From positions 3,025,168-3,089,167 of the forward strand of contig NZ_CP009528.1 of assembly GCF_000970025.1 (NCBI RefSeq): a stretch of 64,000 nucleotides of DNA. The letters are read 5' to 3'. Each line of letters starts with the position of its first letter. Positions within the stretch are counted from its first letter, which is position 1. The notes below the pieces were generated by a model. That model ran no database searches. It saw only the letters and a list, made by a program, of their open reading frames with translations, and was not told the DNA's origin. The position numbers were made by a program, and so were the translations under genes. This document shows, piece after piece, positions 1 through 64,000 of the stretch. Origin of the DNA: Methanosarcina barkeri MS. GTDB lineage: Archaea > Halobacteriota > Methanosarcinia > Methanosarcinales > Methanosarcinaceae.

Positions 1-153
1 TTCGGTCAGGCCAGTCGCCCTTCAAAACTGAAACCTTGCCATTTTTATTGCAATTTAGTAGATGTTTAGACACCTTGCAACACCATTAAATATCGCAACA
101 CTAAAGGTATCCCACCTTTTAGATTATCTAAAAAAGAATAAAGAGGCCATAAA

Positions 154-366
154 ATGAGTAAAGATATTCATTTCATCTGCCCCAAATGCGGAAATACCAC
201 CTACGAAACCGGCGAGATCCGCACCACAGGCGGCTTTCTCAGCAAAATCTTCGATGTCCAGAACAAGAGATTCACCCATGTCACCTGCAAGCGCTGCAAA
301 TACACTGAATTCTACCAGACCAACAGCAGCATGTTGGGAGACATTTTCGATTTGTTCACTTCGTAA
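154..366 (+). CDS. Small zinc-ribbon protein
   Basis: A 70-residue protein with two CxxC pairs, CPKC near residue 9 and CKRC near residue 45. They are spaced as in a single-zinc ribbon of the small nucleic-acid-binding zinc-ribbon type. The C-terminal half is aromatic and hydrophobic, without a membrane segment. The family is usually annotated only as zinc-ribbon domain protein; binding of a nucleic acid or protein partner is inference. The ATG is preceded by a weak GAGG about 8 bases upstream. It stands alone, with a degenerate gene on the opposite strand downstream. Confidence 0.8.
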   Translation: MSKDIHFICPKCGNTTYETGEIRTTGGFLSKIFDVQNKRFTHVTCKRCKYTEFYQTNSSMLGDIFDLFTS

Positions 367-585
367 TTAGCCAATAAAGGATTTTTTGGTGGAAATTACT
401 TTTTCCCCCTCCTTTCGTTTTTTTGATTGCTTGTTATCCGGGACTGGACAGTAGCGTCTTTAAGGGAGCTTGTCACGCTCGACGAAGGAGAGCGGTCTTT
501 TTGTAAATTAAGTCCAAACAAAAGAATCAGTGAAAGTGCAATAAACGGAAAAAGTTGGAATTATTCTCGCGAAACCTGCACGCTA

Positions 586-3251
586 TTAGTTCTGAGATTG
601 ATTTTTATTATTAGGGATAACAAGAAAAAAGCATTTTCCTTTTAATTCTTCAATTTTACGTTCATCAAGCTTCTGAATATGTTTGTTTGTTAAAGGAGAG
701 AATTGTTTTATTAGGGAAGTTTCAATATCATCTGTTTTTTTCTTAATACTTCCCCTTTCTCTTATAAGCATGCATTTCAATTCATTATGATCATTACAGG
801 AATTTATTCTGTTAATCAGTTCCACAAATTCCCTGCCTTTTTCTTTTAATTTATCGAGAATTTCAGCTTCTTCAAAAATGTGGATGAGCTTTAAGGTTAT
901 TGGCTCCTGACCTGTCTGAGTATCCCTTGATGTATTAAAATCCGTATTCATTGACATTATATAGACAAATTGTTCCATTACGCCGTCAACTGGCTCTATG
1001 ACGGTTTCATTCTCCCCAAGTTTTGAATATGAGTGCTTGTCAAGTGTTAAAGCAACTCCTGTAGACCCTCCATATATTGTTTTTTATCATTTCCCCAGGT
1101 ATAGATTCCATTTACCATAATGTGTGCCCGGTTTCCAGCACAAAGCTGGATATTAAGTTCACTGTTTGCTTTTCTATAAAATATCTTTGGAGATGGATTT
1201 GTCTGAGGCACAAGGATTACGTCGCAGGCACGTATCAAACGCTTTCTCAACTCATCATTCACATACTCATAACAGATCATAATCCCTATTCGAAGGTCTT
1301 CTCTAAGTTTGAGAATGTGGTTCACTTCACCTGCTTCCATACCTTCCTCAAAACCGCATCCTCTTTCATCCCTTGCTGCCAGCGCTTTTTCATTGTGAAC
1401 GATTTTAGAATCAGGAATCACAATAGGAGAGATATTTTTCCGTAAATCTTCGTCTCCAAACTCGCGGGTGAACAGTTTTCCGTACTTCATAAGGTTCTTT
1501 TCCTGAACATAATAGCTGCCTGCAACAACAATAATTCCATTTTCATCGGTGTACTGCTGTATTTCTTCAAGATATTCAAAAGGTATGGAAAACTCAGGGA
1601 ATACCACAATATCGGCTTTTTCCTTCACAGCTTCAAGAATTGCCATTACTTTCCTGTAATAAGTCTCATCAGCCGTAAGTTTTACAATGGAATCTTCTCC
1701 ATAAGCATGATATTTCAATTGCACAGCCGCAATCCGTAAATTAGAGCCTTCAAAAGAGTTGTTGCAGCAGTCATGCTGTAATATCCGAATTTTCTTATTT
1801 CCGGGTATATTTTCAAAATAGTCAATTGACCTTATGACTGGTTTTTTCTGCCCTCTTACACTGAAAGTAATTTCGTCTTTTCCTTCCGGGAAATACTTTT
1901 TCTCAAGATAATCGATTTCAAGAATATTGTTTTCTCTTTCTTCGGAGGTAAGGAATTTGTTAAAAAGAGTTCTGCTCCCTGCTTTAATTGTTAACTTACC
2001 TTTTACTTTTTCAGGGTCATCAAAGATAATTTTAAGTTTCCAGTTTTCGTAGATCAGCTTGATAGGATTGAAAGGCTCTTCAAAATAGTCTTTTGTTCTC
2101 CTGTGAATATACTCGAAAAGGCTTTCAAGGGGCCTGTATTCAATTGAATTAATTTTTTCCAGAAAATCAAAAAGAAGTTTATCCCTGGTTTTACAATCTT
2201 TTTCTTCAAAAATCTGTGGGAGGTCCTTAAATGAAGCGCAGATACTTGGATTAACATCATCAGACAGAGTTATGATAACCTCCTCTACAACCTTCTTTAA
2301 TCTTGGCACATCAACTTTTCAGATTTTTCAATTTCCGTCAGGACTTCAAACAGCGCAGTATAGACGCAATAGCAAACGTTTGCTTTTTCATAAGTTTCAG
2401 TTGCTTTTTTAAACTGTTCTATTGCCTGATTGAGCAGCTCCAGATCAGGCTGCTTTGAAGAAAGTGCTTCGTTTACAAGTTTTCTCCAGAAAGGTAATAT
2501 GAGGTAGAATCACAGAGTTTTGAAATAGCCTCGTCTTTTTCAACAGATTTTAACTCTTCTACTGCTTTTATAGCTTTTTCATATTCACCTGCACGTTTTC
2601 CTGTATTGGACTCAGCTCTAATGTTCTTGAGCAGAAAGTCAATATATGCACTCAGCCCTGCCCCAGTAACCAGTTCTCTTTCGTGCTTTAGCTCATATTT
2701 AATAAAAAAATCCTGATATTTTTTGCACAGCTCGACTGCTTCTTTCAGGCATCTCATCTGATTATATTGATTGCCTTTTTTTGCCTGTTCTGTATTTAAC
2801 TCAATAAGCTTCATTATCGAATGGGATTTTCTACCTATCGTCATGTATTGCAAAGGTTCGGTGTAGATTTCGAGTGCGTTTTCATACCTTTGTTTAGCCT
2901 CTTCAATACGCCCCATATTAGAAAGTAAGGCACCTAAATTGTTCAGTGTTGTTCCTACGTAAGATTGATAAGATACGTTATCGGGGTCGGTTCCGAGGAG
3001 GATTTGCCTAATTTCGAGTGCCTTTTCGTACCTTTGTTTAGCCTCTTCAATACGCCCCATATCAGTAATGCCTGCATTAGATGTCCTTTTAAAGTCTGAA
3101 CATAAAGAAAAATATCAATTTCTTTCGCCTGGCCTGCGGCTTCTTCGGCTTTTTCAAGTGCTTTTAAAGCTTCCTTGTTCTGACCTTTTTGCATTAGCTC
3201 TAAAGCTTCATTATAGGAACTTATTGCTGAATCTCTCAAACTCTCCAACAT
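586..3251 (-). pseudogene. Degenerate TPR-nitrilase fusion gene with four frame breaks
   Basis: Read from 3251 downward, this is one ancestral gene in five reading-frame segments. The first (from ATG 3251) and second (to 2473) carry TPR helices, including two copies of a GRIEEAKQRYEKALEI-like repeat. The third runs from about 2478 to 2300 and is only a short bridging helix. The fourth (2309-1047) is a carbon-nitrogen hydrolase domain with the nitrilase Glu (VVFPEFS) and Cys (MICYEY) motifs. The fifth (about 1075-586) supplies the rest of that domain and a Glu/Lys-rich tail. Breaks lie near 3071 (CC), 2480-2483 (TTTT), 2315-2318 (TTTT) and 1076-1078 (CCC). At each, adding back one base of the run restores a smooth protein sequence. 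All four shifts have the same phase. The piece at 1047-2309 could still be translated from a GTG, but without its N-terminus and C-terminus. Sequencing error in homopolymers is the main alternative to true decay. Confidence 0.75.
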
Positions 3252-3366
3252 AATAAAAAAATAAGTTAAGGATGGCTTAAACATTGTGTTTTTTTTCTCG
3301 ATGGAGTTACAGCAAAAAGCGTGAGAATAAAGATTATTTGCTTTTCTTTCTTTGCATACTTGGAAA

Positions 3367-3409
3367 AGCCGCGCCATGGGCGCGTGGACAAATTCGACCT
3401 CAGGCGGCT
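3367..3409. other. GC-rich nested hairpin in a gene-free spacer
   Basis: The spacer between the broken TPR-nitrilase gene and the membrane-protein gene (about 3252-3692) holds one GC-rich spot in otherwise AT-rich DNA. CGCGCC at 3370-3375 and GGCGCG at 3379-3384 form a tight 6-bp hairpin. AGCCGC at 3367-3372 can alternatively pair with GCGGCT at 3404-3409. No promoter or T-run makes it a convincing RNA gene. Nothing else is visible in this spacer. Confidence 0.3.
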
Positions 3410-3692
3410 GACTACAGCTGCTATGGATTAGATTTTAAACCGCTTGATTTCTTCCCACTTGAAATGGAGTTATTTTATTTTTGCACTCAGGGTCTTTTTA
3501 TTCAGGTATTAGGAATCTCATTTTAACCCACATTTTTAATAATTTGATAGTTATTGACTTCTAAAGAGGGTATTTGGGAAAAGGTAAATAATGTGAATAG
3601 AGAAATGAAATAAGAATAAGATTGAGATTCGGGGGAAGGGTAGAATCGAGATTCCTGAGTTTAGAAAAAAAGAAAAGATATACCTACTGCTT

Positions 3693-4031
3693 GTGAGCAT
3701 CTTTCTCGCAGCTATCCTCTGTTATACCTTCTATATCGGACAGCTTCTCTGGGGCATAGTTATTGATGTTCTCATTCTGAGGCTTTATTTCCTCATGAAA
3801 AGGGAAAAGAGTTACTTCAGGGAGTGTTCCCTGGATGAAAAAGAAGCAGGAACTCCGCTAGATCCCCAAATAAAAAAGAGATTTCGGCTTGCAAACATTC
3901 TTATTACTCTCTTCGTGCTTGGACTGATTATTTACTCGTACTTTACTTATCAGTTTCTCTCAGGGATCGTTGCAGGCCTGCTGATTTTGCTTTATATACA
4001 CATGCTGCTGTTTTCGAAGGAGAAACTGTAA
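3693..4031 (+). CDS. Small membrane protein made of two LonB-type transmembrane hairpins
   Basis: About 112 residues with four predicted membrane segments in two hairpins. Each hairpin resembles the membrane insert of the LonB protease encoded 1.6 kb downstream. The second half has IIYSYFTYQFLSGIVAG where LonB has IIYSYFVGQLLWGIIAG, and the first half has CYTFYIGQLLWGIVID. There is no AAA or protease domain. The start is unclear: GTG 3693 falls inside the first membrane segment, while the frame is open back to 3609. A purine-rich stretch, GGGGGAAGGG, lies at 3631-3640, but no ATG, GTG or TTG follows it in frame. The true N-terminus may therefore lie upstream with a rare start codon, or may be lost. 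A role in membrane localisation or regulation of LonB is inference. Confidence 0.6.
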   Translation: MSIFLAAILCYTFYIGQLLWGIVIDVLILRLYFLMKREKSYFRECSLDEKEAGTPLDPQIKKRFRLANILITLFVLGLIIYSYFTYQFLSGIVAGLLILLYIHMLLFSKEKL

Positions 4032-4141
4032 AAAGTAAAGTGTTTGGACTGTTGTGAGCTTTAAGAGATTACAGGCTCTATGACGCTGCCCTCTAGGATT
4101 CAACTCTCTATGCTACTGCCGGCGAATTTGAGATAAAAACC

Positions 4142-5062
4142 TTAAAGCTTTTCCGGATTTTCCGAATTATCCGGATTCAGGTTTTCCGTATTCTCCAGTT
4201 TTTCCAGTTTTTCCTGTTCCGGTTTTTCTGGGTTCTCCAAGGTTTCCTGTTCTTCCAGCTTTCCCAGAGTTTCTGACTTTTCCTGCTCTTCCAGAGTTTC
4301 CAGTTTTTCAAGCCTTTCCCGGGTCAAAGCGATAGCTTCTTGAATATTCCTATCTTCTGGCTGCTGAGCGAGAATATTTTCCTGCATGGCGAGGGCTTTT
4401 TCAAGGCTTTGTTTTGCCGTATCAGATTTTTCAGGGCCCTGCTGGATAAGGCAGTTTCCAAGCTGGCTGAGCGCAACCGCGAGTTCGGCCTGATAGCCCG
4501 GGTTGTCGGGCTTTTCTTCAAGCAGCTTTCCATAAAGCTCAATCACCTGACTGAGAATTTCGCCTGCTTCCTCAAAAGAACCCATGTCCGTAAGGAGAGC
4601 TGCATAATTGTTCAGGTTCTCACCGGCAGCAGATCTAAAGACTACGTTTTCAGGTTCTTTCGCCAGAAGATTTATATAGATCTCTCGGGCCCGAGTGTAA
4701 TATTCGACAGCTTGCGGCTTTTCACCTTTACTTTTTAGCAGGTTCCCGGTATTGCTCAGGGTTGTGCCCATATAGTGCTGGTAGTCGTGATTTTCAGGAT
4801 TAACTTTAAGAAGTTCTGAACCTGCATCAATCGCCTTTTCGTAGGTCTCGAGAGCTTCATCATATTTTGCCTCAGTATAATAGATGCCCCCGCGCATAAA
4901 CAGAATATAATATACTGCGTCAGTTGCTTTCGCTTTTCTTGCAGAATCTTCGGCTTTGCTTAAGGTTTCAAGAGCTTTATCCAGCTTGCCTTTTTTTATC
5001 TGGGTTACTGCACTGTGAATTTGCTTCAGAAGGAGAAGATTTCTGACCTTGCCTCTGGACAT
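4142..5062 (-). CDS. TPR protein with Glu/Lys-rich tail
   Basis: A 306-residue cytoplasmic protein without a signal peptide. Residues from about 10 to 230 form successive 34-residue TPR helices, with YDEALETYEKAI and AVEYYTRAREIYINLL typical of the A and B helices. Residues from about 240 to the end are a low-complexity Glu/Leu/Lys tail with repeated EKLE and ETLE blocks, probably a coiled coil or disordered arm. TPR proteins are scaffolds, and the partner is unknown. Its N-terminal architecture resembles that of the broken TPR-nitrilase gene at 586-3251, so the two are likely paralogous over this domain. It is transcribed divergently from lonB across a 540-bp spacer. Confidence 0.8.
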   Translation of the reverse strand: MSRGKVRNLLLLKQIHSAVTQIKKGKLDKALETLSKAEDSARKAKATDAVYYILFMRGGIYYTEAKYDEALETYEKAIDAGSELLKVNPENHDYQHYMGTTLSNTGNLLKSKGEKPQAVEYYTRAREIYINLLAKEPENVVFRSAAGENLNNYAALLTDMGSFEEAGEILSQVIELYGKLLEEKPDNPGYQAELAVALSQLGNCLIQQGPEKSDTAKQSLEKALAMQENILAQQPEDRNIQEAIALTRERLEKLETLEEQEKSETLGKLEEQETLENPEKPEQEKLEKLENTENLNPDNSENPEKL

Positions 5063-5537
5063 AAGAGAAAAATACCTCTTGTTTTTTAAATAACTGTTGA
5101 TATCGGGTTATGGACAGCTGGCAGGATGTGGCTTAAAGTTAGATCTTAATTACTTCTCAGTGATCTGAACTGGTATAAACTGATCTGAATTAGCTCCTAA
5201 GTAACTCTGGTCTAAATTAGCGAATAATGCTCAATGTATATATAGGGGAGATAGCATAAAAGAGTTGAAATTATCTAAATGATTTGAAAATTAACTTTCT
5301 ATTATATATTAGAGTCAAATATACAAATTTAAATGGTATAACAACAAAAAGTTTCTAGATTATATATAACAAAATGTTTCTATAAATGATATATACACTG
5401 GCAGGTTAATTATATATACAGCAAGTTAATATAATTAGCAGAAATATGGGTGGGGTCACAGTAACTGGAAGCATTCGTTATTGTGGCATCCTCTTTTTAC
5501 CAATCATTTTATCACTAAAAGGTTATTATTTTTTTCG

Positions 5538-5572
5538 ATAACGTCAAGTATATATATTGATCAGTAACGTCT
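5538..5572 (+). promoter_or_regulatory. lonB promoter with TATA box and repeated TAACGT motifs
   Basis: AAGTATATATATTG near 5545-5558 is a strong archaeal TATA box about 50 bp upstream of the lonB ATG. TAACGTC occurs on both sides of it (near 5540 and 5566), and TAACGTT follows near 5579. The flanking repeats could be an operator; that is inference. The rest of the 5063-5537 spacer is AT-rich with several further TATA-like stretches and no gene. Confidence 0.5.
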
Positions 5573-5603
5573 ATTGAATAACGTTCGAATATGTGAGCTA
5601 ACC

Positions 5604-7700
5604 ATGGTGTATAATAATAATCAGAACATAGGCGAGTCTTCGGGGAAGATAGACGAACCCGCTGAAAATATAGGCGAGTCCGTTCAGGACGGAGACACGT
5701 CTGCGGCCGATCAGAAGAAGGAGGAGTCCGGTGGGGGTATGACCGAGCCCGAATCCAATCAGGTTAAGGCCGAGTCTGAGTCAGATCAGGATACGTATGA
5801 AGACGTTGACATCGGCTTTTCATTTGACAATACTTCTAATATAGATGTACCCAAACTTCTTATCGACCAAGTGCTGGGTCAGGAACATGCCGTCGAAGTC
5901 GTAAAAAAAGCGGCCGGTCAGAGACGGCATATCATGATGATAGGAACCCCAGGAACAGGGAAATCTCTGCTTGCAAAAGCAATGGCAGAACTTCTTCCAA
6001 AAGAAGAGCTAAAGGATATTCTTGTATATCCTAATATGGAAGACCTTAACAATCCTAAAATAAGGGAAGTTCCCGCCGGAAAGGGCAGAGAAATCGTCAT
6101 GGCTCACAAGATGGAGGCCAGAAAGAAAGCTCAGGCCAGAAATATGCTCATGATGCTTTTTGTTGTGGGCATTATCATCTACTCTTATTTTGTTGGTCAA
6201 TTACTCTGGGGCATTATTGCAGGCATTATGATTCTCATGCTAACTCGCCAGTTCTTGCCTAAAGAAGAAATGATGATCCCGAAACTGGCGGTTTCAAATT
6301 ATGACAAAGAGCATGCACCTTATATCGACGCAACAGGAGCTCACGCAGGAGCTCTGCTTGGAGATGTAAGGCACGACCCATTCCAGTCCGGCGGGCTTGA
6401 AACTCCTGCTCACGACAGAGTAGAGGCTGGAGATATCCACAAGGCCCACAAAGGTGTGCTCTTTATTGACGAAATCAACACTCTCAAACTGGAATCCCAG
6501 CAGAGCCTCCTGACTGCACTTCAGGAAAGGGAATACCCAATTACCGGGCAGTCTGAGAGAAGTTCAGGAGCTCTTGTTAAGACCGAGCCTGTACCCTGCG
6601 ATTTTATTATGGTATCTGCAGGAAACCTCGACGCCGTGCAGAAGATGCACCCTGCGCTCAGGTCAAGAATAAAAGGTTACGGCTACGAAGTTTACATGCA
6701 GGATTCTATGGAAGATACTCCTGAGAACCGGAAGAAAATGGTTCGTTTCGTTGCCCAGGAAGTTGTTCGGGACGGGCATATTCCTCACTTTGATGAAGGT
6801 GCAGTGGAAGAAGTAATTCGGGAAGCTAGAAGACGGGCAGGCAGGAAAGGGCACCTTACCCTGAAGCTTCGTGACCTTGGCGGACTTGTACGCGTAGCAG
6901 GAGACATTGCCCATTCCGAAGGTGCTCCATTAACAACCGCTGAGCACGTACTTGCAGCAAAAAGAATCGCAAGATCTATTGAACAGCAGCTTGCAGATAG
7001 TTATCTAGAAAACCGCAAAGATTACGAATCCTTCCTTAGAAAAGGTTCTGCTGTGGGCAGGGTCAACGGACTTGCAGTCATGGGTGGAGATTCAGGAATT
7101 GTACTTCCCATAGTATCCGAAGTCACCCCTGCACTTTCCGGAGCCGAAGGGCGTATTATAGCAACGGGTAAGCTTAAAATGATTGCGAAGGAAGCAGTGT
7201 TAAATGTCTCTGCCGTGATTAAAAACATGACAGGCACGGACATATCCAGACATGATGTTCATATCCAGTTTGTAGGGACCTACGAAGGTGTCGAAGGAGA
7301 CAGTGCATCAGTTTCCATTGCAACAGCCGTCATATCTGCCATTGAGAAGATTCCTGTAGACCAGACCGTGGCAATGACAGGTTCCCTTTCAGTCAGGGGA
7401 GATGTCCTGCCTGTAGGTGGAGTTACCTATAAAATTGAAGCTGCAGCCCGGGCAGGCATTAAGAAAGTAATTATCCCCAAAGCAAACGAGGCAGATGTCC
7501 TTATCGAAAAGGCGTACAAAGAGAAAATTCAGATCATTCCTGTCTCCTCTATTGCGGAAGTAATGGAACACAGTCTTGTAGGTCCGAAAAAAAACTCAAT
7601 TATCGAAAAATTGCGAAACATTACAAAACTCAGCTTCGATATTCCTGAGGTATCACCTGCTTCCGTGCAGGCTAAGAACCTTTTTGGATGCAGGAACTGA
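5604..7700 (+). CDS. lonB: Membrane-anchored ATP-dependent protease LonB
   Basis: Archaeal LonB, 698 residues from ATG 5604. An in-frame TTG at 5574 would add ten residues. The protein has an acidic, low-complexity N-terminus of about 75 residues. It is followed by an AAA domain with Walker A GTPGTGKS (about 114-121) and Walker B VLFIDEIN (about 285-292). A two-helix membrane insert lies within the AAA module at about 180-215. The C-terminal S16 protease domain has the catalytic Ser in GDSAS (about 567) and Lys in GGVTYK (about 610), forming the Ser-Lys dyad. LonB degrades damaged and regulatory proteins at the inner face of the membrane in hexameric rings. The tldD start follows two bases after its stop, so co-transcription is likely. 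The membrane insert is echoed in the small protein at 3693-4031. Confidence 0.97.
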   Translation: MVYNNNQNIGESSGKIDEPAENIGESVQDGDTSAADQKKEESGGGMTEPESNQVKAESESDQDTYEDVDIGFSFDNTSNIDVPKLLIDQVLGQEHAVEVVKKAAGQRRHIMMIGTPGTGKSLLAKAMAELLPKEELKDILVYPNMEDLNNPKIREVPAGKGREIVMAHKMEARKKAQARNMLMMLFVVGIIIYSYFVGQLLWGIIAGIMILMLTRQFLPKEEMMIPKLAVSNYDKEHAPYIDATGAHAGALLGDVRHDPFQSGGLETPAHDRVEAGDIHKAHKGVLFIDEINTLKLESQQSLLTALQEREYPITGQSERSSGALVKTEPVPCDFIMVSAGNLDAVQKMHPALRSRIKGYGYEVYMQDSMEDTPENRKKMVRFVAQEVVRDGHIPHFDEGAVEEVIREARRRAGRKGHLTLKLRDLGGLVRVAGDIAHSEGAPLTTAEHVLAAKRIARSIEQQLADSYLENRKDYESFLRKGSAVGRVNGLAVMGGDSGIVLPIVSEVTPALSGAEGRIIATGKLKMIAKEAVLNVSAVIKNMTGTDISRHDVHIQFVGTYEGVEGDSASVSIATAVISAIEKIPVDQTVAMTGSLSVRGDVLPVGGVTYKIEAAARAGIKKVIIPKANEADVLIEKAYKEKIQIIPVSSIAEVMEHSLVGPKKNSIIEKLRNITKLSFDIPEVSPASVQAKNLFGCRN

Positions 7701-7702
7701 TC

Positions 7703-9040
7703 ATGACTATTATGCAGGATATTAAATTTTATGACTGCAGAGTAATTGAGGGCAGTTCCACCTCAATTATTCTGGATAACGGAAAGATCGAGGAACTATC
7801 CAGAAACTTTACACGGGGAGCCGGTGTAAGGGCTCTCTGTGGTGGTTCCTGGGGTTATACGTCTGTGGAAGGGGAAATCAACCTCAAACAGGGTGTCGAG
7901 GCAGCCTCAAAACTTGCTATTTCTATGAATGCCAGTACCCCCAAGGAAGACGTGGAACTTGCAACCATAAATCCTCCGGAAGTAAAGAATCTCCCTGAGA
8001 TCAGAATCGATCCAAGGGATGTTTCTATTGAGGAAAAAGTCGATCTTTTAAAAAGCATAGAAGCCCATGCAAAAGTAAAGGGCATCAACAGCACCAAGGT
8101 AATGTACCTGGAATCCGAATTTAAAGTAGAATACAGGAGTTCCGATGGAATTGAAGGTGCTTATGAGCTTATGAACGTTGGTTTTGCGGTTTCGGCAGTT
8201 GCTTCGGAAAATGGGGTATATCAGGCAGGCAGAGAGAGCCGTTTTGGATACGGGTATGAGGTTTTCGAGAAAGAAAATGTTCTGGAACTTGCTGGTAAGG
8301 CAGGAAATACTGCAATAGAACTTCTCAAAGCGAAAACCCCTAAAGGCGGAGAAATGCCTGTGGTCCTTGACCAGGAACTAGCTGGCGTCTTTGCCCACGA
8401 AGCCGTTGGACACGCAGCTGAAGCTGATCTTGTCCTTGAGGGAGACTCCATCCTTGAAAACCGGATAGGAGAACAGATTGCATCTCCCCTTGTTACGATT
8501 ATCGATGACCCTACCCTACATAAGTTTGGATACTATCCTTTTGATGCCGAAGGGGCACAATCAAAAAGGACAGAAATAATCAAGAACGGGGTTTTTAATT
8601 CTTATCTCCATTCCCGGGAAACTGCAGCGAAACTTGGAGGAACTCCAGGGAACTGCAGAGCTCAGGGCTATTCAATGCCCGTTGTAAGGATGAGCAATAC
8701 ATTCATAGATAACGGGGATGCCAGGTTTGAAGAGATGCTTGAAGAGGTAAAAGATGGGATGTACCTCATAGGCTCAAGAGGAGGGCAGGTAAATACCGGA
8801 GAAGGAATTTTCCAGTTCAATGCCGAAAAAGGGTACCTGATAAGAAACGGAGAACTCACAGAACTTGTACGGGACGTTTCTCTCTCCGGCAAAACTCTTG
8901 AGATTCTCAACCATGTGGCACTTGTGGGCAACGACCTTAAAATGACTGCAGGCAGATGCGGAAAAGCCGGGCAGCTTGTATCCGTATCAGATGGTTCTCC
9001 TCATCTGGCTATCTCAAAAGCCCTTGTGGGAGGTGCCTGA
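7703..9040 (+). CDS. tldD: TldD-type zinc metalloprotease subunit
   Basis: A 445-residue TldD/PmbA family protein. The HEAVGH motif (about residues 232-237) matches the HExxxH zinc site that marks TldD, the catalytic partner of the TldD/TldE heterodimer. In bacteria the dimer degrades unfolded peptides and matures peptide natural products; the archaeal role is inferred to be peptide degradation. ATG 7703 lies two bases after the lonB stop, and the downstream partner starts two bases after this stop. The trio is therefore probably translated as one operon. A start at 7688 would overlap lonB and adds only five residues. Confidence 0.93.
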   Translation: MTIMQDIKFYDCRVIEGSSTSIILDNGKIEELSRNFTRGAGVRALCGGSWGYTSVEGEINLKQGVEAASKLAISMNASTPKEDVELATINPPEVKNLPEIRIDPRDVSIEEKVDLLKSIEAHAKVKGINSTKVMYLESEFKVEYRSSDGIEGAYELMNVGFAVSAVASENGVYQAGRESRFGYGYEVFEKENVLELAGKAGNTAIELLKAKTPKGGEMPVVLDQELAGVFAHEAVGHAAEADLVLEGDSILENRIGEQIASPLVTIIDDPTLHKFGYYPFDAEGAQSKRTEIIKNGVFNSYLHSRETAAKLGGTPGNCRAQGYSMPVVRMSNTFIDNGDARFEEMLEEVKDGMYLIGSRGGQVNTGEGIFQFNAEKGYLIRNGELTELVRDVSLSGKTLEILNHVALVGNDLKMTAGRCGKAGQLVSVSDGSPHLAISKALVGGA

Positions 9041-9042
9041 AG

Positions 9043-10353
9043 ATGTACGAGCTTGCAAGAAAAGCTCTCAAGCTTGCAGAAAAAGCAGGGGCTGAAGAAG
9101 CTGAAATTTATTATGCTGCAAACCACTCAACAGGCGTGAATTTTAGAAAAGACGCTCTTGAGAATGCTAAAGACCGTTTCTCGGAAGGCATAGGAATCAG
9201 GGCTATAGTAAACGGAGCCGTGGGCTTTGCCAGCACGAATTCGGCAGCACAAATAGAGGATGCTGTTGAGGTTGCAGTTGCCGAAGCCAGGGTAAGAGAA
9301 AGTGACCCTGATTGGGTAAGTCTTCCTTCTAACGGGAAATATCCCACTGTCTCGGGTATCTTCGATAAAAAAGTAGAGACTCTGGAACTTGAATCCTGTA
9401 TTGAGTATGCTCTGGCACTTATTGAAGGCACAAAAGAAGTTCCAGGCACGCTTCCAACATCAGGAGGCTTTACCCGGTCAAAGGGCAAGCAACTTATCCT
9501 GAACACAAATGGTATAGAAATCGAAGAGGAATCAACAGCAATTTCCGGTTTTGTGGATGTCATTACTGTAAACGGGCAGGCTTCAACAGCCTATGACTTT
9601 GGGATTTCCCGTTCTCTGGATATTGATTTCTTTGCCCTCGGAAAGAATGCAGCCGAGCTTGCAATGAAGTCCAATGGCGGAATAAAGATCGAACCGCAAA
9701 AAACCGATGTGGTTTTCCATCCGTTTGCCATTTCAGACATTATAGAGGAAGCGCTTGCTCCTTCGCTTGATGCCGATAATGTCCAGAAGGGAAGGTCAGG
9801 CTTGATAGATAAAGTAGGAGAAGAGCTGGCGGTGCCTGAACTCAGTATCTACGATGATGGACTCATTGAAGCAGGAATAGAAACATCGGCTTCGGATGAC
9901 GAAGGTGTTCCTTCGCAACGCACTACCGTGATTGGAAAAGGTGTGCTTGAGACTTACCTCTATGACAGTTATACCGCAGGAAAAGCAGGCGTAAAGAGTA
10001 CAGGAAACAGCTCAAGGTTTTCTTACACAAGCCCTCCTTCAGTAGGGCTCAGGAACGTTATCGTTGATTATCCTCAGACAGATGTTATTGCCGATACGCA
10101 GTCAGGGATCTTCGTAAACACGGTAATCGGCGCCCACACAGCAAACTCGATTTCAGGAGACTTCTCCGTAGAGGCCAGAAATGCCTTCACAATCAAAGAC
10201 GGAGCTCTTGATAAGCCTATAAAATCCCTTATGATTTCTGGCAATGCTTTCGAGCTCTTGAAACAGATCTCAGGAGCAGGCTTTGATGTCAGGAAAGTTG
10301 GAGGAATAATTACACCTTCTATCCGGGTTTCGGATATGAGTGTTATAGGTTAA
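9043..10353 (+). CDS. TldE/PmbA-type partner of TldD
   Basis: A 436-residue TldD/PmbA superfamily protein lacking the HExxxH zinc site, as expected of TldE (PmbA), the non-catalytic half of the protease. The C-terminal region carries the family core (GNSSRFSYTSPPSVGLRN and GDFSVEARNAF). ATG 9043 was chosen because it follows the tldD stop by two bases. The upstream open frame from 8956 lies inside tldD and is not family sequence. Gene order lonB-tldD-tldE suggests joint control of cytoplasmic protein turnover. Confidence 0.92.
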   Translation: MYELARKALKLAEKAGAEEAEIYYAANHSTGVNFRKDALENAKDRFSEGIGIRAIVNGAVGFASTNSAAQIEDAVEVAVAEARVRESDPDWVSLPSNGKYPTVSGIFDKKVETLELESCIEYALALIEGTKEVPGTLPTSGGFTRSKGKQLILNTNGIEIEEESTAISGFVDVITVNGQASTAYDFGISRSLDIDFFALGKNAAELAMKSNGGIKIEPQKTDVVFHPFAISDIIEEALAPSLDADNVQKGRSGLIDKVGEELAVPELSIYDDGLIEAGIETSASDDEGVPSQRTTVIGKGVLETYLYDSYTAGKAGVKSTGNSSRFSYTSPPSVGLRNVIVDYPQTDVIADTQSGIFVNTVIGAHTANSISGDFSVEARNAFTIKDGALDKPIKSLMISGNAFELLKQISGAGFDVRKVGGIITPSIRVSDMSVIG

Positions 10354-10991
10354 GGGCTCTTAAAAGAGCCTGTCTTCTTTCTTTTTTCAAGAATTGATAT
10401 GTTGATTACTACCTCGACTATGCCAGATTAGACAGTTATTCCAATTGTATTTATTGATTTTACTACGAACAATAACTTTGTATTTTTGGCTTATCTCCTT
10501 TCGAGTATCTCCTTTTGAATATCTCCTTTCGAATCTGTTTTGCCACATAACTAACTTGTTTCTAACATGTCATACACAGGTCCACTTTTATATGAACTCA
10601 TGTTTGGGACATATGTGATCTTATGAACATGTGAGATACAGCTATAGTTTCAAAAACATCATTAGCAATTAATTTTCATATTTTAATATCTGCCTGCCAA
10701 TACAGGTTACATGCAATTGTGATTATAAGTCCTAAATACAGATTCTCTAGTAATTATATGTTTTTAATTATATATAATAATTATTAAAAACCATCGTTTT
10801 TACAGGTAAAAAATACAATCAGTAAAAATACGGTTCTGTATACGGCTCTGTATTGTTTTGAATGGGGAATTAAGTGGGAGATTATTTTCCGAATTTTAAC
10901 TTTGATCACTCAGAATATTACTCAGAATACTTGATTCAAAGAAAAAATTTTGAGTTTATAGATTAAGCTTTTAAATAAAAAGGTGAAGATA
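10354..10991. other. AT-rich spacer with a 14-bp triplet repeat
   Basis: No gene is visible in this 640-bp spacer. It holds three imperfect copies of a 14-bp unit, ATCTCCTTTCGAGT, near 10492-10535, and several TATA-like tracts between 10700 and 10980 that may serve the protease gene downstream. Confidence 0.5.
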
Positions 10992-12221
10992 ATGCAAACG
11001 AAAGCCAAATGGACGTACATGGTTTATATGGCCGGTGATAATAATTTATCAACGGCTGGTGATGAAGATCTAAAAGAGATGAGACAAGTCGGTTCGAGCT
11101 CTGAAGTTAATGTTTTAGTCCAATTTGATAATGCGGGTATTGAAGGCACCAGGCGTTTCTATATTCAACGTGGGGGTATCAACGAGAAGGTTGAATGTTT
11201 AGGAAAAACCGACTCTGGAGATCCGCTTGTTCTCGAGAATTTCATAGCCTGGTCTTGTAAACATTATCCAGCCGAACGCTACGCATTAATTTTGTGGAAT
11301 CATGGTGGGGGATGGAAACCTGGTGATTTTGACAGGCTCGCCAGATATGAGAGGACCAGGAATTGGAATGTACGTGAAGCGAATTTTTTATCAGCGTCAG
11401 AATTAAAGAGAACCTTATTCAATACGACTATCAGTAATATCCTTAATTTGGACTTACCGGAATTGAGGGAGATCTGTATCGATGATGGATCAGGCCATTC
11501 TCTAGACACAATAGAGCTAGGCAAAGTCCTTGCTTATGCAAAAGAAATAATTGGACAAACATTGGATATTCTGGGTATGGATGCTTGCCTTATGAGTAAC
11601 TTCGAAGTGGCTTATCAAGCAGCACCATACGTAAAATATATTGTTGCATCTGAGGCAAATGAGCCTAATGAAGGATGGCCATACGAAGCCATACTTGACA
11701 TGCTGTCCAAAAATCCGGAGATTGCAACGCCAGATATTTGTTGTGAGATTGTGAAGGTTTATACAGAAACTTACAAAAAATGGGGTCGATCTAATGTGAC
11801 TCAGTCGGCTTTCGACCTTTCAAGAGTTAAAGATACCACAAAGAGTTTAGATTCGCTGGCTAAAGCATTGATTGATAAGATGCCTGATGTAATTAATAAT
11901 ATGCAGAGAGCTCAAAACAAATCGAAGAGCTTTTGCACCTACACTCTATGGGATGTGTCCCATTTTTGCAAGGTATTATCAGGTTTAATTCAGGACGATA
12001 ATCTAAATCAGGCGATACAAAAAGTTATCACTGAATTTGAACCTAATTCGGAAAAATTCATTATTGCAGAATCGCATCTTGGAAATGGCTATGACCAATG
12101 TTGTGGAGCATCAATTTATTTAATTCCACCACTTCTTCCCGTTTCGGAATATTATGCAGACTTAGAATTTGCGAAAAACTGCAAAAGTTGGCCACTTATG
12201 CTTCAAAAATACCACGATTAA
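10992..12221 (+). CDS. Clostripain-like (C11) cysteine peptidase
   Basis: A 409-residue protein of the caspase-fold C11 family. The N-terminal WTYMVYMAGDNNL strand is the family hallmark. The catalytic His lies in LILWNHGGGW (about residue 104) and the catalytic Cys in LGMDACLM (about 199). C11 peptidases cleave after basic residues and many self-activate. There is no obvious signal peptide, unlike secreted clostripain, so an intracellular role is likely. ATG 10992 is preferred over GTG 10983 because AAGGTGA at 10979-10985 sits at the right distance. It stands alone, followed by a MITE. Confidence 0.9.
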   Translation: MQTKAKWTYMVYMAGDNNLSTAGDEDLKEMRQVGSSSEVNVLVQFDNAGIEGTRRFYIQRGGINEKVECLGKTDSGDPLVLENFIAWSCKHYPAERYALILWNHGGGWKPGDFDRLARYERTRNWNVREANFLSASELKRTLFNTTISNILNLDLPELREICIDDGSGHSLDTIELGKVLAYAKEIIGQTLDILGMDACLMSNFEVAYQAAPYVKYIVASEANEPNEGWPYEAILDMLSKNPEIATPDICCEIVKVYTETYKKWGRSNVTQSAFDLSRVKDTTKSLDSLAKALIDKMPDVINNMQRAQNKSKSFCTYTLWDVSHFCKVLSGLIQDDNLNQAIQKVITEFEPNSEKFIIAESHLGNGYDQCCGASIYLIPPLLPVSEYYADLEFAKNCKSWPLMLQKYHD

Positions 12222-12260
12222 TATCACAAGTAATGATCGGGAAAAATTAAAAATTTAATT

Positions 12261-12450
12261 TATTGGTCATCGGTTACGGAATTTTCTTACCTGAAAGCTA
12301 TCGATTTTGCATTCGAAGTCAGCCTTAAATTTTAGCCTATTTACATGAAATAGGTACCAGGTTCCAGCTCATAGTTTATTAAAATATTTGATTAATGTTG
12401 AGGACATTGACGCAATTTATCACAAATCCTTACTTAACCGAAGACGCATG
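12261..12450 (+). mobile_element. MITE copy 1, 190 bp, with 10-bp target site duplication
   Basis: The element begins ATTGGTCATCGGTTA (12262-12276) and ends with the inverted partner TAACCGAAGACGCAT (12435-12449); the termini match at 12 of 15 positions. It is flanked by the perfect 10-bp direct repeat AAATTTAATT at 12251-12260 and 12451-12460. There is no coding capacity. A second copy lies at 53915-54103 with its own duplication, and a partial inverted copy at 63740. It is a non-autonomous element, and no matching transposase is seen in the window. Confidence 0.8.
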
Positions 12451-12827
12451 AAATTTAATTACATCAGGAGCGCAGATGATCACCAATATCCCCTCTCAAG
12501 CATGGATTGAAGCAAAATCTTACATGGATTGAAGCAAAACCTTAACATTATACATAGATAATATGAAGGATGTCCAGAACCATTAGACCTAATTTAAAAT
12601 TAACTAAAATTCATCTCATCTATAAAAAACTCAACCAAATAGAAATGTGATCTGAAGGAATAAGATCCCAAATATCTTGGAGGTAAAGTCCATACTTGAT
12701 TTTTAGAAGATTTGATGAATACCACAAATAAGATCAATAGATCAGTATAAAATAAGTAATATATTAGTTGAACAGGAAACTCTTATTAACAAAGGTTAAT
12801 TACCGAAGATTATTGTCGGACAACCTG
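12451..12827. other. AT-rich spacer without a gene
   Basis: This stretch follows the MITE and precedes the hairpin downstream of the stress-protein gene. It contains short repeats of a tandem type (ATGGATTGAAGCAAAA twice near 12503-12540) and no open frame of note. Confidence 0.5.
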
Positions 12828-12852
12828 TTTAGGGTGGGATAGCCGCCCTAAA
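12828..12852 (-). terminator. Strong hairpin downstream of the stress protein gene
   Basis: TTTAGGGTGG (12828-12837) pairs with CCGCCCTAAA (12843-12852) around a 5-nt loop, a 10-bp stem with one G-U pair. It lies about 30 bp past the stop of the minus-strand universal stress protein gene, where a transcript end or 3' stabiliser is expected. A related CCTGTTTAGGGTGG sequence occurs inverted near 55274-55290. Confidence 0.45.
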
Positions 12853-12883
12853 ACAAATGAAAGTTTATGGCTTTTATCATTTT

Positions 12884-13354
12884 TCAATTTTCGTTTTCGG
12901 CTTCACCTTTTACGACCATCACAGGTGTTTTTGAATGCCTTACTACATTTTCGGCTATGCTTCCAAGCAGGAACCTATTAAGCCCGGTTCTTCCAAGTGT
13001 ACCCATAACTATAAGATCCATATCTTCCTGTTCTGCAAATTTCATAATTCTGTCTGCAGGATGCCCTTCAAGAATTACCGGTTCGACCTTAACACCTGAA
13101 ACTTTTCCCGCCTCTTCAACAAAAGTAACGGCTTTTTTCGCTTCAGCCTCGAGAATTTCTCTCAGTGACTCCTCCCACCCGAAATTTCTCGGAGTATAGC
13201 CCGCTGAAGCAATTACGTATACGGAGTAGAGTCTTGCTCCAGTAATCTTAGCAAGCTGAAGTGCTGCCTCAATTGCCTTTTCTACCTGTTTCGAACCGTC
13301 GGTTGCAATCATTATTTTGTCGTAACTTTTGTCTTCCAAATTAAAATCCCCCAA
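12884..13354 (-). CDS. Universal stress protein, UspA family
   Basis: A 156-residue single-domain Usp. The N-terminal KIMIATDGS strand and the C-terminal nucleotide loop GTLGRTGLNRFLLGS fit the ATP-binding G-2x-G-9x-G-S/T signature. It is likely a cytoplasmic dimer. The family modulates stress survival; no specific partner is known here. It is paralogous to the gene at 15318-15773, sharing the same insertion with GWEESLREILEAEAKK, so both probably arose by duplication. A 14-bp minisatellite lies directly upstream and may separate the promoter from the gene. Confidence 0.93.
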   Translation of the reverse strand: MGDFNLEDKSYDKIMIATDGSKQVEKAIEAALQLAKITGARLYSVYVIASAGYTPRNFGWEESLREILEAEAKKAVTFVEEAGKVSGVKVEPVILEGHPADRIMKFAEQEDMDLIVMGTLGRTGLNRFLLGSIAENVVRHSKTPVMVVKGEAENEN

Positions 13355-13391
13355 TTAAAGCTCCATATTTTTATATTACGATTTTTACGTT

Positions 13392-13475
13392 ACAATTTTT
13401 ACACTACAATTTTTACACTACAATTTTTATACTACAATTTTTACACTACAATTTTTATACTACAATTTTTACACT
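13392..13475. repeat. 14-bp minisatellite upstream of the stress protein gene
   Basis: About six copies of ACAATTTTTACACT, with TACACT/TATACT variation. It sits 40-120 bp upstream of the minus-strand Usp start. Confidence 0.85.
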
Positions 13476-13916
13476 ACATTGTACAACTCTTATTCCGGAG
13501 CTTTCTATTACATCTTTGGAAATCTCTCTTGTGCAGACATTTGTATGTTTTTGGCTCTTCGTTGTTTTGTGTGGATATCCTCGTAATGTCTTCATAAAAA
13601 CCAATGCGGTCTCGAATTGAAAATCATCTTATCCACAGGGAATGACAAAGAGCCTGTTTATTCACACCTGATGGGAAAATACATCTCCCAATACTGATAT
13701 AGAGAGTCATATATAAATTACTTTTTCATTAAGTGTTATTATTTACTAATTAGATTCCCTCATCCCTGATATGCAACAAAAAATAATATTGTTTTAATAT
13801 TATTTTACTGTTTTAATTCAGTATATTAGCTATATAGGGACAAAAAGTCCTCGAAGTTGAATTTATTCTCGACCATTCTGACACAAAAAGGAATTCTTTT
13901 TTTGCATACCAGAACG

Positions 13917-14053
13917 CTTATATATGGTTTAATCCTCACAAGGAGGTTGGTGAACGGGTAAGCTCAAATCAAATATTATTGACAATAATTATATCCAACA
14001 TATTTTAACCTCCTCCAAAAAACCCCGTTCACAAACATATTTTTTATATTTTT
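13917..14053 (+). ncRNA. Candidate small RNA with pseudoknot
   Basis: A clear TATA box, CTTATATATGG at 13917-13927, predicts a start near 13942-13950. Downstream, GGAGGTT (13942-13948) is complementary to AACCTCC (14007-14013), and GTGAACGGG (13950-13958) to CCCGTTCAC (14024-14032). The two helices cross, as in an H-type pseudoknot. A T-rich tract at 14037-14053 could terminate a transcript of about 105 nt. No protein gene follows on this strand. If transcription starts downstream of 13942, the first helix would be shortened. The AACCTCCTCC strand also resembles the 16S anti-Shine-Dalgarno, so a ribosome-binding-site-masking RNA is one inference. The flanking spacer otherwise holds no gene I can support. 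Confidence 0.45.
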
Positions 14054-14284
14054 CTTAAGTATATGCAAGTAATTTTTAGTTATTTTTTTAATTTCTTTTC
14101 TGTGAGAACTTCCTCTTCAATTTTTGAACATGCATTTTAGATAAATATCCTCCAAACAATTCCTTCACCGTTATCTTCTGTACCACTACTCCCTCATCGA
14201 TAGCTTCCGTACTGATGCGCCCTTGCACTGATATTCCGTACTGATGCACTCTTGCACCGCTGGCTCCCATTGATAGCCCCTAAA

Positions 14285-15223
14285 TTATGGAGCGATACTT
14301 AAAAGTACTAGCAGGATTGCAAGCCTTACAAACACGCTTATTGCCATTGAGTATATGACAATCTGAAGACCCAATTGAGTCCCGAAAATTGCTATTTTTC
14401 TTGGAAGCTGGCTTCGGAGAGCGAAAATAGGGAGCATGAACATACTGCCAAGCATGAGAACAATCATTGCCTGTATGTTTGTAATTTCTCCTGAGTGAAT
14501 CATAGGGCCCAGAAGCGAGATTCCTAGGATTGGACTAGCCACATAGCTTGTCAGCGGGACAATCGACTCTGGAGGAATTTTAAAAAGTTTAGCAAGGGGA
14601 AGCACACTGAAAATTCCAAAAAACCCCTGTTCCTGAAGTACAAAAATAATGGTAGTTGCAATAATATAAACTCCTGCAATTTTTAAAAAAATCCTGAACT
14701 CTTTTCTGAAAGCCCGGATAATCGCACTTTTCAAGGAGATTTTCTCTCTATTTTGCGATTCAGGGATTTTGCAGGAGTTGCCTTTAAGGAACAGTTTGCT
14801 TGCAATTGCAATTACCAAGATTTTGAACACTGCTGTAACTACGAATACAATAGAATAAAATCCCCCTACCACAAGGCCAAGTGCGGGCAGAACTATTGGA
14901 ATCTGATAAGTAAAAAGTTCCCGAAAATAAACAGGCGTAGAATTCATCATCGCACAGAGTAAGACCTCTCGATTTTCCAGACAATTCTCTTTTTTTGCCT
15001 GGGAAAGCATGCTATTTGCAGCTACCGTAGACCCTATTGACACCAGGAAAGCTGAAGCGCAGGTATCAGGCAGGTTAGTGTAGGCAAAGATAGGACTTAC
15101 AAGCCTGGAAAATTTCTGCATCAGGCCGAGTTCTACAAGTACGCTTGTACCCACAAGCCCCACAAAAATCATTACAAGTACTGGAAACGCAAAATCAAGT
15201 ACTTTGATGAAAAGACCTATCAT
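14285..15223 (-). CDS. Nucleoside-recognition (Gate) domain membrane protein
   Basis: A 312-residue protein with about eight membrane segments. It has the Gate-domain pattern of two related halves with conserved polar turns (IGSTVAANSML in the first half, TSYVASPILG in the second). The family includes nucleoside transporters, FeoB cores and spore maturation proteins. A transported substrate cannot be named from sequence. It lies between two Usp genes on the same strand, 95 bp downstream of the second. A stress-linked transporter is only an inference from context. Confidence 0.8.
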   Translation of the reverse strand: MIGLFIKVLDFAFPVLVMIFVGLVGTSVLVELGLMQKFSRLVSPIFAYTNLPDTCASAFLVSIGSTVAANSMLSQAKKENCLENREVLLCAMMNSTPVYFRELFTYQIPIVLPALGLVVGGFYSIVFVVTAVFKILVIAIASKLFLKGNSCKIPESQNREKISLKSAIIRAFRKEFRIFLKIAGVYIIATTIIFVLQEQGFFGIFSVLPLAKLFKIPPESIVPLTSYVASPILGISLLGPMIHSGEITNIQAMIVLMLGSMFMLPIFALRSQLPRKIAIFGTQLGLQIVIYSMAISVFVRLAILLVLLSIAP

Positions 15224-15317
15224 TGTTAGTTAGTTCCATAGAAAAGTAATCAATATATCCAGAAAAGGTATGGAACTCAGTTCCGGAAAAATTTTAAATT
15301 TATGTTTATCTGACCTT

Positions 15318-15773
15318 TTAAACAGTTTCTCCCCGTACGACAAGCACCGGTTTTTTTGAGTGCCTTACCACATTTTCGGCCACGCTCCCGAGCAAAAACC
15401 TCTCAATTCCGGTCCTTCCGAGTGTGCCCATGACAATAAGGTCAATATTGTTTCTTTCTGCAAAATCGACAAGCTCATTTGCAGGAATTCCTTGCAGGAT
15501 TACGGATTCAACCTCAACATTTGCAGCTTTCCCAGCGGTTTCGACATAAGAAGTGGCCTCCTTGCCTTCAGCCTTGAAGTATTCAAGAATGGCCTTTTCC
15601 CATCCAACGTTCTTCGGATAGGTTATCGAAAACCCTTCAGAAGCAATCACGTACACAACATATAGTTTTGCACCGCTTATCTTTGCGATTTCAACTGCTG
15701 TTTCGACCGCTTTTCTAACAGATTCCGAACCATCGGTCGCAACCATTATCTTCCTGTAAAAACTGTTAGTCAT
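15318..15773 (-). CDS. Universal stress protein, UspA family
   Basis: A 151-residue Usp with KIMVATDGS at the N-terminus and the ATP-loop [15 protein letters not shown] near residues 118-132. It resembles the Usp at 12884-13354 through its whole length, including the [15 protein letters not shown] insertion. The ORF precedes the Gate-domain gene on the same strand and follows cooF by 175 bp, so a shared transcript is possible but not shown. Confidence 0.93.
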
Positions 15774-15949
15774 ACCTGACTCCCCATTTTCTTTTGAATT
15801 TATATTTGTTGATATGACATAATCCTTTATAAAGTATCATTCAGGAAAGAATCGATGGCGCAGATCGGAAAATTGCTTGAAACCGAGTGCGTCATCCAGA
15901 TTTTATTTATTTGCAAGTTCTACAGCAGTTCAGCTAAAGTAACTTTTCT

Positions 15950-16459
15950 TTAAACTTCGTTTACCTCGGCAAAAACAAGAGCATGTGTAGGGCAGGCTTC
16001 AACGCATGCAGGCATATCTCTACCCTCGCAGAGATCACACTTTATTCCTGCTTCAGCTTGCCTGCTGATTACCTTACGATTGTGATTCATGGAACTGGTC
16101 CAGCAGCCCATAACAAGAATCATATGATATAAAGGAGTAAAACGTGAACATACTGTAGAACAGGTCCAGCAGTCTACGCAAAGATTCGGGTCATAGCTTA
16201 TCATGCTGGCGTTTTCATCCTGATAGATAGCTTTTGTAGGGCAAACCGAAACACAGGGAGCATCCTTACAGTGACGGCAGGTAATGGGAAGAGAAACTCC
16301 AAGGTCAGGGACAGGCTCCAGATTGATACGTTTTTTCGGAGCCGGCTTTTCTCCTATAGCCAAAAAGAGGCTTTTGCTCTCTGAATGTGCAATGGCACAT
16401 GCAGTCTCACATGAACGGCAGCCCATACATCGTTCGGGACGAATCATTAAATCCTTCAT
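15950..16459 (-). CDS. cooF: CooF-like polyferredoxin
   Basis: A 169-residue electron carrier with four Cys clusters: CMGCRSCETAC, CRHCKDAPCVSVC, CVDCWTCSTVC, and CDLC with a final CVEAC. It should hold up to four [4Fe-4S] clusters and pass electrons from CO oxidation to a membrane acceptor. The third cluster is followed by an unusual stretch with a further Cys (MGCWTSS) in place of the common CPxGAI. It starts 13 bp after cooS on the same strand, the classical cooS-cooF pairing. Confidence 0.9.
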   Translation of the reverse strand: MKDLMIRPERCMGCRSCETACAIAHSESKSLFLAIGEKPAPKKRINLEPVPDLGVSLPITCRHCKDAPCVSVCPTKAIYQDENASMISYDPNLCVDCWTCSTVCSRFTPLYHMILVMGCWTSSMNHNRKVISRQAEAGIKCDLCEGRDMPACVEACPTHALVFAEVNEV

Positions 16460-16472
16460 TATAAATCATCTC

Positions 16473-18347
16473 TTAGTTCAAGCCTAGAGCCTTTCTTTTT
16501 TCGTCAATATGCTCAAGCATCAGGTCTGCAGCTTTAAGGGGATCAGGCTCAACCGCAAAGCTTGCTCTGACTACGTCGTTCAAGCCTCCTGTCAGAAGGG
16601 ACGTAACAGCCTGACTTCCAAGAACAGCCGGAATAGTCCCGAGCACGGTAAATACACCGGATGAAACTACATAAGCCCCGATACTAACTGCCTTTTCGCT
16701 CATCCATTCGGGAGCTGCTCCTGCTGCTGGAAGATCACTTATGTCCACACCCAGGCGATTTGCAATCGCGGATGCAAGCACAAGGATACGGCTGATATCA
16801 ACACAGGAACCCATGTGCAGGACAGGGGGTATGCCCAGAGCCTTACAGACAGCTTTTAACCCATCGCCTGCCATTTCGGAGGCTTCCGGCAGAAGAAGCC
16901 CTGCTTCGGCGCAGGCAATTGCATTGCAGCCGGTTGTGACCACAAGCACATTGTTTTTGATCAGTTCTTTAACGAGGTTGACATGGCCGTAGTTGTGCTT
17001 TATTTTTACGTTATTGCAGCCGACAACAGCCCCAATTCCTCGAACTGCCCCGCCTGTTATCGCCTCAATGAGAGGGTCAGGGCTTCCTCCAAGAGCATTG
17101 AGAATAGCTTCGGCACTGAAGCCTGCCATGCACTCCTGCTTCTCTTCAGGTATAGTAACCTTTTCCGGAATCCTGTTAGGGAAGTTTTCGACAGCAGTCC
17201 TTACGATTTCTTTTGCAGTTTCATAAGCTCTGTCCTCATGGAATTCCATTCTTACGGTGTTGGGAAAATCGGCCTTTGGAGATGTGGATATAAACTTTGT
17301 GTGGTAGCAGCCTGTAAGTTCTCCAAGCGAGGGCATGATACACTGGACATCAACAACCATAGCTTCCACAGCGCCTGTAATTACTGCCAGTTCCTGCTGA
17401 AGGAAATTTCCTGCTATGGGAATCCCGTGACGCATCAGGGTCTCGTTACCAGTACAGCATATTCCTATAACGTTGATGCCTGCTGCACCCTTTTCCTCTG
17501 CAAGTTTAAGGAGTTCGGGGTCTTCTGCAGCTTCCACGATCATTTCTGAGAGAATAGGCTCGTGCCCGTGGACAATTACATTTACTTTATCTCTGGACAG
17601 CACCCCCAGATTAACGGTGCTTTTTCTAGGCTGCGGAGTTCCGAAAAGTATGTCCTGGACATCGGTGGCTATCATCGAGCCTCCCCAGCCATCGGAAATC
17701 CCTGTACGCAATCCTTGCAGCAGGATATGAACCGCATCATTGTCCACACCTATATGAGTCCTGTGCATGCATTCCACGATTTCCCGGTCAATTCCCCTGG
17801 GCTCTATTCCAAGCTCGGCCCAGAGCTTGAGCCTTGATTTAGGAACTCTTTTGGTACACTGGAGATGTCCGTCCTGTTTTCCGAATTCCTGAAGCAGTAC
17901 ATCGGCAAGGTTGGCTGCAATTTCCTCCAGGCTTTTTCCATCAGAGGGAATTCCATATTCCGAGGCAAGAGATAGCAGTTTTGCTTCATCTTTTATTCTG
18001 TAACTTCCAGCTTCTCCTTCACTCATTTTCTTAAAGGTAAGAACAGCGTCTCTTGCATGGTCGGAATGAGCTGCTGCACCTGCGGCAATCATTCTAAGGA
18101 AATTCCTTGCAACTATGATGTCTGCAGTAGCACCACAAATTCCCTTTTGAGCTCCCTCTCCGAAGGGATCTATCCTGCATGGACCCATATTGCAATTCCG
18201 ACAGCAAACTCCTAGCTGCCCGAAACTGCACTGAGGAAGTTGTTTTTCATATCTATCCCAGGCGGTTTCAATGCCTTCTTCTTCAGCCTTCTGAAGAATT
18301 TTCTGGCTTGCAAGGTCAATGCTTTTCTCATCTATTTCCGTCTTCAT
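16473..18347 (-). CDS. cooS: Anaerobic Ni-Fe carbon monoxide dehydrogenase catalytic subunit
   Basis: A CooS-type CODH of about 624 residues that oxidises CO to CO2. Near residue 40-75 the motif CSFGQLGVCCRNCNMGPC provides ligands of the D and B iron-sulfur clusters. Later GCNNVKIKHNYGH, GCNAIACAEAG and HMGSCVDISR are characteristic C-cluster regions. The frame extends to ATG 18398; ATG 18347 is preferred because family proteins begin close to the EKSIDLASQKIL segment, but no strong ribosome site decides it. cooF follows directly. No CooC-type nickel chaperone or hydrogenase is visible, so assembly and electron acceptors must be encoded elsewhere. Confidence 0.95.
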   Translation of the reverse strand: MKTEIDEKSIDLASQKILQKAEEEGIETAWDRYEKQLPQCSFGQLGVCCRNCNMGPCRIDPFGEGAQKGICGATADIIVARNFLRMIAAGAAAHSDHARDAVLTFKKMSEGEAGSYRIKDEAKLLSLASEYGIPSDGKSLEEIAANLADVLLQEFGKQDGHLQCTKRVPKSRLKLWAELGIEPRGIDREIVECMHRTHIGVDNDAVHILLQGLRTGISDGWGGSMIATDVQDILFGTPQPRKSTVNLGVLSRDKVNVIVHGHEPILSEMIVEAAEDPELLKLAEEKGAAGINVIGICCTGNETLMRHGIPIAGNFLQQELAVITGAVEAMVVDVQCIMPSLGELTGCYHTKFISTSPKADFPNTVRMEFHEDRAYETAKEIVRTAVENFPNRIPEKVTIPEEKQECMAGFSAEAILNALGGSPDPLIEAITGGAVRGIGAVVGCNNVKIKHNYGHVNLVKELIKNNVLVVTTGCNAIACAEAGLLLPEASEMAGDGLKAVCKALGIPPVLHMGSCVDISRILVLASAIANRLGVDISDLPAAGAAPEWMSEKAVSIGAYVVSSGVFTVLGTIPAVLGSQAVTSLLTGGLNDVVRASFAVEPDPLKAADLMLEHIDEKRKALGLN

Positions 18348-18398
18348 CTCATATCCCACATTTAGTATGAAAATGCTGCCATCTGCAAGCATTTTCAT

Positions 18399-19889
18399 TG
18401 GTTGTGCATTTTATTCAAAATACGTGTTTGTTTCTCGATTCCTTCTGGAACCACCGAAACTTCACTTCAAACTCCCTGATTTGAAGAATTAGTCCCTAAA
18501 TCTGTGATCCAAAAGCAACTTTATCTGGCTGCTTTTTTATTTTTGAGTTCCAGCCCTATATAATCTTAAAACTGGTTAATTTGGAAAAATTCTTCAGGAT
18601 AATCAAATTTTATTGTTTTATAAACTTTTTTAAAAAAATCTGCAGTTGTATTTAGATAGAGCTCACCCTAAAACCAAAATTGACACCCTGAATCTCTAAT
18701 TTTGAACAATGAATTGAGTTTTGAAATTAACTTAGTTTGAAATTAACTTAGACATTTGTTCAAATCTTTGAAGATCTTTGAGAATTGGCGATATGTTTGT
18801 GGACTACTTAGAGGCTAGTGCACTCTTTCTGTGTTTATTCCTATCCCATTTATTTTCTAGACTCGATGTAATCTCTCTTGACTTCATCGAGTCTGTATTC
18901 CATTTTATACCTTATATTGTGGTTTCATTATTTTCAAGTTGTGTAGAGAAGTTGTGTTTCACTGTTGTGTAGTAAGTTGGGTAGTAAGTTGGGTAGTAAG
19001 TTGTGTTTCTACTGTTGTGTAGTAAGTTGGGTAGAGAAGTTTTGGAGGCTGTCTAAAGGTCGCTTATTAACAAATTTTTGATATGTACCATTTTTCCAAT
19101 TTATTTTTAGGCTTAGATTAATGTTGCACAAATAACCCCGATCTGTTTAATAGGTTTTATCAGAAGTTAAAAGCATGCCATTTCCGATAAAAATCCTTGT
19201 GAAGTATTTGCTTTGAAAGCTTCTTCTCTGTTTTTTATTCATCAATTGGTTCTCCTCTATCCTAAGTTTTATTCATTTTTTTTGCCATAGAATTACGGAA
19301 TCATATTTCCGATTTATAATATAAATAAATTATGTTTGTAAGATAAAAAATTAAGCAAAAGTACCATATAATATAAAAATAGATTGCTTTATTCTAAAAA
19401 GATCTATATGGAAAGCTCTCTAAACTTATTTTTACTATCCCAGTTTAAACTTAGAAATCAAACAGTACAAATTCATTACAAAATATTTGATATATTATAA
19501 ATAGAGAGTATTATAGAGTCAATGGATTGAAACTTGTAATTCTCTAGTGGAATTCACATAAAATTTAAGAAAGTCTTAAAAGTCATTTTGAATACCGTTA
19601 CCCAAGTAAAAGTATTATAATATGTATTTATAACATTAATAAAATATTATTTTTGATATTAGCTTATATAAAGAATAACATTCGATAGAGTGGACAAGCT
19701 TCAAATCATAAGTGCCTGTAAATATATAGATTACATTAAAATAGGAGTATGAATTGAATACGGTTAAGTAACGGGATAAAGTTCATATCCGCAGAACAAA
19801 AAGCAAGGATTAAAAACAATCAGCTTTCCTTACTACATATTAAACTTTGTCTCCTCCTATAGGAAAAGCGACTTTAACGGTGAATTTTG
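18399..19889. other. Long gene-free spacer with cooS promoter and a minisatellite
   Basis: Nearly 1.5 kb without a supportable gene. On the minus strand GATTATATAGGG (about 18553-18564) is a plausible cooS TATA box, implying a leader of about 190 nt. Tandem GTAGTAAGTTGGG/GTTGTGTAGTAAGTT units fill about 18945-19040. The remainder is AT-rich. A 64-residue open frame at 18778 has no family features. Confidence 0.5.
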
Positions 19890-20072
19890 GTGAAAAAAAA
19901 TCTTATGGATATTCTGGCCTGCCCTATATGTAAGGGCGACCTGGTTTTGAACGTTGTCGAAGAAAATGAAGAAGAGGTCATATCCGGAACCCTCTACTGC
20001 CCTGTATGCAACGAGCACTATCCCATTGATGAGGGAATCCCAAACTTACTTCCTCCTGACCTTAGAAACTGA
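19890..20072 (+). CDS. Trm112-like zinc protein
   Basis: A 60-residue protein with ILACPICKGDL near the N-terminus and YCPVCNEHYPIDEGIPNLLP at the C-terminus, the standard Trm112/YcaR fold with four cysteines. In archaea and eukaryotes Trm112 is a shared small subunit that stabilises tRNA, rRNA and release-factor methyltransferases. The GTG at 19890 follows a GGTGA ribosome site by 6-7 bases. It is followed within 15 bp by a membrane-protein gene, probably in the same transcript. Confidence 0.88.
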   Translation: MKKNLMDILACPICKGDLVLNVVEENEEEVISGTLYCPVCNEHYPIDEGIPNLLPPDLRN

Positions 20073-20086
20073 TGTGAGGGTTAAAC

Positions 20087-20833
20087 TTGCAGCAGACATT
20101 CCAGAATGTTATTATCAACCGACAAGAGATAAACTCAATTGAGTTTGAAAAGGAAAGTGTTGAGATTTCACTATCTCCCGGCGGAGAAGAAACCTTCGAG
20201 ATCCTGATCACAAACTACGGGTCCCCTACGCATATTCACTTTTCAGTAAGTGACGAATTAAAAGGTCAGATCATTTTTCGGAGGGATAACCCATATGTGC
20301 TTCAGAAAGAATACGTTTCTGTAGTTGCAAGAATCCCGCAAGAAGGCAGGGTGCTTACAAAAGGACAGATATATATCACGGCGGGTTACGGCTCAAGAAA
20401 GAAAGGTTTTCCAGTCCAGCTTGGAAAAATCGATCCAAAGCCGCAGGAACACTCCGAAGATGATCACCATGCAGGAAATCAAGACGAAGAATTGAGTTCT
20501 CAAAGATCCTCAGCTACACTACCTGTAAAGATGCTCTCTCACCCAAAATCAGGAAGCGGAGTTGACGGGTTTTCATCTTTTATCCACAGAAGCTTTACAG
20601 GAAATTTTTCAGCCACGGGAAGAAAGATTCCCAAAAATATAAGTGAAAATGAAAAACTTCCTATGAATATCGCTTTTGGAGGCTTTTTACTACTTGTATG
20701 CTTATTCTTCCTCTACTTTATATTGCCATCGAGCCTGCAGTTTAAAGTTGGCTTTGCCCAGTCGGTTTTGTTTTCAATACTTTTTGTGACCTGTATGATA
20801 TATATTCTGCTGAAAATTGCAGAAGAGATCTAA
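20087..20833 (+). CDS. Membrane-anchored protein with Ig-like N-terminal domain
   Basis: A 248-residue protein of unknown function. Residues of about 15-120 read as a beta-sandwich, with a stretch (SLSPGGEETFEILITNYG) like an Ig/CARDB-type strand pair. There is then a polar His/Asp-rich linker. Two membrane segments lie near 193-215 and 222-243, so the N-terminal domain is anchored by a C-terminal hairpin. The start is TTG 20087 after GTGAGGG at 20073-20079. No other start falls between the Trm112 stop and the domain. Coupling to the Trm112-like gene suggests an operon. Confidence 0.65.
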   Translation: MQQTFQNVIINRQEINSIEFEKESVEISLSPGGEETFEILITNYGSPTHIHFSVSDELKGQIIFRRDNPYVLQKEYVSVVARIPQEGRVLTKGQIYITAGYGSRKKGFPVQLGKIDPKPQEHSEDDHHAGNQDEELSSQRSSATLPVKMLSHPKSGSGVDGFSSFIHRSFTGNFSATGRKIPKNISENEKLPMNIAFGGFLLLVCLFFLYFILPSSLQFKVGFAQSVLFSILFVTCMIYILLKIAEEI

Positions 20834-20910
20834 ACCCTTTAGGAGAACTACAGTTTAAACCCGAGTTTATATATTTTGAACCTGACATCCACTCAATTCA
20901 TTTCCGATTC

Positions 20911-21150
20911 ATAACTGAGAGTCGATTTTCAGGTTCATAAGTCAGAACTCATTTCAGGTTTATAACTGAGAGTCGATTTTCAGGTTCATAAGTCAGAACT
21001 CATTTCAGGTTTATAACTGAGAGTCGATTTTCAGGTTCATAACTGAGGTTAACTTTAGATTTAGAACTGAGATTAACTTCAGATTTAGAACTGAAATTAA
21101 CTTCAGATTTAGAACTGAAATTAACTTCAGATTTAGAACTGAAATTAACT
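20911..21150. repeat. Two adjoining minisatellites, 51 bp and 24 bp units
   Basis: A 51-bp unit beginning ATAACTGAGAGTCGATTTTC recurs at 20911, 20962 and 21013. It then gives way to a 24-bp unit, beginning AGATTTAGAACTGA, at 21057, 21081, 21105 and 21129. The two units share the AACTGAGATTAA core, so the second probably grew out of the first. They lie in the 760-bp spacer before pyrG, which otherwise shows only AT-rich DNA. Confidence 0.9.
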
Positions 21151-21596
21151 TTTTAACCCGAGGTGAAAATTCACTTCAGGAGCATAAGTAAGACTTCATC
21201 TTGTTCAAAACTGAGAAAATCATGGAACAATCCATTATGGGCATTCATAAATATTTATAATTGCAGAATAACCTGAAAACAAGAAAATTGTACTTTTCTG
21301 TATCTTATTTTCCTTCACTCCAGGCTTTTCAGTCCGCCGGCACTTTAGCTATTACTTAAAGAATTCTATTTCATTTGGGTCTATTCTCTTACTTTCACTT
21401 CTTATTTGAGTCTGTTCATTTTTAGAAGTTGAGAGTAATTTTTATATCATGAAGATATTGGTATTGTGTTCGTACCAGAGGATTAATGACAGATTTCTTA
21501 TACATTACTAATTTAATTATTTCCTGTCTAACTCCGTATAATATCCTTTAGCAGTCTGAAACTACTATTAGGAAAACCTAGTGAGGAAGCTTATCC

Positions 21597-23201
21597 ATGA
21601 AGTATATAATAGTTACCGGTGGGGTGATGAGCGGGCTTGGGAAAGGCATTACCATCGCATCCATTGGCAGAAACCTTAAAAACAAAGGTTATAAAGTTAC
21701 GGCTATCAAGATCGACCCTTACATCAATATTGATGCAGGCACCATGAGCCCCTACCAGCATGGGGAAGTTTTTGTGCTCAAGGACGGAGGTGAAGTGGAC
21801 CTGGATCTTGGGAATTACGAGCGGTTCCTTGATACTGAACTTACAAGGGACCATAACCTTACCACAGGCAAGGTCTACTTAGAAGTAATTTCCAAAGAGA
21901 GGAGAGGAGACTACCTGGGAAAAACAGTTCAGATCATTCCCCATGTCACAAACGAAATCAAAAGCAGGATCAGGAAGGTCGCTGCTCGGAGTGGAGCCGA
22001 TATATGTCTTATTGAAATCGGAGGGACTGTTGGGGACATTGAAAGCATGCCTTTCCTCGAAGCTGTACGCCAGATGCACAGAGAAGAACCTTCCGAAAAT
22101 GTCGCATTTATTCATGTCACCCTGGCTATGGAAGACCTTCAGGGAGAGCAAAAAACCAAGCCTTCCCAGCACTCCGTAAAGGAACTTCGTGCCCTTGGGC
22201 TCAGTCCTGAAGTAATCGTTGTAAGATCAAAGTCACCTCTTCAGGAAAGCGCCAAAGAGAAAATTGCCCTCTTTTGTGATGTGCCACAGGAACTGGTTAT
22301 CAGCGCTCATGACGCCAATGATATTTATGAAGTGCCTCTTGAGATAGAAGAGCAGGGATTAACCACCCAGCTCATGAAACACCTGCAACTTGAGTCCAAT
22401 GTCGAAAACGGTGCATGGAAAGAGATGGTTGCAAGGATGCACTCTACAACCAACACGGTTAAACTTGCAATTGTTGGAAAATATACCAATCTTGAGGACT
22501 CTTACCTCAGCATCCTTGAAGCTGTCAAGCATGGAGGAATTGACAACGGATGCAGAGTTGAAGTCAATATGGTTGAAGCCGAAATTCTGGAAGAAAATCC
22601 AGCCGAGGTTGAGAAGCTAATACAGTATGATGGGATTCTTATTCCGGGCGGTTTTGGTGGGCGAGGCACAGAAGGCAAGATGACGGCAATTAAATTCGCC
22701 AGGGAAAACGATATTCCGTTCCTTGGAATCTGCCTGGGCATGCAGCTTGCAGTCATCGAATTTGCCAGAAATGTGGCTAAACTCAAAGGAGCAAACAGTA
22801 CGGAATTTGATGAAGATACCCCTTACCCTGTGATTGATCTCCTGCCTGAGCAGACCAGTGTTGCAGAAATGGGCGGAACCATGCGCCTTGGGGACTATGA
22901 AGCCATCCTTACAGAAGGCTCTATTGCCGCTAAAATCTACGGGACCAATTACATTGTTGAACGCCACCGCCATAGGTATGAGGTTAACCCGGAGTTTGTT
23001 GACAGGCTTGAGTCTTATGGCATTGTCTTTTCCGGTAAAAACAAGAACAGGATGGAAATTGCCGAGATTCCTGGCAAGCGTTTCTTCTTTGGTTCCCAGT
23101 TCCATCCTGAGTTTAGATCACGGCCTGGAAGACCGTCTCCTCCATTCAATGGTCTCGTCGCGGCAATGTGCAAATACAGAAAGGAAAGAGAAGGACGATA
23201 A
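21597..23201 (+). CDS. pyrG: CTP synthase
   Basis: A 534-residue, full-length CTP synthase. The N-terminal synthetase domain starts with [17 protein letters not shown] (P-loop) and has [20 protein letters not shown]. The C-terminal class I glutaminase domain has the nucleophile Cys in GICLGMQ and the His/Glu pair in FHPEF. It makes CTP from UTP with glutamine nitrogen in pyrimidine synthesis. It forms, with pyrE at 25.2 kb, a scattered pyrimidine cluster. Confidence 0.98.
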
Positions 23202-23479
23202 AGTACAGGAAGGGAAGAGAAGGATGATAAAGTAGGTAAAAGTTATTTTATGTGATTCATCACCTTTAATTCCTTTTTTATGAATATTTTAATTGTCTAA
23301 GGAAAATTCAAGCCTTTAATCTAACTTAACACTTTGTTAAAAATATTTATTTGGCTGGAAACTGATAAATACTTTTAAAATTGAAAAAGGTAGATTATGC
23401 GACATCTATTGAGGCATCTTACATAAATAGTGCCTGTACAGATATCGCAACTTCACCAAAACCTATGAAGGTACATATT

Positions 23480-23614
23480 ATGGCAATGTCTAAAAAAGAT
23501 CTGGAGAAGAAGAAAAGCGCTAAGAGAGAAAAGCTTGAGGAGCTGGAAAAACAGGCTTCTGCAGGTAGCAAGGACGCAAAGAAGAAGCTTGCAAAGGAAA
23601 AGAGGAAAAAATAA
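23480..23614 (+). CDS. Small highly basic protein
   Basis: A 44-residue Lys/Glu-rich protein, predicted to be a single charged helix ending KKKLAKEKRKK. The longer frame from 23381 lacks a ribosome site, whereas ATG 23480 is preceded by GAAGG 8 bases upstream. The function is unknown; nucleic acid binding is possible from charge alone. Confidence 0.5.
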   Translation: MAMSKKDLEKKKSAKREKLEELEKQASAGSKDAKKKLAKEKRKK

Positions 23615-23961
23615 TTTCTTTAGAAGTTTTTCTTTTCTAGATAGCGTGTAAAAAGATCCGGGGATTATTCACCCCCGATCAACACCAATTTTTAAATTTA
23701 AACTGTACAGGAAGTATTGCTAAATACCTTTTTTCTCGTCCTGGACACCTTTCTACCCTGTAATTTCATCGTCATTTATCTTTCTTCTTACCCAGTTTTT
23801 ATCGCCTTTTTGTGACTTTTATTCTCTACAAAAAACGTGTTGATTAAGCATATTTTATTATAAATAGGGAATTATCAAAAAACAATAAATCCCAGGGAAA
23901 AATTAAAACCGGAGGGGAAAAACGAAGCATAATCCCCATCTGTAATTTAAGACTTAAACTT

Positions 23962-24091
23962 GAGCTGATCCCAAAACTCAAAATTGCTTCTCTGAATCCT
24001 GTATTCCGAACAATCAATCAAGTTTCTGATCATGAAAACAATCCTGAAAATTCTTGATGATTAAGAACGAAATGGCTTTTGGGATAGGCTC
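23962..24091. mobile_element. TIR element family 2, copy A (130 bp)
   Basis: Non-coding 130-bp element bounded by GAGCTGATCCCAAAA and, inverted, GAGCCTATCCCAAAA. A homologous 130-bp copy is at 54459-54588 and a 140-bp relative at 46844-46983. No convincing target duplication was found. Confidence 0.6.
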
Positions 24092-24290
24092 CTTAATAAA
24101 ATAAGTACAATTAAATAGAGTCAATAATTACATAAGCCCATTACTTAAGCACATTGAGCTCTTGTTCAAGCCCAACATAGAATTCAATTACTTAATTTCA
24201 TTTTCAAGTCAATGTTTAACTGCAGTTAATAAGTCAATGTTTAACCGCACTTAATTATACCCTGACATTAAGTATTTGCATCACTTTATA

Positions 24291-24376
24291 ACCACGGAAA
24301 GCATGGAAAGCGCGGAAATTACGGAAGAATTGTGTTCCCATTTCCTTTATTCTATGTTTTCCGTGCTTTCCGTGGT
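24291..24376. other. Long perfect-arm hairpin
   Basis: ACCACGGAAAGCA (24291-24303) is exactly complementary to TGCTTTCCGTGGT (24364-24376), and about six further pairs continue inward across a G-T step, giving a stem near 20 bp. CCGTGCTTTCCGTG recurs alone near 54355. It lies in the gene-free spacer 23620-24590 upstream of carS and could be a folded RNA element or a repeat terminus. Confidence 0.6.
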
Positions 24377-24595
24377 AACATTTCAATTTAGATTGATGAA
24401 GAAATTTTGGTCGTTGAATATAAAAAAGCAGGTAAAGCAGCGAGCACAGGTTATTGGTATGTTCTACGGACAAATTATGAATGAGAGTAAAGAGTCCAGT
24501 AATATCCAGAAAGTTAAGTTCGTTTTAAGAAAAAGATAAAGTTGACATAAAGAGTTGATACCACGATTGAGCTGATAATTAAAGCATTCTGGTTG

Positions 24596-25123
24596 ATGCT
24601 TCCAGCATACCTTCCCAACCCATTTGCAGCTGTTTTCGGTGGCGGAAAGCCAATTGACTGGGGCAGGACATATAAGGACGGAAGAAGGATCCTTGGAGAC
24701 GGAAAGACTTATAGAGGACTCTTTTCAGGCATATTTTGCGGGTTTATTGCAGGATGTATTGAGATCTGGCTGAGTTCCAGAGGATTTGAGATTATGGGGA
24801 TCGAAATGCCTGCCTTTGGCCCGGATTACAAAAGCGCTTTGATAGTTGTGCTCGCCCTCTCCTCCGGCGCTCTGTTCGGAGATATGTTCAAGAGCTTTTT
24901 CAAGCGCAGGATGGGCTTGAAAAGAGGAGCATCTCTTCCTCTGGTAGACCAGCTTGACTTTGTGGTGGGGGCCTGGGTATTTACATACCTTGTAGCCCCT
25001 GAGTGGTTTGTGAGCAATTTTACTCACGGGATCATGCTTACCATTATTATAATAACGCCTCTGCTCCATCTTACAACAAATATAATCGGATACCTTATAG
25101 GTGTAAAGAAAGAACCCTGGTGA
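24596..25123 (+). CDS. carS: CDP-archaeol synthase
   Basis: A 175-residue integral membrane enzyme with about five membrane segments. The N-terminal LPAYLPNPFAAVFGGGKPID and RTYKDGRRILGDGKTYRG are the CarS signature, and DQLDFVVGAW resembles the CDP-alcohol site of bacterial CdsA. It transfers CTP to digeranylgeranylglyceryl phosphate in archaeal phospholipid synthesis. ATG 24596 is used. The frame is open 30-40 bases upstream with a plausible extra segment (IELIIKAFWL), but only ATT, ACG or CTG codons could start it. Confidence 0.92.
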   Translation: MLPAYLPNPFAAVFGGGKPIDWGRTYKDGRRILGDGKTYRGLFSGIFCGFIAGCIEIWLSSRGFEIMGIEMPAFGPDYKSALIVVLALSSGALFGDMFKSFFKRRMGLKRGASLPLVDQLDFVVGAWVFTYLVAPEWFVSNFTHGIMLTIIIITPLLHLTTNIIGYLIGVKKEPW

Positions 25124-25212
25124 AATTACACCGGAAATTCATAAGAATCAGTGTAGGAAGAACTTTAATAAAGCACTTATAGCGCTAATAAGGCTGCAAA
25201 TACGGTGAGAGA

Positions 25213-25776
25213 ATGAGCAAAACAAATTTAGAAACAGGAAATAACATTGAGAATCAGAAACAGGAGCTGATCGCAGCCCTCAAGGCCTGCGGAGCCGTAC
25301 GCTACGGAAATTTCACACTTGCCTCGGGAAAGAAAAGCAAATATTATATAGATATCAAAAAGGCCAGTACTGACCCTAAAACCCTGAAACTTATAGCACG
25401 TCAGGCAGCATTCAGGATAAAACAGATGGATGTGAACATAATAGCAGGAGTGGAACTTGGAGGTGTGCCACTGGCAACTGCAGTTTCTATGGAAACCGAT
25501 CTTCCTCTGCTTATTGTCAGGAAAGCTATAAAGGACTACGGTACAAAGAGCAGGTTTGTAGGTGATATTAGACCGGAAGATAGGCTTGTAATGCTCGAAG
25601 ACGTAACAACAAGTGGAGGCTCGGTCAGGAACGCAATTGAGGTTGTCAGGGAAACCGGAGCAAGCGTCAAATATGTAATCAGTGTTGTGGACAGGGAAGA
25701 AGGAGCAATAGAAAATTTAAAAGAAGCAGGTACGGAACTTGTACCTCTTGTAAGTGCAAGCGATCTCTTAAAGTAA
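25213..25776 (+). CDS. pyrE: Orotate phosphoribosyltransferase
   Basis: A 187-residue type I phosphoribosyltransferase with the PRPP loop MLEDVTTSGGS near residues 136-146 and the N-terminal GNFTLASGKKSKYYIDIK typical of PyrE. It converts orotate and PRPP to OMP in UMP synthesis. ATG 25213 follows GGTGAGA by 2-3 bases. Next to carS, which uses CTP, and downstream of pyrG. Confidence 0.97.
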   Translation: MSKTNLETGNNIENQKQELIAALKACGAVRYGNFTLASGKKSKYYIDIKKASTDPKTLKLIARQAAFRIKQMDVNIIAGVELGGVPLATAVSMETDLPLLIVRKAIKDYGTKSRFVGDIRPEDRLVMLEDVTTSGGSVRNAIEVVRETGASVKYVISVVDREEGAIENLKEAGTELVPLVSASDLLK

Positions 25777-25812
25777 GGAAAGTGTGAAGACACATCCTGC
25801 ATCTAAAGCTTT

Positions 25813-26133
25813 TCAGATTTTGCCTTCAAACCCATCAATTGCTGCAGGAAGGCACTCCAGAACTTTAGCAAAACCGGAGTGATGAAGGTTCAATACCACT
25901 GCAGCAACAATTTCTTCGCGGGTTGCACCCTCGTTCTTTGCCATCATTGCATGCATCTGTACACCCCGTGGGTTTCGATTCGCAGTCTGAATGGCTATGT
26001 TGATCAACTGCTTTGTTTTAGCATCAAGACCTTTCAGTGCTTTCTGTGCTCCAATAAGGTCGTTAAAACGTGCTGCGACCTCAGGACATTCTGTTTGGAA
26101 GATTTCATATGGATTTTGACTCATAGTTTTCAT
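25813..26133 (-). CDS. Carboxymuconolactone decarboxylase-family protein
   Basis: A 106-residue all-alpha CMD/AhpD-like protein (KQLINIAIQTANR, GATREEIVAAVVLNLHHSG). The redox CxxC of AhpD is absent: the core reads VQMHAMMAKNEGAT, keeping only the His. Peroxidase chemistry of the AhpD kind is thus unlikely. The function remains unknown. ATG 26124 is an alternative start three codons in. Confidence 0.8.
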   Translation of the reverse strand: MKTMSQNPYEIFQTECPEVAARFNDLIGAQKALKGLDAKTKQLINIAIQTANRNPRGVQMHAMMAKNEGATREEIVAAVVLNLHHSGFAKVLECLPAAIDGFEGKI

Positions 26134-26260
26134 CTCCTGAAATAGTCTAATTATGTTTTACTTTATAAAAAGTAGGTTTTTCGTCAGGGAAAAAATAAGA
26201 GTTTTTCTCCCCGCTGAGAAAACCTAGAATATCCGGTTCAGAGAAAAGAGTTTAGATCAC

Positions 26261-26356
26261 TGAAAACGCTGAAAACATTGAAAATGCTGAAAACATTGAA
26301 AATGCTGAAAACATTGAAAATGCTGAAAACATTGAAAACGCTGAAAACATTGAAAA
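26261..26356. repeat. 18-bp minisatellite
   Basis: About five copies of GAAAATGCTGAAAACATT in the spacer before purD. The unit is a multiple of three and could encode ENAENI, but no start or stop context supports translation. Confidence 0.9.
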
Positions 26357-26680
26357 ATATGGAGCAAAAATTAAAACAAGCCTTAAAATGAAAGATTTTT
26401 AGTTAAGTTTAAAGCCTGACAATGAGAAGATATTTATTAGAAGAAATAGAGAACTAGGAAGTCCTTCAGCATATTCCTAATTAAAATTATTTGGTAACAA
26501 ATCATCAATAAATTGTCAATAAAAAGAGACAGCTGCATAAAGCAGTATTGAAAGGTTTTGAGGACTGGAAATTCATTACCTTTTTCTCATCTCATCTATT
26601 TGACCTTATTATCAGTACATATTGAAACCATACTTATACTTGAACATAACAGGAATCTTTTTAAAACCAGGAGAATAAAA

Positions 26681-27982
26681 ATGAAAATTTTGCTTATCGG
26701 CGGAGGCGGAAGGGAACACGCAATCGCCGAGGGAATCAAGAAAAGCAAGCATAATCCCTCTCTTTATGCGTTAATGGCGAAAAAAAATCCCGGAATTGCT
26801 TCCCTCTGTGAGGACTTTTTCCTTGAGAAAGAAACTGAAGTTGAAAAAGTTGTTGAGTACGCAAAAGCCAGAAACATCGAAATGGCTTTTGTAGGCCCTG
26901 AAGCCCCTCTTGCAGCAGGAGTTGCAGATGCCCTCTGGAAAGCAGGAATTCCGGTTGTAGGGCCTAAAAAAGCCTGTGCAACTATAGAATTTGACAAGGC
27001 CTGGGCAAGAAATTTCATGAAAAAATATGAAATCAAAGGCTGCCCTGCATATGAAGTTTTCACAGAGGAAAAACCTGCGCACGATTTTATAGAAAAACTG
27101 GGCGACGTGGCAGTCAAGCCCTCAGGTCTGACAGGAGGCAAAGGCGTAAAAGTTATGGGAGACCAGCTCCCTGACCTAGAAGCCGCCAAAGCCTACACAA
27201 GTGAGCTGCTTGAGAAAGGGCCTGTAGTCATTGAGGAACGCTTTATAGGAGAGGAGTTTACGCTTCAGGCCTTTGTAGACGGAAAAAGCCTTGTTTTCTT
27301 CCCTGCAGTGCAGGACCACAAAAGAGCCTATGAAGGAGATCTCGGACCCAATACAGGCGGTATGGGTTCATACACTGATGCCGGAGAAATCCTGCCTTTT
27401 ATGCTCCCTGAAGACCTTGAGAAAGCAAAGAAGATTATGAAGGATACCGTAAAGGCGCTTTCTGAGGAAACCGGGACCGGATATCAGGGTGTTCTCTATG
27501 GGCAGTTCATTCTTACAGCCAGCGGTCCCAAGGTAGTGGAATTCAATGCTCGATTCGGTGACCCCGAAGCAATGAATGTGATCTCTCTCCTTGAAACAGA
27601 CTTCGTGGATATCATGTCTGCAGTGGTTAAAGGGACTCTTGGAAATTTGCCTGTAAGCTTTAGCAAGAAAGCAACTGTCTGTAAATATGCAGTTCCTGCC
27701 GGTTATCCAGAAAATCCTGAAAAAGACAGCGAAGTAACTGTAGGAAACATAGGGGATGCGTCCATTTATTATGCCAGTGTCTACGAAAAAGAAGGAAAAG
27801 TTTACACAACCAGCTCCCGCGCAATTGCAGTTATTGGGATTGCTGAAACTATAACTGCAGCCGAAAAAATTGCCCAGAATGCCCTTGAAAATCTCCACGG
27901 CAAGCTATTTTTCCGGAAAGACATTGGGACTGCCGCTCTTATCCAGAAGAGAATTGACCATATGAAAGAACTTAGAGGCTAA
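26681..27982 (+). CDS. purD: Phosphoribosylamine-glycine ligase
   Basis: A 433-residue ATP-grasp enzyme of purine synthesis that joins phosphoribosylamine and glycine. [13 protein letters not shown] is the N-terminal hallmark, followed by the ATP-grasp [13 protein letters not shown] and [11 protein letters not shown]. The frame extends to 26558, but ATG 26681 directly precedes the domain and follows GGAGA by 6 bases. Confidence 0.97.
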
Positions 27983-27989
27983 TTGCCGA

Positions 27990-28286
27990 AAATAAGGCTA
28001 ACTGCTGAAAGTAAGGCTAACTGCTGAAAGTAAGGCTAATTGCCGAAAATAAGGCTAACTGCTGAAAGTAAGGCTAATTGCCGAAAATAAGGCTAACTAC
28101 CTGAAATGTTCTGCAAAAGTACAGCGTGCAAATAAGTACTATGCAGTAGTATAAACTAAAATTCAACCAGAATGAAGTAATTTCGGTTAAAAAAGAGAAA
28201 CTCAGCTTGAATGAAGAAATTCAGCTTGAATGAAGTAAATTCAGCTTGAATGAAATAAATTCAGCTTGAATGAAGTAAATTCAGCT
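27990..28286. repeat. Two tandem repeat arrays between purD and argF
   Basis: First, alternating TAATTGCCGAAAATAAGGC and TAACTGCTGAAAGTAAGGC units (about 27980-28100). Second, about five copies of a 20-bp unit TTCAGCTTGAATGAAGTAAA (about 28201-28286), ending just before the argF start. The 18-bp array at 26.3 kb shares the CTGAAA core. Confidence 0.85.
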
Positions 28287-28308
28287 AGAGTAAGTCGGGG
28301 TTGAAGTG

Positions 28309-29217
28309 ATGAAGAAGGATGTACTTTCGATAACTGACCTGTCCAAAGAAGAGATTTATGAACTCCTCGAATCGGCCATGGACCTGAAAGAAAAACGCAA
28401 AGCTGGAGAACCTACAGAGTACCTGAAGAACAAAAGCCTGGGAATGATTTTTGAGAAAGCTTCCACAAGAACCAGGGTTTCCTTTGAGGTTGCAATGACC
28501 GATTTCGGAGGACATTCCCTTTACCTGAATTCCAGAGATATCCAGATAGGGAGAGGCGAAACCATTGAGGACACTGCCAGAACCCTCTCAGGCTACCTTC
28601 ACGGAATCATGGCCAGAGTTATGAGCCACGAGACCGTAGAGAAATTGGCCAAATACTCAACCATACCCGTGATTAATGCGCTTTCGGACATGGAGCACCC
28701 CTGTCAGATACTTGGCGATTTCATGACCATAATGGAGTACAAGGACAAATTCGAAGACCTGAAGTTCGCCTGGGTAGGAGACGGAAACAACGTCTGTAAT
28801 TCAGCCCTGCTAGGCTCGGCGATTGTGGGAATGGAATTCGCAGTTGCCTGCCCGAAAGGATATGAACCTAAGCCCGAGTTCCTTGAAAAGGCAAAAGCCC
28901 TCGGAGGTAAGTTTACAGTTACGGATGACCCGAAGGTTGCCGTAAAAGATGCGGATATCATTTATACGGATGTCTGGGTTTCCATGGGTGATGAAGCCGA
29001 ACAGGAGAAACGCCTGAAGGACTTTGCTGCTTTCCAGGTCAATACCGAACTCCTTGGAGTTGCAAAACCGGACGTAATAGTTATGCACTGCCTGCCAGCC
29101 CGTAGAGGCCTTGAGATTACGGATGAAGTTATGGACGGCCCGAATTCCGTAATTTTTGAAGAGGCTGAAAACCGTCTGCATGCGCAAAAAGCCCTTATCC
29201 TGAAATTGATGAGATGA
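28309..29217 (+). CDS. argF: Ornithine carbamoyltransferase
   Basis: A 302-residue transcarbamoylase of arginine synthesis. Carbamoyl-phosphate binding is by STRTR (about 52-56) and HPCQ (about 133-136). Ornithine binding matches the DVWVSMG and HCLPA motifs of OTCases, not aspartate carbamoyltransferases. ATG 28309 is preferred over GTG 28306. A trimeric cytoplasmic enzyme is expected. Confidence 0.97.
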
Positions 29218-29439
29218 AAATTTCATCAATTCCAACCTATTTTATATACCAATAAATAATCGTGGATCATTTGGCTTTTGTGGTTTTAAGTTTCAGTTTA
29301 AAAATTACTTAAAACCTATTTTAGAAAAAGGAAATTCTTATAAGAGTCCCGGTGAATTTCGCCTTCTGAACAGGCTTTCAAGGAAAAAGTATAAGAACAA
29401 AGAGCACTACTATTGCTCCTGCAACATAAGCTACATCGT

Positions 29440-29524
29440 GCGAGAGTTGCCCAGCCAGGTCAAAGGCGCCAGGTTCAGAGCCTGGTTTCGTAGGAATTCG
29501 TGCGTTCGAATCGCACCTCTCGCA
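29440..29524 (+). tRNA. tRNA-Leu (CAG)
   Basis: The acceptor GCGAGAG pairs with CTCTCGC (29517-29523), and A29524 is the discriminator. The D arm GCC...GGC and the anticodon stem CCAGG/CCTGG with loop TTCAGAG give anticodon CAG. A long class II variable arm follows, then GTGCG TTCGAAT CGCAC as the T arm. CCA is not encoded. A TATA-like GTATAAG lies near 29387. Its 3' half recurs in decayed form at four downstream sites, so it is the likely integration target of the island. Confidence 0.93.
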
Positions 29525-29632
29525 CTAAACTTTTTTATTAGCTCTTATTTTTGCATAAGTGATCTAATTTTTTACTTTTTTGAATCACGGCAAGAAGCTT
29601 GGAGGAAAAGTTTTGGAACAAAAATATGGATT

Positions 29633-29974
29633 TTAAGATCTATTACTGACAATGTTTTCTTTGGCATTGTTGTTTTTAATCAATATCAGAATAAGTACTC
29701 CAATCCATGAGATTAAGAGTAATAACCACCATTTGCTTCTTCCCTTTATTTCCAGTGCCCAATCAGAAATTGGAAGCATTATTGTAAACCAAATGAGCAA
29801 TGAGAGAATCATTGCAGAGAATTCGTCTAGTAATTCAGTTTCTGCAATTCCTGCAAGAATTCCAAAAACCGCGCCTACAAAGACAATAAGTCCATTCGTA
29901 AATCCAAGTGACAGAAATAATAAAAGATTTGGGTTCTGTTGAGCCCATGCTTTGAACCTTTCGTATCTCTCCAT
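29633..29974 (-). CDS. Small four-helix membrane protein
   Basis: A 113-residue protein with about four membrane segments (around residues 17-38, 40-60, 55-75 and 83-100) and a basic, Asn-rich end. No family is recognised. The ATG is preceded by GGGGGGA, a good ribosome site, and the base composition fits a real gene. It is the only gene between the tRNA and its first remnant, and so may be cargo of the first island segment. Confidence 0.55.
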   Translation of the reverse strand: MERYERFKAWAQQNPNLLLFLSLGFTNGLIVFVGAVFGILAGIAETELLDEFSAMILSLLIWFTIMLPISDWALEIKGRSKWWLLLLISWIGVLILILIKNNNAKENIVSNRS

Positions 29975-30330
29975 ATTCCCCCCTCAGTTCAACTCACTAA
30001 GCTATGGGGTATGCGATATTAATTCCCGAGTCTCTTCCATAATGGATTAAAACAATGTTTGAGAAAAAGCAGGTAAAACATGCCCGCCTTCTATATGAAG
30101 GGGCTTGATACCTGCCGAATCGTCATATCCCACAAAGTATAAAGTTTTAAAACTATTTGTTTTTTTTTAGAATTTTAGTGACAGAACTTTTAATGTGTGT
30201 TTTAGCTAAGGGTCACAGAATATCATTGGTTAGAATCCCACCCAGACTTTTTAATCGATAAATTCTCTTCAGTTATTTTTTCAGTTATTCTAATTCACTT
30301 GCTTTTTATGGAGCCAGGAAAAGAACTTAA

Positions 30331-30399
30331 TCAAAGGCGCCAGGTTCAGAGTCCAGTTTCATAGGAATTCGTGCGTTCGAATCGCACCTCTCGCACTAA
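30331..30399 (+). repeat. tRNA-Leu remnant 1 (att-like)
   Basis: Matches tRNA-Leu 29460-29528, covering the end of the D arm, the anticodon arm, variable arm, T arm and acceptor, plus ACTAAA downstream. The anticodon stem is mismatched (CCAGG/TCCAG), so this is not a functional tRNA. The 30-bp 3' end is perfect. Confidence 0.85.
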
Positions 30400-30414
30400 A
30401 AATTTTATAGATAC

Positions 30415-30471
30415 TTTTTTGTGATTTTAAGCCGACTTGAGCCAGATTATCTTTTTCTGTCACTGTATTCG
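30415..30471 (-). pseudogene. 3' scrap of a histidine kinase gene
   Basis: On the minus strand this reads TVTEKDNLAQVGLKSQ, matching the last residues (TVTERGNLAQTGLKSQ) of the histidine kinase at 55983-58385. The similarity extends into the flank with the tRNA remnant. It is the end of a lost copy of that gene. Confidence 0.75.
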
Positions 30472-31468
30472 GCCCCACATTTGAAAGAATCATTAAAGCT
30501 CAAAGTTTCTGTTCAATAACTTAGGGAGATGACCCGATTGTTAATGGATCAGCAATCGCAGCACCGATTAACAGCCCCGTGGAGATCGCCACAAAGGTCA
30601 GAGCTACCTGGATCAAACTGGCAATGGAAGAGGAATAGTTCTGTCCCACTAATGCAGCTAAGCTGAGAAACCCAAGTGATCCTGGAACCAGGACCCAGAA
30701 TGCAGGTATTATAGACACATAATACGGTGTTCTAAGTTTGGATCGTTCCAGAAAAGTTCCTAGCATTGTCATGATGATGGAACCCGTGAAAGCTCCAAAA
30801 AGTCCCCCCAAAAAGTAGTTTCCTGCTTGCTGTCCAAAAAAAGTGGCTAACAATACAATTAAAACCCCTAACATGTCCTTGTTTCTTATGCACATCAAGA
30901 GGTACATCCCAAAGGTGAAAATAAGAACCCCAATATAGGGAGCCCACCAATACAAAGGAGTTGCCGTGTTGGCTATTATGTAATCTTCGGGCAAACCTAC
31001 AACCTGGAGGCCTATTATCACTCCAAATAAGAGAAGTAGCAGTATTACAACTCCCTGAACCAGGCGAGCTGCACCAGATACCAGATTGTTTGCTGCCAGT
31101 TCGAACATTCCCGTAGACAGAACTGCTCCGGGAATGAAGTAAGCAAGTGCAGGGACCATTATGGTTAGAGACCCGTTTATAATTCCCTGTTTAATACCGA
31201 GAAAGAATATCGTGGAAACGATAAAGGCCGTTAGAACAGGCAGAACCAGAGTAAGTCTTGTTTTATCCTTGGAATAAGCCAGTATAAGTCCAGCTATGGC
31301 TCCTAATGCTCCACAAAAAAATAACCCATTAAAGGTTGGTAGAAAGAGCATTCCCAGGCCTGTGGAAAACAGTGCGTAACCTAAAATATTTTTAATATAA
31401 TTATGTTGGCGCTTAACATTTATTATTTCATTAATACGCCTTATTCCCTGTTCAGGCGTTATTTCAGC

Positions 31469-32607
31469 TAGGACTTACGCAGTTAAAATGCCGAAAACTT
31501 GATATCTTTATAAATATACTTATGGCTTAGTGTTTCTCTAAAAACGTACGGAGTTATGGACATAAATCCACCTAAGTGTACCGACATTGACTACATTAAT
31601 TTTCTCATTGCGGCTTCTAACGTTTTTAGCTGTACTGAAGCTGCTAGATGTTATCCAGACATAGCTAATGCTCCTTCTCATGATGCTTTTACTCGTTGCC
31701 TTCAAAGGCAACCTCCAGACACGGAAGCACTATGGGAGGAAGTAAAAAGTTATGTCAAGCTTAAGGGAGGATACCTAATTGTTGATGATTCAACATTAGA
31801 TAAACCATACGCAGAAGAAATTGCTTTTGTTCGTCGTATGTGGAGTGGAAAACATCATCGTACTGTAAAGGGAATAGGCCTGGTTACCTTAGTTTGGACT
31901 GACGGTACAACCGTTATACCTATCGATTTTCGAATTTATAACATCGATGTAGACGACAAAACAAAGAATGACCATTTCCGTGATATGCTTGACAAGGCCG
32001 AAGAACGTGGTTTTAATCCCAAATTCGTTTTATTTGATACATGGTATGCAAGTGTGAAAAACCTTAAAGCCATTAGACAGAAAGAGTGGCATTTCCTTAC
32101 AAGATTGAAAAATAATCGTTTGGTAAATCCTGACAACAAGGGAAATGTGCCACTTGAAACAGTAGATATTCCTCCAAAAGGACGTGTGGTTCACCTCAAA
32201 GCATATGGATTTGTAAAGGTGTTTAGGATAGTTTCAAAAAATGGAGACACGCAACACTGGGTTACAGATGTGCAAGAGATGGATGAAGCAAAACGTGAAG
32301 ATTTGGCAAAGAAGTCATGGAAAATTGAGGAATATCATAGGGGAATAAAACAGTTCTGTGGTGTCGAAAAATGTCAGGCAAGAAAGGAAGAATCACAAAG
32401 AGCACATATAATGTTCTCATTAAGAGCTTTTCTTAGACTGGAATTACAAAGAATCAAAAGTGGAATATCCTGGTTTGAAAGTGCTATGAAAATTAGAAGA
32501 GTGGCAGTGACAGAATACTTAAGGAATCCCCAATACACGTTAAATTAATTCAAATATTTGAAAGTTTGGAAAAAACAATATGCTAGGAGCCAACTGCGTA
32601 ACTCCTA
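31469..32607 (+). mobile_element. Intact-looking IS, 1139 bp
   Basis: 14-bp terminal inverted repeats TAGGACTTACGCAG (31469-31482) and, inverted, TAGGAGTTACGCAG (32594-32607) differ at one base. TCAGC is duplicated on both sides (31464-31468 and 32608-32612). One transposase gene fills it. The 5-bp duplication and DDE pattern fit the IS4-like group; I do not assign a family with certainty. Confidence 0.9.
31556..32548 (+). CDS. DDE transposase of the IS
   Basis: A 330-residue DDE transposase. The likely acidic triad is VDDST (about residue 78), FDTWY (about 161) and the Glu in KIEEYHRG (about 263). The Glu is followed by the YxxxK-type K/R spacing (EYHRGIKQ) of IS4-like enzymes. The reading frame is intact, so the element may still move. 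A TATA-like sequence within the left end drives it, and the gene runs against the interrupted thrE. Confidence 0.9.
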   Translation: MDINPPKCTDIDYINFLIAASNVFSCTEAARCYPDIANAPSHDAFTRCLQRQPPDTEALWEEVKSYVKLKGGYLIVDDSTLDKPYAEEIAFVRRMWSGKHHRTVKGIGLVTLVWTDGTTVIPIDFRIYNIDVDDKTKNDHFRDMLDKAEERGFNPKFVLFDTWYASVKNLKAIRQKEWHFLTRLKNNRLVNPDNKGNVPLETVDIPPKGRVVHLKAYGFVKVFRIVSKNGDTQHWVTDVQEMDEAKREDLAKKSWKIEEYHRGIKQFCGVEKCQARKEESQRAHIMFSLRAFLRLELQRIKSGISWFESAMKIRRVAVTEYLRNPQYTLN

Positions 32608-33581
32608 TCAGCATTTTCTGCCTGGTTGATCAACTCATATAATCTTGAAACCTGGTCTAAAGGAAGTACTCCGGGTTTCTGCAGGGTGACTTCCAGAGCC
32701 TTTGAATCGCTATTTGCAATCTTTATGATTAAAAAAGTAGGTAAACTAATAACCTCCTCAGCTTTGAAACCATAAGCCTGACATATTTTTTTCAAAATTG
32801 ACTCTATGGACATTACCGCAATTCCTGCAGTAGTCAGAGCTCTGGAAAGCTCTGTGAGGAATTTCAAAAGTTGGTGAGGTATCTCCCCCTCATCAGAAAT
32901 AGTTAAAGAGTTTATATGAGATGAATCAGTATGTGGAACCATTTTATCAATTCTTGAATATATTCACTTTGAATTTTCGGTATATAACGCATTCCCCGCT
33001 TCTTCGCGAAGCCATGAGAAATATCCGAATGATCTCTTCCATACAGATGGACGTGCTGATATGCCAGTCACCCCATACTTGAAGTACAAATCAAGCATAG
33101 TAGGCTTTGTGACCGAGTTAGTGTTTGAGACAATTAATGTTTTCACGCTATCGATTTTTAATCTAGCTTGGATACATTTTTAATCTAGCTTGGATATATT
33201 GGATTTTTATGCGGAAGGTAAAAGCAAATATAGAAGTATCAGATACCAAAAAACGATGTTATTCAATTTTAACCAAACGCTCTAAAGTAAGAATTACTTG
33301 AATTTTTCCCAAAAACGTCATCTGGAAAAGCACATATTTTTGACAAATACTGAGTAATGTGGCATTCACTGTCATCACATTATTATATATTTTGAATTTG
33401 GAACTTGACTTATTCATATTGACTTATTTATATTGTTAATTTATAGAGATATATTTATGTTAACTTATTTATGTTAACTTATTTATATTAACTTATTTAT
33501 ATATACACTCGATCTGTTTTATTAAAAATCTCTCAGCCAATGGCCCAGATTTTGGGAGAGATCAAATTGAATTATTATAAA

Positions 33582-33592
33582 AAGTATATAAG
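33582..33592 (+). promoter_or_regulatory. TATA box of the homospermidine synthase gene
   Basis: AAGTATATAAG centred about 40 bp upstream of the ATG is near the archaeal consensus and implies a short leader. Tandem TTAACTTATTTAT units lie upstream near 33415-33505. Confidence 0.65.
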
Positions 33593-33627
33593 AAAAGTTA
33601 TATTCAAGCCTCGCGTTTACGAATCCT

Positions 33628-35076
33628 ATGAAAAAAACATTTTCCAATAAAATTCTCATTATAGGTTATGGATCAGTTTCACAATGCACCCTACCCCTTT
33701 TAATGGATAAACTTGATGTTCCGTTAGAAAATATTACCTTAATTGATTTTGAAGATAAATCAAAAGCCCTAAAAAAATATACAAATCAGGGATTAAGATT
33801 TGTCTGTGAAAAAATTACCCCAAAAAATTTGAGTCAGGTTTTGTCACGATATATGGAAAATGAAGGCTTGATCATTGACCTTTCGTGGAATATCGATGCC
33901 AATGAAATCATTAAGTGGTGTCATGATCACAATGTATTGTACGTTAACACGTCTGTTGAAGTATGGGACCCTGCTGAAAAATTTTTGACTCAAAGCCTAT
34001 TGGAAAAATCGCTTTACATAAGGCAAATGAGATTGCTTGAACTTTCCCGTGATTGGAAAGATGCGCCAACTGCTGTTGTTGACCATGGCGCAAATCCTGG
34101 TCTGATAACTCACTTCGTAAAGCAAGGCTTGCTGGATATTGCCGCCAGCACCTGTGCTGATAAGAAAGTCTCTCCCGAAGATGAACAGGAAATTACCCTT
34201 CTTGCAAAAAACAGGGACTTTGCCCACCTCGCTAAGAAATTGGGAGTAAAAGTGATCCACTGTAGCGAACGGGATACTCAAGTCGCAAACAGGGCAAAGG
34301 AAGTTAATGAATTTGTCGGAACATGGAGCATTGAAGGATTAAGGGAAGAAGGAACTGCTCCGGTTGAAATAGCCTGGGGAACGCATGAGAGCAAATTACC
34401 GCCCCTGGCGCATATACCTCCATACGGACCGAAAAATGTGATTCTCTTGCCTCAGATGGGCATTAATACATGGGTCAGATCGTGGATACCGGATGAAGAA
34501 ATTGTAGGTATGGCGATCCGTCATGGCGAATCATATGGCCTTTCAAAACTGTTAACTGTTTGGGAAGACGACAAACCGGTCTATCGTCCTACCGTGCATT
34601 ATGCTTATATGCCCTGTCATGATACGCTTTCCTCTCTCTGCGAACTGCGAGGCCGAAATTATGAACTTCAACCGAGACTTCGGATTATGACAAATGAAAT
34701 CACATCTGGCGAGGATATAATGGGAGCACTCTTAATGGGCCATTCTTATAATTCCTGGTGGACTGGAAGTGCATTGAGCATTGAGGAGACCAGATCCCTT
34801 GCTCCCGGTCAGAACGCTACAACTCTTCAGGTAGCAGCAGGCATTGTTGCAGCTATTCTCTGGATGCTTGAAAATCCGCGAGAAGGCATTAAAACACCTG
34901 AGGACTTGCCTCATGATTTTGTCCTGGATATTGCCAGACCGTATCTTGGAAAGTTTATTTCCACACCATCGGACTGGACGCCGCTTAAAAATCGCAAAAT
35001 ATTTTTCAAAGAAAGCCCGGCAGTAAAACACAATCCTGATCCATGGCAATTCGAAAATTTTCAATTCGTAGGTTAA
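33628..35076 (+). CDS. Homospermidine synthase
   Basis: A 482-residue enzyme of the bacterial-type homospermidine synthase/saccharopine dehydrogenase fold. The N-terminal Rossmann loop is ILIIGYGSVSQ; TAVVDHGANPGLITHFVKQGLL is the HSS core. It makes homospermidine from putrescine with NAD+ as a catalytic cofactor in the cytoplasm. It has its own TATA box and no polyamine neighbours. Lying inside the tRNA-bounded island and resembling bacterial enzymes, it was probably acquired laterally (inference). Confidence 0.9.
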   Translation: MKKTFSNKILIIGYGSVSQCTLPLLMDKLDVPLENITLIDFEDKSKALKKYTNQGLRFVCEKITPKNLSQVLSRYMENEGLIIDLSWNIDANEIIKWCHDHNVLYVNTSVEVWDPAEKFLTQSLLEKSLYIRQMRLLELSRDWKDAPTAVVDHGANPGLITHFVKQGLLDIAASTCADKKVSPEDEQEITLLAKNRDFAHLAKKLGVKVIHCSERDTQVANRAKEVNEFVGTWSIEGLREEGTAPVEIAWGTHESKLPPLAHIPPYGPKNVILLPQMGINTWVRSWIPDEEIVGMAIRHGESYGLSKLLTVWEDDKPVYRPTVHYAYMPCHDTLSSLCELRGRNYELQPRLRIMTNEITSGEDIMGALLMGHSYNSWWTGSALSIEETRSLAPGQNATTLQVAAGIVAAILWMLENPREGIKTPEDLPHDFVLDIARPYLGKFISTPSDWTPLKNRKIFFKESPAVKHNPDPWQFENFQFVG

Positions 35077-35301
35077 TTTCAAGTAAACTACCCCTTCAAG
35101 GGCAGGACTTATGTCTGTCTAGGAAAAGTTCTTTTCCGTGCCTCTTCATTGAATACCAAGCAGAAGGAACAAAAATCATAATAGAAAGATAAAGAAAGAA
35201 ACTAGAAAGATAAAGAAAGGAACGCTAGGAGAATTTCAGTCAAAACTTTTCGGCCTGTAATTAGCGTTCCCACTGCTTTTTAACTGTTTTTTTATTTATT
35301 A

Positions 35302-35324
35302 GAATCGCACATCTCGCACTAAAA
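35302..35324 (+). repeat. tRNA-Leu remnant 2
   Basis: GAATCGCACATCTCGCACTA reproduces the T-arm to acceptor end and trailer of tRNA-Leu with one substitution. It also keeps the T-rich trailer that follows the true tRNA. It marks another junction in the island. The surrounding spacer 35080-35460 holds no gene. Confidence 0.75.
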
Positions 35325-35463
35325 CTTTTTTGATTTTTCAACTTTAACAGTTTTTTGTTTTTAATTTTAAGATTTAGCGTATGTATTTATCAGAACTGAT
35401 TTAATTGCTAGGAAAATATCAGATGTTAAAATTAATTAAGATTGAGTAAGCAGATATCGAGTT

Positions 35464-36237
35464 TTATGATAAATTCTCAAATAATATACACCGCATGGAA
35501 ATAGTTGCATAAACTATCTTTTCACAAAAAAAGCTGACAGTCTCATTTTTGTTTGTTGCGCCAAGAGAATAGATTAAAGGAATATAATGTTCAGCGGAGT
35601 TAACAGATAACAATGCGTCTTCTCCAATTAACTTGTAATTTACCAGTTTAAGATCATCTCTGGTTGTGACAAACTTTTTCACTTTCTCATCAAAACTTAT
35701 TGCCCATTTATAAGGACTTTCGGATATATCTGCCACCATAAGATTATGAACGACATTGCCAGTACAGAAAATAAGAATTTCTTCTTCTCTTAAATTATAG
35801 AGTTTCTTTCCCAGTTCATAATGCTGTTGCATACTGAGCTTTCGATTTATACTCAGCTCAACTACAGGAATCTCAGCATTTGGATACATCTTAGAAAGTA
35901 CACACCATACTCCATGATCAATGCCCCAATTAGAGTCGAAATTAACATCTTCAATTAGATTTTTTATATTAAGAACAAGTTCCTGTGAACCGGAACAATC
36001 ATATTTTTTATCATATAATTGTTTAGGAAACCCATAAAAATCGTGAATTGTTTTGAGTATTTCGTTTGAAGTAACGCTAGTATCTTCTCTTTCATAGTGT
36101 GCAGATATGGCCAGTATTGCTTTAGGTTTTGGAATTTTTTTGGAAATATTTACCCAATTTTTTGTAAACTCATTGTCTTCTATGGCATTCATTGGTGAAC
36201 CATGACCCACAAATAATACAGGCATAATTTTTTCCAT
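35464..36237 (-). CDS. LigB-family extradiol dioxygenase (DODA-like)
   Basis: A 257-residue protein of the class III ring-cleaving dioxygenase family, closest in kind to YgiD/4,5-DOPA dioxygenase. VLFVGHGSPMNA holds one iron-binding His, ISAHYE a second, and WGIDHGVWCVL the conserved His-rich strand. A C-terminal LSVNSAEHYIPL closes the site. The substrate is unknown in a methanogen, and oxygen-dependent cleavage seems odd for an anaerobe. Start MEK or MPV are both possible. It is an island gene. Confidence 0.85.
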   Translation of the reverse strand: MEKIMPVLFVGHGSPMNAIEDNEFTKNWVNISKKIPKPKAILAISAHYEREDTSVTSNEILKTIHDFYGFPKQLYDKKYDCSGSQELVLNIKNLIEDVNFDSNWGIDHGVWCVLSKMYPNAEIPVVELSINRKLSMQQHYELGKKLYNLREEEILIFCTGNVVHNLMVADISESPYKWAISFDEKVKKFVTTRDDLKLVNYKLIGEDALLSVNSAEHYIPLIYSLGATNKNETVSFFCEKIVYATISMRCILFENLS

Positions 36238-36428
36238 ACATTAAACTCCGGTTTAATTATCTCTTAACTGTGAAAGACTAAGCATTTGAGGTGAAAATTC
36301 AAGGTAAAATGTTTCAGTTCGAATTTATTTTTTGAAACTTTATGTTTTGACACTCTCGCAATTGATTACTCCATAGAAGTTGTTATTTACCAAGTAAATT
36401 CCAGAGGAATAAAAATCAAACAATAGTC

Positions 36429-37604
36429 TTATAGAAATCTTAAGGGATTGAATAGATCAACGAATTTGTTTTCTTGACCATTAATGAGATCAGTAATTAC
36501 CATGGCAGCAGTGGTGCCGTTTGCCATTCCCCAAAATCCGAATCCAGCTGCTACATAAATGCCTTTTTGAGATGTCATGCCTATAAGAGGTAGACCATCG
36601 TCAGTAGTGCAGTCTTTACTGGACCAGCGGTATTCAATAGACTTAACATTAAGGTGTTGGCGTGCATAGTTTTCAAGCCGGCCATAGTAAATATTTTTGT
36701 CAGCTACATCTGCAGGACTATGTTCTCCAGCAACAATGATCAGTTTACCTTTATCTGTAGGGGTAGTCCTATATGTGTGAACAGGATTGAAATCTATAAA
36801 CATCCCTTCAGGGAAATTTCCTTTAGCATATAATGCTAACACATAGGATCTTGCTGAATGCAAATGCCTGTAGAGTTGGTCGGGATCATATACTGGTGTA
36901 TGTGTTGCAATTATTACTTGATCGGCCATTATTGAGCCCTGATCTGTTACTACTTCTTTGATTTCACCATCTTTGACAGTGATGGCAGAAGTATTCTCAA
37001 AGATATAACTTCCTTTTCCAATTATATGTTTTGAAAGAGCCAGAAGATACTTACGCGGATGAAATTGGGCCTGATTCTCATATTTGATAGCGGGACCAGT
37101 TTCAAAAGGTAAAGGCACTTCTTCGGTGTAAGAAACTGGAAGTCCTAACTGTTTTGCAGCTTCAAATTCACCTTTAATCTCATCAATTCTTTCACCGGAC
37201 TCTGTGTAGATGTAAAGAGGAAGGCGTTGAAATTCACAGTCAATGTTCCACTTTCTTACAATCTCAGCTATCTTTTCAACTGCCTTAATATTAGCATTAG
37301 CAAAATCCTGAGCTTTTGACTTACCTAATTTTGATACAAGATTCTTGTAAATTATATTAGGTGCCACACTTACCTTAGCCGTGGTTCTAACTGTTACTCC
37401 TTTTATGATCCGATCTGCTTCTATTACTGCTACTTTGTACCCGGCTTCCATCAACAATGCTGCAGAAGTTATACCTGCAATACCGCCTCCCAGAATCGCC
37501 ACGTCAACTTTCAACCTTTTGTCAAGTTTTGGAAAATTTGTACCAGGAGACGTTTCTAGCCAGAAAGAAATTTCTTTTACAGTGATCTTTTTCCCATATT
37601 CCAT
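36429..37604 (-). CDS. FAD-dependent oxidoreductase (DAO family)
   Basis: A 391-residue flavoprotein. VAILGGGIAGITSAALLMEAGY binds the ADP of FAD, and the C-terminal DGLPLIGMTSQKGIYVAAGFG is the second FAD motif of D-amino-acid oxidase/glycine oxidase relatives. Similar proteins commonly carry a C-terminal Rieske domain, but this one stops after the FAD domain. The substrate is unknown. The start follows GAGGTCAGAGG closely. Confidence 0.85.
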   Translation of the reverse strand: MEYGKKITVKEISFWLETSPGTNFPKLDKRLKVDVAILGGGIAGITSAALLMEAGYKVAVIEADRIIKGVTVRTTAKVSVAPNIIYKNLVSKLGKSKAQDFANANIKAVEKIAEIVRKWNIDCEFQRLPLYIYTESGERIDEIKGEFEAAKQLGLPVSYTEEVPLPFETGPAIKYENQAQFHPRKYLLALSKHIIGKGSYIFENTSAITVKDGEIKEVVTDQGSIMADQVIIATHTPVYDPDQLYRHLHSARSYVLALYAKGNFPEGMFIDFNPVHTYRTTPTDKGKLIIVAGEHSPADVADKNIYYGRLENYARQHLNVKSIEYRWSSKDCTTDDGLPLIGMTSQKGIYVAAGFGFWGMANGTTAAMVITDLINGQENKFVDLFNPLRFL

Positions 37605-37939
37605 CCTCTGACCTCGCTGAGTTATTTATCTCTTATTGGATGATAAATTAGATTGGAAAAGCACACTTAAATTACTCTTCAGCTTATATATTAAATAATT
37701 ACAAAAATAAATCAAAAAGATTTGAAAGAAAAATTTTCTATAATTTAAGCTGTAGAAATATAAAGTTTCAATCAAAATCGCACCAGTGCTCCGGTTATAA
37801 TGCAGTTATTAATAATCGATTATCCACCATCCTAAAGCTTTTTTGATTTTAGAGTATTTCAACAGCGCAATTACTTTTTTGAAAATTTATTTTGGTACCA
37901 GATATTATCAGACATTATTGTTGACACTGTAAGATAGCA

Positions 37940-37985
37940 TTTATATACAGATATTTAGGTACCTAATTATATTAGATACCTAAAT
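37940..37985 (+). promoter_or_regulatory. marR promoter and inverted-repeat operator
   Basis: TTTATATAC (37940-37948) is a TATA box. Immediately downstream, ATTTAGGTACCTAAT (37953-37967) and ATTAGATACCTAAAT (37971-37985) form a 15-bp inverted repeat with one mismatch and a 3-bp spacer. Its left arm is itself a palindrome. The site covers the expected transcription start, so binding by the MarR product would block the promoter (autorepression, inferred). Confidence 0.75.
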
Positions 37986-38002
37986 AGTGTGTAGGTAGTC
38001 AA

Positions 38003-38488
38003 ATGCAGAATCAGAATGTGATACAGCTGTATAATACGTTGAACCGTCTAAGCAGGCAAATGCACCGTTTTTCTCATAAGGCGGAACACAAACGAGGTCT
38101 ATTCTTCGGGCAGTCAAAATTGCTGCAGCTAATCTCAAAAAATGAAGGAATTATCCAGCGAGACCTTGCGGAACAAATGGATATGCGCCCTTCATCTATG
38201 ACAGAGGCGCTAGGAAGGCTTGAGCAACTTAACTTAATTTTGCGTAAACGAGATGAAAAAGATCAAAGGACAATGCGCATCTACCTGACAAACAAAGGCA
38301 GGGAAATTGTTGAAGACGCTGTTAGGTCCGAAGAAGTATTCATAAAAAAATTTACAGATATAGTGTTCAAAGAAATCTCGGAAAATGAACTAGAAAAGAT
38401 GCTTGTAATTACTTCAAAGCTGTGTAAAAGTCTTGATACGCTGAACTCGAAAGAATCGAAAGATAGAGACGAAGAATGCTGTCAATAA
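38003..38488 (+). CDS. MarR-family transcriptional regulator
   Basis: A 161-residue winged-helix dimer protein. The recognition region is IQRDLAEQMDMRPSSMTEA followed by the wing LILRKRDEKDQRTMRIYLT, the MarR signature. It is upstream of two ABC exporter genes and downstream of a perfect operator, so it most likely represses its own operon and responds to a toxic ligand. The unit MarR-ABC-ABC is common in Firmicutes; transfer from them is inference. Confidence 0.93.
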   Translation: MQNQNVIQLYNTLNRLSRQMHRFSHKAEHKRGLFFGQSKLLQLISKNEGIIQRDLAEQMDMRPSSMTEALGRLEQLNLILRKRDEKDQRTMRIYLTNKGREIVEDAVRSEEVFIKKFTDIVFKEISENELEKMLVITSKLCKSLDTLNSKESKDRDEECCQ

Positions 38489-38594
38489 ATGCTGTCAATA
38501 ATCACTGCCATTGTAGAAAAATAAGGACACAACGTTATCATTTTGAATAATTACAAAATTTTGAATAATTACAAAACAGCGAAAGGATATATTT

Positions 38595-40334
38595 ATGTTT
38601 CAACTTATTAAAAAAAATCTTAAGGGCATAGCTCTGATTTATTCTTTACTTGCTCCTCTTTTGATGTTGATAGAAGTTTTCATGGACCTTCAACAACCCA
38701 GGCTTATGGCAAATATTGTGGACATAGGTGTTCAAAACAGAGACCTGGGATATATATTATCGACAGGCTTAAAAATGGTGCTTTGTGCGCTTACCGGATT
38801 AATTGGCGGCGCAGGCTGCGGTGTGATCGCCTCGTTTGCATCTATGATGTTAGCCGGGAGTTTGAGAGAAGAGCTATTTCATAAAATACAGTCACTTTCG
38901 TATATGAAAATTGACCATTTCAAAACATCGTCACTTATTACAAGGCTGACCAACGATGTAACGCAAATTCAGAACATGTTTCTCATGTTGCTGCGTGGGA
39001 TGGTGCGTTCACCATTGTTGTGCATTGGCGGCATATTTATGTCCTTTTTGCTGAGTCCCAGTCTTTCAATTGTTTTCTGCATCATTCTGCCTATTCTCAT
39101 CACCTGTGTTGCATTTGTGATGATGAGATCGGTGCCTCTGTACACACAGATGCAGCTCTGGCTTGACAAGGTTAATACCGTCATGCGTGAAAATCTGCTG
39201 GGTGTACGTGTTATAAAAGCCTTTAATTTAGAAGACAAACAGAATGCGCTTTTCAGCAAAGTGAATACAGAATTTACAGAAAAAAGCATACAGGCACAGA
39301 ATCTGACCTTTACGCTGATGCCGATAGCTACTCTGGTTATGAATCTAAGCATGGTTGCCATCCTGTGGTTCGGAGGCAATATGGTCGTTTCCGGAAATAT
39401 TGAAACAGGCAAGATAATGGCATTTGTCAATTACCTTGTGCAGATAACAAACTCTCTTATAATGCTTGTCAACATGATTGTAAACATTTCACGCGCACAG
39501 GCATCTGCAGGACGTATAAAAGAGGTTTTGGACTGCGAAGCGAGTATTAAGCAGTGCAATTCCCCCGTATTGCCAGAGAATTATGACATTGAGTTCAAAA
39601 ATGTTAGTTTTAGATACGGTGAAAGCGGAGAATATGTTCTGAAAGATTTGTCATTCCTGTTAAAGGAAGGGCAGACAGTAGGTATTATCGGAGCTACCGG
39701 CTCAGGAAAGAGTTCAGTTGTAAGTCTGATTCCGCGGCTGTATGAGGCAACCTGTGGACAGGTCCTGATCGGAGGTTGTGATGTTAAGGACATACCAGTA
39801 CAGTACCTGCGTAGCAATATTGGAATCGTGCTGCAGGAAAACGTCCTTTTTCAGGGGACAGTTAAAGAAAATATGAATTTTGGCAATGAAGAAGCAGACG
39901 AAGAGGAAATATGGAATAGTCTTCAAGCTGCTCAGGCAGAAGATTTTATTCAGGCCCTCCCTTACAAATTACAAAGTCAAATTGAACAAAGAGGCAAAAA
40001 CTTTTCAGGTGGACAGAAACAGCGCCTTTCCATAGCAAGAACTCTTCTGAAAAATCCAAAGATTTTGATTTTTGATGATTCCGCTAGCGCAGTTGACCTT
40101 TCGACCGAAGCTCGCCTGCAGTTTGAAATTGCAAAAAAGATGAAGGAAAACACAGTAATCGTCATTGCGCAGCGTATATCCGGCGTTATGGACGCAGACA
40201 CAATATTGATGCTCGACCATGGCAGCGTTATTGCGAAAGGTACCCATAAAGAATTACTGCAAAGCAACGAAGTATATCGCAATATAGCCGTTTCACAGCT
40301 TGGCAAGGAGGTGCTCCTGAATGCCACAGAATGA
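38595..40334 (+). CDS. ABC exporter subunit with degenerate ATP site
   Basis: A 579-residue half-transporter with six membrane helices and a nucleotide-binding domain. Walker A is GATGSGKSS, the signature NFSGGQKQR. Walker B reads IFDDSASAVD, with Asp in place of the catalytic Glu, and the switch His is Gln (IAQRIS). This is the non-hydrolysing half of a heterodimeric multidrug exporter, as in TM287-type proteins. The next gene overlaps its stop by 14 bp and supplies the canonical site. Confidence 0.93.
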   Translation: MFQLIKKNLKGIALIYSLLAPLLMLIEVFMDLQQPRLMANIVDIGVQNRDLGYILSTGLKMVLCALTGLIGGAGCGVIASFASMMLAGSLREELFHKIQSLSYMKIDHFKTSSLITRLTNDVTQIQNMFLMLLRGMVRSPLLCIGGIFMSFLLSPSLSIVFCIILPILITCVAFVMMRSVPLYTQMQLWLDKVNTVMRENLLGVRVIKAFNLEDKQNALFSKVNTEFTEKSIQAQNLTFTLMPIATLVMNLSMVAILWFGGNMVVSGNIETGKIMAFVNYLVQITNSLIMLVNMIVNISRAQASAGRIKEVLDCEASIKQCNSPVLPENYDIEFKNVSFRYGESGEYVLKDLSFLLKEGQTVGIIGATGSGKSSVVSLIPRLYEATCGQVLIGGCDVKDIPVQYLRSNIGIVLQENVLFQGTVKENMNFGNEEADEEEIWNSLQAAQAEDFIQALPYKLQSQIEQRGKNFSGGQKQRLSIARTLLKNPKILIFDDSASAVDLSTEARLQFEIAKKMKENTVIVIAQRISGVMDADTILMLDHGSVIAKGTHKELLQSNEVYRNIAVSQLGKEVLLNATE

Positions 40335-42168
40335 GGTGATGCCTCATAATATGCCTCATAATATTACAGGCCGCCCTGCAGGGGGACCGAGCGCTTTTCT
40401 TCACAAGGAAAAAACGGAAATCAAGGACGTAAAGGGAACACTCAAACGCATTATTATGTACCTTGGCAAATGGCAACGCACATTGCTCATCGTTTTTTTC
40501 TGTGCCCTTGTTACAACAGTGATCACTATTATCGGCATTCAACTAAATGGGTACGCAGTCGACGAGTTCATATCTAAAAAAGATATTGTCGGACTTGCTC
40601 GCATATGTATTGTCATGGTCCTCATTTACCTTGTTTCGGTTTTTTCTACTTACATGGAGAATTCCCTAATGATCCGTGTTGCTCAGAAAACTTCGGCCAA
40701 TATCCGGAGCGATCTTTTCAGCAGCCTGCAAAAGCTGCCCCTCAAGTATTTTGATACCCATTCAAGCGGGGACCTCATGAGCCGCCTGACAAACGACGTT
40801 GATAATATCAACCTTACACTTTCACAGAGTGTCGTGCAGCTTTTTTCCGGCATTGTCAACGTTGTTGGTATGCTAATAGCAATGCTGTTGCTCAGCCCTC
40901 TACTTACTCTAATCGGGCTGCTGACAATGCCTCTGATGTTCTTTACATCAAAAGTCCTCGCTGTAAAGTCCCAGAAGTTTTTTAAGGAGCAGCAATATGA
41001 GCTTGGACGGCTTAACGGATATATCGAGGAAATGGTCTCCGGCCAAAAAGTTATTAAGGTCTTTTCCCGAGAAAAGGAAGTAGAGGATCACTTTAAGGGG
41101 ATCAACGAAAAGCTTGTCTCCAGTTCTATGAAAGCACAAGCGATAAGCAGTGTTATGGGACCGGTGAATAACACTATAAATAATCTGACATATTTGATTA
41201 TCACGGTCTGCGGTGGCATTTTAATTATAAAGGGGTTTGCTGGAATCACTGTAGGCGTAATATTTTCTTTCCTGCTCTATATGCGCAATTTTACCCAGCC
41301 GATCAATAATATTCTTAACCTTTTCAGCACTATCCAGTCAGCCCTTGCAGGCGCAGAGCGAGTGTTTGAGGTAATGGACGAAGAAAAAGAAAAGGACGCG
41401 AATAATGCCAGAGACATTCAGAAAATTGAAGGCAACGTGAAAATTGAATCCGTTAATTTTTCATACATACCAGGTAAGCCTGTACTTAAAGAAGCAACAA
41501 TTACTGCGAAAAAAGGCCAGACGATTGCCATCGTGGGCCCTACGGGTGCAGGGAAAACAACTATTATTAATCTTCTCACCAAGTTTTATGGAATTGATGA
41601 CGGAACAATCTATATTGATGGACAGAATATAAATGCCATTACTCGAAAGAGTTTGCGGCAGTCCATTTCAATGGTACTCCAGGATACTTTTCTCTTCTCG
41701 GACACAATACGCGGGAATATCCGCTACGGCAAGCTGACAGCAACGGACGAAGAAGTTGAACAGGCAGCAAAGCTGGCACATGCCCATGAATTTATTATGC
41801 AACTGCCACAAGGTTATGATACAATTCTTTCTGACAATGGCGGCAACCTTTCACAGGGACAGCGGCAATTGCTCAGTATTGCGAGAGCGATGATCGCACA
41901 ATCTTCTGTGTTGATACTTGATGAAGCGACTTCTTCAATTGATACACGGACAGAGCTGATTATTCAGAATGCTCTGCTCAAACTGATGCACGGAAAAACA
42001 AGTTTTGTCATCGCACACCGACTTTCTACCATCAAAAACGCAGATAAAATTATCGTCTTAGACGGTGGACGAGTAGTAGAAACAGGTACGCATAGCGAAC
42101 TGCTTCTTTCGGGCGGTTTTTATGCCAACCTTTACAACAGCCAGTTCAAAAAAGGTATGGCAATATAA
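40321..42168 (+). CDS. ABC exporter subunit with canonical ATP site
   Basis: A 615-residue half-transporter: N-terminal extension of about 45 residues, six membrane helices, then an NBD with GPTGAGKTT, LSQGQRQL, LILDEATSSID and the switch His in IAHRLS. All catalytic residues are present, so it should drive hydrolysis in a heterodimer with the preceding subunit. The 14-bp overlap at the start (ATG 40321 within the previous gene's end) implies translational coupling. Lipids, drugs or peptides are all possible substrates. Confidence 0.93.
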   Translation: MPQNEVMPHNMPHNITGRPAGGPSAFLHKEKTEIKDVKGTLKRIIMYLGKWQRTLLIVFFCALVTTVITIIGIQLNGYAVDEFISKKDIVGLARICIVMVLIYLVSVFSTYMENSLMIRVAQKTSANIRSDLFSSLQKLPLKYFDTHSSGDLMSRLTNDVDNINLTLSQSVVQLFSGIVNVVGMLIAMLLLSPLLTLIGLLTMPLMFFTSKVLAVKSQKFFKEQQYELGRLNGYIEEMVSGQKVIKVFSREKEVEDHFKGINEKLVSSSMKAQAISSVMGPVNNTINNLTYLIITVCGGILIIKGFAGITVGVIFSFLLYMRNFTQPINNILNLFSTIQSALAGAERVFEVMDEEKEKDANNARDIQKIEGNVKIESVNFSYIPGKPVLKEATITAKKGQTIAIVGPTGAGKTTIINLLTKFYGIDDGTIYIDGQNINAITRKSLRQSISMVLQDTFLFSDTIRGNIRYGKLTATDEEVEQAAKLAHAHEFIMQLPQGYDTILSDNGGNLSQGQRQLLSIARAMIAQSSVLILDEATSSIDTRTELIIQNALLKLMHGKTSFVIAHRLSTIKNADKIIVLDGGRVVETGTHSELLLSGGFYANLYNSQFKKGMAI

Positions 42169-42379
42169 GTTAGTCGGATGGCTCAACAATGACAATCTTT
42201 TGCTCTGCTGTCGAGTTTCCTTGCAGGTTTTACCCGTGTTGCCATGAAGCCGGTTACAGCATTCGGGGTTGGTGTAGTTGGTCAGAGCAAAATATTTATT
42301 TCAGCTTTTGCAAACCCGGAAACGCTATTCCAGCCACACACAAACACTAAAAAAGAACTTGATGATATCACAGACTTCC

Positions 42380-42586
42380 TTCGGACGCAGCTCAGTTTTC
42401 ATCCTTGCCATGGTACTCAATGGTCTTGGTTTCATAGATCAACGTTTGTGTCTTTATCCTGATTTTTTAAGGAATATTTCTACAGAAAGACTCTTTAGAG
42501 AAAGTGTAACAAAAAAAGACCTGAATCAAAACTTACGAATACTAAAGATACACCAGAAATTTTGTGAGGGCATTATCTCTCTTTAA
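42380..42586 (+). pseudogene. IS1634-type transposase N-terminal remnant
   Basis: The frame reads ILAMVLNGLGFIDQRLCLYP, then FLRNISTERLFRESV and DLNQ. This is the DUF4277-like N-terminus of IS1634-family transposases. The remainder of the enzyme is absent, and the frame runs into the 3' end of the signal peptidase gene. A decayed IS fragment with no recognised ends. Confidence 0.6.
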
Positions 42587-43055
42587 TTTGTCCAATAATA
42601 TTGGATACTTCTTGCATGATCAATATAACCGCAGGAAAGATCACGAGTGCTAAAAACCCCTTTTTAGTACTTGCAATATGAACGAGTAACCCAACGTATG
42701 GGATTTTAAAAAACAGAGTTCCTACCAGATCTTCAGGAGCTACCGTATAACCATCAGGTTTGGTGTATGCATCTCCCTGAGTTATGTATCCTTCATCTAC
42801 AACTTTGACTACTCTGTGAGTAACTATGTATCTCTGATTTTTACCGAATATATGGTAATAGGATACAATATCCCCAACATTTGGCTGGGTTTCCAAAGTA
42901 TTTACTACAATTATATTGCTTTCTGTTATAGTTGGTTCCATACTGTTTCCTGTTACAGTCATGAATTTGACTGGCCCGGTAGGAATCATAGTAGCAATAA
43001 TGGGCATGACTATAATGAAGATTAAAATAAAAGCAAGAATATTTATGACTTTCAT
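42573..43055 (-). CDS. Archaeal type I signal peptidase
   Basis: A 160-residue S26B peptidase. A membrane segment at about 5-24, catalytic Ser in GNSMEPT (about residue 38), His in VTHRVV (about 80) where bacterial enzymes have Lys, and Asp in the GDAY/KPDG region (95-101). A second hydrophobic stretch lies near 116-150. This is the archaeal/eukaryotic Ser-His-Asp type, related to SipW, which frees TasA-type precursors. The surrounding locus encodes such precursors. Confidence 0.9.
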   Translation of the reverse strand: MKVINILAFILIFIIVMPIIATMIPTGPVKFMTVTGNSMEPTITESNIIVVNTLETQPNVGDIVSYYHIFGKNQRYIVTHRVVKVVDEGYITQGDAYTKPDGYTVAPEDLVGTLFFKIPYVGLLVHIASTKKGFLALVIFPAVILIMQEVSNIIGQIKER

Positions 43056-43278
43056 AATCTTACGCCTGAAAGTATCAAAAACTTTTTACAAATTATTTTT
43101 TACAAGGTCATATTGTATGAAATACCTGTTATATTTATATAAATTATAAAAAAATCAATAACTAAAAAAACAAATCCATGTTTTTAAAAAATGGTTAATC
43201 CTTTTTATTTTTGTTAATAAAAAGGATTGAATATTTCCTTAAGCTTTGTACCATGTTTAAATTTCATTATAATCTGAA

Positions 43279-43977
43279 TTAATCAGCTCCATTACCAGTT
43301 ATCTCTTCGAATCCTTCAGTAGGTGAATTCTGACTACCTCTACATCTCATATTGAAAGTACAAGAAGACCCTTGATAGTGATTATCAGCATCATCAGCAA
43401 ATTTGCCTTCAATTATGAGGCCCCAATCCTTATGATCTCCCGCTTTGAGGATAGGAGGGAAAATACCAAAGATAATAGGACTGAGACAATAAGCAACAAA
43501 TTTCGCACTGCAGAACTCTGTAAGAGTCAGGGTACCATCACGATTGCCTACTACACTACCAATGAAGTCAGCTCTATTTCCCCAAACTAAATTTGAGCCA
43601 TCCCGTGTGATATGTCCAGTGACCTTTGTTATTATAATTTTATCCGAGAGTTTTATGCCTCCTGTGCCACCAGAGTTGGTTAAATCTTCAGGGTACATAT
43701 ATAGATGGTTAATATTTACTGATCCAACATTTGTAAAACGGAGTTCGTTACCAAATGTATCTCCTGGCTTGAAATTTGCTGGAGATGTCCAGGTAGCAGT
43801 CACACCGTCCGTGTAAGTTGAGCCATCATTAGATAACTTCATGTCCAGAGTTCCAGATGAAAATGTATTCCCAGTACTTGTTTCAGTATCCTGGAACGCT
43901 GCCCATGTTCCCGCGCCTGCCAGAGTTACAGCTATGCCAAGTGCGAGTATACTCACAAGCACTCTTTTATTAGCCAT
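43279..43977 (-). CDS. Secreted SipW/TasA-type surface protein A
   Basis: A 232-residue secreted protein. The N-terminus is a hydrophobic helix ending in AGAGTWAAFQDTETS, followed by GNTFSSGTLDMKL. This is the pattern of SipW-cognate precursors (TasA, camelysin-like). The mature part is a beta-sandwich with a Pro/Gly loop and Cys pairs near 155 and 165 and near 207 and 212. Removal of the leader is expected from the peptidase encoded 220 bp downstream. A role as fibre subunit is inference. Closest in motif to the proteins at 44385 and 45039. Confidence 0.7.
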   Translation of the reverse strand: MANKRVLVSILALGIAVTLAGAGTWAAFQDTETSTGNTFSSGTLDMKLSNDGSTYTDGVTATWTSPANFKPGDTFGNELRFTNVGSVNINHLYMYPEDLTNSGGTGGIKLSDKIIITKVTGHITRDGSNLVWGNRADFIGSVVGNRDGTLTLTEFCSAKFVAYCLSPIIFGIFPPILKAGDHKDWGLIIEGKFADDADNHYQGSSCTFNMRCRGSQNSPTEGFEEITGNGAD

Positions 43978-44384
43978 TTCTACCTCCCATTTTGGTTCGT
44001 TGTTGTAGTTTGGTTATTATTAGGCTGCCTGTAATCTCAAACTGTGCCAGAAGATGTTATTCTTCCAGGACAGATCTAAAACTCGTTGAGTCTGCAGGAA
44101 CCTGGTGTTGCATCAGGAGATAAAATGTCGTATCTATCAAATACAGCATTCAGGATCGTCAAATCTTTGAGAAGTGACACGACACGAGGTAGCTACGTTA
44201 TGTCACTAAAACGAGAAATGGCAACCTACAAAAATATATATCAGCTTCGGATTATCATATAAAAGTGAAAGGGAAGAAACCACAATTTTCCCTTTTTACT
44301 CCCTTTCATCATAACTAATTTAACTCCTAATTTAACTCAATTAAACTCAATTATTTTTAGTCCATTACTGACTTGGATCCCGGT

Positions 44385-44990
44385 TTATTTCTGCTTCATT
44401 TCAAATCTCATTGTTAATGTGGTTGCGTCTCCCTGATATTCATTTGGAGCATTTATATCGAAACTAACCTCCATATTAAAGTCATTATTTGAAGACCCAG
44501 CCACAGGCCTACCTGTAACATCGAGGGAAGTGGGTGCTGGCGCAGGGAGATTATCAAGCGTAAAGCCGTTAAGATCCGCCAGGTCAATGAATCCATTGCC
44601 ATTACTGTCACTGACATAACTTAACAGATTCATAGGTGTCCCGGATGAGTATGGAGTGTACTTCATCGAATCCACTTTCAGATAACTATCCATCCCCAGC
44701 TCAGTGCACTCGGTTGCAAATGTGATCTTCACCTCCAACTTATCTGCTTCCATGGTCCCTATATTGTATATATTTAGCTGACCAGGTATAGAGGACATTC
44801 CAGGAACCATGTTTATGAGCGTCCACTCTTCGTTGATGTCAGGACCGTTATCTTCCATGTACAGATCCATTGTTCCCGCAGTAAATACCTCTCCTGAAGC
44901 TGTCTCAACATCAGTGTAAGAAGCCCATGTACCTGCAGAAGCTAGAAGAAGTACAAAAGAGATTAACAGAACTGAAGGTATCAATTTCAT
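44385..44990 (-). CDS. Secreted SipW/TasA-type surface protein B
   Basis: A 201-residue relative with leader MKLIPSVLLISFVLLLASAG, then TWASYTDVETASGEVFTAGT. The mature part is acidic and beta-rich. SDSNGNGFIDLADLNGF resembles an EF-hand-like calcium or dockerin-type loop (DxNxNGxxDxxD), which the other two lack. It follows protein C by 48 bp on the same strand, so the two are probably co-transcribed. Confidence 0.7.
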   Translation of the reverse strand: MKLIPSVLLISFVLLLASAGTWASYTDVETASGEVFTAGTMDLYMEDNGPDINEEWTLINMVPGMSSIPGQLNIYNIGTMEADKLEVKITFATECTELGMDSYLKVDSMKYTPYSSGTPMNLLSYVSDSNGNGFIDLADLNGFTLDNLPAPAPTSLDVTGRPVAGSSNNDFNMEVSFDINAPNEYQGDATTLTMRFEMKQK

Positions 44991-45038
44991 TTCTGATGTC
45001 TCCTAAAAAATAGTGGGGTTTGTTCCCACTATTTTAAT

Positions 45039-45569
45039 TTAAGCCTGATCCAGAGTAAACTCAGTATCAAAAGTAGTTTTGTCTGTCTGAATGCTATTGT
45101 CAGCATCGTCAACTTCATAAGTTAATACTATATCTTGATTACTTCCAGCCCCAAGAGCTCCAATTGACATAGCTGTATCAGGAATTACTTCAATACCATT
45201 TGCATAGATCGTCAAGTGACTGCTAAGTTCACCAACAGCGTCAGTGTCGCCCATCTTAGACTCAGGGTCATTGACACCATTTTCATCATCTTCAATGTTA
45301 ATTATTTTAAGAGACAGCGTTCCATCAATTGTACCAGCATTCTCCACATTTATTGTTCCTATGGTACCTGTGTCTAGAGGATATACATTATCTACAGTCA
45401 ATGGTAGAGATGTTCCTACGCCTCCCACTACCAGATCTAATGTTCCAGCAGTAAAAGTGTTATCATTACTTGTTTCAGTATCACTGAATGCTGCCCATGT
45501 CCCAGCACCTGCAACGGTGGCAACTACACCGAGAATGAGTATGCTTAAAAGTGTTTTCTTGTTAAACAT
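45039..45569 (-). CDS. Secreted SipW/TasA-type surface protein C
   Basis: A 176-residue protein with leader TLLSILILGVVATVAGAGTW followed by AAFSDTETSNDNTFTAGTLD. The mature region has TIGTINVENAGTIDGTLSLKI and a C-terminal DIVLTYEVDD strand typical of TasA/M73-like beta-sandwiches. It is the most compact of the three. No catalytic residues for the camelysin-type peptidase assignment can be seen, so a structural role is more likely. First gene of the two-gene unit with protein B. Confidence 0.72.
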   Translation of the reverse strand: MFNKKTLLSILILGVVATVAGAGTWAAFSDTETSNDNTFTAGTLDLVVGGVGTSLPLTVDNVYPLDTGTIGTINVENAGTIDGTLSLKIINIEDDENGVNDPESKMGDTDAVGELSSHLTIYANGIEVIPDTAMSIGALGAGSNQDIVLTYEVDDADNSIQTDKTTFDTEFTLDQA

Positions 45570-45712
45570 GATATACCTCTTTTTGTTTAATTCATTCCAA
45601 TTTTGAGTTGTAATTTTCTACTCATCTTTGCTGTTGGATCGCTGGATACGATGAAGGGTTCAACATAGGTACTCCAGTTTTATTTCTAAGTTCAGCAAAT
45701 CTGAGTTGAAAT

Positions 45713-45833
45713 GCTCATTTGAAGTGCTCATCTGAGTTACTCATTTGAAATGCTCATCTGAGTTACTCATTTGAAATGCTCATCTGAGTTACTCATTTGA
45801 AGTGCTCATCTGAATTACTCATCTGAGTGATTC
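45713..45833. repeat. 26-bp minisatellite
   Basis: About four copies of a 26-bp unit starting GCTCATCTGAGTTACTCATT, between the surface protein C start and the duplicated spacer element. Confidence 0.85.
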
Positions 45834-45850
45834 ATCCTATGAAATCTTCT

Positions 45851-45993
45851 AAGATAGTTATTGGCGAATTAACGGAATTGTAGGGGCGGTAACAAAAGAT
45901 TAACGTCATCAGATGGCTCTGCGTGTTTGAGAGTAAGTAACACACAATTAAAGAGGCGTAGGAAAAAGTAATGAGCTATTTTTGAGCTTTTTA
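45851..45993. repeat. Duplicated 143-bp spacer element, copy 1
   Basis: Shares about 140 bp with 47103-47247, including GGCTCTGCGTGTTTGAG and a terminal AGCT-loop-AGCT hairpin with a T-run (plus strand). It lies about 290 bp upstream of protein C. It may be a regulatory region or a small RNA with an intrinsic terminator; neither can be decided. Confidence 0.6.
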
Positions 45994-46240
45994 AACAATA
46001 CTGTTTTTGTTTTTAATAAGAGATCAGTTATTTTTATCTAATATGCCCAAAGAAGATCATGGTACGGAGGGAAAGACACAAGCTAACTGCCGCAGGAATG
46101 GGCGTGGAAAATTTTGAAAAAACAAAAATTTAAGAGATTGCTGTCAGCTTAATGGAAAATTACCGACACTGTGAGACGGTGAAGAACTTTCAGGAAAAAA
46201 GAGAAAAAGAACTGGGAATTTTGAGCATAAAGGAACATGC

Positions 46241-46780
46241 TCAGAGTTTTCGGACGTGGCGCATGTGAGCTGTCGAAGATATTATGAAAAGACTGCTCAT
46301 AAAAAGCATCCACTGATTGCTTGTAACCAACTCAAAAAGTCCCAAATAAATTGTGACACTTCCGACTACAGCAAGGGTGCTCAGGCCAACATAGAAATGG
46401 CTCCATGGGATATCCCCTTTCTTGACGGTTTCCATATAGATATCAAAATTACTGGCTGCAGGGAGTAGTTCTACAAAGTCATTTTCCCGGTCGTGGTTGA
46501 CAACCCCCAGGCTCTCCATCTTGGGTATGTGGGTCTGGAGAAGGGAGACATATATGCTTTTTCTGATAGTGCTTTTTGGATCGTCTTCGCCAGACTCTAG
46601 GCGAGCTATTTCCTCAGAAAGAGAACGTATGCTCTGATTTCCTTGCGTGCGGAGAATTTCCAGAACATATCTTCGTCTGTCATTCTGGAGGACTCCAAAA
46701 ATATCACTTTTTGATAACTGTGCTTGATGGCTCTGGATATCGGCTTTGATTTCCAGAGGATTGTTTACTGTCTCGCTCAC
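46241..46780 (-). CDS. Membrane-anchored winged-helix regulator, copy 1
   Basis: A 179-residue protein. Residues of about 20-110 look like a winged-helix domain (SDIFGVLQNDRRRYVLEILR and SIRSLSEEIA), as in archaeal DUF7344-type proteins. Two membrane segments follow (about 126-146 and 150-170). A membrane-tethered DNA-binding sensor is the likely role. The gene at 52441-53016 is a near-identical copy. The two flank the surface-protein locus, suggesting they regulate it. Confidence 0.75.
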   Translation of the reverse strand: MSETVNNPLEIKADIQSHQAQLSKSDIFGVLQNDRRRYVLEILRTQGNQSIRSLSEEIARLESGEDDPKSTIRKSIYVSLLQTHIPKMESLGVVNHDRENDFVELLPAASNFDIYMETVKKGDIPWSHFYVGLSTLAVVGSVTIYLGLFELVTSNQWMLFMSSLFIISSTAHMRHVRKL

Positions 46781-46843
46781 TGTATCCCTCTAAAGCATAG
46801 ATTAAACTATAGTATCGTTCTCTGAAATCAGGATTAACACTTT

Positions 46844-46983
46844 GAGCCTATCCCAGAACCGATCCCAGAACCGATCCCAAAACCCGAAATTGCGTTTCAG
46901 AATTGGATTCGGGATCAGCTTTTTATCTAGGAAAATAGTTTTGAAACTTTTACTGTTGAGAAAAATTGGTTTGGGATGAACTC
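46844..46983. mobile_element. TIR element family 2, copy C (140 bp)
   Basis: Begins GAGCCTATCCCAGAA and ends, inverted, GAGTTCATCCCAAAC. Related in ends and length to the elements at 23962 and 54459, with the left end internally repeated (GATCCCAGAACC twice). Confidence 0.5.
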
Positions 46984-47102
46984 TCTCATTGAGCCTGCTC
47001 AGATCACTGGAAATGTGATATAACCTATGGGATTAATATTGGAAATTTCCAGTTTATACTCCTTGAATTCAGTAGATCTGAGCTACTTTTATTGAGTGTT
47101 TT

Positions 47103-47247
47103 AAGATAGTTATTGGCAAATTAACGGGATTTTTGGGGTGGTAATAAAAGATTAACGTCATCATGCGGCTCTGCGTGTTTGAGGGCAAGTAACATACCAT
47201 TAATAAGGCATGGGAAAAAGTAATGAGCCATTTTTGAGCTTTTTTTT
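47103..47247. repeat. Duplicated spacer element, copy 2
   Basis: Second copy of the element at 45851-45993. It is upstream of the regulator at 46241-46780, as the first is upstream of protein C. The terminal AGC...AGCT hairpin with T-run is preserved, though the stem differs (GAGCC versus GAGCT), so the pairing is not fully conserved. Confidence 0.6.
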
Positions 47248-47638
47248 GGAAACACTTTACTAATTTTCAGAGTAACATCAGATTCTTATATTATTTTTAA
47301 CTGTGACATTTTTTAATACATTTTTTAATTTTAAACGATGTAGACCACCAGAATATAGAGCTTTAACATTAAAGAGAAAGTTAGCCAATGAATAAAAAAA
47401 TTTAAAATGAGTATATATAGTTCTTGTTTTATTTACATGGATAAGTGTTATTGTTGAATATTATTCCTTGAATATTTTTTATCTCATCTGCATAACAGGA
47501 ACCAAAACATTTTCAGCATGGAAAAAATAAGAGGTAGAATAGTGAAAGTATATAAGTGTCGAGAAAAATGTCGATTGTTGTTGATAGAGTGCCAGTGTAT
47601 AATACAAAGTAAAAACATAATAAAAAGGAGTTGAAACA

Positions 47639-48715
47639 CTGGAAACCATTTTTCTTAAACTTAAAAACATCTTAATAGACAGGTGGAAACTTCTTACCTT
47701 TGCATTTCTATTAATGATTGTTTTTTCTGGACTCTGGATGTATGAAGAATACACAGGAGTATCATATGAAGAAAAAAAAGTTATTTCCTATACGCAGCGT
47801 GGAAATTATACATATTCAGCTCCTGTAACTAAGCCAAATCCCCTCTACCCGGAAGGAACCAGGCTTGAGATGGGAAAACCGGCGTATTTTTTTACAGTAT
47901 CTCCAACCATGGACGTTTCATTCATATACAGACTTGACGCCACAAGTTCTACTGACCTCAATGTGGAGGCTAAAACGATGATTGTGGCAAGTGACAAAGA
48001 GGGATATGGAGAAGAGCAGAATGGGGAAGGGCAAAAAATATTCTGGCAGAAGAGTTATCAGGTTGGCGATTCAAAAAGTGCTCATTTGAAAAATGCGGAT
48101 GTCTTTACTTCTAATTTTACCTTAGATATACCTAAGATCCAGGAACAAACTAAAAAAATAGAGGATCAGTTGAATTATACTTCGAATCCGACGATAGAAA
48201 TTGTTACTGTAATCAACTATGAAGGAAAAATAAATGGAAAAGATGTCACAGGTACACAAAATTTTGCCATCCCTGCCAACATTAGTTCTACTTATTATCA
48301 GATGCCTGAAGAACTTGGGTTTGTCAAAGACACGTATAAAAATATCAGAGTTCAAAAAGACCCTTCACCATCAACAATCAAATTTCCTATATTCTTATTC
48401 CTGTTAAATACAGTTCTAATAGGAGCGCTTATTCCCATCAGGAAAATGAAAAAAATTGATCCGGAATACATCAAAAAACTGGAAAACGAAAGTAAAAATT
48501 CATCTTTTAAAGAATTTATCAGTAAAGGCAAAATTCCCGAAAACAGGAGTTCTCTTCTACAGGTTGAAATTTCTTCACTCGAGGATCTTGTAAACGCTGC
48601 TTCTGATATGAATGAAAGGGTAATTCACGATGCCGGATCTGGAGAATATTTCATAATTCACAATGAAGCATTGTATATTTTTTGGGATAAAACTTCAAAA
48701 GAAAATATAAGATAG
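47639..48715 (+). CDS. DUF5305-like membrane-anchored protein
   Basis: A protein of about 358 residues with one N-terminal membrane segment (WKLLTFAFLLMIVFSGLWMY), an extracellular beta-rich domain and a second segment near the C-terminus (FPIFLFLLNTVLIGALIPI), then a cytoplasmic tail. This matches the architecture of DUF5305, which I recall near archaeal signal peptidase genes. ATG 47714 would cut the first segment. The rare CTG at 47639, eight bases after AAAAAGGAG, gives the full helix, and no ATG, GTG or TTG lies in frame upstream. Probably a partner of the surface-protein machinery. Confidence 0.6.
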   Translation: METIFLKLKNILIDRWKLLTFAFLLMIVFSGLWMYEEYTGVSYEEKKVISYTQRGNYTYSAPVTKPNPLYPEGTRLEMGKPAYFFTVSPTMDVSFIYRLDATSSTDLNVEAKTMIVASDKEGYGEEQNGEGQKIFWQKSYQVGDSKSAHLKNADVFTSNFTLDIPKIQEQTKKIEDQLNYTSNPTIEIVTVINYEGKINGKDVTGTQNFAIPANISSTYYQMPEELGFVKDTYKNIRVQKDPSPSTIKFPIFLFLLNTVLIGALIPIRKMKKIDPEYIKKLENESKNSSFKEFISKGKIPENRSSLLQVEISSLEDLVNAASDMNERVIHDAGSGEYFIIHNEALYIFWDKTSKENIR

Positions 48716-48791
48716 ATAGTTCGAGATTGATATTAGGATTTTTTGAAGAGTAGTGTTATGAAACTTTTCTTTATTAGTATTATTATTTTGG

Positions 48792-49530
48792 GCATTGTTA
48801 ACTAATTATAGCTATCTCTTTATTTCTATGTTTCATCAATAGAAGAACAGAGTACTTTAGCATATCAATACTCTTCGTATAACATTTTGTCTTTCGTCTC
48901 AACCTTGCCAGAAAGTGCCTCAATATGCCGTTATACCCTTCAACTGTATACGTTTCGGCTTTGGATTGAGTATGAATATTTTCTGGAAGAAACTCTGCAT
49001 ATGCTCTCCAGTGATCTGTCATCACTTCTCCAATCTCTTTCTGCTTTAATTTTTCCCATATTAGTTGTCCAGTTTTCGTTCCTCTGTTGCCAAAAGCGCA
49101 GTTGATGAATTTTTTCCCAACTCTATCAACAGCAATCCAGATCCAGCAATATTTTTTTTGTTACCGATGTAAGTGTGCATCTCATCCATTTCAACAATAG
49201 ATATCTCATTTTCGCTTTTTAGGTCCTCCAACTCCTGACCAAATTTCTTTATCCATTTTTGGACAGAAACATGACTTACTCCTAAAAATCTTCCTATTGA
49301 GCGAAATCCTAACCCTTCAAGATAGAGTTGCAAAGCCTGTCTCTTAATAGAGGGGGAGCTAGCAGTTGATTTTACCTCTACGGTATAGTTATATCCACAA
49401 TCATGGCATTTGTAGCGTTGACGTCCACAAACTATGCCATTCTTTTTGTGAGTGGAACTATTACACCTTGGGCAGTTCATATAGAAATATAGGTTCTCAT
49501 AATATATAACTATAGTTAACTACCAAAGCT
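48792..49530 (-). mobile_element. IS1-family element with 9-bp target duplication
   Basis: 739 bp bounded by imperfect inverted ends (GCATTGTTAACTA / AGCTTTGGTAGTTAACTA) and flanked by TTATTTTGG at 48783-48791 and 49531-49539. Length, duplication size and the two-frame transposase match IS1. Confidence 0.75.
48798..49480 (-). CDS. IS1-type transposase in two overlapping frames
   Basis: The first frame (49480-49061) has a zinc finger CPRCNSSTHKKNGIVCG...CHDCG and a helix-turn-helix (GFRSIGRFLGVSHVSVQKW). The second carries the DDE part (YCWIWIAVDRVGKKF, TDHWRAYAEFLPE, YNGILRHFLARLRRK). The switch falls at a run of eight A (minus strand, near 49154-49161). A -1 slip at A AAA AAT would join them, as known for IS1 InsAB'. 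Either programmed frameshifting or a one-base loss explains it. Confidence 0.75.
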
Positions 49531-49591
49531 TTATTTTGGAGTTACGCACTTGAGAAATAAACATAATATTATTAAGGGATCTCATGTAAAT

Positions 49592-50677
49592 TTAGATCAG
49601 ATGAAACGTCCTTTTCCACTGTTCAAACCGACGGCGGAACTTAATCTGATTCTTTCTGCCAACAGTCGATTTTCTGTACCATAAGGGCAGCAAAAACAGC
49701 ACAGAAAAGCAAGTGTAAAGCCCAATCTCTGCAAGAGCAGGGAAATAGGGATTTATTTCCGAAAGGGAAATTATCCAGAAGATAGGCAAAATGTAAGGAA
49801 CAGAGATGACCGTTGCGGGAGTTTCTTCCGGAACTGTTACTTGAGTCTCATTAGCCGGGGTAATCACTCCATACCAGAAATTAATTGCAATTCTTTGTTC
49901 ATAATCATCAGGGGTTAAAACATATACCTGAGACAGAGATTCCTGATTCTTTATTATTGTATTCTTCTCCAGAACTACATGCCCGTTTTCCCCAAGATTA
50001 TGCGCCACGACACCTGTAAAAATAAGCCCGCTTATAAGAATAAACGCTGCCAGCCTTTTTCTTTTAACTACATAAGAAGTTCTCCTAGCAATTTTTTTTT
50101 GTTCCTTTTCCACTTTTCGAGCTTTGGCTGGATTGCTGTACAGAAGCATAGTCCTTATTTCATCGAGAATTATCAGACCTGCAGGCAGTATGACTGTGAA
50201 GAGTAAAATATTTTTATTTTTCTTTACTGCATCGGGCAAGTACCCTGCAAAAGGAATAACGAATATCAACTTTCCCTTAATATTCGGTGCAGGTACCTTA
50301 AAGTCGTCCTGTGCGTTATTTGCATCTCCTTTAGTCTGGAATCTACGCTCTTTTCCTTCTTCTAAGGAAATAATCCGATGCGTTACTAGAGTATTTTCCT
50401 TTGTTACTACAGCACTGTCCTTTGTTGCTACAGTATTTTCCCTTCCAGGAGGATGAAAAGCTATTACATCACCGACCTTAAGCTCACTTGGATCAACTGA
50501 TTTCTCAATGATCATATCTCCAGGTAGCATCATCGGAGTCATACTCCCGCTCAACACTATAAGAGGCATCATTGAGCCTGTATAGAATGGAATTAAGGTC
50601 TTGACCAGAAAAATAGCAATAAGCAGAATAATTGTTGCCTGGAGAATATCTTTTTCCTTCATATTTTTCATTTCCAC
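49592..50677 (-). CDS. Signal peptidase with C-terminal extension
   Basis: A 361-residue S26B peptidase. N-terminal membrane helix, catalytic Ser in LSGSMTPMM (about residue 45), His in LVTHRII (about 100), Asp in TKGDANNAQDD (118-125). Beyond residue 190 it has a long extension with at least two further membrane segments and an extracytoplasmic loop that is absent from typical SipW. Just before the catalytic His there is a short heptad repeat (ENTVATK, DSAVVTK, ENTLVTH). The gene lies 41 bp downstream of the PKD gene, so it is probably its processing enzyme. Confidence 0.88.
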   Translation of the reverse strand: MEMKNMKEKDILQATIILLIAIFLVKTLIPFYTGSMMPLIVLSGSMTPMMLPGDMIIEKSVDPSELKVGDVIAFHPPGRENTVATKDSAVVTKENTLVTHRIISLEEGKERRFQTKGDANNAQDDFKVPAPNIKGKLIFVIPFAGYLPDAVKKNKNILLFTVILPAGLIILDEIRTMLLYSNPAKARKVEKEQKKIARRTSYVVKRKRLAAFILISGLIFTGVVAHNLGENGHVVLEKNTIIKNQESLSQVYVLTPDDYEQRIAINFWYGVITPANETQVTVPEETPATVISVPYILPIFWIISLSEINPYFPALAEIGLYTCFSVLFLLPLWYRKSTVGRKNQIKFRRRFEQWKRTFHLI

Positions 50678-50718
50678 TCTAGAATTTCGGTCCTCTTAAG
50701 TCTCTACAGAACGTTCAT

Positions 50719-52119
50719 TTATTCATTCACGGAAATATGGCCTGTTTTTGTACTCTGGCTATTCACATTAGCTGCAGTAAAGGTGACAATGTACTTTCCT
50801 GTTGCTGTGTAAGTATGCACAGGGTTCTGCTCAGTTGAAATAGCTCCGTCTCCAAAGTCCCAGTTCCATTCTTCTGCATTTTCCGAGAGATCGGTAAACT
50901 GTACTGTTAGGGGAGCAGTTCCAGAGGTAACATTACTGCTGAAGTTTGCTATCGGAAGAACGGGCTGAAGGGCAAATATTGTGGAAAATGTCGAATTTGT
51001 ACCATTCACGTTGCTTACTTCAAGCGTCGCTGTGTACTTTCCTGTTGCTGTGTAAGTATGCACAGGGTTCTGCTCAGTTGAAATAGCTCCGTCTCCAAAG
51101 TCCCAGTTCCATTCTTCTGCATTTTCCGAGAGATCGGTAAACTGTACTGTTAGGGGAGCAGTTCCAGAGGTAACATTACTGCTGAAGTTTGCTATCGGAA
51201 GAACGGGCTGAAGGGCAAATATTGTGGAAAATGTCGAATTTGTACCATTCACGTTGCTTACTTCAAGCGTCGCTGTGTACTCTCCTGTTGCTGTGTAAGT
51301 ATGCACAGGATTCTGCTCAGTTGAAATAGTTCCGTCTCCAAAGTCCCAATTCCATTCTTCTGCATTTTCCGAGAGATCGGTAAACTGTACTGTTAGGGGA
51401 ACATAACCTTCGGTGACGCTATTACTAAAAAAAGCTTTAGGAAGGATTCCTTCACCATTGTCAGAATCCCCGAATCCGCCATCACCGCCAGAGCCGGAAC
51501 CCACACCTGAAACTATGCTGCCTGTGCTGCCACTGGCTTCTTCTAGGGAAACGGTCCTATCTAAGTCAAATGTATTGGTCAGGTTGGCGGAACCAGTAAG
51601 ATTAGTATGATTAGTATTATTGGTAAGATTAGTATGATTATTGGTAAGATTAGTATGATTATTGGTAAGATTAGTATGATTATTGGTAAGATTAGTATGA
51701 TTATTGGTAAGATTAGTATGATTATTGGTAAGATTAGAATTACTAGCAAGGTTAATGCGATAAGTAGGGTTAAAGGTCTCGTTTGCTTTTATAGAGGAAT
51801 TATTCATCGGATTACCCGGTGCTTCTGCCAAACTTGCGCTATTCACAGGAGAATTGAGATTTTCCAAAGAATTTATGGTTACTCTTATTGGGTCGTCAGT
51901 AGTATTCTGGAGTTCACTACCGTTTATGGCCAGATCGAGATCAGGTACCCCAATCACACCAGGTAAATTATCCCAGAAGCCTGTATTGATCCTAGTATTT
52001 GCGTACTTAGTATCACTGAGAGAAGCAGATGTACCTGTAAAAGCTGGAAATTTATTGCATGTGAAGATAAGAGAGATAAACACCATTCCTAAAAGTAATG
52101 TTTTGAAAGATGTTCTCAT
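50719..52119 (-). CDS. PKD-repeat surface protein with sequon tract
   Basis: A 466-residue secreted protein. The leader ends FTGTSASLSDTKYANTRINT, a variant of the TasA-type start in this locus. A low-complexity tract (about residues 130-175) contains six or more NLTNNHT units, then a Gly/Ser/Asp linker. Three PKD domains fill about 230-466, each with WNWDFGDG. They are encoded by a 243-bp tandem repeat, the second and third units nearly identical. Probably a cell-surface adhesion or matrix protein. Confidence 0.85.
   Translation of the reverse strand: MRTSFKTLLLGMVFISLIFTCNKFPAFTGTSASLSDTKYANTRINTGFWDNLPGVIGVPDLDLAINGSELQNTTDDPIRVTINSLENLNSPVNSASLAEAPGNPMNNSSIKANETFNPTYRINLASNSNLTNNHTNLTNNHTNLTNNHTNLTNNHTNLTNNHTNLTNNTNHTNLTGSANLTNTFDLDRTVSLEEASGSTGSIVSGVGSGSGGDGGFGDSDNGEGILPKAFFSNSVTEGYVPLTVQFTDLSENAEEWNWDFGDGTISTEQNPVHTYTATGEYTATLEVSNVNGTNSTFSTIFALQPVLPIANFSSNVTSGTAPLTVQFTDLSENAEEWNWDFGDGAISTEQNPVHTYTATGKYTATLEVSNVNGTNSTFSTIFALQPVLPIANFSSNVTSGTAPLTVQFTDLSENAEEWNWDFGDGAISTEQNPVHTYTATGKYIVTFTAANVNSQSTKTGHISVNE
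51613..51735. repeat. 21-bp repeat encoding N-glycosylation sequons
   Basis: Five to six units of ATTATTGGTAAGATTAGTATG in the plus strand; in the reading strand each encodes NLTNNHT, with sequons N-L-T and N-H-T. Confidence 0.85.
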
Positions 52120-52440
52120 TTTTGATTACCACCTATATTATTTATTTAATACCCCATAACACAAATATGCCTGTAATATTCGTAAGAATCAGCGTCCTGA
52201 AATTTTGATTCCACATCACCGCATTGAAATTAAAAATTTTTCAAATATAGCCCTTTAAAGTTGTATGTCTACAGCCTGACTATTAATTTTGAAGTCAAAG
52301 ACGTTTAAAACCAAATATTTAAAGCCCAAATTTAACTGTGAAGTCTAATGCCATTATTTTTCTTCAAATGCGTAAATATTGAGATCTGAAATTAACTGCC
52401 AATGAATATATAGAGAAATTTTGAACATAAAGGAACATGC

Positions 52441-53016
52441 TCAGAGTTTTCGGACGTGGCGCATGTGAGCTATCGAAGATATTATGAAAAGACTGCTCAT
52501 AAAAAGCATCCACTGATTGCTTGTAACCAACTCAAAAAGTCCCAAATAAATTGTGACACTTCCGACTACAGCAAGAATGCTCAGGCCAACATAGAAATGG
52601 CTCCATGGAATATCCCCTTTCTTGACGGTTTCCATATAGATATCAAAATTACTGGCTGCAGGGAGTAGTTCTACAAAGTCATTTTCCCGGTCGTGGTTGA
52701 CAACCCCCAGGCTCTCCATCTTGGGTATGTGGGTCTGGAGAAGGGAGACATATATGCTTTTTCTGATAGTGCTTTTTGGATCGTCTTCGCCAGACTCTAG
52801 GCGAGCTATTTCCTCAGAAAGAAAACGTATGCTCTGATTTCCCTGTTTGTGAAGAATTTCCAGGACACATCTTCGTCTGTCGTTCTGGAGGATTCCAAAG
52901 ATATCACTTTTTGATAACTGTGCTTGATGGCTCTGGTTATCTGCTTCGATTTTCAGAGAATTATGTTCTGTTTTGACTTTATTAAGAACTTGCCTGATTA
53001 GATGGACATAACACAT
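52441..53016 (-). CDS. Membrane-anchored winged-helix regulator, copy 2
   Basis: A 191-residue duplicate of the protein at 46241-46780, near-identical from about residue 30 onward (same winged helix and two membrane segments). The N-termini differ: here MCYVHLIRQVLNKVKTEHNS, with a Cys and a basic patch. The matching DNA extends beyond the gene ends at both sides. Confidence 0.75.
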   Translation of the reverse strand: MCYVHLIRQVLNKVKTEHNSLKIEADNQSHQAQLSKSDIFGILQNDRRRCVLEILHKQGNQSIRFLSEEIARLESGEDDPKSTIRKSIYVSLLQTHIPKMESLGVVNHDRENDFVELLPAASNFDIYMETVKKGDIPWSHFYVGLSILAVVGSVTIYLGLFELVTSNQWMLFMSSLFIISSIAHMRHVRKL

Positions 53017-53914
53017 ATTGTATTCCTCTGAAGCATAAGTTAAATCATGGCATCGCTCTCCAGAATCATGATCAACACCTTATTCTGAATTAACTGGATA
53101 TAATAATTGCATAATAACAATCATTTTTTGACAGTTGTATGTTAATCACCATTAATTCAAAAAAGCTAGAATTCAAGAGTTTTGATCAAAAAGAAACAAT
53201 AATAAATTCCGTCAACGTTTAAAGTCCAAAGCTTCTAATTTTTGATTTCAACCTTATGAACTCTAGTAAATAATTAATGATGATTTCGTATACAAATTAT
53301 AATATTCTCTTCAAATTTAAGGGAGAATTTTCTCGTTCTAGATGTATTCAATGATTTTGTTATACACTTTCAAACTTTAACGAATTGCTTGAGAATGCTT
53401 TTAAAACTTGGTTAAATTCTTAAATTTCCAATAAATATGCGAAATTTACTTTTTCCCACATGATTTGAAGAAGATTCAAATTACGAGAATTTATTCTATA
53501 ATGAAATTTAACTTCACAACTATTTAACGTTATAAATATTCAAATTATAACTATTCGACGTCATAATTATACAACTTTAGAACTACTGCACATTGCAACT
53601 ACCTAACATTGTGATTATTTAACTAGATACTATAAAAAAATATCGAAATAAACATATACGAGTTATTGGCAAAGATAAAGACCAATCATTGTTGTTAACG
53701 TTTAAAGATTAAAGTTTGCATAGCATTTTTAAAGCTAGAGATAAAATATTCCAATCGGCTAAATATACAATAGATTTGTCGTAAAGTTGTAAAGTTTAAT
53801 ATTTGAGAAGTGGTGTAGTTGAGAAGTGGTGTAGTTGAGAAGTGGTGTAGTTGAGAAGTGGGATAGCTATGAAGTCAAATATGCCTTTTAAGTATATTTT
53901 TAAACTTGGTTATA

Positions 53915-54103
53915 CATTGGTCATCGGTTAGGGAATTTTCTTGCCTGAAAATATCGATTCTGTATTAGAATCCAACCTTAAATTTTGGCCTCTTTATATG
54001 AAATCGATACTTTGTTCCAGCTCATAATTTATTAAAATATTTGGAAAATATTGAGGAAATTGAGGCAATTTATCACGATTTCTCACTTAATCGAAGACGC
54101 ATG
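53915..54103 (+). mobile_element. MITE copy 2, 189 bp
   Basis: Homologous over its length to 12261-12450. Ends ATTGGTCATCGGTTA (53916-53930) and, inverted, ATGCGTCTTCGATTA. Flanked by CTTGGTTATA (53905-53914) and CTTGGTCATA (54104-54113), a 10-bp duplication with one change. Confidence 0.8.
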
Positions 54104-54458
54104 CTTGGTCATATTTGTTGTATCCTGAAATGAGTTCGCAGACTCAAAGCCATTTGGAAGTCAAATACATAATACAACAGCAAGCAACGCAAAATGTTAA
54201 ACGTTTAGTAAATTCCAACTCTATTTTTATATTGTGGAATGGTTACGTAAAATGAAACAAATTCGAAGATAGAGTATAATAGTAGGCTACATATATGAGA
54301 TATGTAGCTGCAATAAAAAAATTAAAAAAACGAAATGATTTTGGAATAAAAACCGTGCTTTCCGTGTTTTTCATAGTTGTAATATCCAAATTGAATCACT
54401 CCTCGCTCGGATGCGTTTTTAGTATTACAGAATTCCATGTGACTTGAAAATAATATTT

Positions 54459-54588
54459 GAGTTCATCCCAAAACTTGAAATTTGCTTCTTAGACTGTGTA
54501 TTTTGAATAATCAATCAATCTTATGATCATAAAAATAATTCTGAGAATTCCCAATGATTAAGAGTAAAGTGGCTTTTGGGATAGACTC
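54459..54588. mobile_element. TIR element family 2, copy B (130 bp)
   Basis: Bounded by GAGTTCATCCCAAAA and, inverted, GAGTCTATCCCAAAA. Same length as the copy at 23962 and clearly homologous. Confidence 0.6.
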
Positions 54589-55489
54589 TTTACGTAATAA
54601 GCTGTAATTATTTTCTTATTATGTATTTATTTGAGAATCAATACATTAGATTTTGGAACGCAGTCTAATCGGTCTTAAAATGAAATCTGATTTTAAAATT
54701 GGAAAGGGGTTGAGAAGCGATTTCTTTGTGAAAATTTAACTGGAGTTTAAGATTTTACTGTATACACATCGAACAACAAATATAATATGAAATGTAACGA
54801 AAATTAGTCTGTTGGATAACAATTCGAAACATTTTAATATAAAACCATAGGATATAAACATAAAACAGCGAATAAAAATTATAATAAAATAAAAATTATA
54901 ATAAGATAAAAAGAGACGTTAGAATAAAAAGTGGAATATTGGATAGCAAATCAAACTGTTTTATTATTGTATATAAAAAGCATAAGGAAATACATTTTGA
55001 ATGAAATTAGATGGTTAATAATAAGATTTAAAGAATTAAACACAAGTAAAGGCAGTAGTGTATTGATTTTTCTGTAAAATTACAAATCTTAAGAGATCTC
55101 TGGGAAGAAAATACAGCTTCAGAAAAATTTACAATTACAGTCAGGAAAAATTTGGTATTGAATCCACAGCAAATTCGCAGTATTTTCTAAATAAATATAC
55201 GTAACTAGTTCCATCAAAATCATTTGTTAAAAATTGAAAGAAAATATTTGGCGAACAAATCAAATTGCGTGCGGACACTCCACCCTAAACAGGCGGTCTG
55301 ACAATCATTGTTAGTAATAAAAAGTAATATAAAAAGCAAATAAAGCCTTTAAATTAAAAAAAGAATTCTTTTATTACTGAAAATAATTGTCAGATAGCTT
55401 ATGGAGGACAGGGTGTTCGTGACCCTCTGCGCTCCCGATGTGAGAAAAAATGTAATTAATTTATAATTTACACAAAGCGAAGTTAAATT

Positions 55490-55570
55490 ATGAACAAGAG
55501 AACAGTGTTAATAATATTATATATGCTTTTTATAGTACTCATAATGCTATCATTATTTAAGTTTATGTAA
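55490..55570 (+). CDS. Possible 26-residue membrane peptide
   Basis: ATG 55490 to TAA encodes MNKRTVLIILYMLFIVLIML plus six residues, a basic N-terminus and one strong membrane helix. No ribosome site or homologue is known to me; the AT-rich context can yield such frames by chance. Confidence 0.2.
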   Translation: MNKRTVLIILYMLFIVLIMLSLFKFM

Positions 55571-55904
55571 AAACTCAAAACTTTTCATAACTATTTAGCT
55601 TATTAAACTAATATTAATAGCCACTTCTACTAAAAAAGGAGAAGAGAAGAGCTCCATAGCAAGTTATCTGAACTGGACTTTCAGAGTTTCTTACATTGTA
55701 TAAGAAGCTTTGCACATCGGCATTACTGCTAATGCACATTCTGATAGGGTTATCCCAAATGGAAAGGATAGTAGTAAAGTAATTCTGGCATAACTTCTTG
55801 TCGCATGACATAAAAGTGCTTTCAAATATTCTTTTCCGAAACATGATAATAGAGCTCTTTTTTCAGAATTGGTCCCTGTCTAGTGTATACTTACCAAAGC
55901 AAGA

Positions 55905-55970
55905 AGCCATGTCAGAGGTGTCAGGTTCAGAGCCTGGTCTCGTAGGAATCGCACATTTCTTCGCACTAAT
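55905..55970 (+). repeat. tRNA-Leu remnant 3
   Basis: Corresponds to the D-arm, anticodon arm and 3' end of tRNA-Leu, with the anticodon stem CAGG/CCTG and loop TTCAGAG kept. A stretch of the variable and T arm is missing, and the acceptor reads TTCTTCGCACTAA. Directly followed by the 3' end of the histidine kinase gene. Confidence 0.75.
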
Positions 55971-55982
55971 TTTTCATTTATT

Positions 55983-58385
55983 TTATTGTGATTTTAGACC
56001 AGTTTGAGCCAGATTCCCTCTTTCTGTTACTGTAAATCTCATAATGAATTCTGTGCCATTGTTCCTTTTCAAGTCAAAATCCCCATCTAATTGGTCTACA
56101 AGAGAAGTTATAAGCTGAAATCCCAGACTATCAAGCTCTTCAATTTCAAGATTTTCAGGAATACCTATACCGTCATCTGAAACGGTTAGAATGAAATTAG
56201 TGCTCTTCTGGCCTTTGTTTATGTCTTTTATATACTCTTCGTTTTCCTCTCTATTAAGTTTAATTTGGATTTCTCCATCATCTCTATCAGGAAATGCATG
56301 CTTGAGGGAATTAGAAACAAGTTCATTGACAATTATTCCTAATGGGACTGCAGTATCCATATCAAACAACACGTTTTCTTCCAGATTCATGCTTAAGGTG
56401 ATATTGGTGTTACCAAGCCTGTATGTTAATAAGAGATTCTCAGCAAGTTCCTGAATGTAAGGGGAAAAGTTTAGCGTCTCGAATCCTTCGCCTCTATACA
56501 GTTCCTCATGTATCAAAGCCATAGATATTATTCTATCCTGACTTTCTCTGAAGGCTTCCAGAACTTCTGAATCCTTAATATTCTCTTTATTTTTAAACTG
56601 TTCAGCCTGAAGATCCAGCAGAGAGGAAATTACCTGAAGGTTATTCTTTATTCTATGATGGATTTCCTTTTTCCGAGCAGTCTCAATATTTGCAAGAGCT
56701 TCTTCAGCTTCTTTTCTTTTGGTGATGTCAATATCCATCTCAAGGATCAGGGGAGAACCGTCAACGTCTGTAAATGGAAGGTCATAAGCATCAAAAATAC
56801 CACCATCTGGTAAGGTAACCTGCCAATGATAGGGTTGGCCGGTTTCAAGTACCTTATATGCTTTACAGAACTCACAGGGTTCGGTACACCCAAAACAATA
56901 CTCAAAACAGTGTTGATCGCCTAACTCGCCAAACTGCTCACGGAAACAGCGGTTTGCGAAGGCGATGTAATGGTCAGGTGTTAATAGAGCAACCATTACC
57001 GGCAACGCCTCCAGTACATCAAAAAACCGCTTCCGTTCAGTATCGACAGCTTCGGTAACCTTACGGCGTGATTCGCTCTCGCACAGCACCTCCTCAGCCT
57101 GCTTTAGCTTGGTAATGTCAGTCAGTACACCGTCCCAGATCGTTCGGCCGTCGGGCAGCCTGCGAGGACGAGAGTGCAACCGTATCCATTTAACCTGTTC
57201 TTCGGGAAGCTGAAGAGGTAATTCCATATCAAAATCTGACAATTCACGGGCACTTCGTATCTCGGCTTCGACGAGCCGTTCTAAGTACGTCTGCGGAACT
57301 TGCCTGTACAGCATTTCTGGATCACGAAGAACATCGGATATGCTGATGCCGAACAACCGCTCGATACCTGCGCTGAAATATAAGAAATTGGTACTGTTAT
57401 CGGGCTCAAGGACATACTGATATACCGCGCTGTTTGGCAGGTTGTTGCTCAGGAGACGCAGCCGCTTCTCACTCTCTTGCAATGCATCAACCACAGCATC
57501 ACGCTCAGCCAGCGATTGAGACAGCCTGGTATTGCTGTAGCCTAGCTGCGAAACCATATTGGCAAATGTTGTAAGAAAAGACATGCATGTGTCCACAGCT
57601 GCAGGGTCCAACCTCGGAACTTTCTTAAGAGCTGCTATGTACTCCTGTTCATTGAAGCTATATTTCCTGGCCTGGACTCGGAAAAATTCATAGTCTATAG
57701 GCTCACCCTCAAATAAGAACTGACCTGAAAAGGCGTAGCCAACGTGCCGGTCTCCCACAATAATGGGAGTCACTATATTCCACATGTTGTTTTTGCATTT
57801 ATTCAGCTTAAATTCTCTCGAGAGAACACCTGATGATAGCTTTATGTAGTTTTCCATGCAGTGTTTGCAGGCTTCGGGATGAACCCTGTGGAATTTCGTG
57901 CAGATGTCCTGCCATCCAACACTTGACAGAATATTGCCTTTGAGATCAAACAGGGCTATTGGAATGCTAACAAGCTTATAGAAATCCTCCATCAGGGACT
58001 GGACAGCCTGGACATCAATAATACTGGCAAGTTCCAGATTTTTCATCTCTAGATCTTCACTTTCCTGAGGTTTTCCCTCAAGCTTTTTACTCTCACTTAT
58101 GTCAAATCCATAAATGTTTACGCATTCTTCTTCAGGCAAGGGATGAAAAACGATAAAGTATACTCTTTTCCCCACTTTAATTTTTATTTTTTCAATACCT
58201 TTCTGGGAAATTGCCTTTTGAACAAAAATATTAATATGTGGAGGCAATTTTTCTCTAACTCCCACGCCCCACTCATGCAATAAAGGCTTTCCTGCATCAT
58301 TAGAGTAAAGAACTGTACCATCCTTTGCCACACTGATCACAGGATTCGGGTTTATTGCCTCAGATTGCACCATTTTAGCTGTCAT
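55983..58385 (-). CDS. Histidine kinase with PocR and PAS sensors
   Basis: An 800-residue cytoplasmic sensor kinase. Roughly: PAS-like 8-95, a PocR-type ligand domain 110-290 (CKHCMENY, MWNIVTPI, YAFSGQF), PAS 305-430 and PAS 450-560 with several Cys (CFGCTEPCEFC). Then HisKA_2 around 580-660 with the phospho-acceptor in EIHHRIKNNLQ and HATPase to the end (DGIGIPENL). No membrane segment is present. No response regulator lies nearby. Its C-terminal codons recur as a scrap at 30415-30471. Confidence 0.92.
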   Translation of the reverse strand: MTAKMVQSEAINPNPVISVAKDGTVLYSNDAGKPLLHEWGVGVREKLPPHINIFVQKAISQKGIEKIKIKVGKRVYFIVFHPLPEEECVNIYGFDISESKKLEGKPQESEDLEMKNLELASIIDVQAVQSLMEDFYKLVSIPIALFDLKGNILSSVGWQDICTKFHRVHPEACKHCMENYIKLSSGVLSREFKLNKCKNNMWNIVTPIIVGDRHVGYAFSGQFLFEGEPIDYEFFRVQARKYSFNEQEYIAALKKVPRLDPAAVDTCMSFLTTFANMVSQLGYSNTRLSQSLAERDAVVDALQESEKRLRLLSNNLPNSAVYQYVLEPDNSTNFLYFSAGIERLFGISISDVLRDPEMLYRQVPQTYLERLVEAEIRSARELSDFDMELPLQLPEEQVKWIRLHSRPRRLPDGRTIWDGVLTDITKLKQAEEVLCESESRRKVTEAVDTERKRFFDVLEALPVMVALLTPDHYIAFANRCFREQFGELGDQHCFEYCFGCTEPCEFCKAYKVLETGQPYHWQVTLPDGGIFDAYDLPFTDVDGSPLILEMDIDITKRKEAEEALANIETARKKEIHHRIKNNLQVISSLLDLQAEQFKNKENIKDSEVLEAFRESQDRIISMALIHEELYRGEGFETLNFSPYIQELAENLLLTYRLGNTNITLSMNLEENVLFDMDTAVPLGIIVNELVSNSLKHAFPDRDDGEIQIKLNREENEEYIKDINKGQKSTNFILTVSDDGIGIPENLEIEELDSLGFQLITSLVDQLDGDFDLKRNNGTEFIMRFTVTERGNLAQTGLKSQ

Positions 58386-59379
58386 TATTCCCCTGATCTC
58401 CCTCTTTTACGCAATAAAATGCCTAATTTTAATGATAATGGAATAAATCAGTATATTAATTTTCATATTAATACAATTTTACTTATTATGTAATGAAGCA
58501 TCATTTGCACTCACTTTATTTGTTAACATAAAGGTGTCTATTACAGTGCCTGTTCACATCGCTTTATTATCTAATTTGACCTTATTTCTTTTACGTTGCT
58601 GAGATATATTATGGCTTTAATATAATATATTAAATTCATAAAATATGCCGTTGACATTATCAAAGAACTTATTATTGATAAAATAACAATTAAGTTTGGA
58701 AGTAAAAAGGCAGAGTGATCTATAACTAAATAAAAGCCTTTAGATAAAGAACTTTTGTCAGAATGGAGTACTGTCATATATACTTCGTGATTTATTAATT
58801 ATCGGCGTAAGGTAGGGATTTCTTATTCCTGTCCTTGCAATACTCAGTTTTTCCAGTTTATGTAGTTTCAGCAGTATTCTTTTACTTCTGTTCTTTTACC
58901 TGAGATAAAACACTCTTTAATAAACTTTACTTGTTGATAGCAAACAGTACCAGTAGTTTGAATCGCGACTTTCGCACTAATGTCCTTGAAGCTACTGTTC
59001 TTTGATTTCAAATATTATTCCAGGTTTTCTCCTTCCTCATTAAACTTTCATATTTATAAAATATTTTAGCTTTTTACAGTAGAATACTTCTTTTAAATAC
59101 AAGTAACTGAGAGCACTTTTTACTTTATAAACAGCATAGAAAAAGTTATATCAGTTAAAAAATAGTAATATGGTGGGGTTATGGAAAAATGCATACTTCT
59201 TTAAAATAGATAGTAAAGTTAGATAGAGCTTTCCGAAAAATCAACAACGGCGTATTGTAAAATTATAACAGGTCTCTAAAATTGAGTGTCCATCTTTTTT
59301 GATATGCCAACTGTGAAAGTTATTGATCACAACCGCTTCGGATAGTCTCTAAATTAAACAGGTTTGTGTGTGATTTTTG
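58386..59379. other. Gene-free spacer with tRNA-Leu remnant 4
   Basis: GAATCGCGACTTTCGCACTA at 58960-58979 resembles the T-arm/acceptor end of tRNA-Leu with a few changes. The rest is AT-rich; a 68-residue hydrophobic frame at 58571-58777 lacks support. Confidence 0.5.
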
Positions 59380-61466
59380 GTGAGGAGTTTAAGATTTTTT
59401 GTGACAGTGCTTGCCCTTTCTTTTTTTATATTATTTTAAGCAGCCCTGCAGCTTTGGCGACAAACATCGTAATTGACAAACAGACTGGACCAGCTGAATC
59501 AGATCTTTTTCATACAACTAATTATGCAAACGATGCAGCCTGCATTCAGGCGGCACTGGATAAATCAAAAAGTGGGGATACAATTACTATCCATGAAGGG
59601 AACTACTATATTACAAAAATAATATATCAAAATGGTAAAAATCTGAAAATAATAGGCGAAGGAAAAGTAATTTTTCACATGAAAAATCCGGAAAAAGAAA
59701 CTTACGGGATTTTATTCCGTGGATCATTGATCGCAAACAAAAAATTGAACACTAATGCCAATAAGGGCTCATCTCAAGTGGTTTTAACTGATGCTTCAAG
59801 GGTTCGCAAGAACGACCTGATAAAAATATGGAAAAATGTCAAGTGGTGTCCTCATGATTATTCTGATCAAATGACAGGGGAAATTTACGCTGTTAAAAAT
59901 GTGAATGGAAATGTTGTCACTTTAAATCAACCACTCCATAGAGATTACAAATTATCTGAGAATGTAAAGGTCGAAGTATACAGACCTATTCAAATGAATA
60001 TAAAGAACATAAGGATACAGGGTAGAGGTGCAACGACATCTCATCGTGGACTGGCTATGCAATATTGCAAGGACAGTTCTATTACTAATTCTTGGTTCAA
60101 AGATATTGGATTCAGTGCTATTTGCCTGTATTCCTGTTTTAATGTGAATATTAATAATAATGAGATTTACAATTCACTTCTTCCAGGAAGTGGATATGGC
60201 GTAAATGTGGCTAGCGGTTCGGCTTTTGTCAATATTGACCATAATCACATAGAAAACTGCAGGCATGCTATAACAGGCAATACAGCTGAACGCAAATCTT
60301 TAAATCGTGATGTTTTTATCACTGATAACACTCTAATAGGGGGAAACATCGATGGTTCTAGTGTTGTTGATTCCCATCCTGTTACTATTAGCTATGTCGT
60401 AACTAAAAACAAAATATACCCGCAACCAGGCTTTTTCGCTTTTTCAGATGGCACACAATATTCGACATTTTCTAACAACAAAATTTTTGGCGGATATGGA
60501 GGTATATCCAGACGCGGCAGCATTAATGATGGAATACATAGTTACGAAAATAATAAATTTAATGGTATGTCAGGTATTATGTATCTGGGAGGAAAAAGTG
60601 GAATCAATAACAAGCTTATAATTAAAAATAATGTTCAAAACAATGGGATATATGGAATTTATTTTCCAGGTCAGGAGAGTTTCAGGAATATAATAATAAG
60701 TGGGAACAGTTTCAGCAATCTTTCGCATAAAGGAGTATATCAGAAGTTTAGAATTAACGGAGTAAACTTAAATATCTCTAATAATAGGTTTACAGACATA
60801 AAACTGAATGGAATACATATAGATGGAAATTCGTTCAAAAGTAACATTGTGAAGATACAAAACAACATCTTAATAAATGTGTATCCACCGAATCTCTCTT
60901 ATGGAATCATAGTAAAAAATGTTCAAAATGCCATAATTACTGGAAATAAGATATCAAAAACCCAAAAACCCAGCGTTCCTGTTGCTACATTTTATGCATC
61001 TCCAAAATCAGGAACAGTACCTTTAAGCGTGAAATTTACTGACAAAAGTACAGGAAAACCAACTAAATGGAAATGGAGTTTCGGAGACGGAAAATCGTCA
61101 ACAGCCAAAAATCCAACTCATAAGTATTCTAAAGCAGGAAAATATACTGTTAAACTTACAGTAACAAATGCTGCAGGCAGTAACACAGCAATGAAATCAA
61201 AGTATATCATAGTGACAGCAAAACCGGTTGCTGTATTTTATGCATCTCCAAAATCAGGAAAAGTACCTTTAAGTGTGAAATTTACTGATAAAAGTACAGG
61301 AAAACCAACTAAATGGAAATGGAGTTTTGGAGATGGGACATATTCAACAGCCCAGAATCCAACTCATAAGTATTCCAAAAAAGGGAAATATACTGTTAAA
61401 CTTACAGTAGCCAGTTCTGCAGGTAGCAATACAGCGACAAAGACAACATATATTAAAATTTCATAA
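59380..61466 (+). CDS. Secreted parallel beta-helix protein with two PKD domains
   Basis: A secreted protein of about 700 residues. Residues of about 70-540 show pectate-lyase-like right-handed beta-helix turns (ANDAACIQAALDKSKSGDTI, many NNxI and GISR turns), followed by two PKD domains (WKWSFGDG in each). Surface attachment or polysaccharide binding is inferred. The N-terminus is split: GTG 59380 starts MRSLRFFVTVLALSFF, a good signal peptide, but the rest of the protein is in the adjacent frame and continues with LSSPAALA. Restoring one T in a run at 59421-59437 joins them. As it stands the gene would need a start such as GTG 59364. Confidence 0.75.
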
Positions 61467-61848
61467 AGGGTTAACTCTAAAAAAGTATGCCTTTTAGGGT
61501 TTAATATTTTTGCTGAAAATATATAATTTATGAGCTGATCCTTAAAAGCTTATCCAAAACTTAAAACTTGTTGAATAAAAAACAAAAGACAGAATGCGAG
61601 ACAAAGATCCTCTCATCTTTATACTTAAGCTTTTAAGTCTTCTATACTTAAGCTTTAAAGAGTAGAGTGGAGTCCCATTGTTTTCAGTCACTTCCTTGAA
61701 ACCCCTTGCCAGGTTCCTGGTAATCGAGCCTGTTTCCATATGTGATTAGCTTTCCATCGACCTTGATAAGTGGACCCTTTTCAGCTAAAATGCCGATGAC
61801 AAATATTTTGTCTGCTGTGTGAAAGTCAAATATTTCTCCCAATAGGCT

Positions 61849-62649
61849 TCATTTCTTCCGATAAGCCTCAATTTCCAGCCTTTTCATCTGGACACGGACA
61901 TATCCTTTGTCATCAGGTGGATAATTTTTCACAAGAAGAGTTACAAGTTCGTTTATAAAATCCTCTTTTAATTCTGGAGGTATCCGCTGTATATAAGGGT
62001 GCCAGGTTGAAGCAATCCAGGCGAAAAGTCTACTTTCTCCATGAAGAGCTATGTCTTTTGAGATCAATTCCAAACGCTTAATTAAAAAACCTGCATCTTT
62101 GAGCCATTTACCGTATTCTTCAGGTCCGTAAAAGCCATATGGAAATACAAAATCCCTGAAATAAGAACTCCATTTTTCGTTTTCAAGCATATAATCAAGA
62201 GTTTTGAGAATCTCTGCAGCGTTTCCTTTCCCACCAAGCTGGGCCAGGAATACTCCACCGGGTTTGAGGCTTTTCAAAAAACCCTTCAGAGCAGCTTCAG
62301 GAACCTTTATCCAGTGAAGAACAGCATTGGAAAAGACAATATCGAACTCAGAGTCAAAAGTAAGTTCACTTGCATTTGCTTGCATAAAAGCAAGGTTTGG
62401 AAACTTCTCTTGAGAATAATGATTCCTGGCAAAAGTAATCATCTCTTCAGAGAGATCGATTCCTAGAACAGAGCCTTCAGGTAGGTTTTTTGCAACTTCA
62501 GCACTAAGTTTTCCGTCCCCGCAGCCAACGTCCAGAAACCTTTCATTTCCTTTCAAATTCAGCTTTGCAAGAAGTTCAAACCCCCAGTTTTTCTGAGCTG
62601 AGGAATTCGAAGAATAAAGTTTTGGATCCCAGGAATACATAAAAACCAT
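61849..62649 (-). CDS. Class I SAM-dependent methyltransferase
   Basis: A 266-residue protein of the trans-aconitate/UbiE-like type. FLDVGCGDGKLSAEVAKNLP is motif I, followed by VLGIDLS, FDIVFSNAVLHW and PGGVFLAQLGG. The first residues (SWDPKLYSSNSSAQKNWGFELL) fit Tam-like enzymes. The substrate is not evident. A small overlapping or adjacent frame at 61684-61842 reads in another frame and is not supported. Confidence 0.9.
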   Translation of the reverse strand: MVFMYSWDPKLYSSNSSAQKNWGFELLAKLNLKGNERFLDVGCGDGKLSAEVAKNLPEGSVLGIDLSEEMITFARNHYSQEKFPNLAFMQANASELTFDSEFDIVFSNAVLHWIKVPEAALKGFLKSLKPGGVFLAQLGGKGNAAEILKTLDYMLENEKWSSYFRDFVFPYGFYGPEEYGKWLKDAGFLIKRLELISKDIALHGESRLFAWIASTWHPYIQRIPPELKEDFINELVTLLVKNYPPDDKGYVRVQMKRLEIEAYRKK

Positions 62650-62693
62650 TTGTATTTTATCTAGATATTTAACAGTTCCGGCTTCATCAGGTG

Positions 62694-62760
62694 TCAGGTA
62701 GTTTCGAGGTATTAGGTAGTTTCGAGGTATTAGGTAGTTTCGAGGTATCAGGTAGTTTCG
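62694..62760. repeat. 18-bp minisatellite
   Basis: About four copies of AGGTAGTTTCGAGGTATT upstream of the methyltransferase gene. Confidence 0.9.
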
Positions 62761-62997
62761 TAGTGAACATTAGAAAATTCTATATGAAAAATACTATAAC
62801 AAAGCATGCTTGAGGTTTTAACTTTCGTGAATATAACTAGACTCCAAAAATAGCGGAACCTTGCCTCTATTTCTTCGTGCCATTTGGACATGGACTGCCA
62901 GAAGACGGAAAAAACAGAGTGATCATTATCGTGTAGACTATTGTGTAGACTAAAATATCCAGTATTTGCGTTAATTCAAAAACAGTTAAACGTTTAC

Positions 62998-63180
62998 TCA
63001 ACTGCGAAATTTATGAGAAACAGAATATATACCATACAGAACACTTATAACAAAAAAGACACCTGCAACAATTAGAAACCCACAAAAGCCAAAAACGGCA
63101 TAGAATGCTCCAAAAATGATATAAAAGATTCCAGAAAGAATAATAAGAGCTAACCAGTATGAATAGTACTTATTATCCAT
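62998..63180 (-). CDS. Small two-helix membrane protein
   Basis: 60 residues from ATG 63180 with two or three hydrophobic segments (YWLALIILSGIFYIIFG, FCGFLIVAGVFFVISVLYGI). No family is recognised. A longer frame from 63252 adds an unlikely N-terminus. Confidence 0.4.
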   Translation of the reverse strand: MDNKYYSYWLALIILSGIFYIIFGAFYAVFGFCGFLIVAGVFFVISVLYGIYSVSHKFRS

Positions 63181-63410
63181 AATAGTAATTAGGCAAACAG
63201 TAATAAGTAATTTGCCATGTTTGGAAAGAAGAGCGTTCGCAAGAACTTTCAAATTAGACCACTACCGCTTTGCGCCCTTTTACAATCAAATTTGTGCTGG
63301 CGTACCCCGCAGCAAGCTATATGGATATTCGGCTAAAAAGCATAAATCACATATAGGAAATAAATAAAAATATGCAATTGTACTCTTTTCCGTGAAAGAG
63401 GAGCAATTTT

Positions 63411-63739
63411 ATGCAGTACTATGTGAAGAACAGTTCCTTTATAATCAAAAGAGATTTTGAAGCCGTGAGCACGGGTTTAAACGGCGACCGTGCACGAGTA
63501 AAGTACCTATTCAACAAACAGGTGCCAAGAACGTTTAATTCCCTGACCCTCGTGAGTTCTTAAAAGAAGAAACACTGAAACTGGGCCTTGAAGAAACTCA
63601 CTTCGTTCTCCTTACGGCTGTAAAAATGGAATATATTCAGGTAATAGAAAATGACTGCCTGACAGCTTTCATAACCGCTGGCTTGAGCAACGGCTCAGAA
63701 TTCAGGGCAAAAGTCGGAACCATAAATATAATTCTAGTC
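63411..63739 (+). pseudogene. cbiZ: Truncated cbiZ (adenosylcobinamide amidohydrolase)
   Basis: The start EAVSTGLNGDRARVKYLFNK and, in the next frame, GLEETHFVLLTAVKM and TAFITAGLSNGSEF, then GTINIILV, are CbiZ core motifs of cobinamide salvage. A one-base loss at TT 63539-63540 breaks the frame. The reading then stops inside a MITE terminus at 63740. The C-terminal half is absent. A good ribosome site GAGGAG precedes the ATG. The lesion means this copy cannot supply the enzyme. Confidence 0.75.
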
Positions 63740-63810
63740 CATGCGTCTTCGGTTAAGTGAGGAATCATGATAAATTGCGTCAATTTCCCAACATTTATTG
63801 AATAGTTTAC
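63740..63810 (-). mobile_element. MITE copy 3, partial, inverted
   Basis: CATGCGTCTTCGGTTAAGTG and about 50 following bases match the right end of MITE copies 1 and 2, in inverted orientation. The match fades near 63810 and no second end is found. Confidence 0.65.
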
Positions 63811-63931
63811 CTTAATATTTACCGACTATAACTTAATATTTATGGATGCACAATCTGTGTCTCAAGAGTGAAACATGGGTCATACCCTGATCTTTTTAAA
63901 TCATTGTGAGTATAAGCATATGGGGATACTT

Positions 63932-64000
63932 ATGGAAGAAAGAGTAAATGTTTTTGAAACTGCCGGGGAAAACTGCTGCGTTGCTGCCTGTGGTCAGAAA
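63932..64000 (+). CDS. Start of an unidentified gene, truncated by the window end
   Basis: The visible N-terminus is MEERVNVFETAGENCCVAAC. An in-frame ATG at 63920 is an alternative start. A TATA-like TTTTTAAAT lies near 63885. The CC...C residues might bind metal, but nothing more can be said. Confidence 0.4.
   Translation, partial: MEERVNVFETAGENCCVAACGQK

Follow-up and report, generated by a model that had tools for sequence, protein, structure and literature searches.

DBL, a lineage-restricted Methanosarcina membrane protein family with two hairpins homologous to the LonB membrane insert

A small gene located upstream of lonB in Methanosarcina barkeri MS codes for a protein with two hydrophobic segments, both of which are homologous to the membrane insert of the LonB protease. 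The gene lies in a stretch of 64,000 nucleotides (NZ_CP009528.1, positions 3,025,168 to 3,089,167; hereafter the window, to whose numbering coordinates refer unless another locus is given), in which an open reading frame of 112 codons could be confirmed that runs from a GTG to a TAA at positions 3693-4031 of the forward strand. We refer to the family of this reading frame as DBL, for double LonB-type hairpin, and conclude that it is a genuine, undescribed and lineage-restricted family of membrane proteins. DBL may work with the LonB protease.

Results

The two hairpins of DBL are encoded at positions 3678-3797 (+; hairpin 1, IYLLLVSIFLAAILCYTFYIGQLLWGIVIDVLILRLYFLM) and 3888-4013 (+; hairpin 2, RLANILITLFVLGLIIYSYFTYQFLSGIVAGLLILLYIHMLLF). 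The lonB gene is located at 5604-7700 (+), with an ATG at 5604 and a reading frame that reaches up to a TTG at 5574 (Lon_C, 1e-32; LonB_AAA-LID, 1.7e-7), and the closest solved structures of its product are 3k1j and 4zpx. The transmembrane insert of LonB (MLMMLFVVGIIIYSYFVGQLLWGIIAGIMILMLTRQFL, 6144-6257, +) lies between Walker A and Walker B. In an earlier interpretation of the same DNA, the sequence-only reading, it had been proposed that both hairpins match this insert by shared IIYSYF and GQLLWGI blocks and that lonB is only 1.6 kb away, and both statements are borne out. The GQLLWGI block is found in hairpin 1, within IGQLLWGIVID, and the IIYSYF block in hairpin 2, within LGLIIYSYFTYQF; the LonB insert carries the two together, in IIIYSYFVGQLLWGII, and the lonB start is located 1.57 kb past the DBL stop codon. 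In profile-profile alignments with hhalign, hairpin 1 and hairpin 2 matched the LonB insert with scores of 59.6 (E 6.6e-13) and 70.6 (E 2.1e-15), respectively, and the score between the two hairpins (46.8) was lower than that of either hairpin with LonB. Transmembrane segments are of low complexity, and one might therefore attribute the similarity to a chance convergence of hydrophobic segments. However, when alignment columns were permuted within hydrophobic and polar classes, which keeps the hydrophobic pattern, none of the 150 shuffles per hairpin was as good as the real alignment (maximum score 29), and reversed profiles scored around 15. In the window's own genome, a single DBL sequence finds LonB at E 7e-9, and a profile built from 24 DBL sequences retrieved, from the whole genome at E<=0.05, only DBL (1.9e-66), LonB (3.7e-11) and one more hairpin protein (7e-4). 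As the top matches of the family profile are thus hairpin proteins only and neither shuffled nor reversed profiles approach the real score, we regard chance convergence as extremely improbable.

The hairpin had also been described as unique to LonB, and this part of the sequence-only reading has to be given up, as at least four further kinds of protein also carry the hairpin. The M. barkeri genome itself encodes a 174-aa protein (L081:632-1156, +; C2:4382337), in which one LonB-type hairpin precedes a C-terminal domain that has no Pfam match and looks OB-like, and homologues of this protein are present in several Methanosarcinaceae. In other Methanosarcinaceae, the hairpin is followed by a PLDc_N (1.9e-7) or a Yip1 (2e-13) domain, or makes up ORFs of 77-88 aa on its own. 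The PLDc_N and Yip1 fusions (L121-L129 and L118, genera g3 and g4) occur in several copies per genome and are unlinked to lonB, and DBL is the only non-LonB hairpin protein for which such a linkage was seen. In a score matrix, LonB formed the hub of hairpin similarity. The YSFY-type LonB of other genera was the best or an equal match for hairpin 1 as well as for the OB-type, PLDc_N-type and small hairpins, whereas hairpin 2 was closest to YSYF-type LonB (score 76 versus 65 for other LonBs), a type that was encountered in no genera other than the three DBL carriers, namely Methanosarcina and its two sister genera. Because LonB hairpins are present throughout the class and the other hairpin proteins are patchy, LonB is the likely source of the hairpin; this counts against the word unique but makes the derivation of DBL from LonB more credible. 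As a separate observation, the LonB hairpin has changed from YSFY to YSYF in the same three genera that carry DBL, which may be a coincidence since these genera share one ancestor.

Intact DBL genes were identified in 24 of 31 Methanosarcina genomes. The gene is frameshifted in G019, reduced to a fragment in G025 and missing in G011, G017 and G018 even though the flank is present; two genomes with a contig edge at the locus (G005 and G013) were counted as undecidable. DBL is also encoded in all four genomes of the sister genus g21 and in one of two genomes of the sister genus g2, the second of which ends in a contig edge, and a search of 186 genomes of the order did not reveal it in any other genus. 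The sequence-only reading had named a lack of similar genes in relatives as refuting it, and this does not apply, as intact copies were found in 29 genomes from three genera. In all 29, DBL lies upstream of lonB on the same strand, with 2-4.6 kb between the matches, and the gene order zf-like gene, DBL, TPR gene (reverse), lonB, tldD and pmbA is kept wherever the contig reaches, up to the g2 copy of DBL with an identity of 57%. We searched for relatives of DBL in NCBIfam, which holds no such family, in Pfam, which gave no match above the cut-off (a RAMP match, 0.005, was dismissed as falling below it), and among solved structures, where none was present. No viral relatives were found, and PHROG returned only weak unassigned matches.

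The lonB tree, in which some internal nodes are weakly supported, suggests that DBL arose beside lonB before Methanosarcina and the two sister genera diverged from their shared ancestor and was then lost on several separate occasions, which makes it a conserved but dispensable gene. In the case of G017, homology to the sister genome G002 ends inside the TPR gene and DBL is gone. A transposase-like remnant at this site (L088:3060-3740) also cuts the 3' end of the TPR gene. The LonB insert of G017 is nearly identical to that of G002, in which DBL was kept. A connection between changes in the LonB turn and the loss of DBL was considered and rejected, since G002 shares the changed turn of G017 yet retains DBL. 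In the window, a TPR and nitrilase-like gene is located upstream of DBL (586-3434, -); it is split into four overlapping frames and thus a pseudogene in this strain, whereas its counterparts in relatives (L042, L035 and L038) are single ORFs of 980-1471 aa.

The TPR gene between DBL and lonB (4142-5062, -) is convergent with the former, divergent from the latter and conserved with both. Its product could be the actual partner of DBL, which might for instance serve as its membrane docking site rather than act with LonB. In accordance with this idea, the TPR gene adjoins DBL in every examined carrier, including the g2 copy, and is absent beside the lonB gene of g3. On the other hand, it was kept in G017 and G025, which have no intact DBL, the two genes converge and are hence not co-transcribed, and TPR paralogues are common in the region. 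We therefore think it quite unlikely that the TPR protein is the partner.

The decayed copies in G019 and G025 and the several losses would also fit the proposal of the sequence-only reading that DBL is a relic of duplication, that is, a non-functional remnant of a duplicated LonB insert. The selection data speak against this: the core codons of DBL have a pN/pS of 0.26 (bootstrap 0.19-0.33) across the 13 species of the window's clade, and the N-terminal extension described below has one of 0.33, values that differ from neutrality, and broken frames are confined to the two genomes just named. Due to this purifying selection and the presence of intact genes in 29 genomes of three genera, DBL is not a relic, and we give this possibility very little weight.

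We also examined where translation of DBL begins. The frame of the 3693-4031 ORF is open from position 3609, after a TGA at 3606, and contains no ATG, GTG or TTG between this stop codon and 3693. In the 13 clade species, codons -19 to -1 in front of GTG3693 have a pN/pS of 0.33 (0.18-0.55) in frame, versus 0.90 and 1.12 in the other two frames. The upstream 14-19 codons are hence selected as protein, and DBL is longer than the 112 residues that it had been credited with; an ORF of this size is present but does not represent the full protein. In relatives, DBL has a standard start further upstream, which follows a Shine-Dalgarno site: the start is an ATG behind a site such as AGGGGGGTCAGC in a clade that we take to be M. 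acetivorans-like, and a GTG behind GGGAAATCCAGC in g21. In the window's clade, the frame of the old upstream GTG is closed by a stop three to six codons later, or the GTG has changed to GTT, and a standard start upstream of the selected codons is gone in 10 of 13 species. We also considered that translation might begin at the upstream GTG and undergo a programmed frameshift, but rejected this because the GTG frame of G021 and G002 ends after only three codons.

A Shine-Dalgarno-like sequence, GGGGGAAGGG (3631-3640, +), is found at the same position and, in most of the 13 species, gives the best match to the anti-Shine-Dalgarno sequence. It is followed after 4-9 nt by codon 3645, which is AUC in 12 species and AUA in one. 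Based on this spacing and on the presence of AUC in 12 species, initiation at AUC is the best-supported reading, and DBL translation in the window's clade most likely begins at AUC3645. The proposed coding sequence (3645-4031, +), of which the 3693-4031 ORF is the 3' part, would yield a protein of 128 aa. The lack of a canonical in-frame start, the coding constraint upstream and a Shine-Dalgarno site at proper spacing are the features of a near-cognate start, and all three are seen here. An alternative near-cognate AUU (3651-3653, +) follows the G5 tract after 15 nt and is thus less well placed. It is also conceivable that translation starts at GTG3693, giving a protein of 112 aa preceded by a conserved leader; 12 of the 13 species have GTG at this position and the remaining one has ATG, compared with mostly GTT, GTA, ATT or ATC in species with an upstream start. 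As the preceding codons evolve as protein in this frame only, no Shine-Dalgarno site is present in front of GTG3693 and the first helix would be cut short, we consider a start at this codon unlikely. Non-ATG starts are frequent among the unannotated small ORFs of M. mazei, of which only 56% start with ATG (PMC11456600). The sequence-only reading was thus correct in stating that a clear start codon is missing, inasmuch as no canonical one is present, but this does not imply that the gene is silent, given that the upstream codons evolve as protein and that related clades have standard Shine-Dalgarno sites with ATG or GTG starts.

Each segment of DBL consists of approximately 40 hydrophobic residues with basic residues flanking on the N-terminal side. 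From the homology to LonB and from hydropathy, we infer that each forms a two-helix hairpin and that both ends of DBL would be cytosolic, as for the two-helix insert of LonB. AlphaFold2 predicted two long helices for DBL with low confidence (pLDDT 74, pTM 0.42) and did not resolve the hairpins; no fold match to this low-confidence model was found in the PDB. For LonB, a shallow alignment gave a model with a pLDDT of 36. Residues that are invariant among DBL sequences include Q31, W34, G35, L41, L43 and R44 in hairpin 1 and R79, N82, Y97, Q101 and H117 in hairpin 2. The hairpins are connected by a conserved and predicted cytosolic linker with the motif E..AGTPxDP (3837-3866, +), in which E63, G67, D71 and P72 are invariant. 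Residues Asp39 (23 of 24 DBL sequences) and Arg44 (24 of 24), encoded at 3765-3782 (+), lie inside helix 2 of hairpin 1; at the corresponding positions, LonB carries A/G/V and M/L/I/V, respectively. Similarly, His117, which is present in all 24 sequences and located inside helix 4, has no counterpart in LonB. Given these three residues that are specific to it, DBL is not simply a copy of the LonB anchor.

Discussion

The ATP-dependent protease LonB is bound to the membrane, has broad roles in archaea and is essential in Haloferax (PMC9263693), and in the literature searched we found no description of a dedicated membrane partner. DBL is not itself a member of the LonB protease family, as the two defining domains are absent: at 112-146 aa, it contains no AAA+ module with Walker A and B motifs, has no Pfam or NCBIfam match to AAA or Lon, and lacks the C-terminal S16 protease domain for which lonB itself gives the Lon_C match. 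We propose, as a tentative working model that falls somewhat short of being probable, that DBL is a working small membrane protein that is accessory to LonB and packs against it. The protein, with a length of about 128 aa here and about 146 aa where relatives have a standard start, would cross the membrane with four helices formed by two LonB-anchor hairpins, so that its two termini and the conserved linker face the cytosol. Its hairpins would most likely lie laterally against the ring that the LonB hexamer forms in the membrane, making DBL an accessory or modulating subunit, and the Asp39/Arg44 pair together with the cytosolic linker might provide a role that the LonB insert does not have. 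A contact with LonB is favoured by the descent of the hairpins, by the linkage to lonB that is exclusive to DBL among the hairpin proteins and by the similarity of hairpin 2 to the LonB type of its own genera. It is disfavoured by the separate transcription unit that the gene order indicates, with the convergent TPR gene lying between DBL and lonB, by losses that left no trace in LonB, and by the DBL-specific charged residues.

Alternatively, DBL could be an independent four-helix membrane protein, made of a two-helix module that is able to spread, and be functionally unconnected to LonB; its position would then reflect inherited gene order. We rank this possibility second, only slightly behind the accessory model and ahead of a partnership with the TPR protein. 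The hairpin also occurs alone or with OB-like, PLDc_N or Yip1 domains in proteins that are not linked to lonB and might therefore be a general membrane module; the charged residues are specific to DBL; and DBL was lost without a visible change in LonB. The synteny with lonB may be plain vertical inheritance. Against an independent protein, DBL alone is linked to lonB, in 29 of 29 carriers, and it is the local LonB type that hairpin 2 resembles most. In the boldest version of the LonB accessory model, DBL would be a dedicated mimic of the LonB anchor, which inserts into or caps the transmembrane ring and thereby tunes the protease, and would be the first such protein in archaea, with a conserved AUC start in one Methanosarcina clade; in this full form, we consider it doubtful.

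DBL is a concrete candidate for a LonB partner, which can be tested in the genetically tractable Methanosarcina. In addition, the transmembrane hairpin behaves as a transferable domain with LonB at its centre, and the loss of an ATG or GTG start from a gene with an N-terminus that is still under selection provides a clean natural case for archaeal non-AUG initiation.

In archaeal LonB (MEROPS S16 LonB), the transmembrane insert consists of two helices within the AAA+ module (PMC4864567, PMC9263693), and both DBL hairpins are of this type. Like the insert, they possess the turn-region motif Y-[ST]-[YF]..Q-L-L-W-G-I as well as basic residues ahead of the first helix. In contrast to LonB, DBL has neither AAA+ nor protease domain and contains tandem hairpins joined by a conserved linker; unlike the insert, it has Asp and Arg residues within helix 2 and a His residue within helix 4, and it evolves faster. 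Small proteins that bind membrane complexes have been described in M. mazei, namely sP36, which acts on AmtB1 (PMC10714827), and MtrI, which binds Mtr (PMC12774963). DBL resembles both in being small, lineage-restricted and proposed to act on a membrane complex, but sP36 and MtrI are not derived from part of their target, and the target of DBL is putative. The OB-like, PLDc_N (PF13396) and Yip1 (PF04893) fusions share the hairpin module with DBL (E 1e-7 to 1e-14 per genome) and differ from it in having only one hairpin, other partner domains and no linkage to lonB. A small membrane modulator of a membrane AAA+ protease is known in SpoVM, which acts with FtsH. The mode proposed for DBL is similar in that a small protein of the membrane would act on an AAA+ protease that is anchored there, whereas the two proteins are unrelated in sequence, the protease is a different one and DBL would mimic the protease's own anchor.

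Follow-up and report, generated by a model that had tools for sequence, protein, structure and literature searches.

A probably recent in-frame 21-bp minisatellite encodes a dense run of N-glycosylation sequons within a linker of a surface protein, probably of biofilms, in Methanosarcina barkeri MS

A gene of Methanosarcina barkeri MS for a PKD surface protein contains a tandem array in which every repeat unit encodes N-glycosylation sequons. Does this array form a glycosylated spacer that turnover of in-frame repeats lengthens and shortens, or did repeats simply grow neutrally in a linker that tolerates them? We examined the locus within a 64-kb stretch of the genome (the window) and compared it with the genomes of relatives, one per species, giving 30 genomes of the genus with that of the window included. 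The features of the locus are collected in Table 1.

Table 1. Features of the host gene and its surroundings, in window coordinates.
Feature	Position	Strand	Basis or remark
Host gene, 466-aa PKD surface protein	50719-52119	minus	ORF list, PKD_4 match
First 50 residues, with signal peptide and motif FTGTSASLSDTKYANTRINTGFW, TasA/TapA-like	51970-52119	minus	TIGR04087, hhalign
Sequon-rich linker, residues 51-222, 20 N-x-S/T	51454-51969	minus	Shuffle control, AF2
Exact 21-bp tandem array, 5.8 copies, residues 129-168	51616-51737	minus	TRF, codon listing, shuffles
PKD repeats in a 243-bp tandem duplication (98% matches)	50790-51400	minus	TRF
SipW-like archaeal signal peptidase I, 361 aa, next gene downstream	49592-50677	minus	TIGR02228
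Small SipW-like signal peptidase	42573-43055	minus	
Three TasA/camelysin-like SipW-dependent genes	43279-43977, 44385-44990, 45039-45569	minus	PF12389, TIGR04088
DUF5305 gene	47714-48715	plus	Family match
Accessory segment	42392-55953		Absent in G004 (272 bp there instead)

The product of the host gene is a probable biofilm surface protein. Its description as a PKD protein in a sequence-only reading of this DNA was correct: three PKD domains occupy residues about 223-466 (PKD_4, 2.5e-49), and the PF18911 model scores 165.7 bits over three stretches against a gathering cut-off of 27. The AF2 pLDDT of the PKD part is mostly above 90. The protein is likely to be exported, judging from its N-terminus. 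Between N-terminus and PKD domains lies the linker, which ends in a Gly/Ser-rich stretch. The word stalk, applied to it earlier, is an interpretation; the AlphaFold model has no confident fold there, with pLDDT under 50 nearly throughout.

TRF scored the array at period 21 with 100% matches and 0% indels. Residues 129-163 consist of NLTNNHT five times over, each copy with the same codons (AAT CTT ACC AAT AAT CAT ACT), and one partial unit follows. After the exact units the array decays as NLTNN-TNHT-NLTGS-ANLT. The longest exact lag-21 match in the ORF is 101 bases, a length reached in 0 of 2000 codon shuffles of the ORF (at most 12) and in 0 of 2000 codon shuffles of the linker (at most 14), and the array is therefore not due to chance. 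No longer exact periodic run occurs in the window at any lag from 9 to 60. The copy number could be an assembly error. A plus-strand open frame across the array (51607-51966) was rejected as an antisense artefact of the repeat.

TRF, the codon listing and the shuffles confirm the in-frame tandem 21-bp array that the sequence-only reading had placed in the PKD protein. Its estimate of six or so copies holds for the tandem repetition and is replaced by five exact copies plus one partial for the count, and its start at 51560 should be 56 bp higher, the additional bases coding for the degenerate end. The sequon density that it gave, more than ten in about 45 residues, was well judged, since the densest 45-residue stretch of the protein holds 13 N-x-S/T sequons; residues 129-179 hold 15. 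Other PKD ORFs of the same genome have at most 6 per 45 aa (n = 23, from 20 sampled stretches). Sequon content varies widely among the PKD ORFs of the genome (L182, L186, L188, and others), the extremes being 0 in 1012 aa (L182) and 28 in about 468 aa (the host protein).

The N-terminus of the host protein resembles those of TapA and TasA. Against the TapA model TIGR04087 it scored 12 bits (E 0.11), with the whole protein below the 80-bit cut-off; nine of the ten orthologs described below match at E <= 1, the best at 1.6e-5. The model of the SipW-dependent signal peptide, TIGR04088 (cut-off 19 bits), had no match in the host protein and matched seven of the ten orthologs at E <= 1, the best at 0.0022 (18.1 bits in G003). 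In an hhalign comparison, a profile of the N-termini aligned with the TasA-like proteins of the locus such that GAGTWAAFQDTETSTGNTFSSGTLDM lay against FTGTSASLSDTKYANTRI-NTGFWD, at the expected place (P 0.0005, probability 32%). According to the available part of PMC9674648, the segment of TasA aligned here is the donor strand joining subunits, and TapA is thought to supply the first strand for TasA. From these roles and the alignment we infer that the PKD protein may dock via its N-terminus on TasA-like fibres.

A SipW-like peptidase, TasA-like genes and a putatively exported protein occur together here, as in a locus of the TapA-SipW-TasA type. The 361-aa peptidase scores over the cut-off of TIGR02228 (1e-26) and below that of the SipW model NF046067 (1.5e-18). 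PF12389 and TIGR04088 are both over cut-off in all three TasA/camelysin-like genes; an AF2 model of the one at 43282-43977 had a pLDDT of 33. A DUF5305 gene recurs beside the large SipW-like gene in relatives, where it was recognised by eye. Three paralogous loci (L080, L079, and L162) contain TasA-like genes, small and large SipW genes and a DUF5305-like gene, and also encode a non-PKD protein with an N-terminus of the shared family and an acidic tail. Two DUF7344 genes (46217-46762 and 52417-52962) are direct repeats, 96% identical over 546 bp and 6.2 kb apart, and recombination between them would delete the DUF5305, SipW-like and PKD genes. An IS1-family transposase-like ORF of 139 aa lies within the accessory segment at 49061-49480, its match covering only part of the model.

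An accessory island of about 13.6 kb carries the array, as is seen from the genes flanking the island, which lie together in the two nearest relatives. These were ranked among the 29 other Methanosarcina genomes by a housekeeping gene at 21597-23201, which we take to be CTP synthase, and are G004 (95%) and G029 (94%); G025, whose copy is cut, was left unranked. In both genomes, searches for the PKD N-terminus (E <= 0.001) and for the SipW-like gene (E <= 1e-10) gave no match. The flanks at 42391 and 55954 are 272 bp apart in G004. In G029 the flanks at 42208 and 55962 are 839 bp apart, placing the island boundaries there at 42209 and 55961. Within these 839 bp, 143 bp match window positions 54453-54593 at 73%, which blurs the right boundary of the island.

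A search with the N-terminal half (225 aa) matched 13 of the 30 Methanosarcina genomes. Ten PKD-type orthologs were kept, that of the window included; G010 and G021 were dropped as low-complexity or stop-ridden matches, and G019 was dropped as its protein shares the N-terminus family and is missing the PKD part. The N-terminus profile matched 15 of the 111 genomes of the family. The SipW-like gene, found in 12 of the 30 genomes, adjoins the PKD gene at every one of the ten ortholog loci (it is broken in G005). The PKD gene of G012 is split over two contigs.

The closest ortholog, from Methanosarcina sp. UBA11020 (G025), has a linker without the array (NPTYPVNLTNNTNLTGS) that reads NPTYPVNLTNNTNLTGSANLTD at the array position, which means that the array was gained in the lineage of the window or lost in that of G025. 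The linkers of G022 (STD2_179) and G009 contain 18-bp arrays with the words NLTNIT, NLTDSA, and NLTSST. Other words occur in G005, G003, G027, and G014, and in G012 a DQDNS repeat runs off the contig end. Repeat type and number at the linker differ between species, and between-species turnover is thus supported. The earlier proposal that slippage changes copy number without a frame break is partly borne out, by the in-frame unit and by these differences in array type and number. Related species have another repeat here, or no repeat, so the array region is probably a fast-changing spacer with a putative sugar coat.

As expected of an N-glycoprotein, sequons in the putatively exported part coincide with oligosaccharyltransferases in the genome, where four archaeal STT3/AglB genes score over the curated cut-off. 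In M. mazei, glycosylation is proven for the S-layer protein and for other surface proteins, and a candidate AglB has been detected, according to the part of PMC4350412 at hand. In a proteome study of M. barkeri MS, a response to the iron and sulfur source is reported for PKD surface proteins (accessible part of PMC10846266). At a spacing of 3-4 residues, it is unlikely that all linker sequons are used.

The reading that we favor, to which we give an even chance, is that the linker is a glycosylated spacer whose length is changed by in-frame repeat turnover. On this view the array would be an in-frame minisatellite of recent expansion, and the protein whose linker holds it would be a PKD adhesin that is secreted and processed by SipW. 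SipW-type cleavage would expose the N-terminal strand, which would dock the protein on TasA-like fibres or on the cell surface. A subset of the linker sequons would receive N-glycans from at least one of the four AglB enzymes, and these glycans would stiffen, hydrate, and protect the linker, making of it a spacer that presents the PKD head. Gain or loss of whole 21-bp (or 18-bp) units would alter this spacer between lineages with the frame unbroken, selection retaining the N-x-S/T sites and filler residues drifting.

Neutral slippage in a tolerant, disordered linker rich in Asn and Thr, with the sequons as a by-product of that richness, is a serious rival to which we would assign a lesser but substantial probability. 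The five identical copies are what recent neutral growth would leave and fit it equally well. Satellites are also abundant: 1908, mostly with short units, are reported for nine Methanosarcina in the part of PMC6749651 available to us. TRF found 33 distinct tandem arrays in the window (46 rows reduced by hand, with a gene list chosen by hand), and the period is divisible by 3 in all six arrays inside genes, against 7 of the 27 outside or partly outside them. Minisatellites outside genes are numerous, and for most of them the period is not a multiple of 3; examples are at 13367-13478, 20898-21151, 27976-28286, 45714-45826, and 53785-53875.

What argues against neutral slippage is the sequon content of the linkers, which in most of them exceeds that expected from composition. 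N-x-S/T counts were compared with 5000 residue shuffles of each linker, a control with dipeptide bias outside its model. No shuffle reached the count in the linkers of the window (20 sequons, 8.4 expected), G022 (19, 7.6), G009 (23, 10.1), G005 (13, 4.5), and G014 (14, 6.1). One did so for G025 (11, 4.1), and seven each for G003 (11, 5.4) and G027 (11, 5.1). Sequons are therefore in excess in eight of the ten linkers (at most 7 of 5000 shuffles), and the same eight remain in excess when tandem copies are collapsed (at most 14 of 5000). There was no excess in G018 (6 against 4.1, 878 of 5000) or in G012, whose linker is cut by the contig end (6 against 4.7, 1574 of 5000). In nine of the ten linkers, G018 being the exception, sequons outnumber the reversed motif S/T-x-N, and the sequon is kept across different repeat words. 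The ten linkers are not independent, because those of G003 and G027 are near-identical. An apparent preference for sequons in the linker is nonetheless supported by these counts.

It is improbable, in our estimate, that the chemistry of the linker is mainly something other than N-glycosylation, either that of a plain polar spacer or that of an O-glycosylated Thr/Ser linker. The 172 residues are indeed rich in these amino acids, with 23 Thr and 18 Ser, but the preference for the order N-x-S/T over S/T-x-N speaks against these alternatives. A structural heptad, coiled coil or helix, is very unlikely: the period is 7 and AF2 draws a helix over residues 129-166, but at a pLDDT of about 33-48, with one leucine per heptad among Asn and Thr, and with hexads at the same place in G022 and G009.

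A wider search, with the linker array and then a G022 array as queries, found sequon arrays with different words in unrelated Methanosarcina surface proteins. Proteins that we take to be of the YVTN type carry them in G022, G009, G001, G010, G007, and G028, with words such as GPETNVT, EPETNVT, VPEENIT, IPEDNVT, and EPEAETNIT. The words in these YVTN-type proteins (L201, L202, L203, L204, L205, L165, and L166) differ in each species, and there are up to 27 sequons in 206 residues. An INLTNIE array is present in G025, and a lipoprotein-like ORF in the M. barkeri MS genome has a 21-bp TTSNSSS array of 11.3 copies (L207, G000:C2:2707100-2707339). A sequon step of 7 is the clear majority in 9 of the 11 measured arrays (G007 and G028 are mixed), but this period is biased by the search, whose queries also repeated every 7 residues. 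The range of words that keep the sequon is less affected by this bias and more telling than the period.

More tentatively, and with some doubt on our part, Methanosarcina may repeatedly build spacers of a glycan-brush kind on surface proteins unrelated to one another (TapA-like PKD adhesins, YVTN propeller proteins, and lipoproteins) from in-frame, often 21-bp, sequon minisatellites with species-specific words. Slippage would then tune coat length and glycan load, and selection would keep at least one sequon per unit.

If the spacer reading is true, it would give an archaeon a simple genetic means of adjusting the sugar coat and reach of an adhesin, and the tuning could be tested in genetically tractable Methanosarcina. 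The locus points to TasA/TapA-like fibre loci in methanogens with a putatively glycosylated PKD adhesin, and would link aggregation and biofilm growth of industrially important methanogens to a defined accessory island. That surface proteins of Methanosarcina contain tandem repeats is already known. What is new is confined to the sequon-bearing arrays and their location on a TapA/TasA-like island, because satellites are well known in the genus (PMC6749651, in the part available). Literature searches found nothing on this PKD protein or on such sequon arrays.

Compared with known systems, the locus shares in-frame arrays in surface genes with the Methanosarcina repeats described in the available parts of PMC2447325 and PMC6749651, which include PKD-size repeats near 246 bp. 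Those repeats differ in being longer domain repeats, and sequon arrays are not mentioned in these parts. The M. mazei S-layer protein MM1976 and other Methanosarcina N-glycoproteins likewise are exported proteins glycosylated in the genus (PMC4350412, in part), although MM1976 is a different protein from the 466-aa PKD protein. As in the archaeal bundling pili of Pyrobaculum, there are TasA-like subunits in an archaeon (PMC9674648, in part). With the TapA/TasA/SipW fibre system of Bacillus subtilis the locus has in common SipW-like peptidases, TasA/camelysin-like genes, and a TapA-like N-terminus. To our knowledge, B. subtilis TapA has no PKD repeats or sequon array. The score of the PKD protein falls far short of the TapA cut-off, and any fibres encoded here are putative.
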